Shown here: piece after piece, positions 1 to 47,048 of the stretch
How the letters are laid out: every line of letters begins with the position of its first letter
Numbering within the stretch: position 1 is the stretch's first letter
Source of the DNA: Deltaproteobacteria bacterium
Lineage (GTDB): Bacteria; JAMCPX01
NCBI GenBank assembly: GCA_023382265.1
Contig: JAMCPX010000026.1
Location: forward strand, 1 to 47,048
Length of the DNA: 47,048 nt
Direction: 5' to 3'
The notes under the pieces: model-generated
The model's database searches: none
Told to the model about the DNA's origin: nothing
What the model saw: only the letters and a program-made list of their open reading frames with translations
Translations under genes and position numbers: made by a program

Positions 1-23
1 TTTAAACCATGTGATCTGCCTTT
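1..23. repeat. 23-bp exact direct repeat of part of miaA at the window edge
   Basis: Bases 1-23 are identical to bases 1082-1104, in the same orientation and reading frame. In miaA the segment encodes the natural motif RQITWFK. In the sigma-54 activator it replaces residues the family should have. The identity stops at base 24. This looks like a misjoin at a contig end rather than a biological repeat. Confidence 0.85.
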
Positions 24-1005
24 CAAACTGTCTTTCCTGTAGAACTCTTAAAAGTTTTGCCTGAGTGGATGGTGTCAATTCTCCGATTTCATCAAGGAAT
101 ATGGTTCCCTCGTTAGCAAATTCAAATCTTCCTTTTTTCAGCTCGTTTGCACCGGTAAAAGCGCCCCTCTCATAGCCAAACAGCTCGCTCTCTAACAATG
201 TTTCCGGCAATGCTGCACAGTTAATTTTTACAAATGGTTTGGATGCTCTCGGGCTATGGAAATGTATCGCTTTTGCAACAAGCTCTTTACCCGTGCCGCT
301 CTCCCCTCTTATAAGAATGGTAGCAGAGCCGACGCTCACTTTATCTATAATCTCGAATACCTCCTCTATGCGCGGACTTATACCTATTATATTTCCCGGG
401 CGGTATTTTGATTTAAGTTCATTAAGCAACTCCATCTTCTCATGTTCCATTTCCTGACGCTGTTTCTCTATGGTTTGATTTAACTTTATAGCCAATCCTA
501 TAAGCGTTGCAATCATGGAAAGTAAATTAACATCTTCTTCAAAAGAAGTATTATCCGTAAATTGCCTTTCTGCACCAAGAACTGCAACTACCTTTTTATC
601 TACATTAACCGGTACTGCAACAAATGAGTTCATGCCCCGCTTAAGCTCTTTACCCATTTTATTTATGAACATTGGTTCATCTTTTATATCAGGAATGACA
701 ATCGGCGTACCGCTCTTACCCACTTTACCTATTATACCCTCACCTACCTTATATCTTGCTTTCTCTTTTTCCTCGTATGACACACCATAAGAGTACTCAA
801 CCACAAACTCCTTCGTTTGCTGTTCATAGACGGCAAGCATTATCTTATTCATTTCAAGATACGATACGATTAATTTTAAAGTAGAACTAATGGATTTGTT
901 TAAATCAATAGTGAATGCGAGCTGTTTACTTACTTCATAAAGTAAAGTAAGCTCTTTATTCTTCCTGTTAAGCCTTTCTATTGTACCTTTATGTGTCTTT
1001 GGCAT
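1..1005 (-). CDS. NifA-like sigma-54-dependent activator, C-terminus cut off by the window edge
   Basis: This is a bacterial enhancer-binding protein that would remodel sigma-54 RNA polymerase using ATP. I translated 335 codons from the ATG at 1005 and the frame stays open to base 1. A GAF-type sensory domain fills about residues 20-175, followed by a short coiled linker (175-200). The AAA+ domain begins near 203, with Walker A GESGTGKE at 234-241, the sigma-54 contact loop GAFTGA at 281-286 and Walker B IFLDE at 302-306. The helix-turn-helix end is missing. The start overlaps the end of miaA by 17 bases, so the two are probably co-transcribed. The last six residues (QITWFK) do not fit the family, which normally continues with a VGG-like stretch after FER. 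They match MiaA instead and are probably an assembly artefact. The signal sensed and the target promoters are unknown. Confidence 0.93.
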
Positions 1006-1927
1006 ATACAAACCTGTCTATCAAGCCGTCCAACCTTTGCCGATCAGTTCTTACATCTATCCATATAGCATCTTTCACGGCTTTAAACCATGTGATCTGC
1101 CTTTTTACATAAGCCTTTGTATGCTGCTTTATTAAATTTATTGCAGTATCTTTATCAAATATACCCTCAAGGTATGCTATCATTTCCTTATACCCCACTG
1201 TCTTCATTGACGGCAAATCTGCTCCATAACCATTATCTGTCAGCCACCCGGCTTCGTCTATAAGACCTCTGTTGATCATGCCATCAACCCTGTTTTCAAT
1301 GGCAGAGATGTGAGCTAGTTTATCAGCATAATAAAGTACGATATACAGATAATCGTACCTTTTATCAGAAAAGCCATGCTCTTTGAGATACGTATGCATT
1401 GTTATACCAGTAGCATCAAAGATCTCAAGCGCCCTTATTATTCTATACGAGTCATTAGGCTTTATGTGTACCGAATCTTCCGGATCTACCGCCTTTAACC
1501 TGTTATAGAGAAACTTGTTACCGTAGAGCCTTTGCTCCTCTTTTAATCCATTTCGAATTTCAGGGCTGATGTAAGGCACTCCTGCAATGCCGTAAACCAA
1601 TGCTTTTATGTACAGTCCTGTTCCTCCGACTATGAACGGGATAAAGCCATTATTTGAAATTGATTTTATATGTTCGTCTGCCATTTCAATATATTTAGCA
1701 ACACTGAAATATTCAGACGGTGTTATAATATCTATCATATAATGTTGTATCATAGCCAATTGCTCTTTATAGGGTTTCGCGGTTCCTATATCCATATATC
1801 GATACACCTGCCTTGAATCACAATTGACGATTCTCCCATTATATTTTAAAGCAAGTTCTATGCCTATCTCGGTTTTACCCGTAGCTGTTGGCCCTGTAAT
1901 AATAATGATTTTTTGCTTCTTATTCAT
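989..1927 (-). CDS. miaA: tRNA dimethylallyltransferase
   Basis: MiaA transfers a dimethylallyl group from DMAPP to N6 of A37 in tRNAs that read codons starting with U. The protein is 312 aa, a normal length. The P-loop GPTATGKT is at residues 12-19. The family motifs [18 protein letters not shown] (near residue 35) and [11 protein letters not shown] (near residue 100) are clear, and RQITWFK lies near the C-terminus. The ATG at 1927 is preceded by GGGAG at a sensible distance. The 3' end overlaps the start of the sigma-54 activator by 17 bases, which suggests an operon. The 282-bp gap upstream separates it from the divergent DUF218 gene. Confidence 0.97.
1082..1104. repeat. Copy of the 23-bp edge repeat, inside miaA
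   Basis: This is the native copy. It encodes RQITWFK in the C-terminal half of MiaA, where the motif belongs. It is the mate of bases 1-23. Confidence 0.85.
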
Positions 1928-2209
1928 ACGGTTATACTCCCTGTGTAACTCTCCAAACTTAGCCTTCTTCCATAGATGCCCTATTACATTCTTATTATAT
2001 ACAAAGTCAACAGGGTGCCCGAGAATTTAAAAATTCCTGTTTTGTTATATTTAACTCATTCCAATGTCCAATGAATTTAATATATTACAAACTGGAGATT
2101 TCCAGGTTATCATATATAAATGATATTCCGTGACAGTCTTGAACCGTATAGCCTTACGAAATATAAAAGTCCATAGACTGATTTTATTATTTACTGTATA
2201 AGAATAATT
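1928..2209. other. Divergent intergenic region between miaA and the DUF218 gene
   Basis: This 282-bp gap should hold promoters for both flanking genes. A small hairpin, GAATTT-AA-AAATTC (2023-2036), is visible, flanked by AACAG (2009-2013) and CTGTT (2037-2041). It could be an operator, but nothing proves that. No coding sequence or RNA gene is evident. The DUF218 start has no clear ribosome-binding site. Confidence 0.4.
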
Positions 2210-2800
2210 ATGAAACGGACAATTATTAGAGTAGCCATAGTGGCATTGTTTTTATTTATAATGCCAATTTTAAGCCTGCCGCTTATCGGCAGATTACTTT
2301 ACATTTCCAGTACACCGCATAAAGCAGACACAATTATTGTTTTAAGCGGTGATTCGGAGCCATATTATCCGAGAACAGAAGAAGCTATAAAACTATTCAA
2401 ACAGGGCTACGCCCCCTATATAATCTTTACAGGATATGGGTTTGGCGGAGACAGCGCAGAGTTCTTATCAAAGATAGCATTGCATTTTAAGATACCGAAA
2501 AATGCAATTCTCATAGAGCCTCATGCACAAAACACTTATGAAAATTTTTTATTTTCAAAACCCATTATTTTAAAACATGGATTTCAATCAATACTGATTG
2601 TTACATCACCGTATCATCAGTTAAGAGCTTACCTTGTTGCAAAAAAAATATTTAAAGGAACAGGCATTAAGATCTATAACTGCGCCTCAAGCAAGCCGGA
2701 ATCAATTCATTACGCTGTATATGAAAGAATAAGAGAGGGCAGATTCGAATTGATGGAGTGTATAAAGATATTGGGCTATTACATGCTTGGACGGATATAA
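2210..2800 (+). CDS. DUF218 (YdcF/SanA/ElyC-type) membrane-anchored protein
   Basis: This 196-aa protein has one N-terminal membrane segment (about residues 5-28) followed by a DUF218 Rossmann-like domain. Visible family features are the strand IIVLSGD (about 41-47), the helix RTEEAIKLFKQG, the strand YIIFTG, the EPHAQNTYEN segment and the strand ILIVTSPYHQLRA. DUF218 proteins of the SanA/ElyC type act in envelope and peptidoglycan or polysaccharide biology, but the biochemical activity is poorly defined. The stop codon overlaps the asnB start (TAATG), so translation is coupled to the amidotransferase and sugar aminotransferase that follow. A role in surface-glycan metabolism is therefore inferred. 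No strong Shine-Dalgarno sequence precedes the ATG. Confidence 0.88.
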   Translation: MKRTIIRVAIVALFLFIMPILSLPLIGRLLYISSTPHKADTIIVLSGDSEPYYPRTEEAIKLFKQGYAPYIIFTGYGFGGDSAEFLSKIALHFKIPKNAILIEPHAQNTYENFLFSKPIILKHGFQSILIVTSPYHQLRAYLVAKKIFKGTGIKIYNCASSKPESIHYAVYERIREGRFELMECIKILGYYMLGRI

Positions 2801-4713
2801 TGTGCGGTATCGCAGGCATAATATTATTTGACAATAAAAAGGTAAACAAGGAGGAACTGATTGAGGCAACCGATGTACTCAAGCACAGGGGGCCTGATGC
2901 AGGGGATGTATATATTGATAATGAATCAATACCCAGGGTTGGTCTTGGGCATAGAAGATTGGCTATCATAGATTTATCCGCATCGGCGAATCAGCCAATG
3001 ACAAATGAGAATAAAGATGTATGGATTGTATTTAATGGAGAGATATACAATTTTCAGAATCTAAGGGCGCAATTAGGTCATAGGCATAGCTTCGTTTCAA
3101 ACAGCGATACGGAGGTGATTGTCCACCTTTATGAACAGTATGGTGAAGATGCCATTTCAATGCTTGATGGCATGTTTGCTTTTGCTATATACGATAAAAA
3201 AGCCCATAAGATTATTATTGCAAGGGACAGGACAGGCAAAAAGCCTGTTTATTATTATAAAGATTCGCACAAATTGATCTTTGGCTCTGAGATCAAGGCG
3301 GTATTAAAGTTTCTTGAAAGGCATGAGATAATTATGAATGAGCATGCGATTCCATCGTATCTCGTTTATGGCTACACAATGCCTGCACAAACCTTTTATA
3401 AGGGCATATACAGGCTTGATCCTGCACATTACATGGTAAACAAACAAAATGGAAGCCTTGTTATAAAAGAGTACTGGTCATTAAAATCCCGCATAAATGA
3501 TGTCTCATCTAATCCCGTACATACATCAAAAGACGATCCCATGCTGAGATTGAAATTGGCGGATGCTGTTAAGAAAAGACTTATATCTGACGTGCCTCTC
3601 GGCGCATTTTTAAGCGGTGGTGTGGATTCAAGTATTGTAACAGGCATAATGAGTAAGTTTATGAACGAGCCTGTCAAGACATTTTCAATCGGATTTTCAG
3701 AGGACCCAGACTACGATGAAACGGCGTATGCTTATATTGTTGCAAAGAGGTTTTTGACAGATCATCATTCATTTGTTGTAACACCATCAGCGATCGATCT
3801 CATAGACAAACTTCTGTACCATTATGACGAACCTTTTGGAGATGCTTCTGCAATCCCGACATACATCGTTTCTCAGCTTACAAGGCGGTATGTTACTGTA
3901 GCTTTGAATGGGGACGGCGGTGATGAGATGTTTGCGGGCTATCAGAGGTTTATAGCGGGTTCAATGTCAGAGTCAATGCCCGGACTGCTCCGCGGCATGT
4001 TTTATGATTTTTCATTTTTAATACCTGCACAAAAAAGAGAAAGGGCAATACCTTCCCGCATAAAAAAATTCCTTAAAGAGCTCAAATACCCGTTCATACA
4101 ACGCTATCTTGATTGGATCTCATACATAAGATTGGATGCAATAAATACCTTTGTTAAACCGGAACTGCTGTACAGGGATTATAAAGAGGAAATACTCTCA
4201 TACTTTGGCAGCCATATTAAGGGTATTGAGCATGCAAGCCCGTTAACGCAGCTTTTGTACATAAATTTTAAAACATACCTGCCCGATGATCTGCTTATAA
4301 AAATGGATCGTATGGCAATGGCAAACAGCCTTGAAAGCAGATCACCCTTTCTTGATACAGGTTTGATCGAATATGCATTCACACTGCCCGATAAACTTAA
4401 ATTAAACTTTATAAAGACGAAATATGTACTTAAGCACACATTTAAAGATATACTGCCGCGGCAAATACAACACAGGAGAAAGATGGGATTTGGTGTCCCC
4501 CTCGGTGCTTGGTTCAGAGGCAGTTTAAAAGATTATACCGCTGAATATCTTAATTCAAACACATCCGAGATATATAATTATCTAAACAGGGAAGCTGTAA
4601 ATCGTTTATATGAAGAACACCAAAAAGGTATGGCTGATCATGGTTTAAAACTATGGTTGATCCTTACACTTGAATTATGGTTAAGAACATTAAAAAAAGG
4701 GAGTGAAATATGA
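2800..4713 (+). CDS. asnB: Asparagine synthase (glutamine-hydrolysing) / AsnB-like amidotransferase
   Basis: An N-terminal class II glutamine amidotransferase domain (residues 2 to about 215) releases ammonia, and a C-terminal ATP-dependent synthetase domain uses it to amidate a carboxylate. I placed the start at 2800, not at an upstream in-frame ATG, because this gives MCGIAGI and exposes the catalytic Cys2 after Met removal. Other motifs are RGPDAG, GHRRLAIID, the acceptor loop FNGEIYN, and the PP-loop SGGVDSS near residue 273. The length of 637 aa matches the long AsnB subfamily often found in polysaccharide clusters. It overlaps the upstream stop (TAATG) and the downstream DegT gene (ATGA). 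The product could be asparagine, or an amidated uronic-acid sugar if it serves the neighbouring aminotransferase. Sequence alone cannot separate these. Confidence 0.93.
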   Translation: MCGIAGIILFDNKKVNKEELIEATDVLKHRGPDAGDVYIDNESIPRVGLGHRRLAIIDLSASANQPMTNENKDVWIVFNGEIYNFQNLRAQLGHRHSFVSNSDTEVIVHLYEQYGEDAISMLDGMFAFAIYDKKAHKIIIARDRTGKKPVYYYKDSHKLIFGSEIKAVLKFLERHEIIMNEHAIPSYLVYGYTMPAQTFYKGIYRLDPAHYMVNKQNGSLVIKEYWSLKSRINDVSSNPVHTSKDDPMLRLKLADAVKKRLISDVPLGAFLSGGVDSSIVTGIMSKFMNEPVKTFSIGFSEDPDYDETAYAYIVAKRFLTDHHSFVVTPSAIDLIDKLLYHYDEPFGDASAIPTYIVSQLTRRYVTVALNGDGGDEMFAGYQRFIAGSMSESMPGLLRGMFYDFSFLIPAQKRERAIPSRIKKFLKELKYPFIQRYLDWISYIRLDAINTFVKPELLYRDYKEEILSYFGSHIKGIEHASPLTQLLYINFKTYLPDDLLIKMDRMAMANSLESRSPFLDTGLIEYAFTLPDKLKLNFIKTKYVLKHTFKDILPRQIQHRRKMGFGVPLGAWFRGSLKDYTAEYLNSNTSEIYNYLNREAVNRLYEEHQKGMADHGLKLWLILTLELWLRTLKKGSEI

Positions 4714-5837
4714 TCAAACAATTGGATCTTTCAAAACATTATGCTTTGCTTAATGACAGGATCATGCAAAGGCTGAGGCAGGTTTTTGAAACACAGCAGT
4801 TTGTACTCGGCAATTATGTAAACGAATTCGAAAAGGCATCCGAGTCTTATCTGGGTGTGAAACACGCAATAGGTGTTGCGTCGGGTTCCGATGCTATCTA
4901 TCTTGCGCTTATGGCCATTGGTATCGGTAAGGGAGACAGTGTCATAACAACCCCGTTCACATTCTTTGCGACCGCATCCCAGATAGTCAGGCTGAATGCG
5001 GTTCCTGTTTTTGTGGATATAGACCCCGTAACATTCAACATCTCAATAGATGCTGTAGAAGCGGCATTAAAAAAGCATAAAAACGTAAAAGCCATATTAC
5101 CCGTTCATCTCTACGGCAGATCCGCCGATATGCAGGGAATTATGAAGCTTGCAAAGAAATACAGGGTATGCGTTATTGAAGATGCCGCACAGGCTTTTGG
5201 TGCAAGGGTATCTTATGACAACGGGTATAGAAAAGCAGGGGCCATTGGCGATATCGGATGTTTCTCATTCTATCCGACCAAAAATCTCGGTGGTGCAGGT
5301 GATGGAGGCATGGTTGTAACAAACAATGATAAGTCGGCAGATCTGTTAAAAATGCTAAGGGTTCATGGTTCTGCTCAGAGGTACGTTCACAAATATTTCG
5401 GCATAAACAGCAGACTCGATGCCATTCAGGCGGTTGTGCTTTCTATAAAAATCGAGTTTATCGAGCAATGGAATCACGCGAGAATTGAGATTGCAAAACA
5501 TTATAATGAGAAGTTTATATCAGAAGGATGCGGTGAAGCAGTTGGGCTGCCGGAAATGTCCGATGATCATACACACGTGTTCCATCAGTATACGATAAGG
5601 ATAAAAGACCGAGATAAGGTAAGGGAAGAGCTGCTGAAAATGGGAATTGGAACAGAGGTTTATTACCCCATACCTCTTCATCAGCAGCCCGCATTTAAGT
5701 ATCTTGGATATAAAAAGGGCAGTTTTAAGGAGGCAGAGCTTGCGGCGAAAGAGGTGTTAAGCCTTCCGCTGTATCCCGAATTAACCGAGGAGGATCAGCT
5801 GGAGGTTGTTAGAAAGATAAAAAGTATTTTATGCTGA
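4710..5837 (+). CDS. DegT/DnrJ/EryC1/StrS-family PLP sugar aminotransferase
   Basis: This family converts keto-sugar nucleotides to amino sugars. The 375-aa protein carries the PLP lysine at K191 in the FYPTKNLGGAGDGG motif, the cofactor-contacting Asp in IEDAAQAFGA (D158), and GINSRLDAIQAAV-like residues near 240. The length and the lack of extra domains are typical. The ATG overlaps the asnB stop (ATGA), so the DUF218, AsnB and aminotransferase proteins are made together. The substrate is unknown; a UDP- or dTDP-keto-hexose is likely. The gene is last in its run and converges with thrC 42 bp away. No convincing terminator hairpin is visible between them. Confidence 0.93.
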   Translation: MIKQLDLSKHYALLNDRIMQRLRQVFETQQFVLGNYVNEFEKASESYLGVKHAIGVASGSDAIYLALMAIGIGKGDSVITTPFTFFATASQIVRLNAVPVFVDIDPVTFNISIDAVEAALKKHKNVKAILPVHLYGRSADMQGIMKLAKKYRVCVIEDAAQAFGARVSYDNGYRKAGAIGDIGCFSFYPTKNLGGAGDGGMVVTNNDKSADLLKMLRVHGSAQRYVHKYFGINSRLDAIQAVVLSIKIEFIEQWNHARIEIAKHYNEKFISEGCGEAVGLPEMSDDHTHVFHQYTIRIKDRDKVREELLKMGIGTEVYYPIPLHQQPAFKYLGYKKGSFKEAELAAKEVLSLPLYPELTEEDQLEVVRKIKSILC

Positions 5838-5879
5838 TTATCCAAAAAATGTCATAACTATGGAGAGGTTTTTATTGTA

Positions 5880-6938
5880 TTAGAGCCCCATTACCTTTAG
5901 CACTTCTTCGATTGAAGGCTGAACTACAATAGGTTCATGGAATGCTTTTAAAGCGGTGTTGGGATCCTTTAGCCCATGTCCGGTAAGTGTACATACAATA
6001 AATGCATCGGGCTTAAAATAACCGCGAAGATTCATTTTTATTAATCCGGCAATAGAGGCTGCTGATGCCGGTTCACAAAACACACCCTCCATACTTGCTA
6101 TAAGCTTGTACGCCTCAAGTATCTCCTTATCGGATACCATATCTATTATACCGCCCGACTCATCTCTTGCTTGTTCAGCTTTTTTCCAGCTTGCCGGATT
6201 ACCTATTCTTATTGCTGTTGCAATGGTCTCTGGATTTTTTATTGGATAGCCTCTTACTATCGGTGCAGCGCCGTCCGCCTGAAAGCCGACCATTATCGGT
6301 GTTTTATCTATGTAATCTTGAAGTCTGTATTCTTTATAACCCATCCAGTATGCAGTAATATTACCCGCATTCCCTACCGGCAGGATATGGTAATCGGGTA
6401 CCTTTGATAACTGTTCGCACACCTCGAATGCGGCTGTTTTTTGTCCTTCTAACCTGTAAGGGTTAAGCGAGTTTACAAGTGTTACCGGGTATTTATCCGA
6501 GATCTCTTTTACTATTTTAAGGGCATCATCAAAATTGCCCTTTATCTGTATGACTTTGGCACCATGAACAATAGCCTGGGATAGTTTACCAAGTGCTATT
6601 TTGCCTTCCGGTATAATGACATAAGCCTTCATGCCTGCCGATGCTGCATAAGCTGCTGCTGATGCAGATGTATTACCCGTTGACGCGCATATAACAGCAC
6701 GTGAGTTTTGTTTTTTTGCCATTGATACGGCTAATGTCATGCCCCTGTCTTTGAATGAGCCTGTGGGATTTAAACCTTCATACTTAAGATATATATGAAG
6801 GGATGGATTAATAAAAGAGCTCAGGTTTTTTGCCTCAACAAGAGGTGTATTCCCCTCGTTTATCGTTACTATATTTTCTTCTTCTATCTCAGGCAGAAAC
6901 TGTCTGTATTTTCTTATTACGCCTCTATAAATGCTCAT
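5880..6938 (-). CDS. thrC: Threonine synthase
   Basis: Threonine synthase converts O-phosphohomoserine to threonine with PLP, the last step of threonine synthesis. The 352-aa protein belongs to the short, class II PLP-fold type. It begins with the INEGNTPLV substrate motif, followed by GLNPTGSFKDRGM with the PLP lysine at K63. Next come the STGNTSASAAAYAA phosphate-binding region, PVGNAGNITAYW, and the C-terminal TGHGLKD motif. GAGG precedes the ATG at 6938. It lies 151 bp downstream of an AlaC-like aminotransferase on the same strand. Homoserine dehydrogenase and homoserine kinase genes are not in the window. Confidence 0.96.
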   Translation of the reverse strand: MSIYRGVIRKYRQFLPEIEEENIVTINEGNTPLVEAKNLSSFINPSLHIYLKYEGLNPTGSFKDRGMTLAVSMAKKQNSRAVICASTGNTSASAAAYAASAGMKAYVIIPEGKIALGKLSQAIVHGAKVIQIKGNFDDALKIVKEISDKYPVTLVNSLNPYRLEGQKTAAFEVCEQLSKVPDYHILPVGNAGNITAYWMGYKEYRLQDYIDKTPIMVGFQADGAAPIVRGYPIKNPETIATAIRIGNPASWKKAEQARDESGGIIDMVSDKEILEAYKLIASMEGVFCEPASAASIAGLIKMNLRGYFKPDAFIVCTLTGHGLKDPNTALKAFHEPIVVQPSIEEVLKVMGL

Positions 6939-7089
6939 ATCATATAACCTCTTCCTCTATCCTATAATTATGTATTTCATTTTACAACCTTCAATTTGTC
7001 TATGAATCTCAAATAATATCTTGTTTTTATGTAACCGATGTCAATGGTTTTAAGACTTTTTTATTTGAAGAAACACCATTTTCCATACT

Positions 7090-8268
7090 TTATAATACCC
7101 TTTTTATCCCCCTTACAGCCTGCTGTATACGTTCTTCGTTCTCAATAAGTGAAAATCTGACATATCCTTCTCCATAATCTCCGAACCCTATACCCGGGGA
7201 GGCTGCAACTTTTCCTTCGGTCAAAAGTAATTTAGAGAACTCGAGTGAACCTAACGACCTGTGTTGTTCAGGGATTTGAGCCCACACAAACATTGTAGCC
7301 TTTGGTTTCTCAACATGCCATCCTATTCTCTCCAGCCCGCTTATAAGAGTATCTCTACGGATTTTATAGGTATTGGCAATTTCTTTAACAGGCTCATAAG
7401 GCCCGTTTAATGCTGCGATTGCAGCTATTTGAATGGGCTGAAACATTCCATAATCAAGATAGCTCTTTATCCTGGATAAAGCATATATCATCTTCTGATT
7501 ACCTACTGCAAAACCAACCCTCCAGCCCGGCATGTTATAACTTTTTGATAATGAAAAAAATTCAACTGCTATGTCTTTTGCACCTGCTATCTCAAGTATG
7601 CTTGGTGCCTTATAACCATCAAAAACAAGATCAGCGTAAGCCAGATCATGAATCACATAAAACTTATTTTCTTTTGCAAAAGAAATAACCTTTGCAAAAA
7701 ACGCAAGATCTACAACTGCAGTGGTAGGGTTGTTAGGGAAAGATATGATAAGCAGCTTTGGCTTTGGCCAATTATTCTTTATCACTTTTTCAAGCTCATC
7801 AAAGAATGTCTGATCTGAAGAAAGAGGAATCGACCTGACGTCCCCTCCTGCGATAATAACAGAGTATGGATGTATCGGGTATGCAGGCCCTGGAACTATT
7901 GCGACATCACCTTTATCAATCATGGCGAGCATAAGATGGGCAATGCCTTCTTTCGCACCAAGTGTAACGATTGCCTCTGTTTCCGGATCGAAGTTTAGAT
8001 TATAATTGCGTTTGTACCAGTCGCATATAGCGAGTCTAAGCTTAGCAATGCCTCTTGAAACAGAATACCTGTGATTCTTTCCATTCTGTGCTGCTTCGAT
8101 CAACTTGCTGACGATGTACTTTGGCGTTGGTTGATCGGGATTACCCATACCAAGATCAATAATATCTTCTCCGGCATGTCTTGCCTTCATCTTTAACTCG
8201 TTAACTATATTAAACACATAGTACGGCAGCCTTGTTATTCTTGGAAAATCGTCAGTATCTATTTCCAT
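7090..8268 (-). CDS. AlaC-like class I/II aminotransferase
   Basis: This 392-aa fold-type I PLP enzyme has the Schiff-base lysine K242 in [17 protein letters not shown], the substrate-binding PNNPT motif (about 178-182) and the C-terminal arginine motif [13 protein letters not shown]. The start [19 protein letters not shown] and the [10 protein letters not shown] segment are typical of the AlaC/YfdZ alanine-glutamate transaminase group, which is often labelled LL-diaminopimelate aminotransferase. I favour alanine/2-oxoglutarate-type transamination, but LL-DAP activity is possible. GGAGG precedes the ATG. Related bacteria place this gene with hom and thrC, and thrC follows here. Confidence 0.9.
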
Positions 8269-8703
8269 TCAAAATCCTCCATAATTTATTTAACCAAAAA
8301 TATAATCGGAATACAATAATTTTTGAAGGTTAAAGGTTAGATGACTATGAAGGTTTTCTCTACGTCCTCATTCCGGTTTATGAACGGATAAAAGGTGCCT
8401 TCAGGAACAGGGTGTTTGTCTATGCCTTTTCAACTTCTGTTCTGTTTATTGTATTTGCATCATTGAACTCCATTTAATCCTATTTGTTGTTTCAACCATT
8501 CTATTGCTCCGGGGGCTTTTTTCATTCTGATAGAAATCCATTTGAATAACAGTACGCCTCATCTCCACCATTATTCAAACTTCCTCATTGTATTATTTGG
8601 GTTCATTGTTTTACAGTAATACAGCCGGTGACGGGAAAGATTTTAACATTCCTTGACAGTTGAATATTTCTTATAATAATAATCTTAATAAAGGAGGAAG
8701 GCT
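8269..8703. other. 435-bp intergenic region upstream of the porin-like gene
   Basis: It holds the divergent start regions for the AlaC-like gene (-) and the porin-like gene (+). Codons 8328-8462 on the + strand lie between two stops and read as a plausible membrane-protein tail of 45 residues (containing YVLIPVYERIKGAF) without any ATG. This could be a gene remnant or chance. A sigma-70-like promoter lies at the right end. No RNA gene was recognised. Confidence 0.45.
8653..8682 (+). promoter_or_regulatory. Candidate sigma-70 promoter of the porin-like gene
   Basis: A perfect TTGACA (8653-8658) is followed by an AT-rich TATAATAATAAT run (8672-8683). The exact -10 is ambiguous: TATAAT at 8672 gives a short 13-nt spacer, while a TAATAA at 8677 gives 18 nt. 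A strong AAGGAGGA ribosome-binding site follows at 8691-8698, just before the ATG at 8704. Confidence 0.6.
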
Positions 8704-10239
8704 ATGAAAAATTTAAAAAAAGTTATGTTTCTCGCAGTAGCGTTTTCATCTTTGATAGGTCTCTTGTTTATCGCAAAACCGTCTTTTGCAGATCTTAAGG
8801 CGTCCAATTTTGAATTCGGTGGTTACTACAGGGTAAGGCAGATTTATTATCATAATATAGCGACTCGGAACTCTGAGAATACCTCATATTTTATCCAGCG
8901 ATTTCGTCTTGATCCAATACTAAATGTGAATGAAGATATAAGCATACATGCGCAGATAGACATGCTTGATAATGTATTATGGGGAGATAATACTCAGGTG
9001 GATCTTGGTAATTCAGTGTACAGCGGTAATCCAAGCAACACCTCTGCTTATTATTACCCTTCGGTTACAACACCCGATGGTACAGCACTTCTGAATATTA
9101 ATCTTACAAGGGCATGGCTTGAGTATCATTCACCGATTGGTAATTTCTCGATCGGCCGTATGCCATTAGGATTTGGACTCGGGGTAAATTACAATGATGG
9201 TGATGGTTTTAAAAATGAATGGGGTGATGCATACTACGGCAACACAGCGGACCAAATACAGTTTGCAACAATGCCAATGGGTAAAGATGGACCGCTCGTA
9301 ACAGTACTTGATTATGCAAAGATGAAATCGGGCAATATAAACAATCCTTATGACGATGAGGATTGGTACATGTTTATTCCCGGTTATAAGACAAAAAACT
9401 ATACGGTGTTTTTACTGCTGCTCAATATAGAACAGAATCTTTATAAGAAGAATATAAACTATGCAGAACTGTATGCTGATCTAAAGCCTACAGAGCATTT
9501 AAAGTTACTCGCGGATTATTTCTATATGAGTGGATCTCTCATGCCGTTTACAGCAGGCAGCACTGGAGCATCAGCTTTACAACAGCAATTAGGGACTTCC
9601 ACATTAACCGTAAAGGATGCACAGGGCGGAGTATTGAGAGGCATATACACGCAAAACCCGCTTGATTATATTTTGGAAATCGGTTTCTCTCCTGCAAATG
9701 GAACAAAACCAGATTATATAGAGACGTACCCGTTCAGCAATGATTACAACTCAAGCTTAATCCTGTTCAACAACACAGGACTTGCGGGCCCGAACTCATT
9801 TCCAAATCCAACGATCTCAACACTTAGTGCGGTGGGTGGTCTAAACAACCCTCAAACTTCTATTCCACCACAATCAGTTTTGAAGGATGATTTTACATAT
9901 TTTGCGCCTATGGTAAAATTTGTACCTGCTGATTTCTTTAATGCAAAGCTTCAGCTCATGTATGCTGAAACAAACGATTTTACAAACTACTCTCCAGCAG
10001 GTTTAGCTTGGTTGGCAACCAACAGGCAAGGTCCACCTCCAGCAGTTAAGCTTGCAAGGGACCTCGGGTATGAGGCAGACCTTGGTGTGGATTTCACATT
10101 ATCACAAAAGTTTATTTTCGGCTTCGAGACAGGCTATTTGATTCCAGGTCATGTATTTGACTATACAAACAGTGCAGGACAGACCAAGAGTGCGGACGGC
10201 GTATTCGCGTTTGAAACAAGATTTACAGTATTGCTCTAA
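8704..10239 (+). CDS. Porin-like outer-membrane beta-barrel protein
   Basis: The 511-aa protein opens with a clear Sec signal peptide: lysine-rich start, hydrophobic core, and cleavage expected after PSFA near residue 29. The mature part has alternating amphipathic strands rich in Tyr, Asn, Gly and Phe, such as FEFGGYYRVRQIYYHN and FSIGRMPLGFGLGVNYND. It closes with FAFETRFTVLL, a strand-like C-terminus. This is the pattern of a 14-18 strand porin or alginate-export-type barrel; the substrate is unknown. The strong ribosome-binding site, near-consensus promoter and perfect terminator of this single-gene unit suggest high expression, as for a major outer-membrane protein. Confidence 0.82.
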   Translation: MKNLKKVMFLAVAFSSLIGLLFIAKPSFADLKASNFEFGGYYRVRQIYYHNIATRNSENTSYFIQRFRLDPILNVNEDISIHAQIDMLDNVLWGDNTQVDLGNSVYSGNPSNTSAYYYPSVTTPDGTALLNINLTRAWLEYHSPIGNFSIGRMPLGFGLGVNYNDGDGFKNEWGDAYYGNTADQIQFATMPMGKDGPLVTVLDYAKMKSGNINNPYDDEDWYMFIPGYKTKNYTVFLLLLNIEQNLYKKNINYAELYADLKPTEHLKLLADYFYMSGSLMPFTAGSTGASALQQQLGTSTLTVKDAQGGVLRGIYTQNPLDYILEIGFSPANGTKPDYIETYPFSNDYNSSLILFNNTGLAGPNSFPNPTISTLSAVGGLNNPQTSIPPQSVLKDDFTYFAPMVKFVPADFFNAKLQLMYAETNDFTNYSPAGLAWLATNRQGPPPAVKLARDLGYEADLGVDFTLSQKFIFGFETGYLIPGHVFDYTNSAGQTKSADGVFAFETRFTVLL

Positions 10240-10263
10240 ACGGATTATAACAAATAGCTATTT

Positions 10264-10299
10264 AAAAGGCATCCTGCTTAAAGCAGGATGCCTTTTTTT
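10264..10299 (+). terminator. Rho-independent terminator of the porin-like gene
   Basis: A perfect 14-bp stem (10264-10277 with 10283-10296, core GGCATCCTGC/GCAGGATGCC) with a TTAAA loop is followed by a run of T to 10299. It lies 25 bp after the stop codon. Confidence 0.95.
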
Positions 10300-10381
10300 A
10301 GGTTTAATCATCAGGCGATATAGCCCGCATCATGCAATAAGAAAGTTTGTCCGCTTATACGAGATTCATACTTTAAAATGA

Positions 10382-10903
10382 TCATTGATTATGTGGAGAC
10401 GACACAGGATTAGCAGGTACACTATTGGGAGCTACAAAATATTTGAACCCGGGCCTAACCTCCGGATGACAGATTTCGCCCCCAAGGTTTCCTGTCCATG
10501 CTATAAAACCTATAGCAATAACTGATAGGATGATAAGGCTGTTAAATAGCCATGGTAAAAGCCTTTTTTTTCTGCGCATAAATTCCAATTCAACAATGGA
10601 TGCGGCACCGATCACTTCAATGGTTATGAGTGAACCAGTTGCCGCATCACAATGCGGATCAATATACTTGTTATCCACGTTGGAAAGGTGTAAAGGCTTT
10701 ATACTATCTTCCGCCATCTGTCCTGCTACGTATGTAGGAATTGTCATCAAGGCAATTAGTACAAAGAACCCGAGACTAACCTTTTTAACATCATTATTTT
10801 TCATCAATAACCCTGCCGAGAACAGTAAAAACCCAAAAAATACGCCTGCAATAGGAAAATGGATCAACATCAAATGCAGGTGCATCCAGTTTATGTGTGG
10901 CAT
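10382..10903 (-). CDS. DUF2231-like four-helix membrane protein
   Basis: The 173-aa protein has four predicted membrane helices (about residues 12-33, 41-61, 90-108 and 118-138). The N-terminus is rich in histidine (H3, H8, H10, H15), ending in the HFPIA motif typical of DUF2231 proteins. More histidines or cysteines occur in the loops, and WTGNLGGEICHPE follows the last helix. Such conserved histidines in a small helix bundle suggest heme or metal binding, but no function is established. AAGGAGA precedes the ATG at 10903. It lies 155 bp downstream of the ornithine decarboxylase-like gene and may be transcribed separately. Confidence 0.78.
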   Translation of the reverse strand: MPHINWMHLHLMLIHFPIAGVFFGFLLFSAGLLMKNNDVKKVSLGFFVLIALMTIPTYVAGQMAEDSIKPLHLSNVDNKYIDPHCDAATGSLITIEVIGAASIVELEFMRRKKRLLPWLFNSLIILSVIAIGFIAWTGNLGGEICHPEVRPGFKYFVAPNSVPANPVSSPHNQ

Positions 10904-11058
10904 TTTTTCTCCTTTTTAAAAGAAATTATTTGATCATATTTTCTGAGGGAATATAATCTTAAAATAATGTTTTATCAAGAATAAAGATTTGTTGTGTGAT
11001 AGCCTGATGTAAACTTATTACGGGTGGTCTAATTTTATAACTGGGGGGTAAACCGGAT

Positions 11059-12249
11059 TTATAGATTAATATGGATGACCTTTGCGGGAGGCATTCCGTT
11101 GAAATTTGTTGAAGAGGCTGTTGTATAAGCGCCCATGTTTTCCGTATAAACGAGATCTCCGTCGTTTAAACTGGGCAGGAAAATCTTTCCTGTATTGTGA
11201 ATGTATTCATTCTCCGAGAGGGTATCCAATCCGTCACACGTCGGACCAAACAACCTGCATTCTTTGGGTTCACCGTCTTTAACCGCTCTTACCGTTATTG
11301 GAATATGATCATAAATTAATGCGGAAAAGGTATGATACACCCCATCATCTATATAATACGAAAAAGGATTTGTTGAGTGTTTCGCCAGTACGACACCCGC
11401 AACCTCTGTTCCCGCATTTGCAACTAAAAATCTTCCAGGTTCTGCGAGCAGTAATACTTTATCTTTTGAAAACAATCTATCAATCTCTTTATTTATTATA
11501 TTGGCCAGTCCTTCAAAAGACTGCTCATCCCCGTTGTATTTTACCGGGAAACCTCCTCCAATATCCACAATCTTTATAGGATATCCCTTTGTTACGGTCT
11601 CTCCAATCGCATAACCTTTTGATTCCGCTTCCTTGAAGATTTCAGAAATAGTTCTTAACGCCCTTACAAAATTCTTTGGCTGATTGCACTGGCTCCCTGC
11701 ATGAAAACTTATTCCCTCAACGGTCATGCCGTCTTCTATTGTCTTTTTTATCAAGTCTATGGCTTGTTCCGGTTCAATTCCGAATTTATTGGAGAATTTT
11801 ACGACAGAACCTTCGTCCGATATTTTTATCCTCAATAATAGCCCGGCATCCGGAGAGTGTATTTTTATCTTTTTCATTTCTTCGATACTGTCATAGGTTA
11901 AGAGCGGTTTGTATAAATTTAAAACGTGCAGTGAATCCTGGTTTTTTACGGGATTTGCATAGATGATATTGTTCCAGATAAAATTCTGCAGCTCTCTCGG
12001 CTCAAGATGTTTTACCAGATCAAAAATCAAGTTAAATTCATTGAGAGAAGCAACATCAAAGCTTGAACCGAGTTTCAATAATGTTTTTATTATTTCAGGG
12101 TCGGAGTTTGCCTTTATTGCATAATAAATCTGGACCCTGGGGAGTCTTTCCCTGAATTCCAGATAGTTTTTTCTTATCTGCTCGTGATCTATTATCAGGA
12201 GTGGAGTCCCGTTCTCCTGAGCCAACTTTTTAATAGTTTTTCTATCCAT
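11059..12249 (-). CDS. Ornithine (or lysine) decarboxylase, alanine-racemase-fold type
   Basis: A fold-type III PLP decarboxylase of 396 aa, related to eukaryotic ornithine decarboxylase. The PLP lysine is K46 in YAIKANSDP. H183 in SFHAGSQC stacks on the cofactor, GGGFP (231-235) and AEPGR (269-273) hold its phosphate, and the catalytic Cys338 sits in FGPTCDGLD. That last motif separates ODC-like enzymes from carboxynorspermidine decarboxylases. The expected product is putrescine, the substrate of the homospermidine synthase encoded just upstream. The gap between the two genes is only 3 bases, with no Shine-Dalgarno sequence, so translational coupling is likely. Lysine or dual specificity cannot be excluded. 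Confidence 0.92.
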   Translation of the reverse strand: MDRKTIKKLAQENGTPLLIIDHEQIRKNYLEFRERLPRVQIYYAIKANSDPEIIKTLLKLGSSFDVASLNEFNLIFDLVKHLEPRELQNFIWNNIIYANPVKNQDSLHVLNLYKPLLTYDSIEEMKKIKIHSPDAGLLLRIKISDEGSVVKFSNKFGIEPEQAIDLIKKTIEDGMTVEGISFHAGSQCNQPKNFVRALRTISEIFKEAESKGYAIGETVTKGYPIKIVDIGGGFPVKYNGDEQSFEGLANIINKEIDRLFSKDKVLLLAEPGRFLVANAGTEVAGVVLAKHSTNPFSYYIDDGVYHTFSALIYDHIPITVRAVKDGEPKECRLFGPTCDGLDTLSENEYIHNTGKIFLPSLNDGDLVYTENMGAYTTASSTNFNGMPPAKVIHINL

Positions 12250-12252
12250 GTT

Positions 12253-13698
12253 TCAAGGCAGAGTTCTAAAGCATTCGAATTGCCACGGATCTCCGTCTAC
12301 ACTATGACTCTGGTTTTCTTTAAAGAAGATAGTCCTGCTTTTCAGAGGATTCCAGTCATATGGCATTGAGTGCAGTTCGCCGAGATAAGGCTTTGCTATG
12401 GTTAAGATATAATCATGAGGAATATCATCCGGAATAAGAATTCCCCTCCTGGGATTTTCGATCATGTACCTTACCGCTGAAACAACCCCGGCTGCCACCT
12501 GAAGAGTTGTTGCGTTCTGTCCCGGTGCGAGTCTTCTTGTTTCTCCAATGCTTAAGATTGAACCTGTCCACCATGAATTGTAGAGATGACCCATTAACAA
12601 TGCCCCCAGGATATCCTTACCTGAGATAATCTCATCGGTCATTATTCTCAATTTTGGCTGTAATTCATAATTCCTTGCCCTTAATTCAGCAAGTGACACT
12701 ATTGCCTCATGGCAGGGCATATAGGCATAATGTACTGTCGGTCTGTAGATTGGATTACCCTCTTTATCACGGACGGTCAGCCTGTCTGAAATTCCAAATG
12801 CCTCTCCATGTCTTATTATCATACCTTCAATCGGTCCAACTTCAGGCACAAACGATTTAATACTCGTGTTCATTCCCATCTGAGCCACGAATATCTGGTT
12901 TTTTGGACCATACGGCGCTTCAAATGCAAGCGGCGGAAGCTTTTTTTCATGAGTTCCCCAGCCCATTTCAGCCGGTGCTATACCTTCCTCTCTAAAACCC
13001 TCTATACTCCAGGTATTCACAAATTCATCAACCTCTTTCGGCCTATTCGTTATTTGTGTGTCTCTTTCGCTGCAATGAATTACCTTGACTCCGAGTACCC
13101 GTGCTAAATTGGGGAAATCTTTCGCTTTTTTATAGCTTGATAATTCTTCAAGCAATACCCCTGAAAACTTTTTATCTTTCACAATCTCATCTGCGATATC
13201 GATTAATCCTTGTTTTGTAAAGTGAGAAATTAATCCCGGATTTGCTCCATGGTCCAGAATTGCCGTTGCGGAATCCCCGAATTCGTTTTTCAGCTCTTTT
13301 ATCTTCATCTGCCTCCGGTAAAGGGTTTTTTCAAAAATATCCTGGTTTTTATAGGGGTCCCATAATTCAATAGAGGTATCTACGTACAGTGCATTATTAT
13401 TATGACACCATGTTAATGTGTCTGCCGTTTCTATATTCCATGCCAGATCAACAATTAACCCGTTTTTACCTGCATAGGTATCCAAAACCGATGTCAGATT
13501 TTCAGGCGTTATTTTTTTATGCACAAATTTTATTCCTGTGTCTGTAAATGATTTCAACTTAGAAGATTTATCCGCAAAGTCAATAATGGTTATTTTTCCC
13601 CTCGGTACATCTATGTGGTCGAGAAGGATTGGAAGTGTGCATTGAGAAACAGCACCATACCCCATGATTAAAATGTTATTGCTGAAGTTTAATTTCAT
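12253..13698 (-). CDS. hss: Homospermidine synthase
   Basis: This enzyme makes sym-homospermidine from two putrescines (or from spermidine and putrescine), using NAD+ as a prosthetic hydride carrier. The 481-aa length matches bacterial HSS (about 480 aa). The N-terminus ILIMGYGAVSQCTLPIL (9-25) is the Rossmann NAD loop, followed by ITIIDFAD. VDLAWNIETADTLTWC and ALYVDTSIELW follow the family pattern. Other conserved-looking stretches are ATAILDHGANPGLISHF and MPCHEAIVSL. It resembles saccharopine dehydrogenase only in the NAD fold. It is followed 3 bases later by an ODC-type enzyme and preceded by a GH5 gene 66 bp away. No clear ribosome-binding site precedes the ATG. Confidence 0.93.
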   Translation of the reverse strand: MKLNFSNNILIMGYGAVSQCTLPILLDHIDVPRGKITIIDFADKSSKLKSFTDTGIKFVHKKITPENLTSVLDTYAGKNGLIVDLAWNIETADTLTWCHNNNALYVDTSIELWDPYKNQDIFEKTLYRRQMKIKELKNEFGDSATAILDHGANPGLISHFTKQGLIDIADEIVKDKKFSGVLLEELSSYKKAKDFPNLARVLGVKVIHCSERDTQITNRPKEVDEFVNTWSIEGFREEGIAPAEMGWGTHEKKLPPLAFEAPYGPKNQIFVAQMGMNTSIKSFVPEVGPIEGMIIRHGEAFGISDRLTVRDKEGNPIYRPTVHYAYMPCHEAIVSLAELRARNYELQPKLRIMTDEIISGKDILGALLMGHLYNSWWTGSILSIGETRRLAPGQNATTLQVAAGVVSAVRYMIENPRRGILIPDDIPHDYILTIAKPYLGELHSMPYDWNPLKSRTIFFKENQSHSVDGDPWQFECFRTLP

Positions 13699-13764
13699 AA
13701 ATTATTTATCTGCAATGAATATAAAAGTGTTTCTATTAAGTCAATGTTTTTTTTAATGATGTAG

Positions 13765-15159
13765 CTATATCGCAGGGATAATCTGGATCCAGTGCTTCTG
13801 CACGCTGCCAGTGGTTGTAAAATATAGCTCGTTTGAGGAGGTATCCGTATTATAAATGCCGTCACTGATCTGAACAGAAATACCTGTTTGATAAACCTCC
13901 GGAGGTATGTATATAACCGTTGGTGCAGTAATGCCATTTTCGTTAAATTCCAGTCTGAAATCTTCTGTAGCCGGACTGAAGTTTATTAGTGTAGGGATAC
14001 CTGCTATTGCCATCGGGTAAGGTCTTATAAGAGCGTTTACATAAGGTTTTTGACTCATGTCGGGGTTAACAAGGCTGGCGCCTTCATTATTCCATGTATC
14101 CTTTACTGCATAGTCCCAGATTGTTCCTCCCATCAGATGTTTGTCCAGCATGTTATAGTAGCTCTGAATCACAATGTCTGTGGCTCCGCCGAACTCACCG
14201 AGTATGACAGGTGTGCCGAGCTGCTGTGCCTTTTGCTGAACAAGTGTTAAAGCCTGATCAATGCTGTTTGTAATCGCAGCCCCTGTTAAGGTTCCCGGAA
14301 CATAGTAATGAGGTGCATAAACAATATTTGAATCGTATAGCTTCGGAAAGTTACTCTGCTGCCCAAGATCGCCGTAAAATACATAAGGCTCAAAAAAGAT
14401 TATAGCGCCCGGGTCCACCGGTCTTATAGCGTCAATGACCTTCTGATAAAATGGAGCAAGATAATCCTGCTCAAAAGTTGAAACAGTAAAATATCCATTC
14501 CACGGCTCATTGAATATCTCATAGCCTACAACCATATTGTTGTTCTTGAATTTACTGGCAATCAATTTGAACGCATTGATAAAATGCGACTGCAAAGTAG
14601 TATCCGTCCAGAACCTGGTAAATGACTGCATAACGGGTGGTGACAGATAGTTCAAAAACCAGTTTTGCCCGCATGAAGGGTAAGGTACAGAAAGTTGAGA
14701 AGGGTCACCTGTTGCAGCCCATTGAGGTGCTCCGTCTCCGCAGAATCCCCTTGTAAAAAGGTCCTGGTGCATATCAATAAAGACATATATGCCCTTTGAT
14801 GTAAGCCAGTTTACACGCTGGCTCATATCGTCAAGATATGCCGTATTGTAAACACCTTCTGTCGGTTCAAGTGCCTCCCACACTGTGACGTATCTTACGA
14901 AATTCATTCCCCAGTTTTTGATCTGTTGAGCACTTGTTTCTGATGTAAACGGTATGAACGGAGGTATCTTGCTGTCACCTCCTGCATTTATGCCTCTTAA
15001 GATAACAACCCTACCGTATTGATCCTTAAGCCATTGACCATCGGTATGCAGTGCTTTTGCAGCAGCAGATTTCCCGCTGCCGCTGCAGCCTGAGAATACG
15101 GCTGCAGAAAAGAGTGCAACGGTTATCACAACAAATCTGTTAAGCATATCTTTATCCAT
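13765..15159 (-). CDS. GH5 glycoside hydrolase lipoprotein, endoglycoceramidase-like
   Basis: The 464-aa protein begins with a lipoprotein signal (cysteine C25 in VFSGC), so it should be anchored in the envelope. The (beta/alpha)8 domain covers about residues 40-385. GQWLKDQYGRVVILRGIN is the usual GH5 opening. D129-M-H131-Q-D133 matches the substrate-pocket DMHQD of endoglycoceramidases, E218 in FNEPW is the acid/base, and E322 in GEFGG is the nucleophile. A C-terminal beta-rich domain (about 386-464) also fits that group. Endoglycoceramidases cut the glycan from glycosphingolipids, but beta-glucosides of other lipids are possible. AAAGGGA precedes the ATG. It lies in a co-directional run between a radical SAM gene and the polyamine genes. 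Confidence 0.87.
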   Translation of the reverse strand: MDKDMLNRFVVITVALFSAAVFSGCSGSGKSAAAKALHTDGQWLKDQYGRVVILRGINAGGDSKIPPFIPFTSETSAQQIKNWGMNFVRYVTVWEALEPTEGVYNTAYLDDMSQRVNWLTSKGIYVFIDMHQDLFTRGFCGDGAPQWAATGDPSQLSVPYPSCGQNWFLNYLSPPVMQSFTRFWTDTTLQSHFINAFKLIASKFKNNNMVVGYEIFNEPWNGYFTVSTFEQDYLAPFYQKVIDAIRPVDPGAIIFFEPYVFYGDLGQQSNFPKLYDSNIVYAPHYYVPGTLTGAAITNSIDQALTLVQQKAQQLGTPVILGEFGGATDIVIQSYYNMLDKHLMGGTIWDYAVKDTWNNEGASLVNPDMSQKPYVNALIRPYPMAIAGIPTLINFSPATEDFRLEFNENGITAPTVIYIPPEVYQTGISVQISDGIYNTDTSSNELYFTTTGSVQKHWIQIIPAI

Positions 15160-15180
15160 TGAATCCCTTTTACCACTGCT

Positions 15181-15447
15181 CTACCAGCCTGTCAATTCTA
15201 TGCAGGAGTCCATACCGGCCTCAGCAGTACCTGTCCGCTCAATAAAGAACCCTAAATCAACCAAAGTACAAAATGCAGGGAAAAGGCAATTAAGCTCCCC
15301 AAAAGCAGGCGTCTGGTATATGTTATACCAGAGTATGTGGGCATACATTCTAAGGATTACCGCTATTGCAGGAATGACAACGTAAACCGCTTTACCCTGC
15401 GTAAACATCGAAGAAATCTTTTGATTATAAGTGGCAGAGATGTTCAT
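15181..15447 (-). CDS. Possible small membrane protein, unrecognised
   Basis: An 88-aa open frame sits between the radical SAM gene (51 bp upstream) and the GH5 gene (21 bp downstream), on the same strand. It has one hydrophobic stretch (about residues 20-42) with several cysteines near the C-terminus. The ribosome-binding site is weak (GGGCA). I do not recognise the family. The position makes it a plausible operon member, but a 61-aa frame on the other strand covers the same DNA, so this may be non-coding spacer. Confidence 0.35.
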   Translation of the reverse strand: MNISATYNQKISSMFTQGKAVYVVIPAIAVILRMYAHILWYNIYQTPAFGELNCLFPAFCTLVDLGFFIERTGTAEAGMDSCIELTGW

Positions 15448-15498
15448 ATTGCCCGTATATTATTTTATTGTTAATTTTAACAACCAAAATCTTTCTTT

Positions 15499-16914
15499 TT
15501 ATTTTATCATATCCTTCTTTATCCTGTCACCAAACATATTTATGTAATCCTCTACCGTGCCATTTCCTATATGATGCTCGGTCCCCGTTTCTTTTGGTCC
15601 TTTATATTCAGTATCCCATGATTCCTGAGCTATCTTGCTATATTCTCTTGCATATTTATCAAGACTGGGGCCAAGAGTCGTTACCGTCTCCCATCCTCCG
15701 CCCTGTGAAGGTACCGCACCTGAAGAGGCTACTACATCCCTGAGCACCTGCGGTCTATCAATAACCATGCATGGCATTAAGAGGTTTGTATACTCTTCCT
15801 GTCTCTTCCTTATTGTTGTAAACAGAGGCGAACGGAGTATATCGATTACTTTATTGTCTACAATACTGTCCGTATGATACTGGACAAAGACGCACGGATC
15901 TACATGACCGCTTGCTGTAACATGAAAATAACCCCTTCCTCCGGCAAGGCATGCATGGCCGTCTGAACCCGCAACCGTTCCGTCCATCCAGAAATCAATA
16001 ATAGGCAGTTGTCTTGTTTTTCTCAACTCACGAATCCTTTTGCCGCGGTAGTATCTTTGCTGTGGTGTAGGCATTAAATCTATATCAGGGGATCTCCCAA
16101 TAGGCATATAGTTAAAATACCAGCCTACGTAACATCCCTTTTTCTCAAAAAAGTCTACAAACTCATCACTTACAATGAGTTCGTTATTCTCTTTCGTTGC
16201 GGTGGCAGAAAAGCCATAAAGTCCGCCGAGCCCTCTTAATTCGTCCATAAGTGACATAACAGTATTAAATGCACCTTTGCCTCTCCTCGCGTCTGTCTGC
16301 TCTTCAAAACCCTCTACGGAAAAACAGGGGATTATATTCCCGAGTTTTACTATATCCTTTGCAAGATCATCCTTCTCTATATAAACACCGTTTGTGTAAA
16401 CCTGAAAGATCATATCGTTGTGCTTCTCAAAGATCTTCATCATATCTTTTCGTATAAACGGCTCTCCACCGGTAATTACGGCAAAATACATACCGTACTC
16501 TTTACTCTCAGTCAGAACCCTATCTATCGTATTAAAATCAAGTACGTCATCCTGCGTATAGTTTGCTGAATAACAGCCATAGCATTTTAGATTGCATCTG
16601 AAAGTCGGGCTGATCACCGGAAGCGAAGGTGGTATAAATCCATACTCTTTTATGAATTTATCTATTTTTTCGGAGGCAAATAACATGGCATTCCCAAACA
16701 GGTTTTCTGTAAATCTTTTCTTGACAGTAGGTGCAAGGCGTTTATATTGCCGCTTAAAGTTAAGGAGCAGTAGATTTATAAAATCTCTTGCATCGGGATA
16801 CTTAATTAGATCCACCTTTGATTTTACAATTGATAGGAACATCCTGTCCGGTATATGCGCGGCCACATTCGTTAATCCGTTTAAAAGACTTCTGTTCAGT
16901 TTCGTGTTCTTCAT
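15499..16914 (-). CDS. Radical SAM protein with SPASM-like C-terminus
   Basis: The 471-aa protein has the radical SAM 4Fe-4S motif CxxxCxxC at C107, C111 and C114 (within FRCNLKCYGCYS). It also has the GGEP motif near residue 145 and later TIM-barrel strands. The C-terminal half has spaced cysteines (in HACLAGGRG, DPCVFVQ and LMPCMV), a pattern that usually binds auxiliary iron-sulfur clusters. The N-terminal 95 residues are helical and not part of the core. Such proteins modify peptides, sugars or lipids; the substrate here is unknown. A good GGAGG site precedes the ATG. It may be the first gene of a run continuing into the GH5 lipoprotein, homospermidine synthase and decarboxylase genes. 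Confidence 0.9.
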   Translation of the reverse strand: MKNTKLNRSLLNGLTNVAAHIPDRMFLSIVKSKVDLIKYPDARDFINLLLLNFKRQYKRLAPTVKKRFTENLFGNAMLFASEKIDKFIKEYGFIPPSLPVISPTFRCNLKCYGCYSANYTQDDVLDFNTIDRVLTESKEYGMYFAVITGGEPFIRKDMMKIFEKHNDMIFQVYTNGVYIEKDDLAKDIVKLGNIIPCFSVEGFEEQTDARRGKGAFNTVMSLMDELRGLGGLYGFSATATKENNELIVSDEFVDFFEKKGCYVGWYFNYMPIGRSPDIDLMPTPQQRYYRGKRIRELRKTRQLPIIDFWMDGTVAGSDGHACLAGGRGYFHVTASGHVDPCVFVQYHTDSIVDNKVIDILRSPLFTTIRKRQEEYTNLLMPCMVIDRPQVLRDVVASSGAVPSQGGGWETVTTLGPSLDKYAREYSKIAQESWDTEYKGPKETGTEHHIGNGTVEDYINMFGDRIKKDMIK

Positions 16915-17372
16915 ATAAACCTCCTGAAGTTAATTTTAATATTATACGGTTAGGCATTGATCAGATATAGCTTATACAATTTTTCGTCCTTTTTGGCTCC
17001 AGTCCGTTGAGCACAATCTATTCTGAATAAATATCATTATCAATATATATCTTTGTTATGTAATTGTCAAGAATAAGGGTTGGGGCCGCAATTGGTCAGG
17101 CGTATACACGGAGACAAAGAGTTTGAACCAGCTGGAAATAGCGGAACAAAACTTTTAGTTTGTCAAGAATCCATAAGCTTTCATCTCCGTGATTGAAGAT
17201 TTAGAAAAATTCCCAGATGGCTAAGTGCAGGGGCTAAAAAAGCTTGTACGGTTACAGAGGCAGGAGTATTTAGAGCTCTTTCGTGAAAGTGCTTTTCGAT
17301 ACCAATATCATTGATAAACTTGATTATATGAGTCTTAATGGTGTATGAAGGTATAAAAAGGAGGTCTTTAAA
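16915..17372. other. 458-bp divergent intergenic region before the chemoreceptor gene
   Basis: It separates the radical SAM gene (-) from the chemoreceptor gene (+). An 8-bp inverted repeat, CACGGAGA (17107-17114) and TCTCCGTG (17184-17191), is present, and TTGTCAAGAAT occurs twice (near 17067 and 17160). About 100 bases before 17290 read as charged, helix-like codons broken by stops, perhaps a decayed gene. I recognise no riboswitch or RNA gene. Confidence 0.4.
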
Positions 17373-19448
17373 GTGTTTAGTATCAATATAAGACTTAAAA
17401 TAACTTTACTCATAGCAGGAATATTATTTATACTTGAAGCCACTCAATTAATCTTTAACTGGTACGGCTTAAAATCCGGTTTCTATGATAATATTACGAA
17501 ACAGGCTGCAAGTGTTACAAGTATGGAGTCATCATATCTGTCCTATCAATTGGCAACTCAGTTCACATCCGGAACGGTTCCGCATATATCTGGAGAATCA
17601 CTATCTGAGGTAAAAAAACTCGTACAGGGGCTACAGAGCGTTTATGTCCTTACGCAGAGCGGGGAGATAATAGGTTCATACAGTGAAAACGGACGGGCTG
17701 AAATAGTTCCACAGAATGTTTTGAACTATATACAAAAAAAACATGCAGCCAAAGGTACTATCAGTGGAATGAGACACAAGTATTTTATAAATTCCATTCC
17801 AACCAATCCAGTTAGTTATGTAGCAATTGTCTTGTCTTATTCAGATCTAAGCAATGTGTTATGGAAGGATTTTAGGCATAATGTCTGGATTTCCATCATC
17901 ATCTATTTTATAGTTATCTTTATCACATACTTTTCTATATACATAATTACCAGACCTGCGCTAAAACTGCTCTCACACACAAGACAGGTTGGGAGTGGAG
18001 AATTGACGCACCTTGCGAGAATTTATTCGAATGACGAGTTTGGAATGCTAACAAAGGCTTTTAATGAAACAACTTCAAAATTAAAAGAAGTTATAATAAA
18101 AATAAAAGACGTAACAAAAGAGGTCATTGATATTTCCTCATCCCTTTCGGACACATACAATGGACTTGAAAAAAGTTATAATAAGGAGATATCGGGACTA
18201 AAACTTGCGTTTAATGCAATAAATTCCGTTATGACAGGCATAGACAATATAGCAAATACGATGGAAGGGATTGTCGGTCAATATTCTGATATTAATGCTG
18301 CATTAAACGAATTTATGAGTTCAATCGGAGAGGTTGATAATTCTACGGAAAAATTAACGGTATCTGTAGGCGACATATCCGTTTCTATTGAAGAAATAGC
18401 AAGCTCTATTAAAGAAGTATCAAATAACGCCGGTGAGCTGTCAAAATATATTGAAGAATCAACAGCATCTATGAATCAGATGCGGAGTGCGGTAAAAGAT
18501 ATAAGTGAATCTTCAATACACAGTGCAAACCTTTCGGAAACCGTTAAAAATGAAGCCATAGATGGTTTAAAATCAGCTGATGAAACATTGAAAGGTATAG
18601 GTAAGATAAAGCAGGCAACAGACGGCATCGTGGCATCCATCAATTCGCTTGTTCAGGGTTCTAATCAAATAATGGATGTACTCGATGGTATAAATCAAAT
18701 CGCGGATAAAACAAATCTTCTTGCACTTAATGCAGCGATAATAGCAAATCAGGCAGGAGAACACGGTAAAGGTTTTGCCGTAGTAGCCCAGGAGATAAAT
18801 GATCTTGCGGAAAGAACAAAACTTTCTACAACGGAAATAGACAGGATAATAAAATCCATAAATGTAGAAATGCAAAAGGCTAAAATTGCCGCTGATACAG
18901 ATATCAAATCAGTGGATGACGGAATCAATCTGACAAAAACGACACATAGTAAATTAACCATAATAAAACAAAGCTCACAGGATGCAGGAGCAATGGCTTT
19001 ATCAATAGCAAGGATGGTAAAAGAACAATCGATTGGTATAAACACTATTGCAGAAGCGCAGGAGATGATCTCAAAGGTTTCAAAACAAATACTCTCTGCA
19101 ATGAATGATCAGGTAAGCGGCACAACTCAGATCAATCAAACGATAGAGGGTATAAAACAACTGACAAATAAACTACATATAGCGACTTCTGAGCAAACAA
19201 GAACCATTCAGCAGATAACAAAAAATGCGGATACCACAATGCATTCTATTACAAGCGTTAATCAAACACTTGGTATGCAGAAGCAGGAAAACAAAACAGC
19301 AGTGGACACAATCGAGAATAGTCTTAAGATTATAGAAGAAAATATCTCTATGTTGAATCACACAAAATCTCTCCTTATAAATCTAAGAGAAAGGCTTTCA
19401 TACCTAAGTGAAGGGGTTGATTGGTTCAGGCTTGATAAGACAAATTAA
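17373..19448 (+). CDS. Methyl-accepting chemotaxis protein with non-canonical signalling tip
   Basis: A membrane chemoreceptor of 691 aa. TM1 is at about residues 8-28, an extracytoplasmic sensor domain at 30-168, TM2 at about 171-195 and a HAMP domain at about 196-250. A long coiled-coil signalling domain follows. The hairpin tip begins near residue 448 with [10 protein letters not shown] and continues [21 protein letters not shown]. The usual AIEAAR at the tip reads AIIANQ here, so the conserved Glu and Arg that contact CheA/CheW and neighbouring receptors are replaced. Start is GTG at 17373 with a strong AAGGAGGT site. The ligand is unknown, and no che genes are nearby. Confidence 0.93.
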
Positions 19449-19453
19449 ACATA

Positions 19454-19481
19454 TTGACTTTTACATTTTGTGTGATATAAT
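19454..19481 (+). promoter_or_regulatory. Sigma-70-like promoter of the lipoprotein gene
   Basis: TTGACT (19454-19459) and TATAAT (19476-19481) are spaced by 16 bases. A strong AAAGGAGG site and the ATG at 19518 follow. The promoter lies just after the chemoreceptor stop codon, so the next gene can be transcribed on its own. Confidence 0.78.
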
Positions 19482-19517
19482 ATAAAAATAAATCACTAAA
19501 AAAAGGAGGAAAATGTA

Positions 19518-20693
19518 ATGAAAAAGTTATTTATTATCTTAAGTGTTTTGTTTATGGGAGGAATGCTTTTCGGCTGCGGCACAACCAATCAGGCCAGTAC
19601 CCCTACCACAGCTGTTCAGCAGTATAACATTACCGGGACACTTCAGGGAACGATCATGGATGCTCTTACCGGTGCAGCCATAGGAGGCGGGAATCTTCAG
19701 TTATTTTTAATTCAAGGTACATCAACCCGCACACCGAACAAGCTGATCACGGATACTAATAATCCACTCGCTGGTGAATATGCTTTTAGCAATATTCCGG
19801 TTGATATAGTTAATGGAGATACTGTTTATCAACTTGTTGTTATCAAGCCTGGATATCAGGAGTTTGATGCTGATGTGGAATTGAGCGCCAATTCAGCCGT
19901 AGTCCCTATTGTTGATAGTGTAATTAACGAAATAGGAAATATCTATCTCTTCCCTCTCGGTTCATCTGCTGGTAATTTAACCATTTCTGTACTCGATCCT
20001 TACGGCGTACCGATCCCGAATGCAAACGTTCTCTTAAAGCAGAACGTAACCAATAACAGTACAACCGCTAATACCGGTGACAGGCTTGTTCCTTCGGGCG
20101 GGTTGTATCCGGAGTTGAATGCAACTACCAATGCAGCAGGATTGGCAACATTTAGCAGCGGAACCTTGACCCTTGGCGGTAATTACAATGCGGTGGTACC
20201 TGCCATGACATTCAATGGTGAGCAGCTTGAAACGACTCCATCTGCAGTGTTTTTCATCGGAACATCTTCAACAACTCAAGTCGTGACCATGCTGTCTGCT
20301 TATGATACGCTTTACGCAGTTTCTGCATCGAACTCGGTATCCGGACAGATTACAGCCAACGGTGTGCTTGTCATAACGTTTAACCAGCCCATTATTCTTA
20401 GCACGACTACCTTTAACGTAACGCTATCAGCCGGCTCTGGCGGTGTCCTCGGTTCGGCTACAGTAACCGGAGTTCTATCCAACAATAATACAACTCTGAC
20501 ACTTACCCCGAGTATCACAACTCCACCTACTGCAAAGGGTGCGTCTATTATCTACACATACGGCGGGAGAATAACATTGCAGAATTCGCAGAAGTTGACT
20601 CCGTATACCTTATTTACAGGCGGCGCCAATGATGTAAAAAACATAACCACCAATACAGCAGTCAGCGGTGATGTACAGTTAACGAGTTACTGA
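19518..20693 (+). CDS. Lipoprotein with carboxypeptidase-regulatory-like and Ig-like domains
   Basis: The 391-aa protein has a classical lipobox (LFGC, Cys20). The mature part starts with a low-complexity Thr/Ser/Pro linker. A domain resembling carboxypeptidase-regulatory or prealbumin-like beta-sandwiches follows (about 40-140; GTIMDALTGAAIGGGNLQL, then YAFSNIPVD). A second such domain lies near 150-240 (LTISVLDPYGVPIPNANVLL), and an SbsA-type Ig-like domain near 280-360 (NGVLVITFNQPI). No enzyme motif is visible, so it is probably a surface or periplasmic structural or adhesion protein. It has its own promoter and terminator. The gene is richer in Thr, Asn and Gly codons than its neighbours because of its composition. 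Confidence 0.82.
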   Translation: MKKLFIILSVLFMGGMLFGCGTTNQASTPTTAVQQYNITGTLQGTIMDALTGAAIGGGNLQLFLIQGTSTRTPNKLITDTNNPLAGEYAFSNIPVDIVNGDTVYQLVVIKPGYQEFDADVELSANSAVVPIVDSVINEIGNIYLFPLGSSAGNLTISVLDPYGVPIPNANVLLKQNVTNNSTTANTGDRLVPSGGLYPELNATTNAAGLATFSSGTLTLGGNYNAVVPAMTFNGEQLETTPSAVFFIGTSSTTQVVTMLSAYDTLYAVSASNSVSGQITANGVLVITFNQPIILSTTTFNVTLSAGSGGVLGSATVTGVLSNNNTTLTLTPSITTPPTAKGASIIYTYGGRITLQNSQKLTPYTLFTGGANDVKNITTNTAVSGDVQLTSY

Positions 20694-20719
20694 GAGCTAT
20701 AAGCTAAATTTTAGTATTA

Positions 20720-20748
20720 AAGCCCCGTCAAATACGGGGCTTTTTTTT
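20720..20748 (+). terminator. Rho-independent terminator of the lipoprotein gene
   Basis: A 9-bp perfect stem, AAGCCCCGT (20720-20728) with ACGGGGCTT (20734-20742), has a CAAAT loop and is followed by a run of T to 20748. It starts 27 bp after the stop codon. Confidence 0.95.
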
Positions 20749-20811
20749 ATTGAAAAATATTAATATGTCTGATAATGTAACACAAAAATAAGGGATGTGG
20801 ATGGAGGTAAT

Positions 20812-22080
20812 ATGAAACCAAATAAGTCATTAATAATTATATTACTTTTTCTGAGTTTTATGCCGCTTGATGTCTTTGCACAGCAGTTGCCACAGCATGG
20901 TCTGATGATGCTTTCCGGAAACAGGTTCCTGCGTATAGTAGATGGCGGCAGGGTTTATTCCATGATAGAATTTACCAGACAAATGCCCTTGAAGATCGAA
21001 GTGGGTGGACCGGGTAAGCTTATTGTTTATATAAAAACCGCGATATCTCAAAGATATATTGGTTTACCCGCATTCAGACTGTTCATAAAAAAGGACAGCT
21101 ATATGACAAATCAATATATGTTTCCCAAGACCACGAGATCTACCCTTTCCTTTGAAGGGATTAAAGGTTACAACCCGTCTGTAGAGGTACATTCTATACC
21201 CATTGATGTGCCTGAAGGCGTACATACCTATGAGATATACCTTTCCCAGAGCCCCTACATCGTGGGGCTTGCGAGTTTTGGGTATACGCAACTGGTTAAC
21301 AAGCGTATCCCTATAACTCATGGGAAGGGCATAGGAAATATTACACGTACAGGGCATCATGCGCACGGGTATGAAGAAAGCTATGGAAAAACTTTTTACA
21401 TAGAACCCTATTTAATGGCTGGAGAGGTATATGAACAAGGCACAAGCAGCGATTCTGTTTATGGAGGCGCGGGTGTAAACGCAGATTTTTTTATCAATAA
21501 ATATCTTGCAGTATCGGGGATGGCAAACTATACGGACTCGGCTCAAAGATATCTTACGCTGAGTAACAATATTCTGCCCACCGGTTCGGACACGTATATC
21601 GCAAATGAGCAGATCATACTCATACATGCACTGATTTCATACGCTTTTTTACACACCAGCAGAAACATCCTTATGATTGGTGCCGGATGGGGCGACCTTG
21701 AGATGATAAATGATGTGTTGCCGGATGTGAGAAATGATCCCGTTGCATCAGCACTATTTAAAGCCGCTTATCAATCGGCTCCGTTACAACAATTGGTATA
21801 TAATATAAACGGACCAGTTGTATCGGCACTACTTAAAATAGGTCTGTCTGAAAGTACAAGCCTGAGCATAAGGCCTTCTTACATGCAGGACGTATCCGGT
21901 GTATCTGCAAACACGAACCCGGTACTGGGTGCGCCCTACAACCTTTTGCTGTACCCTGTAGGACTTGCATTTAATCTATCATCCGGTGTATCCGTGGAAG
22001 TAGGCTACGATGGAAGATTTCTTGCATTTAAAGGAACAAGCAGGCTCTATAACGGAGGTTTTATTGCGGTACTGTTTTAG
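20812..22080 (+). CDS. Exported beta-barrel-like outer-membrane protein
   Basis: I start the gene at the ATG at 20812, because GGAGGT (20803-20808) sits just before it; an in-frame GTG 15 bases upstream lies before this site. The 422-aa product has a signal peptide with cleavage after DVFA (about residue 24). The N-terminal half (to about 180) has no recognised family. The C-terminal half reads as amphipathic strands (ADFFINKYLAVSGMANYTD, SVEVGYDGRFLAF) and ends in Phe (GGFIAVLF), the usual outer-membrane barrel signature. An 8-12 strand barrel fused to a periplasmic or surface domain is plausible. Function is unknown. Confidence 0.75.
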   Translation: MKPNKSLIIILLFLSFMPLDVFAQQLPQHGLMMLSGNRFLRIVDGGRVYSMIEFTRQMPLKIEVGGPGKLIVYIKTAISQRYIGLPAFRLFIKKDSYMTNQYMFPKTTRSTLSFEGIKGYNPSVEVHSIPIDVPEGVHTYEIYLSQSPYIVGLASFGYTQLVNKRIPITHGKGIGNITRTGHHAHGYEESYGKTFYIEPYLMAGEVYEQGTSSDSVYGGAGVNADFFINKYLAVSGMANYTDSAQRYLTLSNNILPTGSDTYIANEQIILIHALISYAFLHTSRNILMIGAGWGDLEMINDVLPDVRNDPVASALFKAAYQSAPLQQLVYNINGPVVSALLKIGLSESTSLSIRPSYMQDVSGVSANTNPVLGAPYNLLLYPVGLAFNLSSGVSVEVGYDGRFLAFKGTSRLYNGGFIAVLF

Positions 22081-22353
22081 ATTATTAACGGGTTTATACC
22101 ATAACATTGCAAACTGATTTTAACCCAAAAATGAGATACGAGAATTTGCCTGTTCGCTTCATACGCCAGCTTAAAAGTATGGATTGTACAATTAATTACT
22201 CAAAAAGTAGACCGGTATGAGAGTAAAGCTTGCGTCAACAGAAAACTCAAACAGCATAAGAGCTCATGCAACAATACCGGAGCACTGTAACGCTGCTGCT
22301 GAGATGGAGCTTGAAGTTGACGGATGGAACTATTAACTATATGAAGGCATGAT
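22081..22353. other. Gap before purL with a 39-codon open frame
   Basis: The only coding-like element is an ATG-started frame at 22217-22336 (+), 39 residues ending VDGWNY. It has no ribosome-binding site and resembles no family I know. It is not PurS, which is about 80 aa. The rest may hold the promoter of the purine/pyrimidine operon, but I see no clear -35/-10 pair and no purine-riboswitch-like fold. Confidence 0.4.
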
Positions 22354-24534
22354 ATGGAAAAATTAGACAGGATGCTTAAAGAACTTAATATCGCAACCAG
22401 CGAGTATAAAAAAATAGTTAAATATTTAGGCAGAGAACCCAACATTACAGAGCTCTGGATATTCTCTGCTATGTGGAGTGAACATTGCAGTTATAAAAGC
22501 TCAAAGGTTTACCTTAAAAGACTGCCCTCAACAGGTAAACAGGTTTTGATCGGCCCAGGCGAGAATGCGGGGGCTGTTTCAATAGGTAATGGGCTTGCAG
22601 TGATCTTTAAAATGGAGAGCCATAATCATCCATCATTTATTGAGCCGTACAATGGTGCTGCAACAGGTGTTGGCGGCATACTTAGAGACGTTTTTACAAT
22701 GGGTGCAAGACCTGTTGCTATACTTGATTCCCTAAGGTTCGGAGAACCCGACAATGATAAAATGAGATATCTGATAGATGGTGTTGTATCGGGTATTGCT
22801 GGATACGGTAATTGCATGGGTATCCCGACCGTCGGCGGTGAGATATACTTTGATGATTCATATAAATCCAATATCCTTGTTAATGCAATGGCGGTTGGAA
22901 TAGCTAACGTTGATCGCATATTTCTTTCAAAGGCTTACGGAGTAGGTAATCCCGTTTTTTATGTGGGTTCTAAAACAGGAAGGGACGGGATTCATGGAGC
23001 TACAATGGCTTCCGCGAGCTTTTCAGAGGAAACCGCGGAACTAAAACCAACTGTTCAGGTGGGAGATCCTTTTATGGAAAAACTGCTAATGGAGGCATGT
23101 CTTGAGCTTATGCAAACAGACCATATTGTTGCAATACAGGATATGGGTGCTGCAGGGCTTACTTCATCATCAGTGGAAATGGCCGCAAAGGGCGGTCTCG
23201 GAATTGAGATCGACCTTGACAGGGTTCCCACAAGAGAGCAAGGCATGCTTGCGCATGAGGTTATGCTTTCCGAATCACAGGAGAGGATGCTTATTATTGC
23301 AAAAAAAGGTCATGAAAAAGCGGTTGAAAAGATATTTAAGAAATGGGGGCTTGATGTCGGCATTATCGGCAAACTTATAAAATCGCCGGAGATCATAATA
23401 AAGACGGGTAATGAAATTAAGGCACAATTACCTCTTTCATCGCTTGTTGATATCTCGCCAGTCTATATAAGGTATGCAAAGATGCCTGATCACATAAGCA
23501 CTTTAAAAGATTTTTCTTATGATGAGCTTCCGGAACCCGGTGATTATAAAAAAACGTTACTCGATTTGCTTGCATCACCAAGCATAGGTAATAAAGCATG
23601 GGCGTATAAACAATACGATTACATGGTAGGCACGGATACGGTTATAAAACCCGGCGGCGGTACCGCTTTGATAAGAATAAAAGGCACAAAAAAGGGTATA
23701 GCAATAACGACCGATGGTAATGGCAGGTATACTTATCTTGACCCGTATGCCGGATCTGTCATTGCCGTATGTGAAGCTGCAAGAAATATTGCATGTGCCG
23801 GAGCAAAACCAATTGCAATTACAGATTGTCTTAATTACGGAAATCCGGAAAAACCTGAAGTTATGTGGCAGTTTATAGAATCAATAAATGGAATTGAGTC
23901 GGCCTGTATGAGATTGGGCATACCGGTCGTTAGCGGCAATGTTAGTTTTTATAATGAAACAGAGGGTAAATCCATATTTCCTACACCCGTTATTGGTATG
24001 GTGGGATTGATAGATGATGTAAATAAACGCATAACGCCTGATTTTAAGAACAACGGGGATCTCATCATTACGCTTGGCAACACCCTTGATGAGCTTGGCG
24101 GCAGTGAGTATCTTAAACTTATAACAGGTGCAATAAAGGGCAGCCCGCCCTCGATAAAACCGGAATTGGAGAATCGGATTATTGAGTTAATTCTTACAAT
24201 GAACGAATCGGGTATAGTGAAATCGGCAACCGATTGTTCTGAGGGAGGGCTTGGTGTTGCAATAGCAGAAAGCGCAATATCGGGAGATATAGGTGCAAAA
24301 ATAAAGATAAAATGGAGATACAGACCCGATATAGAATTGTTTTCCGAGACGCAACACAGGATTTTAATAACTATAGATAGGTCAGACTTAAAAAGGTTAA
24401 AGTTGATGGCGGATAAAAATAATGTGCCGTTTCAAACGATTGGGACAGTTAATGGAAAATCGCTGAGCATTGACGGCCTGTTTTCCATTCCTGTTAATGA
24501 ATTAAAAAATGTGTATAATAAAGGTTTACAATAG
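22354..24534 (+). CDS. purL: Phosphoribosylformylglycinamidine synthase subunit PurL
   Basis: PurL is the synthetase subunit of the fourth step of purine synthesis, converting FGAR to FGAM with ATP and ammonia from PurQ. At 726 aa it is the small form that needs PurS and PurQ, and neither gene is in the window. The start motif [21 protein letters not shown], the signature [23 protein letters not shown] and the repeated ATP-domain motif [17 protein letters not shown] are typical. The ATG at 22354 has AAGG close upstream. It is followed 14 bp later by purF, then pyrE, in one apparent operon. Confidence 0.97.
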
Positions 24535-24548
24535 TATAGATTAATCTT

Positions 24549-25973
24549 ATGGATGAATTAAAAGAAGATTGCGGCGTGTTTGGTATATGGGATGATAACG
24601 ATGCAGCAAAGTTAACATATCTTGGGCTTTACGCGCTCCAGCATAGAGGGCAGGAAAGTGCAGGCATTGCCATATCAGACGGGACAAAACTTTATTCATA
24701 TAAACAGATGGGATACGTGAATGAGATTTTTAATGAGCATGTACTTGCCATGTTTCGGGGCAAAAACGCAATAGGACATGTAAGATACTCAACTTATGGT
24801 TCGAGTGATTTGAGAAATGCCCAGCCTTTTGCTGTTGAGTATAAAGCGGGCGGGCTTGCAATCGCTCATAACGGCAATATTGTAAATTATGAAACAATCA
24901 GGACAAGGCTTGAAAACGAAGGCAGTATCTTCCAATCTACAATGGATACGGAGGTTATTGTTCATCTTGTTGCCAAGTCAAACAGAGAAACTCTTCATGA
25001 AAGACTCGCCGAGGCTTTGAATGAAATACGAGGTGCGTATTCTCTTCTGGTACTTACGGAAAATGAACTCATAGCGGTGAGAGACCCATATGGATTCAGA
25101 CCGCTCGTCATCGGGACAATTAATGATAAGTTTGTCTTTGCCTCTGAAACCTGTGCCTTTGACTTGATTGGAGCAAAATATATGAGGGATGTTTTACCGG
25201 GTGAAATGATCATGGTAAACAAGAGTGGTATGCGGAGCTACAGATTTTCGGATAGAACAACAAGGGGCGCTCAATGTGTATTCGAGCACATATACTTTGC
25301 AAGACCCGATAGTATTGTATTCGGTAAAAGTGTTTATTCAATAAGGGTAGAGCTTGGTAAAATGCTTGGCAAAGAGTCGCCTGCTGATGCGGATATAATA
25401 GTACCTGTTCCAGACTCCGGTGTGCCTGCTGCAATAGGTTATGCACAGCAAACAGGGATACCGTTCCAGATGGCTTTAATAAGAAACCATTACGTCGGCA
25501 GAACATTTATTCAGCCGCAACAATCTATAAGGGACTTTAATGTCAGGGTAAAACTTAATCCCATTTCTGAGCTTATAGAAGGCAAGGAAATTGTAGTTAT
25601 AGATGATTCGATTGTAAGAGGAACAACGAGCAGAAAGCTTATAAAAATGATACGGGATGCGGGGGCAAAAAAGGTTCATTTCCGGATCAGTTCACCCCCG
25701 ATCACATCATCGTGTTATTATGGCATCGATACGCCCACTAAAGAAGAACTCATAGCAGCCAATCATGCCCTTAAAGAGATCAACGCCTTTATAGGAGCCG
25801 ATTCATTGGCGTATCTGAGCTTAGAAGGATTAAGGGCTGTTGTTAGGTACGATGCTGATAACTTTTGTTATGCATGTTTTAACGGCGATTACCCCGAGCC
25901 GTTTGAGACTTCAAAAAGGGATCACCAGTTGATTCTATTTGATGACGAGAGGAGTATGGGAAATGGACAGTGA
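24549..25973 (+). CDS. purF: Amidophosphoribosyltransferase, 4Fe-4S type
   Basis: PurF makes phosphoribosylamine from PRPP and glutamine, the first committed step of purine synthesis. The 474-aa protein has a 7-residue propeptide before the catalytic Cys8 (CGVFGIWDD). This propeptide, together with C440 and C443 in FCYACFNGDYPEP, marks the Bacillus-like iron-sulfur PurF class. The PRPP loop IVVIDDSIVRGTTS is intact near residue 355. It lies directly after purL and overlaps the pyrE start by 11 bases. No Shine-Dalgarno sequence precedes its ATG, so coupling to purL is likely. An oxygen-labile cluster fits an anaerobic lifestyle. Confidence 0.97.
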   Translation: MDELKEDCGVFGIWDDNDAAKLTYLGLYALQHRGQESAGIAISDGTKLYSYKQMGYVNEIFNEHVLAMFRGKNAIGHVRYSTYGSSDLRNAQPFAVEYKAGGLAIAHNGNIVNYETIRTRLENEGSIFQSTMDTEVIVHLVAKSNRETLHERLAEALNEIRGAYSLLVLTENELIAVRDPYGFRPLVIGTINDKFVFASETCAFDLIGAKYMRDVLPGEMIMVNKSGMRSYRFSDRTTRGAQCVFEHIYFARPDSIVFGKSVYSIRVELGKMLGKESPADADIIVPVPDSGVPAAIGYAQQTGIPFQMALIRNHYVGRTFIQPQQSIRDFNVRVKLNPISELIEGKEIVVIDDSIVRGTTSRKLIKMIRDAGAKKVHFRISSPPITSSCYYGIDTPTKEELIAANHALKEINAFIGADSLAYLSLEGLRAVVRYDADNFCYACFNGDYPEPFETSKRDHQLILFDDERSMGNGQ

Positions 25974-26517
25974 AAAACAACAGCTGCTGGCACTAATCAA
26001 AAAACTTTCTTATGAGAAAAGGGACGTTACCCTTTCTTCCGGTAAGAAAAGTAATTATTACATTGATGGTAAACAAACCACTCTTGATGGGCATGGTGCG
26101 TATCTTGTCGGAAAATTATTTCTTGATATCATAAAAAAAGAGTTCAAAGACATAAAAGCCGTCGGAGGGCTAACGCTCGGTGCAGACCCTATTACATCAG
26201 CCATAATAGTTGTAGGGTACTCGCAGGGTATGAATATGAAAGGTTTTATAGTAAGAAAAGAGGCAAAAAGTCACGGCACCGGAGCATGGATAGAAGGGAT
26301 GAAGGGCTTTGCACCAGGGGATAAAGTGGCTGTTGTTGAGGATGTTGTAACGACAGGTGAATCGGCTATAAAGGCTGTAGAAAGGGTTCAAGAAGCGGGT
26401 TTGCGTGTTACGGGAATTATTGCAATGCTTGATAGGCTTGAGGGTGGAAGAAAATACATTGAATCAAAAGGATACAGGTTATACTCCCTTTTTACAAGGG
26501 CAGACCTCAATGAATAA
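25963..26517 (+). CDS. pyrE: Orotate phosphoribosyltransferase
   Basis: PyrE joins orotate and PRPP to give OMP in pyrimidine synthesis. I chose the ATG at 25963 rather than an upstream in-frame TTG because AGAGGAG (25948-25954) lies 8 bases before it and the resulting 184 aa is normal. The N-terminal orotate-site motif LSSGKKSNYYIDGKQTT, the GGLTLGADPI loop, the Lys-rich flexible loop VRKEAKSHGTG, and the PRPP-binding VAVVEDVVTTGES are all present. The start overlaps purF and the stop overlaps the next lipoprotein gene, which suggests one transcript. Confidence 0.96.
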   Translation: MDSEKQQLLALIKKLSYEKRDVTLSSGKKSNYYIDGKQTTLDGHGAYLVGKLFLDIIKKEFKDIKAVGGLTLGADPITSAIIVVGYSQGMNMKGFIVRKEAKSHGTGAWIEGMKGFAPGDKVAVVEDVVTTGESAIKAVERVQEAGLRVTGIIAMLDRLEGGRKYIESKGYRLYSLFTRADLNE

Positions 26518-27085
26518 GAGTAGCCTTGCAATAGGTGTAGCGGCTCTATTGTTAACAGGCTGCAGTGTATTTACGAGGAGCGCTGTTTCGGATCGTTATG
26601 AAAATACTGTTTCTAAATACACAAAACACATTATGATCGAAAGAGATTTTACGGACGTTCTTTCCATTGATGTTGTATACATGAATCCTGAAATGAAAAA
26701 GGCTTTTGTAGATGAATACGCAAAGATTTACATGTTGCCGGAACAGGAGAAAATCAAGATGTTTGATGAGCAGAAGAATAATTCAGAGAAGTGGGAAGAA
26801 TTTATTCTGATAGTTTACTCGGCGCCGAACCTCGGTTCGATAAATGGTTCCGATTCTATATGGAAATTATATCTCAAAGCCGGTAAGCGTACGGAAAAAC
26901 CTGTTTATATAGACGACCTGTCTTCTCAATATAATCTGATGAAAGGCTTTTTCCCGGGTGTAGATTCATGGGATCGTTTATATCTTGTTCGTTTCAATAA
27001 GTTACAACCGCATCCGCACGATAGATTGAAGTTTGTGGTTACGGGTGTCCTCGGCAACGGGGAGGTATCGTTTAAGTATGAATAA
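26510..27085 (+). CDS. Lipoprotein of unknown family, upstream of ExbB/ExbD genes
   Basis: I place the start at the ATG at 26510, which overlaps the last codons of pyrE, because it yields a clean lipoprotein signal (MNKSSLAIGVAALLLTGC, Cys18). The upstream in-frame extension would bury that signal. The 191-aa product has charged, alternating helix and strand segments, no repeats, and no domain I recognise. It is 22 bp upstream of an ExbB/ExbD-type motor pair, so it may be an accessory envelope component of that motor. That link is inference from position only. Confidence 0.72.
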   Translation: MNKSSLAIGVAALLLTGCSVFTRSAVSDRYENTVSKYTKHIMIERDFTDVLSIDVVYMNPEMKKAFVDEYAKIYMLPEQEKIKMFDEQKNNSEKWEEFILIVYSAPNLGSINGSDSIWKLYLKAGKRTEKPVYIDDLSSQYNLMKGFFPGVDSWDRLYLVRFNKLQPHPHDRLKFVVTGVLGNGEVSFKYE

Positions 27086-27107
27086 CATGGTATTAAAGGA
27101 GGTATAA

Positions 27108-27725
27108 GTGGAGCTACTTATTAAAGGCGGTATTTTTGTTTACCTGATACTTGTTTTTTCTATATTTTCAATAGGTATATTTTTTGAGAAGTTGTGGACA
27201 CTCAGGCGTTCAAAGGTGATTCCAGATAACTTTATCCTTGCGATAGAAGGGCTTATTAAAAATGGAGACCTTGAGAAATCGATAGAGCTGTGCAAAAGGG
27301 ACGGCAGTGCTATTGCAAACATTGTGCTTGTTGCAATAAACAATATCGGTAAGGGTGAAAATACCATAAAAGAGCTTGTAGAGGCAGCAGGCAAACAGGA
27401 GATTGCAAAACTTGGCAGGTACGAAGAGGCAATATCGGCAGTAGCTGCTACAACCCCGCTGTTAGGGCTTCTTGGAACGGTATTCGGTATTATAAAGGCA
27501 TTCAAGGTTATTGCTGTCGGCGGCGTAGGCAACCCATCATTACTTGCCGTTGGTATTTCGGAAGCATTGTTTGCAACAGCATCAGGGCTTGGTGCTGCCG
27601 TTATTTCCTTTATAGCTTACAAATATATAGACGGCGTGCTTACCAAATTATCGATAGCACTTGAAGCAGACGCGGTAAAGATACTCAGTGTTATGCCGGT
27701 TAAAAATAAGGAGATAATGCCATAA
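27108..27725 (+). CDS. exbB: MotA/TolQ/ExbB proton channel family protein
   Basis: The 205-aa inner-membrane protein has the three-helix layout of the family: TM1 about 8-26, a cytoplasmic loop, TM2 107-131 and TM3 151-174. The TM2 motif AATTPLLGLLGTVFGIIKAF and TM3 motif ISEALFATASGLGAAVISF match the ExbB/TolQ signature. With ExbD it would use the proton gradient to drive a periplasmic or outer-membrane partner. The start is GTG at 27108 with a strong AAAGGAGGT. TolQ is an alternative name, but no tolA, tolB or pal follows. No TonB gene is adjacent. Confidence 0.92.
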   Translation: MELLIKGGIFVYLILVFSIFSIGIFFEKLWTLRRSKVIPDNFILAIEGLIKNGDLEKSIELCKRDGSAIANIVLVAINNIGKGENTIKELVEAAGKQEIAKLGRYEEAISAVAATTPLLGLLGTVFGIIKAFKVIAVGGVGNPSLLAVGISEALFATASGLGAAVISFIAYKYIDGVLTKLSIALEADAVKILSVMPVKNKEIMP

Positions 27726-27732
27726 ACCTTTA

Positions 27733-28167
27733 ATGGCATTTATCATGAATTTTAAAGTAAAAAACAAGCACGAACTACATATAGACGTGATCAACATGGT
27801 TGATGTGTTTTTAAACCTGCTTATCTTTTTTATGCTCTCAACAACGTTTATTTCATCACCCGGCATAAAGGTAAATCTACCTCACGGCAAAGGCGATGTA
27901 ATGATTAAACCAAAAGGCGAGATAAGGATTTATATAGATGCAAAAGGTCAGATATTCTATAATAAAAAATTGGTTACTAAGAACGGGCTTAGATCGCAGC
28001 TTGTGCCAACGGGTAAATCAACACCCGACATGCTTGTTATTATAGTAGCAGATAAAGATGTTCTGCACGGAAGGGTTGTTGACGTTATGGAGGCAGTGAG
28101 ATCAGCAGGACTGCATAGACTTGCAATTGCTACGACGTACAGCCCGGAATCACGGAAAACCCCGTAA
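27733..28167 (+). CDS. exbD: ExbD/TolR family biopolymer transport protein
   Basis: The 144-aa partner of the ExbB-type channel. It has a short cytoplasmic start, one membrane helix (about 19-39) with the proton-carrying aspartate D24 in INMVDVFLNLLIFFMLSTTF, and a periplasmic domain (about 55-140). The segment ISSPGIKVNLPHG after the helix is typical. Neither the ATG at 27733 nor the in-frame ATG at 27745 has a clear ribosome-binding site, so the true N-terminus may be four residues shorter. It ends the apparent operon that started with purL. Confidence 0.92.
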   Translation: MAFIMNFKVKNKHELHIDVINMVDVFLNLLIFFMLSTTFISSPGIKVNLPHGKGDVMIKPKGEIRIYIDAKGQIFYNKKLVTKNGLRSQLVPTGKSTPDMLVIIVADKDVLHGRVVDVMEAVRSAGLHRLAIATTYSPESRKTP

Positions 28168-28179
28168 AGAAACCTAACC

Positions 28180-28275
28180 CTATGAGGTCGCCCATTCACA
28201 GGGCAGACACAGGTCTGTCCCTACGAATCATCAATGGATCAATATTCTGTAGGGACGATTCCCTGGATCGAACTG
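28180..28275. repeat. REP-like imperfect palindromic intergenic element
   Basis: Just after exbD, GGGCAGAC (28201-28208) pairs imperfectly with GTCTGTCC (28213-28220). A larger inverted repeat, GTCCCTAC (28217-28224) and GTAGGGAC (28249-28256), encloses an AT-rich centre. The composition is much richer in GC than the neighbouring spacers. This kind of sequence resembles dispersed REP or MITE-like repeats in many bacterial genomes. Only one copy is in the window. Its nested hairpins could also help end transcription of the exbD and thiolase genes that converge here. Confidence 0.55.
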
Positions 28276-28371
28276 TGTTACATTGTTTTGGGCAACCCAA
28301 CGGGCCGCCACTCCAACATCATTCAATAAAATAATCTATTGCTTCTTAATGGCGGGTTACATCCATGCCAT

Positions 28372-29559
28372 TTATCCTCTTTCAACAATAGTTGCCACGC
28401 CCATCCCTCCTCCAACACACATGGTTTCAATGCCGAATGTTACGTTGTTATCGGCCATTTCATTAACAAGTGTTGTCATGATCCGTGCGCCGGTTGCACC
28501 AAGTGGATGCCCTATCGCAATTGCACCGCCTTTTGGATTCACTTTTTCTGCCTGTATTCCGAGTTCTCTTATTACGGCAAGCGATTGAGATGCAAACGCC
28601 TCATTCAGCTCGATTACGCCGATATCCTTTAGTATAAGTTTCGCTTTTGACAAAACCTTTCTCACTGCTCCGATAGGACCTATGCCCATTAGCTCCGGCG
28701 GTACTCCGACAGCAGCCATTGCCCTTATAGTAGCAAGAGGCTCTATGCCGAGTGATTTTGCCTTTTCCCTGGACATCAACATTACAGCCCCTGCCCCATC
28801 ATTAAGCGGGCTTGAATTCCCGGCTGTTACAGTGCCAGTGTCTGAAAATGCTGGCGGCAATGAAGCAAGTTTTTCAAGTGATGTGTTCTCTCTCGGGCAT
28901 TCATCGGTATCAAAGAACTTGATTGTGCCGTCCGCCTGCGGCGCATTTATGCCTATGATCTCCTTTTTAAATAATCCGGCTTTGATGGCCTTTACGGCTT
29001 TTACATGGCTTTCATACGAGAATTTATCCTGATCCTCTCTTGATATCTTGTATTTAACTGCCACATTCTCTGCAGTCTGTCCCATTGTAATATACACGTT
29101 TGGCTGCTTGCCTTCCTGGATATCATTTAATAACGGTATGTTTAATGCCTTGTCAGGATTTAATCCTCCCATCGGGATATGGCTCATACTTTCTATGCCT
29201 GCGGCTATGCCAACATCTATAAATTCCGTCATTATTCGCATGGCTACAAAGTTTATAGCCTCGAGACTCGATGAACAAAACCTGTTGAATGTTGCAGCCG
29301 GGACCTCCACGGGTAGTCCGGCAAGTATACCTATTACCCTTGCCACATTCAGACCCTGTTCACCGTCTGTCATGGCGCATCCAACGACAAGATCCTCTAT
29401 CTCCCTCGGATCAAGTTTTGGAGTCAGTTTTACAACCTCTCTTACAACATGAGCGCCAAAATCATCCGACCTTACATTTATAAGACTACCTTTGTTTGCC
29501 CTTGCTATTGCTGTCCTTGTTGCTGCTACTATCACAGCATCTTTTGGATTTTTCTCCAT
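28372..29559 (-). CDS. Acetyl-CoA acetyltransferase / 3-ketoacyl-CoA thiolase
   Basis: A 395-aa thiolase that cleaves or condenses acyl-CoA at the beta-keto position. The acyl-carrying Cys95 is in FNRFCSSSLEA. His351 in GHPLGATGARI and Cys381 in MCVGGGMG complete the active site. Overall similarity in motif wording is to FadA-type degradative thiolases, although acetoacetyl-CoA synthesis cannot be ruled out. GGAGG precedes the ATG at 29559. It is a single gene divergent from the short-chain dehydrogenase gene at 29683. No other beta-oxidation genes are in the window. Confidence 0.95.
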   Translation of the reverse strand: MEKNPKDAVIVAATRTAIARANKGSLINVRSDDFGAHVVREVVKLTPKLDPREIEDLVVGCAMTDGEQGLNVARVIGILAGLPVEVPAATFNRFCSSSLEAINFVAMRIMTEFIDVGIAAGIESMSHIPMGGLNPDKALNIPLLNDIQEGKQPNVYITMGQTAENVAVKYKISREDQDKFSYESHVKAVKAIKAGLFKKEIIGINAPQADGTIKFFDTDECPRENTSLEKLASLPPAFSDTGTVTAGNSSPLNDGAGAVMLMSREKAKSLGIEPLATIRAMAAVGVPPELMGIGPIGAVRKVLSKAKLILKDIGVIELNEAFASQSLAVIRELGIQAEKVNPKGGAIAIGHPLGATGARIMTTLVNEMADNNVTFGIETMCVGGGMGVATIVERG

Positions 29560-29682
29560 AATGAACCTCCCCGATATTTTTTGATTTTATTATCAACTTA
29601 TAAGCTGAATGTCCAGCATTACTTTATCCTGCTTGACTGGAGCGTTAATTTCTTTTTAGATGTAATCAAGAGGTAAATAAAT

Positions 29683-30483
29683 ATGCAATTAAATAACAAA
29701 ACAATCCTGCTTACAGGTGCCTCGGGTGGCATAGGCAGTGCGATCGGACGATTACTCATAAACAAAGGTGCAAGGCTCGGTTTAATGGCACGCAACAAGC
29801 CTGCGCTTGACAGACTCGTAAAGGAATTGGGCAATAATGCAATAGCCGTGGCCGGAGATGTAGGTAACAGAGAAAGCTCTGAGAAGGCTGTAAAAGAAAT
29901 AATAAGCCGTTTTAAATCGCTTGATATCCTCATTAACAATGCAGGCGTTGCATACTATGGGTCCATAGAACGGATGGACATGGGTTCATTTGATAAAATG
30001 ATGAAAACAAATGTTTACGGCGTAATCAATATGATTCAGCTTACGCTGCCGTATATACAAAAATCACGCGGCATGATTGTCAATATATCATCTGTTGCAA
30101 GTAAAAGGGCCATACCTTTTCTCGGTGCATACTCAGGGTCAAAAAGTATGGTTGATGCAATCTCGGATGCACTAAGGGTTGAATTAAAGGATCGGAATGT
30201 AAAAACCTTAAATTTCTGTCCGCCCGAGGTTGAAACAGGATTTGCTGGAAATGCAATGAAAGAAAAAGGCATAGATTTTGAGGATAATAAAGCTGTCAGA
30301 AGGATGTTCATCTTAAAACCGGACAGGGTTGCAAAGATGATAGTTAATGCCATGGAAAAAGAAAAGAGAGAGGTTGTTGCAATCAAATCCATACAGTTTG
30401 TCAACTATGCAATACCTGGTATACTTGATAATCTCTTTTACAGGTTTATTGTAAAAAAACACGCTAAAAAACCAGGGAAGTAA
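29683..30483 (+). CDS. Short-chain dehydrogenase/reductase
   Basis: A 266-aa NAD(P)-dependent oxidoreductase of the classical SDR type. The cofactor motif is TGASGGIG (11-18), NNAG is at 85-88, and the catalytic set is S137, Y150 and K154 (in AYSGSK). The C-terminal about 30 residues are basic and hydrophobic, which suggests membrane association, as in SDRs that act on lipids or long-chain substrates. The substrate is unknown. GAGGT precedes the ATG. It lies 71 bp upstream of a glycosyltransferase gene and 123 bp from the divergent thiolase. Confidence 0.92.
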   Translation: MQLNNKTILLTGASGGIGSAIGRLLINKGARLGLMARNKPALDRLVKELGNNAIAVAGDVGNRESSEKAVKEIISRFKSLDILINNAGVAYYGSIERMDMGSFDKMMKTNVYGVINMIQLTLPYIQKSRGMIVNISSVASKRAIPFLGAYSGSKSMVDAISDALRVELKDRNVKTLNFCPPEVETGFAGNAMKEKGIDFEDNKAVRRMFILKPDRVAKMIVNAMEKEKREVVAIKSIQFVNYAIPGILDNLFYRFIVKKHAKKPGK

Positions 30484-30554
30484 GAAGATTGTCATGATTT
30501 GGCTTAAATATCTATGCTTAATTCAATAATTCATGTTAAAATAATTTTTATAAA

Positions 30555-31628
30555 ATGAAGATTTTACTTGTAACATCGTCAACAGGCTGGAGCGGTGGAC
30601 AGCATCAGGTTTACCTGCTCGCAAAAGGTTTGAAGATAAAGGGACATGATGTATCCATTGTCACATCCACAGGCAGTGAACTTGGTAAAAGATTAAGCAA
30701 CGACGGTTTTGATGTACATTTCTTAAGGATGAACAAGGAAGCTGATATGTTTTCAATTTTCAGAATGACGGGTATATTGAAAACATTAAAGCCTGATATT
30801 ATAAATGTTCACAGGCCTACCGCCCACACCATTGCAATGATATCCAATATGCTTTCAATTCGTTCAAAATTCTTTGTAACAAGGAGGGTATCTTACGGCA
30901 TACCTTCAAGAATCTCGGCAAAGATTAAGTATGAATGGTTTGTGCACGGTGTTATTGCGATATCAAACGATGTAAAGGACAGCCTTATAAGAACGGGCGT
31001 TAATGAAGATATCATAAGTCTGATCCCTGATGCAGTTGATACGGATTTTTTTAATCCGGAACATACTGCACCGGCGCAGGGCTTTGATAATCATGGTACA
31101 ATTATAGGGACCGTCGGAAATGCCAATCCACAAAAGGGACACAAGTATCTTATAGAGGCTATGCCTGCAATACTAAAAAAACATCCTGAAGCATTATTAG
31201 TTGATGTCGGCGTGAGTGATCAAGACATTGAATTGTCAGAGCTTGCCAAGAACCTTGATATGGGAGACAGGATAATATTTACAGGGAACCGGCATGATGT
31301 TAGACCGTATCTAAAGGCAATGGATATTTTTGTTTTCCCATCACTTGTAGAAGGGCTTGGAACAGCCATGCTCGAGGCAATGTCAATGAAAAAGCCCGTG
31401 ATAGCAAGCAGGTCAGGCGGCATGATAGATGCGATAGATGACGGCAGGACCGGTATGCTAATAGAGCCTGCATCTCCCGATGAAATAGCAAATGCGGTAT
31501 GCAGGCTGATCGATAATCCCGATTACCGGACGAATCTCGGTACAAACGCAAGAGAGGCAGTAATAAAAAACTTTTCCGTCAATGTTGTTACAGAAAAAAC
31601 TCTGAAATTATTTGAATCGGTATTATGA
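30555..31628 (+). CDS. GT4-family glycosyltransferase (GT-B fold)
   Basis: The 357-aa protein has the GT-B two-Rossmann layout. The N-terminal acceptor domain includes TGWSGGQHQVYLLAKGL (about 10-26). The C-terminal nucleotide-sugar domain includes GTVGNANPQKGHKYLIEAMP, and an EX7E motif in SLVEGLGTAMLEAM is followed by the PVIAS loop. It is most similar in layout to lipopolysaccharide or glycolipid mannosyl/glucosyltransferases. Its stop overlaps the ATG of the polysaccharide deacetylase gene, so the two proteins probably act on the same surface glycan. There is no visible Shine-Dalgarno sequence. Confidence 0.94.
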   Translation: MKILLVTSSTGWSGGQHQVYLLAKGLKIKGHDVSIVTSTGSELGKRLSNDGFDVHFLRMNKEADMFSIFRMTGILKTLKPDIINVHRPTAHTIAMISNMLSIRSKFFVTRRVSYGIPSRISAKIKYEWFVHGVIAISNDVKDSLIRTGVNEDIISLIPDAVDTDFFNPEHTAPAQGFDNHGTIIGTVGNANPQKGHKYLIEAMPAILKKHPEALLVDVGVSDQDIELSELAKNLDMGDRIIFTGNRHDVRPYLKAMDIFVFPSLVEGLGTAMLEAMSMKKPVIASRSGGMIDAIDDGRTGMLIEPASPDEIANAVCRLIDNPDYRTNLGTNAREAVIKNFSVNVVTEKTLKLFESVL

Positions 31629-32725
31629 TTATTATCCTATTACTTATCGCATTTATTATTTTTACTGTTTGGTATCTTGAATTTTTTGCATATTCGATTC
31701 CGGTGCTTTACTACCATCATATAGAGCCGGGTGACCCTGTCACACCACAGGTGTTTGAAACACAGATGAAGTACCTGATCTTCAGAGGCTATCATTCCGT
31801 ATCGCTTGATGAATTGTATGGATTTATGAAAGGCGGATTAAGATTACATAGAAAAAGCTTTGTTCTAACATTCGATGACGGTTTTTACTGTAATTATCAT
31901 TATCTTATGCCATTGCTTAAAAAGCATAATCTCAAGGCAACCATATTTGTAGTATCCGGCGTAAGGAAGCAAACATCGGATAATCCGGAGCGGGAGGTTC
32001 AAAGAGGCTATCCTTCAAGAACCGGTACAAATAAAGAAGCAATGGATAAGTTCGCCACATGGGACGAATTAAAAGTAATGATTGAGACAGGGCTTGCGAG
32101 CATAGAAGACCACAGCCTTTACCATGATCGGGTTTATATTGATGACACCGTAAAAGGCTTTAATACGGGGGCAGAGCTTGATTGGCAGATATCCGGAGAT
32201 ACTCGGCAGGGTACGGTCAAATACAAAACAGGCTCATTCCTGGCATACAAAATCTTCACTGGGGATATAAGACTCAATAATCGGCTTTTTACGCTTACAA
32301 AAGAAAAGCCCTTTGATCCATACACTGATGAAGGATTAAACGCGCTTAAAACGGAGTATATTAAATATAAAAAGAAAAATCCTGTTAAATACATGTATGA
32401 AGCAAATGACATTTACATAAACAGGATTAAGACAGACTTAAAAAAAAGCAAACAAACGATTTTAGAACATACGGGACGGGACCCTGGATTTTTTTGCTTC
32501 CCTTGGGGGCAGTACAACAGAAAGCTCATTAAAGTTATAAAGGATCTGGGTTATAAGGGTGCAATAACAACAGATAAAGGGGCAAATACAAAAGGCGGAG
32601 ATACGTACAGAATAAAAAGATTTAAGGTTTACAGATCAGAGCTTAAATGGTTTAAAACATTTTTCTTCATCCATAGATCAAGGTTATTTTCTACAATTTA
32701 TAGCGTGTTCTATGGCTGGCTTTAA
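31625..32725 (+). CDS. Membrane-anchored polysaccharide deacetylase (CE4 family)
   Basis: The 366-aa protein has an N-terminal membrane anchor (about 2-22), followed by YYHHIEPGDPVTP and a NodB-type domain. The metal motif LTFDDGF is at about 78-84, and the second metal motif HSLYH lies near residue 163, after a basic insertion. A roughly 100-residue insertion rich in Lys and Asp separates the HSxxH motif from the later FCFPWGQYN motif. CE4 enzymes remove N- or O-acetyl groups from glycans. It is translationally coupled to the GT4 gene (ATGA), so it likely acts on the same polymer or lipid-linked sugar. Confidence 0.92.
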   Translation: MIIILLLIAFIIFTVWYLEFFAYSIPVLYYHHIEPGDPVTPQVFETQMKYLIFRGYHSVSLDELYGFMKGGLRLHRKSFVLTFDDGFYCNYHYLMPLLKKHNLKATIFVVSGVRKQTSDNPEREVQRGYPSRTGTNKEAMDKFATWDELKVMIETGLASIEDHSLYHDRVYIDDTVKGFNTGAELDWQISGDTRQGTVKYKTGSFLAYKIFTGDIRLNNRLFTLTKEKPFDPYTDEGLNALKTEYIKYKKKNPVKYMYEANDIYINRIKTDLKKSKQTILEHTGRDPGFFCFPWGQYNRKLIKVIKDLGYKGAITTDKGANTKGGDTYRIKRFKVYRSELKWFKTFFFIHRSRLFSTIYSVFYGWL

Positions 32726-32757
32726 CATAAAAAATGTAATCCGGGTCCAGAAAAAAC

Positions 32758-33939
32758 TTAAACATCCGTTAAATTTCTTATTTGCGAAGACTGGGTGTTT
32801 ATGATTGAGAGGTAAAAGTTTTTTGTTATTTCTGTATCAAGGTAGATCAATGCACCAAGCTTGCCTTTTTCAATACTTCCAAGCTTATCTTCTATAAATA
32901 ATGACATAGCACTTCCAATAGTTGCAGCTCTTATTGCAAAAAACTCTGCTTTTTCCTTTATAATAGGCCTCGACATTAAATAGAGAAACCTTATTTCTTC
33001 CGTCATATCAAGCGATACATTACTGCTCAATCCGTCTGTTCCAAGACCAACTCTTGGATAATCATAAAGCAAATCTATTCTTGGTAAGCCAACGCCGAGA
33101 TATGCATTACTTCTTGGGCAAAGGACAATACCAGAGTTGTGTACCCGTGCGAGTTCAAGATCGTATTTATCAATATGGACAAAATGGACCAGTGTTGCAT
33201 TTTTATCTAAAAACCCAAGCCTGCATATATAATCAACAGGGGAAATACTTCTTCGCATAAGCGGTTTTCTCCTGATAAACGGGCTGAATTTTTTGATAAA
33301 TTCGTTCGACTTACCCGTTATAAGTTTGAACTCGTCAATGCTTTCGGCAATATGAGTGCCGTAAGTATTAAATAGCTTTGATGCAAGTATATAGGCTTCC
33401 GATGAGGTAGAGTATGGTGCATGTAAAAAAGGCCTTTGCTCCATACTGTCAGACGATTTGAACATTCCTTGATTTAGTTTCTTTGCGGATGTAAATTCTT
33501 TAAAAAGCACTGTGTACAAATGTGATTTTGATAAAGGTTCTACATCATAGCCGAGTGTAGAGATCTCACCAACTCCGACAACCCCGGAACGGATAAGCGA
33601 TTCTATCCCTTTTTGAACAGATTCTATAGCCTTCTTTTTTGTTAAACCCAGCCTGTACTTAAGGATCTCTAAAATCCATGAAGGAAAACTATCCCCGGGT
33701 TCAAGCTTTGCTTTTAATGAACCGAGTTCAAGATGCGTATGTGCATTAATAAATCCTGGCATCAATATGCCGCTGCCAAGCTCCCGTACCACTACATCCT
33801 TATACCGTGACGTGATCTTTTTTAGATCCCCAAAATCATAAATAATGCCGTTACGAACATAAACAGCCCCGTTCTTTATAGCAGAGGATGTTACAGGGAA
33901 CATATACCTTGCAGCAAATATAATAGATTTATTGTCCAT
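32758..33939 (-). CDS. Amidohydrolase of the SsnA/TRZ/MtaD type (deaminase-like)
   Basis: A metal-dependent cyclic amidohydrolase. I start it at the ATG at 33939 (393 aa), since the family begins with a short beta-sandwich like SIIFAARYMFPV. An upstream ATG (33957) and a longer frame to 34026 exist, and none has a good ribosome-binding site. The metal motif H67-T-H69 is in GFINAHTHLELG. Later metal or catalytic residues lie in GTHIAES and VHFVHIDKYD, and the Asp in GLGTDGLSSN. These enzymes deaminate adenosine-type compounds such as S-adenosylhomocysteine, methylthioadenosine or aminofutalosine. I cannot choose the substrate from the sequence. It is 113 bases downstream of the kelch lipoprotein gene. 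Confidence 0.88.
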   Translation of the reverse strand: MDNKSIIFAARYMFPVTSSAIKNGAVYVRNGIIYDFGDLKKITSRYKDVVVRELGSGILMPGFINAHTHLELGSLKAKLEPGDSFPSWILEILKYRLGLTKKKAIESVQKGIESLIRSGVVGVGEISTLGYDVEPLSKSHLYTVLFKEFTSAKKLNQGMFKSSDSMEQRPFLHAPYSTSSEAYILASKLFNTYGTHIAESIDEFKLITGKSNEFIKKFSPFIRRKPLMRRSISPVDYICRLGFLDKNATLVHFVHIDKYDLELARVHNSGIVLCPRSNAYLGVGLPRIDLLYDYPRVGLGTDGLSSNVSLDMTEEIRFLYLMSRPIIKEKAEFFAIRAATIGSAMSLFIEDKLGSIEKGKLGALIYLDTEITKNFYLSIINTQSSQIRNLTDV

Positions 33940-34072
33940 GTAAAACTTATTTATCATACGCAAAGTTTTAATACAAACACACTCAATTATCCCCGCCTGT
34001 GTATGACGGGTGATTCCCGGTAACAAAATGCACTGAGATATGATGTTTGTTTAACTGTGCTGTTACTATTGC

Positions 34073-35617
34073 TTATGGGTTATAAATCTCGGCAGTATCA
34101 ACAAAGGAAATGTTTCCTGCACTCATGTCCAGTGCAGAAAACCCGCCGGCAATCAATGCAGAGCCATCGGGCAGGGACTGTGCGGAATAACCTGCCCTCG
34201 CTTTATTCATAATAACCTCTTTTAGAAATGATACTTTGACAGGGCTAAAAACATCGGCGCAGGCTGTGGGAACTAACGTAGAGGTTGTTACCCCCCCTGC
34301 TATGAGCATATTCCCGTCCCCAAGCAAGATGTCGGAAAATAATGCCTTTGGTATTGGCATGGTATTAAAAGAAGAAATAGAATTAAGTGTAGTATCAATA
34401 ATGATCAATTGATTTGTTGTATGCCATGATGTATCAAAGCCACCGTTGAAAATGGCTTTACCCGTAACAGATATAAATAAAGAGGCTGGTAAAAACGATG
34501 TAATTGTAGAGGCAAGACCCGGATTGATTGTAAAGCCTGATTGTAAATTAAAGGTTTCGATTGTGCTTCCGGAGCTATTTCCGCCGTAAACAAAGATACT
34601 GCTTTGCTCAGCATTAACCGGATATGTAACACCCGCATGGAATACTCTTTCTGTTGTCATCGTATAATAATTTACGGTATTTGATTTTGCATTAATCAGC
34701 TCAGCAGTATTTGTCGGTCCGTTTATACTTATGCCCCCTGAAATGAGTATATTATCGTCTGTTAAAATATTTGCCGAATGTCCTGCCCTTGGCATGGTGA
34801 GGTTATGAGATAAATAAAAATTTTTGGTTTTCGGATCATAAACCTCGATTGAATCCTCTAACCCGCTTGTTGGTATCGATATCGAGCATACCGCTTTGTC
34901 ACAAACTATATTTATGTAGTCTGCCCCACCCGTTATTACAACATTGCCATCGGTAAGCATATTCGCTGTAAAGAATACTCTTGGATGCAGCATCGGTGGA
35001 CCCTGCTCAAATATGCCTGTTTCAGGATCATATATTTCCGTAAGACCGGTTGCTGTTACCCGTATGCAGTTGATACCACAGGAGCCAGGTGTACCTGCTA
35101 TACCTCCTGAAATCAAAAGAGTTCCATCAGGCATAGGGACAGAGACCGCAAATGCCCTCGGTATTATCCTGGAAGGCAATTCGGTAAAAACATTTGTGTT
35201 GGTTATAAGTATATTTACACTTGTTATGACGTTGCTTTCAATTCTTACATTTGTAGTTCTTCCTCTAGCAATAATATTGCCTGCTGGATCTTTTACCTCA
35301 ATGATTATATACCTGTCCACGCCTGCCGGTATGTTATCAATCGTCGTCCCAGATGGATTGGATGCAACCATTACCTCTTCTATAATAGGACCAAAATCAG
35401 TGCTTGTAATTGTGATTGCTACTTTATATGCATTTTTAGGCAGGCTTGCTGTATAAAGGACAGAAGTATTTTTAGGGGGGATGTAGGTTGTATGGATCGA
35501 TATTGAGCCATAATCTTTCGCTGCACAAGATATGGCAATTATAGACCACATAAGTGGTATTACCATACGTGTTATACGTTTAACTTTTCCTGAATACATA
35601 TCAAGCCTGCCGATCAT
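34073..35617 (-). CDS. Kelch-type beta-propeller lipoprotein
   Basis: The 514-aa protein starts with a basic stretch, a hydrophobic core and a likely lipidation Cys31 (in IAISC). A non-repeat domain follows (about 35-140). The rest is a series of kelch-like blades, each with a Gly-Gly step after a hydrophobic strand: TLLISGG, NVVITGG, NILISGG, NMLIAGG and SALIAGG. Such propellers bind carbohydrate or protein, or serve as galactose-oxidase-like folds. No copper ligands are obvious. The N-terminus could begin at M1 (35617) or M7 (35599); the latter has a better spaced GGCAGG. It begins 4 bp after the stop codon of the 1058-aa propeller gene, so the two are one transcript. Confidence 0.83.
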   Translation of the reverse strand: MIGRLDMYSGKVKRITRMVIPLMWSIIAISCAAKDYGSISIHTTYIPPKNTSVLYTASLPKNAYKVAITITSTDFGPIIEEVMVASNPSGTTIDNIPAGVDRYIIIEVKDPAGNIIARGRTTNVRIESNVITSVNILITNTNVFTELPSRIIPRAFAVSVPMPDGTLLISGGIAGTPGSCGINCIRVTATGLTEIYDPETGIFEQGPPMLHPRVFFTANMLTDGNVVITGGADYINIVCDKAVCSISIPTSGLEDSIEVYDPKTKNFYLSHNLTMPRAGHSANILTDDNILISGGISINGPTNTAELINAKSNTVNYYTMTTERVFHAGVTYPVNAEQSSIFVYGGNSSGSTIETFNLQSGFTINPGLASTITSFLPASLFISVTGKAIFNGGFDTSWHTTNQLIIIDTTLNSISSFNTMPIPKALFSDILLGDGNMLIAGGVTTSTLVPTACADVFSPVKVSFLKEVIMNKARAGYSAQSLPDGSALIAGGFSALDMSAGNISFVDTAEIYNP

Positions 35618-35621
35618 TTTT

Positions 35622-38600
35622 TTAATGTAGTATAAGCTTTTTTATCTGCTTATCCCGGTTGTTTGATACAAATAAATTCCCTTGCCCATCAAACGCAATA
35701 CCATAAGGGCTGTTAACATGTGCAAACGGCGTAACACCGCCTGTTGGACTAACAGTAAAAATCATACCTGCAAGTTGATCTGCAACATAAACTATGGATT
35801 GATTATCAAGTGTAATCCCTATTGGCATGCCAAATCCGGAGGCAAGAATACTTACCCCACTGCCCTGGACTACCTTTGCAATTTTGCCGTACGTACTGTT
35901 TGATGCATAGATATTGCCAGGTGATATAAATGATAAACCCATAGGACCGGATAGCCCTAAAGCAAAGGTAGAGACCAATCCTGAAGCAGTAACAGTTGAC
36001 ACTGTATTATTAAAATAATTCGCCACATAGAAAAGATAATTTAATGGATCAAAGACAATGCCTGTTGGTCCACTAAAGCCTGAAGCAAAGGTAGTCAAAT
36101 TATTATTTGCGTATTTTAATATTCTACCGTTAGAAAGATCGGAAAGGAAAATATTCACTGAATTATCAAACACAAACCATGTAGGAGACGTGATGTTGGT
36201 TGCAAACAGGCTGATAGAGTTTGTAGTATCATCTACCCGGTAGATCGCATTATTCGTAGCATCAGCAAAATATATATTCCCGGATGGACTTCTTGCTAAA
36301 CCGCGTGGGTCGCTTATAAATTGATGTGTATATTCAGAAACCTGCTGTTCAATTCTGTAGATGTCATAGCCTGCTGAACATGCATTACTGCAAGTCCACC
36401 ATGTGTGTCCGAGATAAATGACTCCTGCAGGGCTTATTCCTACAACAGAGCCTGTTACTGACGATGCAATGGGTTGTTTAATATTATATTGAGGAACAGC
36501 ATAGAGTGTATGAGTCCCAATATCAAGAGCGTATATAGTACCATTTGAATCACATTTCAGATCAAAAACATTATTAAACCCAGCCACATAAAAACCAGCT
36601 GCATTGTTAGACAGGTCATACCAATTTATAGATGTGCCTATTATACTGTTAAGTCCATAGAGCCTGTGATCAGTGCATATAGTAATCTTGCCCGCAATTC
36701 CTGCATTATGGGCAAGAGATGTCAAAACACCATTGTCATTTATATCAGTTGTTAATCTATAAATATCTCCTATGACCCCGATTGTTGAGCTTGTAACAGA
36801 ATTCACATAAAGTTCTTTATTTGTATTATCATATACAATCCCGCCAGGTGCACAGGTATATCCACTGCCATTGCATGATAATGTTGCAAAAGTAATAATA
36901 ATGCCACTGTTTGCCTTTTTATATATCTGAGGGGCATTATCCCATCTTGTAATATATGTATTGCCTGTAATATCAAATGCCATTTGAAAAGGTTGAAAAG
37001 CAAAATCAGTTACTGCATTAGAAGTTATAAGTTCACCTCCATAATAGCTGTTGGGATAGCAAGCATAATCCCATGCATACAACTGGGAAAGGACACCATT
37101 TTCAGGAGAAAATAAATCATTTAATTGGTAAAGATTAATGGAGGGTGCGACTCCCCAATCACAGCTATAAAGATATAAAGAAGCATTACTGCCTTTCAAA
37201 ACAGGCGTGAATTGAGGTGAAACCTTATAGATATTATTATTGTTCATGCTTGATACATAGATGCTGTTATTAGATATAGCAATTGCCCTTGCATGGATTA
37301 TCCCGAAAGCGTCTCCAGTTACATAAGGATGCTCATAAGTTGTGTTTACCCTTTGCACGAATAACCCATCACTTAAAGCGGTGTCAACAGCAAAGATAAT
37401 TTCAGCATTCCCGTTAGATACAATTCCATAAGGCGATTGTATATTGAGATATGGAATCGCATATCCAGTATTGTCAATTTTATATATCTTATCGGTCAGA
37501 GGATCCGTCACATATAGATACGGGTATACAAAAGAGAGCCCATAAGGATGGGATACACCTATGGAGAATACAGAAATTGTTCCATTTAGATCTATCTTCG
37601 ATATGATACCGCTGCCATAATTTGCCACATACATATTGCCTGCATTATCATAAGTAATACCAGTAGGCTGACTAAAACCTGAGGCGTATGTATATGCAGT
37701 TACTGTTGCACCAAGAGTTATCTTTTGTATTGTTCCATCGCCTTCACACGCGACATAAAGGATTGATGGTGAGTTATAATACAAACCCATCGGCTTGCTC
37801 AGACCTTTATAAATGGTCGTCTGGGTAATCCCTCCAGGCAGTACTTGTATGATTGTACCATCCGTGTAATTCGCAACATATATATTCTCATTTTTGTCCA
37901 TTGCAAGCCCTGTTGGCTGATTTATGGAGTAAAATGCCTTTGTTACAGTAAATCCGTAGCCTGCAGATAAAATATTACTAACACTAACAACCGCATCACC
38001 TTTTATTGCTCTGTCATGCACAACCGTCTTTATAACCGTATCAGACCAGCTTAAAGCAGCCGCGGTTATCCCTGATAATGTAATAGTGCTTGTTCCTTGT
38101 GTAGACCCGAATAAATTACCATTTATCGTTACAACATCACCCCTTTCTAATGTATCAGGGGTTAAACTATTTATAGATGGATGTACTGTTAAGGTTACGC
38201 CGTTACTTGCTGCGTTATTAATAAATACATTGGCCTGCCCGGTAGAAACATGAGAGATATTACCAATAACAGCATTAATCTGATGAGCAGACCATGAACT
38301 AACAGGCAGGTTTGTTCCGGCATAGCTTATTATCCCGCTGCCTTGCGTATCACCAAACCCTGTCCCCTGTATGGTAATTATATCATTAAGAACACAGTCA
38401 CTCTTGCTTGTACCGCTTATAAAAGGCAGTACTGTAAAATCCACACTATTCGAGGTATGGCCCAAAGCAGAGATTGATACCTTTGTAATCCCTGCTGTCA
38501 TATCAGGCACCACAGCGCTGATGGATGTATCCGACCATGATTGTATAGAAGCGATTGTATTATCAAACATAACTGTATCGGATCCGGGGCCAAACCCTGT

Positions 38601-38798
38601 TCCTGTAATAGTTATAATAGCATTTGCATAAGCATTAGCGGGTTGAATCCCTGCTATCACAATATGATTGTCCGTAGTAGTATCATTGTTACTATTGTTG
38701 GTTTGGTTAGCCGGATGCGTGCTGGATGTTTTTGAACAACCCATAAATGCGATAGATATACCCAAAAGCACTGTAAAGATAATTTTTACTTTATCCAT
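35622..38798 (-). CDS. Large lipoprotein with three IPT/TIG domains and NHL-like beta-propellers
   Basis: I start it at the ATG at 38798, with AAGGAGGAAA just before it; an upstream in-frame ATG would put the signal sequence too deep. The 1058-aa product has a lipobox (AFMGC, Cys21) and a Ser/Thr/Asn-rich linker. Three IPT/TIG Ig-like domains follow (about 40-120, 120-200 and 200-280), each with an ITGTGFG- or INGNLFG-type turn. From about 285 to the end are NHL/SMP-30-like blades of the form PxGLxxD...YVANY...I. They form two groups (about 290-520 and 840-1058) around a less regular middle part. No enzyme residues are evident. It is probably a surface or periplasmic recognition protein, co-transcribed with the kelch lipoprotein. 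Confidence 0.86.
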   Translation of the reverse strand: MDKVKIIFTVLLGISIAFMGCSKTSSTHPANQTNNSNNDTTTDNHIVIAGIQPANAYANAIITITGTGFGPGSDTVMFDNTIASIQSWSDTSISAVVPDMTAGITKVSISALGHTSNSVDFTVLPFISGTSKSDCVLNDIITIQGTGFGDTQGSGIISYAGTNLPVSSWSAHQINAVIGNISHVSTGQANVFINNAASNGVTLTVHPSINSLTPDTLERGDVVTINGNLFGSTQGTSTITLSGITAAALSWSDTVIKTVVHDRAIKGDAVVSVSNILSAGYGFTVTKAFYSINQPTGLAMDKNENIYVANYTDGTIIQVLPGGITQTTIYKGLSKPMGLYYNSPSILYVACEGDGTIQKITLGATVTAYTYASGFSQPTGITYDNAGNMYVANYGSGIISKIDLNGTISVFSIGVSHPYGLSFVYPYLYVTDPLTDKIYKIDNTGYAIPYLNIQSPYGIVSNGNAEIIFAVDTALSDGLFVQRVNTTYEHPYVTGDAFGIIHARAIAISNNSIYVSSMNNNNIYKVSPQFTPVLKGSNASLYLYSCDWGVAPSINLYQLNDLFSPENGVLSQLYAWDYACYPNSYYGGELITSNAVTDFAFQPFQMAFDITGNTYITRWDNAPQIYKKANSGIIITFATLSCNGSGYTCAPGGIVYDNTNKELYVNSVTSSTIGVIGDIYRLTTDINDNGVLTSLAHNAGIAGKITICTDHRLYGLNSIIGTSINWYDLSNNAAGFYVAGFNNVFDLKCDSNGTIYALDIGTHTLYAVPQYNIKQPIASSVTGSVVGISPAGVIYLGHTWWTCSNACSAGYDIYRIEQQVSEYTHQFISDPRGLARSPSGNIYFADATNNAIYRVDDTTNSISLFATNITSPTWFVFDNSVNIFLSDLSNGRILKYANNNLTTFASGFSGPTGIVFDPLNYLFYVANYFNNTVSTVTASGLVSTFALGLSGPMGLSFISPGNIYASNSTYGKIAKVVQGSGVSILASGFGMPIGITLDNQSIVYVADQLAGMIFTVSPTGGVTPFAHVNSPYGIAFDGQGNLFVSNNRDKQIKKLILH

Positions 38799-38973
38799 AT
38801 TTTCCTCCTTAATACGATTAATATGCGTCATTGTATGAGATTGTCAAGTGTTTTTTTATATTGTGGCGTTTGCTTCTTATAGATCAAAAAAAAGGATTAA
38901 ATCGTAAATATGCGATACAATCTCTTTTTATCCTTTACTATAATGCTGAACAAGTGTATCAATCATATAAAAT

Positions 38974-39966
38974 ATGAAATTTATCGATACTGCAGAAATA
39001 TTTGTTAAAGCAGGTAATGGGGGCAATGGATGTGTGGGCTTCAGGCGGGAAAAGTATGTTCCAAAAGGCGGGCCTGATGGCGGAGATGGAGGAGATGGCG
39101 GACATGTTATAATACAAAGTTCTTTACGTATGTTTACGCTTATCGATTTTAGGTTCATCAGTCATTATCACGCAAAGAATGGCGGGCACGGTAAAGGCAA
39201 AAATATGCATGGTAAGAATGGGGCTGATCTTATCATTGAAGTTCCGGTTGGTACGGAGATCTATGATACGGCGACTGGAGAGCTCATAGGAGATCTTACA
39301 AAACCGCAGCAGCGGATTGTCATTGCATGGGGAGGTAAAGGCGGTAAGGGAAATACCAGATTTGTTAGTCCAACCCATCAACAGCCGCTTGAATTTGAGC
39401 ATGGAAAACATGGTGAAGAAAAACGCATAAGATTAGAACTGAAACTGCTTGCCGATGTTGGGCTGGTAGGATTACCCAATGCAGGCAAGTCAAGTTTCCT
39501 AAAAAAGGTATCAAAGGCAAGCCCAAAAGTTGCAGATTATCCGTTTACAACTATAAATCCCGTACTCGGGGTTGTTTTCTATAAAAGCGATAAGAGTTTT
39601 ACAATAGCCGACATTCCCGGATTGATAGAAGGCGCGCATACCGGCAAAGGCATGGGTGATCAATTTTTAAAGCACATAGAGAGGACAAAATTACTTGTTC
39701 ACATAATCGATGGGACGAGAGACGATCCATACAATGATTTCAAGGTAATAAATGAAGAGCTTAACAACTATAATGCCCTGCTTAAAGAGAGAGAACAAAT
39801 TGTTGTGATTAATAAAATAGATATACCTGGGGTAAAGGCAATCCTCATGCAGTACGTTAAATTATTCGTGGATATAAATATTGTACTATATCCAATATCA
39901 TGCCTCACTGGAGAAGGCATTGATACGGTTTTAAATGAGATCGTACAAAGGATCTACAAAAATTAG
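38974..39966 (+). CDS. obgE: Obg-family GTPase
   Basis: Obg is an essential GTPase that acts in 50S ribosome assembly and stress control. The 330-aa protein has the glycine-rich Obg fold (residues 1-158; KAGNGGNGCVGFRREKYVPKG) and a GTPase domain. Motifs are the G1 motif GLPNAGKS at 166-173, DIPGLIEGA (G3), and NKID (G4). It lacks the C-terminal OCT domain seen in some homologues, which is common in short Obg proteins. It heads a run shared by many deltaproteobacteria: obgE-proB-proA-nadD-rsfS-rlmH. No clear Shine-Dalgarno sequence precedes its ATG. The divergent large lipoprotein gene starts 175 bp upstream. Confidence 0.97.
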   Translation: MKFIDTAEIFVKAGNGGNGCVGFRREKYVPKGGPDGGDGGDGGHVIIQSSLRMFTLIDFRFISHYHAKNGGHGKGKNMHGKNGADLIIEVPVGTEIYDTATGELIGDLTKPQQRIVIAWGGKGGKGNTRFVSPTHQQPLEFEHGKHGEEKRIRLELKLLADVGLVGLPNAGKSSFLKKVSKASPKVADYPFTTINPVLGVVFYKSDKSFTIADIPGLIEGAHTGKGMGDQFLKHIERTKLLVHIIDGTRDDPYNDFKVINEELNNYNALLKEREQIVVINKIDIPGVKAILMQYVKLFVDINIVLYPISCLTGEGIDTVLNEIVQRIYKN

Positions 39967-39970
39967 ATTT

Positions 39971-41065
39971 ATGGAAAACATTGTAATAAAAATAGGCAGC
40001 TCTGTATTAACGGTGGATAATGGGAGCCCCGATCATAATAGATTCAAAGAAATTTGTAATGATGTATCTCACATCATAGATGAAGGATACATGGTTGTGC
40101 TGGTGTCTTCCGGTGCAATTGCTTACGGCAGGGCTATTGCCGGGAATAAATTAAAATCATTAAGCCTGCCTGAAAAACAGGTGCTTTCAAGTATTGGTCA
40201 GCCTATGTTGATTCATACGTATATGACAAATTTCAAACCCCACAATAAGATTGTGTCCCAGATCCTGTTAACACACGAAGATTTCCTCGACAGAACAAGG
40301 TATTTGAATGCAAGACGCTCTATTGAGCTTATGCTTAAGCATGGATTTATCCCTATCATTAATGAAAACGATGCAATCGCTGTTGATGAAATAAAGGTTG
40401 GGGATAATGATACGCTTTCTGCAATGGTTAGTGTGATGGTGAATGCAGAAAGGCTTATAATACTTAGTAATATAGATGCAATCTATGATAGGGATCCAAA
40501 CAGGTATAAAGATGCAAAGCCTGTTAAAGAAATCATGGATATCGGTCAATATCACATTACCGATGAGGGTAAAAGTAAATACGGCGTTGGTGGAATAAAA
40601 ACAAAAATAGAAGCTGCAAGATTGCTCTCAAGGCTTGGGATATACACAACCATAGCGGATGGAAGAGTCAAGAATATTATCACAAGGCTGATGAATGGTG
40701 AAAAATTGGGAACGACCGTTTTACCGTCATCCAAAAAGATTGAAGCGAAAAGAAAATGGATCAGTCTCCTTATGAAATCATCAGGTTCAATTGTTATAGA
40801 TAACGGTGCTGTCTCTGCTGTATTAAAAAAGAAAAGTCTTCTTGCCGCCGGGATCGTTTCCGTATCCGGGGCATTTAAACAGGGCGAGGTCGTTAGTATA
40901 ATGGATACCGGAGCCAATCAAATCGGGAAAGGCATAACAAACTACTCGGTAACAGATATTGAAAAGATAAAAGGGAAGAAATCGTTGCAGATCAATAGCT
41001 CACTCGGCTATAAAAAGGGCGATGAGATTATACACCGTGATAATCTTGTTATCATAGAGGAGTAA
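39971..41065 (+). CDS. proB: Glutamate 5-kinase with C-terminal PUA domain
   Basis: ProB phosphorylates glutamate to gamma-glutamyl phosphate, the first step to proline. I use the ATG at 39971, four bases after the obgE stop; the longer upstream frame overlaps obgE without support. The 364-aa protein has the amino-acid kinase domain with IKIGSSVLT near the start, [12 protein letters not shown], and [19 protein letters not shown], followed by the [14 protein letters not shown] segment. The last 90 residues form a PUA domain ([18 protein letters not shown]). ProA follows 5 bases after the stop. Confidence 0.96.
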
Positions 41066-41070
41066 ATTAT

Positions 41071-42324
41071 ATGAACAAAGAAGACGTTTTAAATACCTCA
41101 AAACAGGCACGGCAGGCTGCATTAGAACTAAGCACTACCGGTACATCAAAAAAGGATAAAGCGCTTGAACTTATGTCCGAAGGATTAATTAAATACAAAG
41201 CCTTTATATTTGAAGGGAACGTAGAAGATTTAAAAAATGCAAAAGAACAAGGGTTACCGGGTGCCTTTGTAGATAGATTGACGATAACGGAAAAGACAAT
41301 AAAAGCGATGGCAGACGGCATACTCGAAGTTAAAGCGCTGAAAGACCCCATAGGTGAGATAACAAAGTCATGGACCAGGCCTAATGGACTTTTCGTAGGA
41401 AAAATGCGGATTCCCCTCGGCGTTATACTGATGATTTATGAGTCAAGACCGAATGTTACCGCAGATGCATCGGCATTATGCATTAAATCAGGGAATACCG
41501 TTATCCTGAAAGGCGGTTCTGAAGCGATTCATACAAATAGAGCAATAGTTAAAATACTTACATCAGCATTGAATGATTCAGGCTTGCCTGGAGATGCTAT
41601 CCAATTTATTGATACAGCAGACAGAGATGTATTGTATGAATTTCTTGTACAAGAAGATTTCATCGATCTTGTTATCCCCAGGGGCGGTGAGTCATTGATA
41701 AGGTCCGTTGCAGAGCATTCACGCATCCCAGTTCTAAAACACTATAAAGGTATATGTCATGTTTTCGTTGATCAAAGTGCGGATATCGATATGGCTAAAT
41801 CGATCTGTTTTAATGCAAAGGTGCAAAGGCCTGGCGTTTGTAATGCAATGGAAACACTTCTTGTTCATAAAGATGCAGCGCGGGTATTCCTGCCCGGCAT
41901 GATCAATATGTATAAAAAAGCACAGGTTGAGATTAGAGGATGTGAGAGAACAAGGGAAATCATAAAAGACATCAATGCCGCTGCAGAAGAAGATTGGCAT
42001 ACCGAGTACCTTGATCTGATCCTTTCTGTAAAGGTTGTGGATTCTCTGGATCAGGCAATAGCACACATTAATCATTATGGCTCACATCATACGGATTCCA
42101 TAATTACGAATAATTTGAACAGTTCCACGAGATTTTTAAGAGAGGTTGATTCTTCTACGGTATTTGTAAACGCATCAACAAGATTCAGCGATGGATTCCA
42201 GCTTGGTCTTGGCGCTGAGATAGGGATATCTACATCAAAGATACATGCGTTTGGTCCAATGGGATTAGAAGAACTCACATCTCAAAAGTTTGTCATACTT
42301 GGGAATGGTCAGATAAGGGAGTAA
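41071..42324 (+). CDS. proA: Gamma-glutamyl phosphate reductase
   Basis: ProA reduces gamma-glutamyl phosphate with NADPH to glutamate semialdehyde, which cyclises on the way to proline. The 417-aa protein is full length. The nucleotide-binding start [27 protein letters not shown], and the catalytic Cys257 in [13 protein letters not shown] match the family. The C-terminal motifs [25 protein letters not shown] and [11 protein letters not shown] are clear. It is directly after proB (5 bp) and before nadD (2 bp). A proC gene is not in the window. Confidence 0.97.
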
Positions 42325-42326
42325 AA

Positions 42327-42971
42327 TTGGTAGAACGCATAGGTGCATTCGGAGGAAGTTTTAATCCTGTCCATTTTGGGCATCTGAGAACCGCAGAAGA
42401 GATCAGGGCAAGGTTCTCATTGTCAAAAATACTCTTTATCCCTACTTATGAACCACCGCATAAGCAGACAGCAGCATTATCATACAACCATAGAAAATCA
42501 ATGACAGCTCTTGCAATTATGGGCAACCCTTTTTTTGTACTTGAAAATATAGAAGAAAAACTGCCTGTTCCTTCATATACCTATAGAACAATGCAGGCTC
42601 TTATAAAATTATATAGATCTGATGCGGAGTTTTATTTTATAATGGGCGAAGACGATTTCAGCAACATCAATACATGGCATTCCCCATCTTTACTATTTTC
42701 ACTATGTAATATCATTGTTGTAACAAGGCATAATAAAGAAAGGCTTCCGGCTGAACTTGTACCCGTTGATTTAAAAGATGAGTTCTGGTATAAAGAAAGT
42801 GAAAGAGTTCTAATGCATAAAGGAGGTAGAAAAGTTTACTTATTGCAAATACCCATACTTGATATTTCTTCAAGTAGAATCAGAGAACTTGTGCAGAAAA
42901 ACCAATCAATCAATTATCTTACCCCTGAGCTTGTAATCGATTATATAAAGAAGGAGAATTTGTATCATTAA
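42327..42971 (+). CDS. nadD: Nicotinate-nucleotide adenylyltransferase
   Basis: NadD adenylates nicotinic acid mononucleotide on the route to NAD. The 214-aa protein starts at a TTG (42327), two bases after the proA stop, with AAGGGAG upstream. The alternative would lose the start motif GAFGGSFNPVHFGH, whose H16 and H19 bind the phosphates. The ISSSRIRELV motif near residue 187 is the second nucleotide signature. Its stop TAA (42969-42971) overlaps the proposed non-AUG start of rsfS, so translation of both is coupled. Confidence 0.95.
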   Translation: MVERIGAFGGSFNPVHFGHLRTAEEIRARFSLSKILFIPTYEPPHKQTAALSYNHRKSMTALAIMGNPFFVLENIEEKLPVPSYTYRTMQALIKLYRSDAEFYFIMGEDDFSNINTWHSPSLLFSLCNIIVVTRHNKERLPAELVPVDLKDEFWYKESERVLMHKGGRKVYLLQIPILDISSSRIRELVQKNQSINYLTPELVIDYIKKENLYH

Positions 42972-43314
42972 CTCCGCTTCCAGAGATTTTATAAAACACA
43001 TAAACAAGCTTTTAAGAGATAAACTGGCATTAGACATTATCATAATTGATATGCATGCTCATCTCGCTATTGCAGACTATTTTATCATTTGTTCAGCACA
43101 ATCGGAGAGACAGGCTATTGCTATCTCAGAGCATGTGAGGGATGAACTTGCCAAGAATGGCATAAAACCTATCGGGATCGAAGGAGTACGATACGGAAGA
43201 TGGATAGTAATGGATTATAATGATGTTGTTCTTCATATCTTTCTTGAGCCTATAAGGCGGTTTTACGATCTCGAAAGCCTCTGGTCAGACACGGAACGGG
43301 CAGCCGTAGAATAA
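42967..43314 (+). CDS. rsfS: Ribosome silencing factor RsfS, probable non-AUG start
   Basis: RsfS binds L14 on the 50S subunit and blocks subunit joining in poor conditions. The first ATG in frame (43051) would give only 87 aa and remove the N-terminal helix that all family members have. Upstream codons from 42967 encode that part (NSASRDFIKHINKLLRDKLALDIIIIDM), in line with the family pattern, and bring the length to 115 aa. There is no ATG, GTG or TTG between the in-frame stop at 42946 and 43051. AAGGAG (42951-42956) lies 10 bases before ATT (42967) and 7 before ATC (42964), so one of these is the likely start; CTG at 43024 is a weaker alternative. The C-terminal IADYFIICSAQSERQ and EPIRRFYDLESLWSD motifs are clear. 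The gene lies between nadD and rlmH, as usual. Confidence 0.88.
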   Translation: MNSASRDFIKHINKLLRDKLALDIIIIDMHAHLAIADYFIICSAQSERQAIAISEHVRDELAKNGIKPIGIEGVRYGRWIVMDYNDVVLHIFLEPIRRFYDLESLWSDTERAAVE

Positions 43315-43316
43315 TA

Positions 43317-43781
43317 ATGCTTATAAATATTGTGCCGGTAGGGCTTCCAAAGGACGCGAGTATAAAAGAGCTCCTAAATAAATATACAAATAGGATAAAA
43401 CCATATACTGAGCTCAGGCTTTTGCATGTAAAACCTGAACCGGTAACAAAACAAAATTCTAAGGTAGTACTTTTAAAAGAATCAAAAAGGATCACGGATA
43501 TTATGGGTTTTGGATATAATATAGTTTTTGATAGCCATGGTGAGATGATGGATTCTGACGTGTTTGCAAATTTTATTAATAAGCATATAATGACAGGCAC
43601 AAAGACTTTAAATATGATCATTGGCGGACCAATAGGCATTGATAACGGTGTAAAGCAAAAAGCGGATAGACTTTTATCATTATCAAAAATGACATTGCCG
43701 CATGAGCTTGCTCTGATAATGATTGTAGAGCAGACCTACAGGGCTTTTGCTATTATAAATAGATTACCATATATTAAATAG
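43317..43781 (+). CDS. rlmH: 23S rRNA (pseudouridine-1915 N3) methyltransferase
   Basis: RlmH is a SPOUT methyltransferase that modifies pseudouridine 1915 in 23S rRNA. The 154-aa protein has the expected size. The knotted SAM site is visible as MIIGGPIGID (about 100-109), followed by LSLSKMTLPHELALIMIVEQTYRAFAIINRLPYIK. The family usually ends in a Tyr-His motif; here it reads Tyr-Ile. It follows rsfS by 2 bases, as in many genomes. No Shine-Dalgarno sequence is obvious, which fits coupling. Confidence 0.95.
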   Translation: MLINIVPVGLPKDASIKELLNKYTNRIKPYTELRLLHVKPEPVTKQNSKVVLLKESKRITDIMGFGYNIVFDSHGEMMDSDVFANFINKHIMTGTKTLNMIIGGPIGIDNGVKQKADRLLSLSKMTLPHELALIMIVEQTYRAFAIINRLPYIK

Positions 43782-43789
43782 GAGACAGC

Positions 43790-45136
43790 ATGTATCAAGC
43801 GATGATTTTTTTGTTAGTTGTAATACTTTTTTTGTTCGGGTATCTATCTTTATTTAATTCAAAAGAGATAGTACTTTTTCTCTCAAAAAACACATCAATT
43901 AATACTACAGCCTCTGCTATTGTCATAGCATCGTTTATTCTTGGCATGTTTTTTATGGCAGCCGTAAGTCTCGTCAGGGAAGCTGGCAGGCTCTACAGGG
44001 AATGGCAGCATAAGGGACAGATAAATAAAGAAAGCATAAGTGCATCGCTTGTAGAGAAAGGCAATGTTGAGATATTACGAGGCAGCATAGAAAGGGCTAA
44101 GTCATTTTATATGGATGCAATCTCAAAGAGCCCTGCCAACATAACAGCCCATATAAAGCTTTCAGAGGCATACACGCTTTCAAAAGATAATCAGAACGCT
44201 TTAAAGCTGTTATTAAAGGTAAAATATCAGGATCCGGAGAATATTCAACTCCTGAATAGCCTGTATAATTTGTATACGGTTTTAAATGATACAACAAGCA
44301 TGATAGATACCGCAAAAAAACTCGTTAGCATAGATGAGGATAATACGAGATTCTTATCTATGCTCAGGAACGCATACATTGCCTCTGCTAAGGTAGAAGA
44401 AAGCTATAGAACACAGAAAATCATAATGAGGCTTATGAAAGGTACAGATGCATATACAGGAGAGAGAATAAAACTCGGGGAACTTAAATATGATTATGCA
44501 ATGATGATATATAAAAACGGCGATGCAGATCTTGCAATAAAAAAACTCGGAGATGTGAAAAGACTAAACACCCTGTTCTCACCTGCTTATGTCTCAATCG
44601 GTGATATATATATAAATACCAAAAATGATTTAGAAAAAGCTATAGATGAATGGAAGAGCGGATACTCCGAAACTCATGATGTAATCTTTCTTATTAAGAT
44701 GGAAGACGTTTTTTTGAAGCATGATAACCCCTATGAAATCTTAAGGATATACAGAAAGATACTATCAGAGGAGCCGGAGGATAACCTTGCACGAATACTC
44801 TTTTTGAAACTGGTTTTGAGGCTTGAAATGGTAGATGAAGCAAATGAACAGCTTGCATACCTTGACAACAAATGGATACACATACCATCTACGGAAATCA
44901 TGATGGCAGAATTGATGTCCAAAAAAGGGGATTATGAATCTGCATTTAAGAAATTAATGATGCTGCATAGTAAGGAGAACCATATAAATTTCCCCTATGT
45001 ATGTTCTATGTGCGGATATGAAAACTTTACATGGAGTGCAAAGTGTCCATCATGTAATGCACCGGGTACAATGTATTTAAAAACTGCCGAGGAACTAAAA
45101 TCTATAAAGATTAATACTCCCAAGATTCTTACATAG
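43790..45136 (+). CDS. LapA-LapB-like membrane TPR protein with rubredoxin-type zinc ribbon
   Basis: The 448-aa protein combines two parts that are separate genes in E. coli. Residues 1-70 have two membrane helices (about 3-22 and 40-62) around a short polar loop, like LapA (DUF1049). Residues 90-395 are TPR helices (for example SKSPANITAHIKLSEAYTLSKDNQNALKLLLK). The C-terminus has a four-Cys zinc ribbon, C405, C408, C419 and C422, in the same position as the rubredoxin-type domain of LapB (YciM). LapB controls the stability of LpxC and so lipopolysaccharide synthesis. GGAG precedes the ATG. The function is inferred from domain order only. Confidence 0.85.
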   Translation: MYQAMIFLLVVILFLFGYLSLFNSKEIVLFLSKNTSINTTASAIVIASFILGMFFMAAVSLVREAGRLYREWQHKGQINKESISASLVEKGNVEILRGSIERAKSFYMDAISKSPANITAHIKLSEAYTLSKDNQNALKLLLKVKYQDPENIQLLNSLYNLYTVLNDTTSMIDTAKKLVSIDEDNTRFLSMLRNAYIASAKVEESYRTQKIIMRLMKGTDAYTGERIKLGELKYDYAMMIYKNGDADLAIKKLGDVKRLNTLFSPAYVSIGDIYINTKNDLEKAIDEWKSGYSETHDVIFLIKMEDVFLKHDNPYEILRIYRKILSEEPEDNLARILFLKLVLRLEMVDEANEQLAYLDNKWIHIPSTEIMMAELMSKKGDYESAFKKLMMLHSKENHINFPYVCSMCGYENFTWSAKCPSCNAPGTMYLKTAEELKSIKINTPKILT

Positions 45137-45144
45137 ATGTAAAC

Positions 45145-45360
45145 ATGCCGGATCTTTATTGTTCAATTTGTGGCAGGGCTGTTAATCCAACAATACATTT
45201 TAAAGATCATTATATAGTTGACTATTATATTGAAATCACCGGAGACACGCAAGAGGTACATATTACAGGTGATGATCAGAATAAACCAGACATGCACTAT
45301 TCTAAACTTCTGAATCATGAGGTAATAATAAGGTGTATCTCTTGTCTAAAACTTAATTAA
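45145..45360 (+). CDS. Small zinc-ribbon-like protein
   Basis: The 71-aa protein has two CxxC pairs, C6/C9 (YCSICGR) and C64/C67 (RCISCLK), separated by a mostly beta-like acidic middle. This is the layout of a small metal-binding zinc ribbon. It begins 8 bp after the LapA-LapB-like gene and probably shares its transcript. No strong Shine-Dalgarno sequence is visible. I do not recognise the family; it could assist LapB or act in RNA or protein binding. Confidence 0.7.
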   Translation: MPDLYCSICGRAVNPTIHFKDHYIVDYYIEITGDTQEVHITGDDQNKPDMHYSKLLNHEVIIRCISCLKLN

Positions 45361-45379
45361 CCCAAAATGCAATAGCACA

Positions 45380-46006
45380 TTACTCAATTTTTTTCAGGAG
45401 GTCCGGCATATAATAGGCTATCTTTATAAAATCATTGGGTGATGTAAACCCAAACCTAAAAATGTCCAGATCCAATTCACTAATTTTTTCAAATTCAGGT
45501 ACAACATTCTTAAGATATATGAGGATCACATCAGTGCATACCCACTTCCTTGAGGTTATCTGAGGCACTTTTAAGGGAATTTTTAAACCCAACCTATGAT
45601 AAATAACCATATTTGTTATATTAAATATGCCCCTTAGAGAGTTATAAGGTGTACCTTCGAGTTGTTTCATAGAATGTATGAAGTCTAAAGTCTGTTTTTC
45701 ACTCCTCCATACGGGTCTTAAAACAAATGGCGTTCTATCAAACCTAAAGAAATGAGAAACCGGAAGTTTTTTAGTTATAGGGTATACGACATTAATGGTA
45801 TCATTATTTTCCAGTACAACAGCAGAGTGATCATACATGGTGCAGGAAAGCTTTCTCCATAGCGAGTATACAAAACCAGAAGTCTGGGTAAGAAGTATAT
45901 CACCCGGCATAAGTTTATGATAAAGGTCCATACCGCCGGAGTTATTTCCTGCACCAATACTCAAAGAAACATCATAGCATCTCTTATTTTTTATATGCTT
46001 AACCAC
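45380..46006 (-). CDS. YiiX/YebB-like permuted NlpC/P60 papain-fold protein
   Basis: A likely amidase or peptidase with the permuted NlpC/P60 (LRAT-like) order, in which the His comes before the Cys. The opening PGDILLTQTSG (about 34-44) is typical. The catalytic His60 is in YDHSAVVLE, and the catalytic Cys157 in RKWVCTDVIL. YNSLRGIFNI lies between them. The frame opens at a GTG (46006), but the ATG at 45931 (MDLYHKL) just before the conserved domain is equally plausible; neither has a clear ribosome-binding site. Family members act on peptidoglycan, lipids or amide bonds in unknown substrates. It lies 107 bp downstream of the OmpA-like gene. Confidence 0.78.
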   Translation of the reverse strand: MVKHIKNKRCYDVSLSIGAGNNSGGMDLYHKLMPGDILLTQTSGFVYSLWRKLSCTMYDHSAVVLENNDTINVVYPITKKLPVSHFFRFDRTPFVLRPVWRSEKQTLDFIHSMKQLEGTPYNSLRGIFNITNMVIYHRLGLKIPLKVPQITSRKWVCTDVILIYLKNVVPEFEKISELDLDIFRFGFTSPNDFIKIAYYMPDLLKKIE

Positions 46007-46113
46007 GTGATGCGTTGTTTAACCATAGAATCATAGTAATACAATTATATCCACAACTTTCTAAACCCTTATCCATGGTAAAATCACTGTACCGACTTTT
46101 CAAAAAACAACGC

Positions 46114-47048
46114 TTACCTTTTTATAAGTAATAGAACTTTTCTATTCTGTGCGTAAGTATACTTTGTATGACCGAATTTTGATGTTGCTCCCATAGGTCT
46201 TATTAGCAGCCTTTTTGATGAAATACCATTCCTCTCAAGAGCCATTTTTACCCATATAGTCCTGTAATAAGACAATTCTTTATTGTACGATTCAGAGCCG
46301 TTCAAATCACTATAACCTTGTATGATCAATGTAACATGTTTATGTTCCAGCATATAATTAGCTACTGCTTTAAGCCCGTTTTCTGCATTTTTCGGCAATA
46401 CAGCTTCATTGCTTTTAAATATAAGAGGAACTGGTGGTACAATAACATCATTTTTTATCCTGACACTTGTCCCCTCCGAGCTAATGGGCGCTGCTGGTGT
46501 TAACATTGCTATTTCTTCTTTAGTGTTTTCCTTTTTAGCTATCTCTTCTTTTTTATTCGAAATTCGTTTTTTTGACGGTATTATAATTGCTGCGGATGGA
46601 GCAGGAGCCTGCGGAGTTATAGTTAAAGGCTGCTGCGTAGCTGTTTCAACCGCTATTGGCTGTTCTTGTTCAGTTGTTATTGTAGGTGCAGCTACAATAG
46701 ATGGGGCTTGTTCTGTTGTTGGACTTGTTGCCCCCATGCCTATCGGTGCAAGACCTTCAGGGGCTATTGTGCCTGCAGGAGCTGTGCTGCCGGATACACC
46801 TCCCTCCCCAAGACCTGATGGAACCGCCTCTGTTGTTGGACTTGTTGCACCCATGCCTATCGGTGCAAGACCTTCAGGGGCTATTATACCTGCAGGAGCT
46901 GTGCCGCCGGATACACCTCCCTCCCCAAGACCTGATGGAACTGCCTCTGTTGTTGGACTTGTTGCACCCATGCCTATCGGTGCAAGACCTTCAGGGGCTA
47001 TTATGCCTGCAGGAGCTGTGCTGCCGGATACACCTCCCTCCCCAAGGC
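46114..47048 (-). CDS. OmpA-like domain protein with 39-residue tandem repeats, N-terminus cut off
   Basis: The C-terminal 115 residues form an OmpA/MotB peptidoglycan-binding domain: IFKSNEAVLP, then a strand ending IIQGYSDLNGSESYNKELSYYR, then VKMALERNGI and NRKVLLL. Upstream is a Lys/Glu-rich segment and a Pro/Ala/Thr-rich linker. Beyond that is a 39-residue repeat (117 bp) rich in Gly, Ala, Pro and Thr, present in two full and two partial copies up to the window edge. The frame is open to base 47048, so the protein continues beyond and its N-terminal barrel or signal is not visible. It probably links the outer membrane to peptidoglycan through a flexible spacer. Confidence 0.82.
   Translation of the reverse strand, partial: LGEGGVSGSTAPAGIIAPEGLAPIGMGATSPTTEAVPSGLGEGGVSGGTAPAGIIAPEGLAPIGMGATSPTTEAVPSGLGEGGVSGSTAPAGTIAPEGLAPIGMGATSPTTEQAPSIVAAPTITTEQEQPIAVETATQQPLTITPQAPAPSAAIIIPSKKRISNKKEEIAKKENTKEEIAMLTPAAPISSEGTSVRIKNDVIVPPVPLIFKSNEAVLPKNAENGLKAVANYMLEHKHVTLIIQGYSDLNGSESYNKELSYYRTIWVKMALERNGISSKRLLIRPMGATSKFGHTKYTYAQNRKVLLLIKR
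46702..47048. repeat. 117-bp in-frame tandem repeat
   Basis: Full units span 46738-46854 and 46855-46971. A partial unit runs to the window edge (46972-47048) and a shorter remnant covers 46702-46737. The full units differ at only a few positions. The unit encodes 39 residues with the core LAPIGMGATSPTTEAVPSG. The next base after a unit match (47047) differs from the consensus at the very edge, as expected where an assembler lost certainty. Confidence 0.93.

Follow-up and report, generated by a model that had tools for sequence, protein, structure and literature searches.

Where does translation of rsfS begin when its reading frame opens without any of the usual start codons? This question is raised by the window, the stretch of 47,048 nucleotides analyzed here, in which rsfS (proposed CDS 42967..43314, + strand, 115 codons plus stop) lies between nadD and rlmH. 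The upstream neighbor, nicotinate-nucleotide adenylyltransferase (nadD, 42327..42971, +; NF000840, 173 bits against a cut-off of 150), has an apparent TTG start (42327-42329) directly behind the proA stop. The downstream neighbor, rlmH (43317..43781, +), has an ordinary ATG start, and its profile matches are full-length, although their scores fall below the cut-offs. Read directly in the rsfS frame from position 42946, the junction gives TAA AGA AGG AGA ATT TGT ATC ATT AAC TCC, while the end of nadD reads AAG AAG GAG AAT TTG TAT CAT TAA. The in-frame TAA (42946-42948, +) bounds the rsfS frame upstream, and between it and codon 29, an ATG at 43051-43053 (+), there is no ATG, GTG, or TTG. A Shine-Dalgarno motif, AAGGAG (42951-42956, +), is located inside the last nadD codons (Lys-Glu), 10 nt before an ATT codon (42967-42969, +) whose final T, at 42969, also opens the nadD stop TAA (42969-42971), so that the two genes overlap by 5 nt (ATTAA). 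These features of the junction had been described in a sequence-only reading of this DNA, and direct inspection bore them out. The mRNA around the rsfS start was found to have no unusual structure (z = 0.93).

The encoded protein is clearly RsfS. From residue 9 to 106, counted from ATT, it matches TIGR00090 with 110.4 bits (cut-off 56.9) over positions 2-99 of the 99-position profile, and it therefore belongs to the RsfS/iojap family (TIGR00090, PF02410), being above the curated cut-off over the full domain. RsfS is known to bind uL14 and to block the joining of ribosomal subunits (PMC7125091, PMC9503621), activities established for the Staphylococcus aureus and E. coli proteins (PMC7125091; PMC13246957), and its N-terminal region is already covered by solved structures. 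Automatic annotation would place the start at the ATG at 43051, the first standard start codon, or at another internal codon. A protein made in this way would lack the conserved helix and the first strand region; its Pfam score would fall from 106.6 to 89.7 bits, with a loss of 17 bits and of the first 24 profile positions. The ATG at 43051 occupies an internal Met/Val position, has no Shine-Dalgarno sequence, and is replaced by GTA in one relative (G001), and the alignment with E. coli RsfS begins well before it, at codon 7. A downstream start is thus very improbable. The sequence-only reading had estimated that such a start would remove about 28 conserved residues, which is true of only a part of this segment: residues 12-28 are conserved and include all of I12, L15, L16, D18, K19, A21, I27, and D28, which are invariant in the phylum, whereas residues 2-11 are variable across it.

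The comparison with relatives locates the start more precisely. Nine genomes of the window's family are present in the collection searched, and searches at the order, class, and phylum levels return the same nine; among the relatives are four metagenome-assembled genomes (MAGs), three from the project DBS2-1 and one from FK_Sedi. The arrangement AAGGAG-N10-ATT is found at the same place in all nine, with no standard start nearby, and the first 39 rsfS codons of G001, a span that reaches into the conserved core, include no ATG, GTG, or TTG. In addition, residue 8 of E. coli RsfS aligns with residue 7 of the window protein, which means that ATT matches the known N-terminus within one residue. 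On the basis of this shared arrangement, of the lack of a standard start in G001, of the conservation of residues 12-28, and of the E. coli alignment, ATT is very probably the start codon of rsfS in this lineage. The other rare codon that had been considered, ATC (42964-42966, +), is not conserved, since the other eight genomes carry ACT or ACC directly ahead of ATT; of the two candidates proposed earlier, only ATT stands. An error of sequencing or assembly, which would have changed ATG to ATT, had been regarded as the main alternative, and the assembly behind the window is indeed a draft, in 73 contigs. However, the identical ATT occurs in nine separate genomes from at least two projects, and none of the aligned junctions carries ATG or GTG at the start position, which excludes this explanation. 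Comparison of the genomes thus indicates that an uncultured phylum uses the very rare ATT to start rsfS in each of its nine known members.

Why should such a codon be kept? It had been proposed that the overlap with nadD locks it in place: a change to ATG would cost nadD its stop, and the weak start would be a by-product without regulatory meaning. Seven of the nine genomes fit this idea, since their nadD stop (TAA or TAG) begins at the last T of ATT. In the other two, G006 and G007, nadD ends 3 nt later (ATT CGT AG and ATT CGT AA, respectively); its frame reads CAT TCG TAG or CAT TCG TAA, the final T of ATT is part of a serine codon, and a change of ATT to ATG would only replace this Ser with Ala. 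Both genomes nevertheless keep ATT, which means that the lock is not required in this lineage, as ATG was open to them at the price of one Ser-to-Ala substitution. The overlap between nadD and rsfS is 8 nt in G006 and 5 nt in the genomes with the stop at ATT. In other phyla, wherever nadD could be found, a gap of 8-111 nt separates its stop from the rare-start rsfS gene, and there is no overlap. Rare starts are therefore not confined to genes whose third start-codon base belongs to a nadD stop, and the lock is an improbable cause of the rare start. The overlap is better regarded as a secondary constraint, which may help to keep ATT in seven of the nine genomes. The A of ATT is fixed by nadD coding, as is the last T in these seven. 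This leaves free only the middle T, which is the wobble base of nadD's final or penultimate codon, along with the last T in the remaining two genomes. All nine genomes have the middle T, while the share of T at the wobble base of such codons is only 45-75%; the probability of this would be about 0.008 for independent genomes, which these relatives are not, so that, given their kinship, conservation of the wobble T is by itself modest evidence.

A second possibility offered by the same junction is that rsfS has no start of its own, a NadD-RsfS fusion being produced instead by ribosomes that shift frame by +1 at the stop of nadD. In its favor, about 20 nt of open rsfS frame precede the nadD stop, and prfB likewise has a stop codon where the shift takes place. 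Nevertheless, a tRNA paired to CAU or UAU cannot pair again with AUU once it has moved by +1, as slippage of the prfB kind would need. The position of the stop is not conserved, being different in G006 and G007, the genes are apart in other phyla, and the Shine-Dalgarno motif is invariant at an initiation distance. Such a fusion was rejected for its lack of re-pairing, its moving stop, and the separate genes of other phyla, and we consider it hardly credible.

Independent initiation at a rare codon, as favored here, has counterparts in several other phyla. In a census, a local RsfS profile was applied to all loci and a standard start was sought from the upstream stop as far as model position 12. 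ATG, GTG, and TTG were absent from 26 of 204 distinct closed rsfS frames, in comparison to 1 of 188 control genes from the neighborhood (nadD 1/98, rlmH 0/26, obg 0/9, proA 0/50, proB 0/5). Six of the 26 come from the window's lineage; the rest show ATA, ATC, ATT, CTG, or (in Nitrospirota) TTA behind a Shine-Dalgarno sequence, with two cases unclear. In a family-spread sample of 121 rsfS genes from the whole of Bacteria, mostly one per family, the starts were ATG in 58 (48%), TTG in 38 (31%), and GTG in 16, while nine had none of these and carried ATA, ATC, or ATT instead. The difference from the controls is significant by Fisher's test for the family-spread sample (p = 0.001), for the whole set (p = 3e-7), and for the set without the window's lineage (p = 1.5e-5), with the caveats that independence of the rows is incomplete, that many loci come from MAGs, and that the choice among standard start codons is heuristic. 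At the same loci, ATG was used and a standard start was lacking in 55% and 12% of rsfS genes, respectively, compared to 70% and 1% for nadD, 68% and 0 for rlmH, and 92% and 0 for proA; obg, a control with few cases, has ATG in only 3 of 9. The lack of a standard start, the fixed Shine-Dalgarno-ATT arrangement, and the rare rsfS starts in several other phyla are thus features of the sequences themselves.

Another gene with a rare start in the window's lineage is infC. An E. coli parallel, in which infC uses a rare AUU, had been drawn for rsfS from the window alone, and it proved closer than could be known then, as infC of the lineage itself appears to start with ATA. In seven genomes of the family, infC has no standard start and carries an invariant ATA behind a purine-rich stretch, in the context TAC ATA GAA AAG GAA (loci L120, at G000:C28:9041-9541, L119, and L121-L125); ATA is the probable infC start there. 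The infC gene of G005 (L118, G005:C69:1598-2098) differs from the infC of its family and may sit on a foreign contig in the MAG; it too has an apparent ATA start (GGAGGTGA CCT ATA GCT). When infC starts were compared between genomes with rare-start and standard-start rsfS, rare codons were seen in both sets, with no clear association in this small sample, as is expected if rare infC starts are old and general.

These data can be joined in a model of regulation by initiation factor IF3. In this model, the AAGGAG within the final nadD codons would direct translation of rsfS from the AUU at 42967. IF3 rejects initiator pairings other than those with AUG, GUG, and UUG, and initiation at the rsfS AUU would be low, an effect partly offset by the Shine-Dalgarno motif and by ribosomes that end nadD translation close by. 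When free IF3 falls relative to 30S subunits, for instance because immature 30S particles tie it up, initiation at AUU would increase, and the level of RsfS with it. Given the AUA of infC in the same genomes, the anti-joining factors of the 30S subunit (IF3) and of the 50S subunit (RsfS) would then answer the same signal. By analogy with known IF3-controlled genes, we consider it fairly likely that rsfS of this lineage has an AUU start whose output is set by IF3, being low and rising as free IF3 falls. It is known that IF3 represses infC in E. coli and the GTC-initiated sigR in Streptomyces (PMC5472188), and that AUU and AUA starts in S. aureus yield about 10-30% of the output of AUG (PMC13009471). 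In E. coli lacking RimM, 30S precursors accumulate, and both IF3 and RsfS rise and stay on the subunits; the 2026 study reporting this calls the way in which RsfS adjusts to 30S precursors unknown (PMC13246957). An IF3-sensitive rsfS start, if true, would provide a simple mechanism for such a response. The co-induction in E. coli itself would need another cause, as the UUG start of rsfS in that species is largely tolerated by IF3 and control through it would be weak.

The anatomy of the junction fits a low output of RsfS and its coupling to nadD translation, both of which had been suggested from the sequence, and these could exist without any sensing of IF3. AUU would then simply set a low and constant level of RsfS. 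Low dosage could be favored, since RsfS blocks subunit joining (PMC7125091), and rsfS is rich in TTG, GTG, and rare starts in many lineages. On the other hand, discrimination by IF3 is general in initiation, so AUU is expected to be IF3-sensitive, and infC of the same genomes uses AUA. A passive weak start of this kind is rather unlikely, though the IF3-controlled reading has no stronger competitor. A broader proposal, put forward tentatively, is that rsfS and infC form a small and old start-codon regulon, repeatedly given codons that IF3 rejects, with lower free IF3 raising both products. The rare starts of the two genes, both seen in other phyla as well, suggest that the levels of the two proteins that hold the ribosomal subunits apart are determined by start-codon checking. 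The presence of AUU on a second ribosome factor throughout a phylum, together with rare starts in unrelated phyla, would be a strong hint that the choice of start codon is a means to control subunit joining and not noise.

To our knowledge, few genes have been experimentally shown to use a start rejected by IF3. The closest likeness to the window rsfS is E. coli infC, which combines an AUU start, a good Shine-Dalgarno sequence, and a product that keeps subunits apart; unlike in infC autoregulation, RsfS would not be the sensor, and IF3 would act on rsfS in trans. Streptomyces sigR resembles rsfS as a gene other than infC with a conserved rare start and a strong Shine-Dalgarno sequence that was missed by annotation, but it encodes a sigma factor, begins with GTC instead of ATT, and has been demonstrated experimentally (PMC5472188). 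AUU or AUA starts, like those of rsfS and infC here, are also found in E. coli pcnB (AUU) and in S. aureus cvfC1 (AUU) and ccpN (AUA); the two S. aureus starts are conserved and give about 10-30% of the AUG output, while all three genes differ in having other functions and no described overlap with an upstream stop (PMC13009471). The rsfS gene of E. coli (ybeB) shares the N-terminus and has a weak UUG start (PMC10917681), which is, however, a standard codon, and cobC lies between nadD and rsfS there. Like genes of the infC, pcnB, and sigR kind, rsfS has no AUG, GUG, or UUG at its start, as assigned by comparison, and its rare codon and Shine-Dalgarno motif are kept in the relatives (9/9). By this likeness, rsfS would join the genes with IF3-discriminated starts. 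A literature search, which reached few subscription papers, found no report joining RsfS with a non-canonical start, nor a description of the broader rsfS pattern. Gene callers that allow only ATG, GTG, and TTG can be expected to truncate or miss rsfS in whole lineages.

Several further observations were made among the loci of the census. In a class of Nitrospirota, many rsfS genes have no ATG, GTG, or TTG, and a strong Shine-Dalgarno sequence is followed at a fixed distance by CCT-TTA (L087:2956-2958, L105, L115, L266, L289-L292, L301, L309, L321, and others). The TTA is nearly invariant at the wobble position, and in sister genera the corresponding codon is ATA or ATC. The pattern resembles a conserved UUA start of rsfS, an apparent start codon that does not come close to matching the initiator anticodon. 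In a few relatives, ATG, TTG, or GTG lies two codons further upstream, where the ancestral start may have been located. In two genomes of an unrelated lineage (L211 and L230, of G116 and G240), a GAGGTGGG stretch is followed by ATC ATT AAT at the beginning of rsfS, which repeats the ATC-ATT pair of the window. Finally, in the genome G022 (L014, frame opening at base 765), it is nadD that has no ATG, GTG, or TTG before its conserved GGTFDP motif, and the sequence GCA CCC ATT GGT ATT CTG GGT suggests another ATT start.
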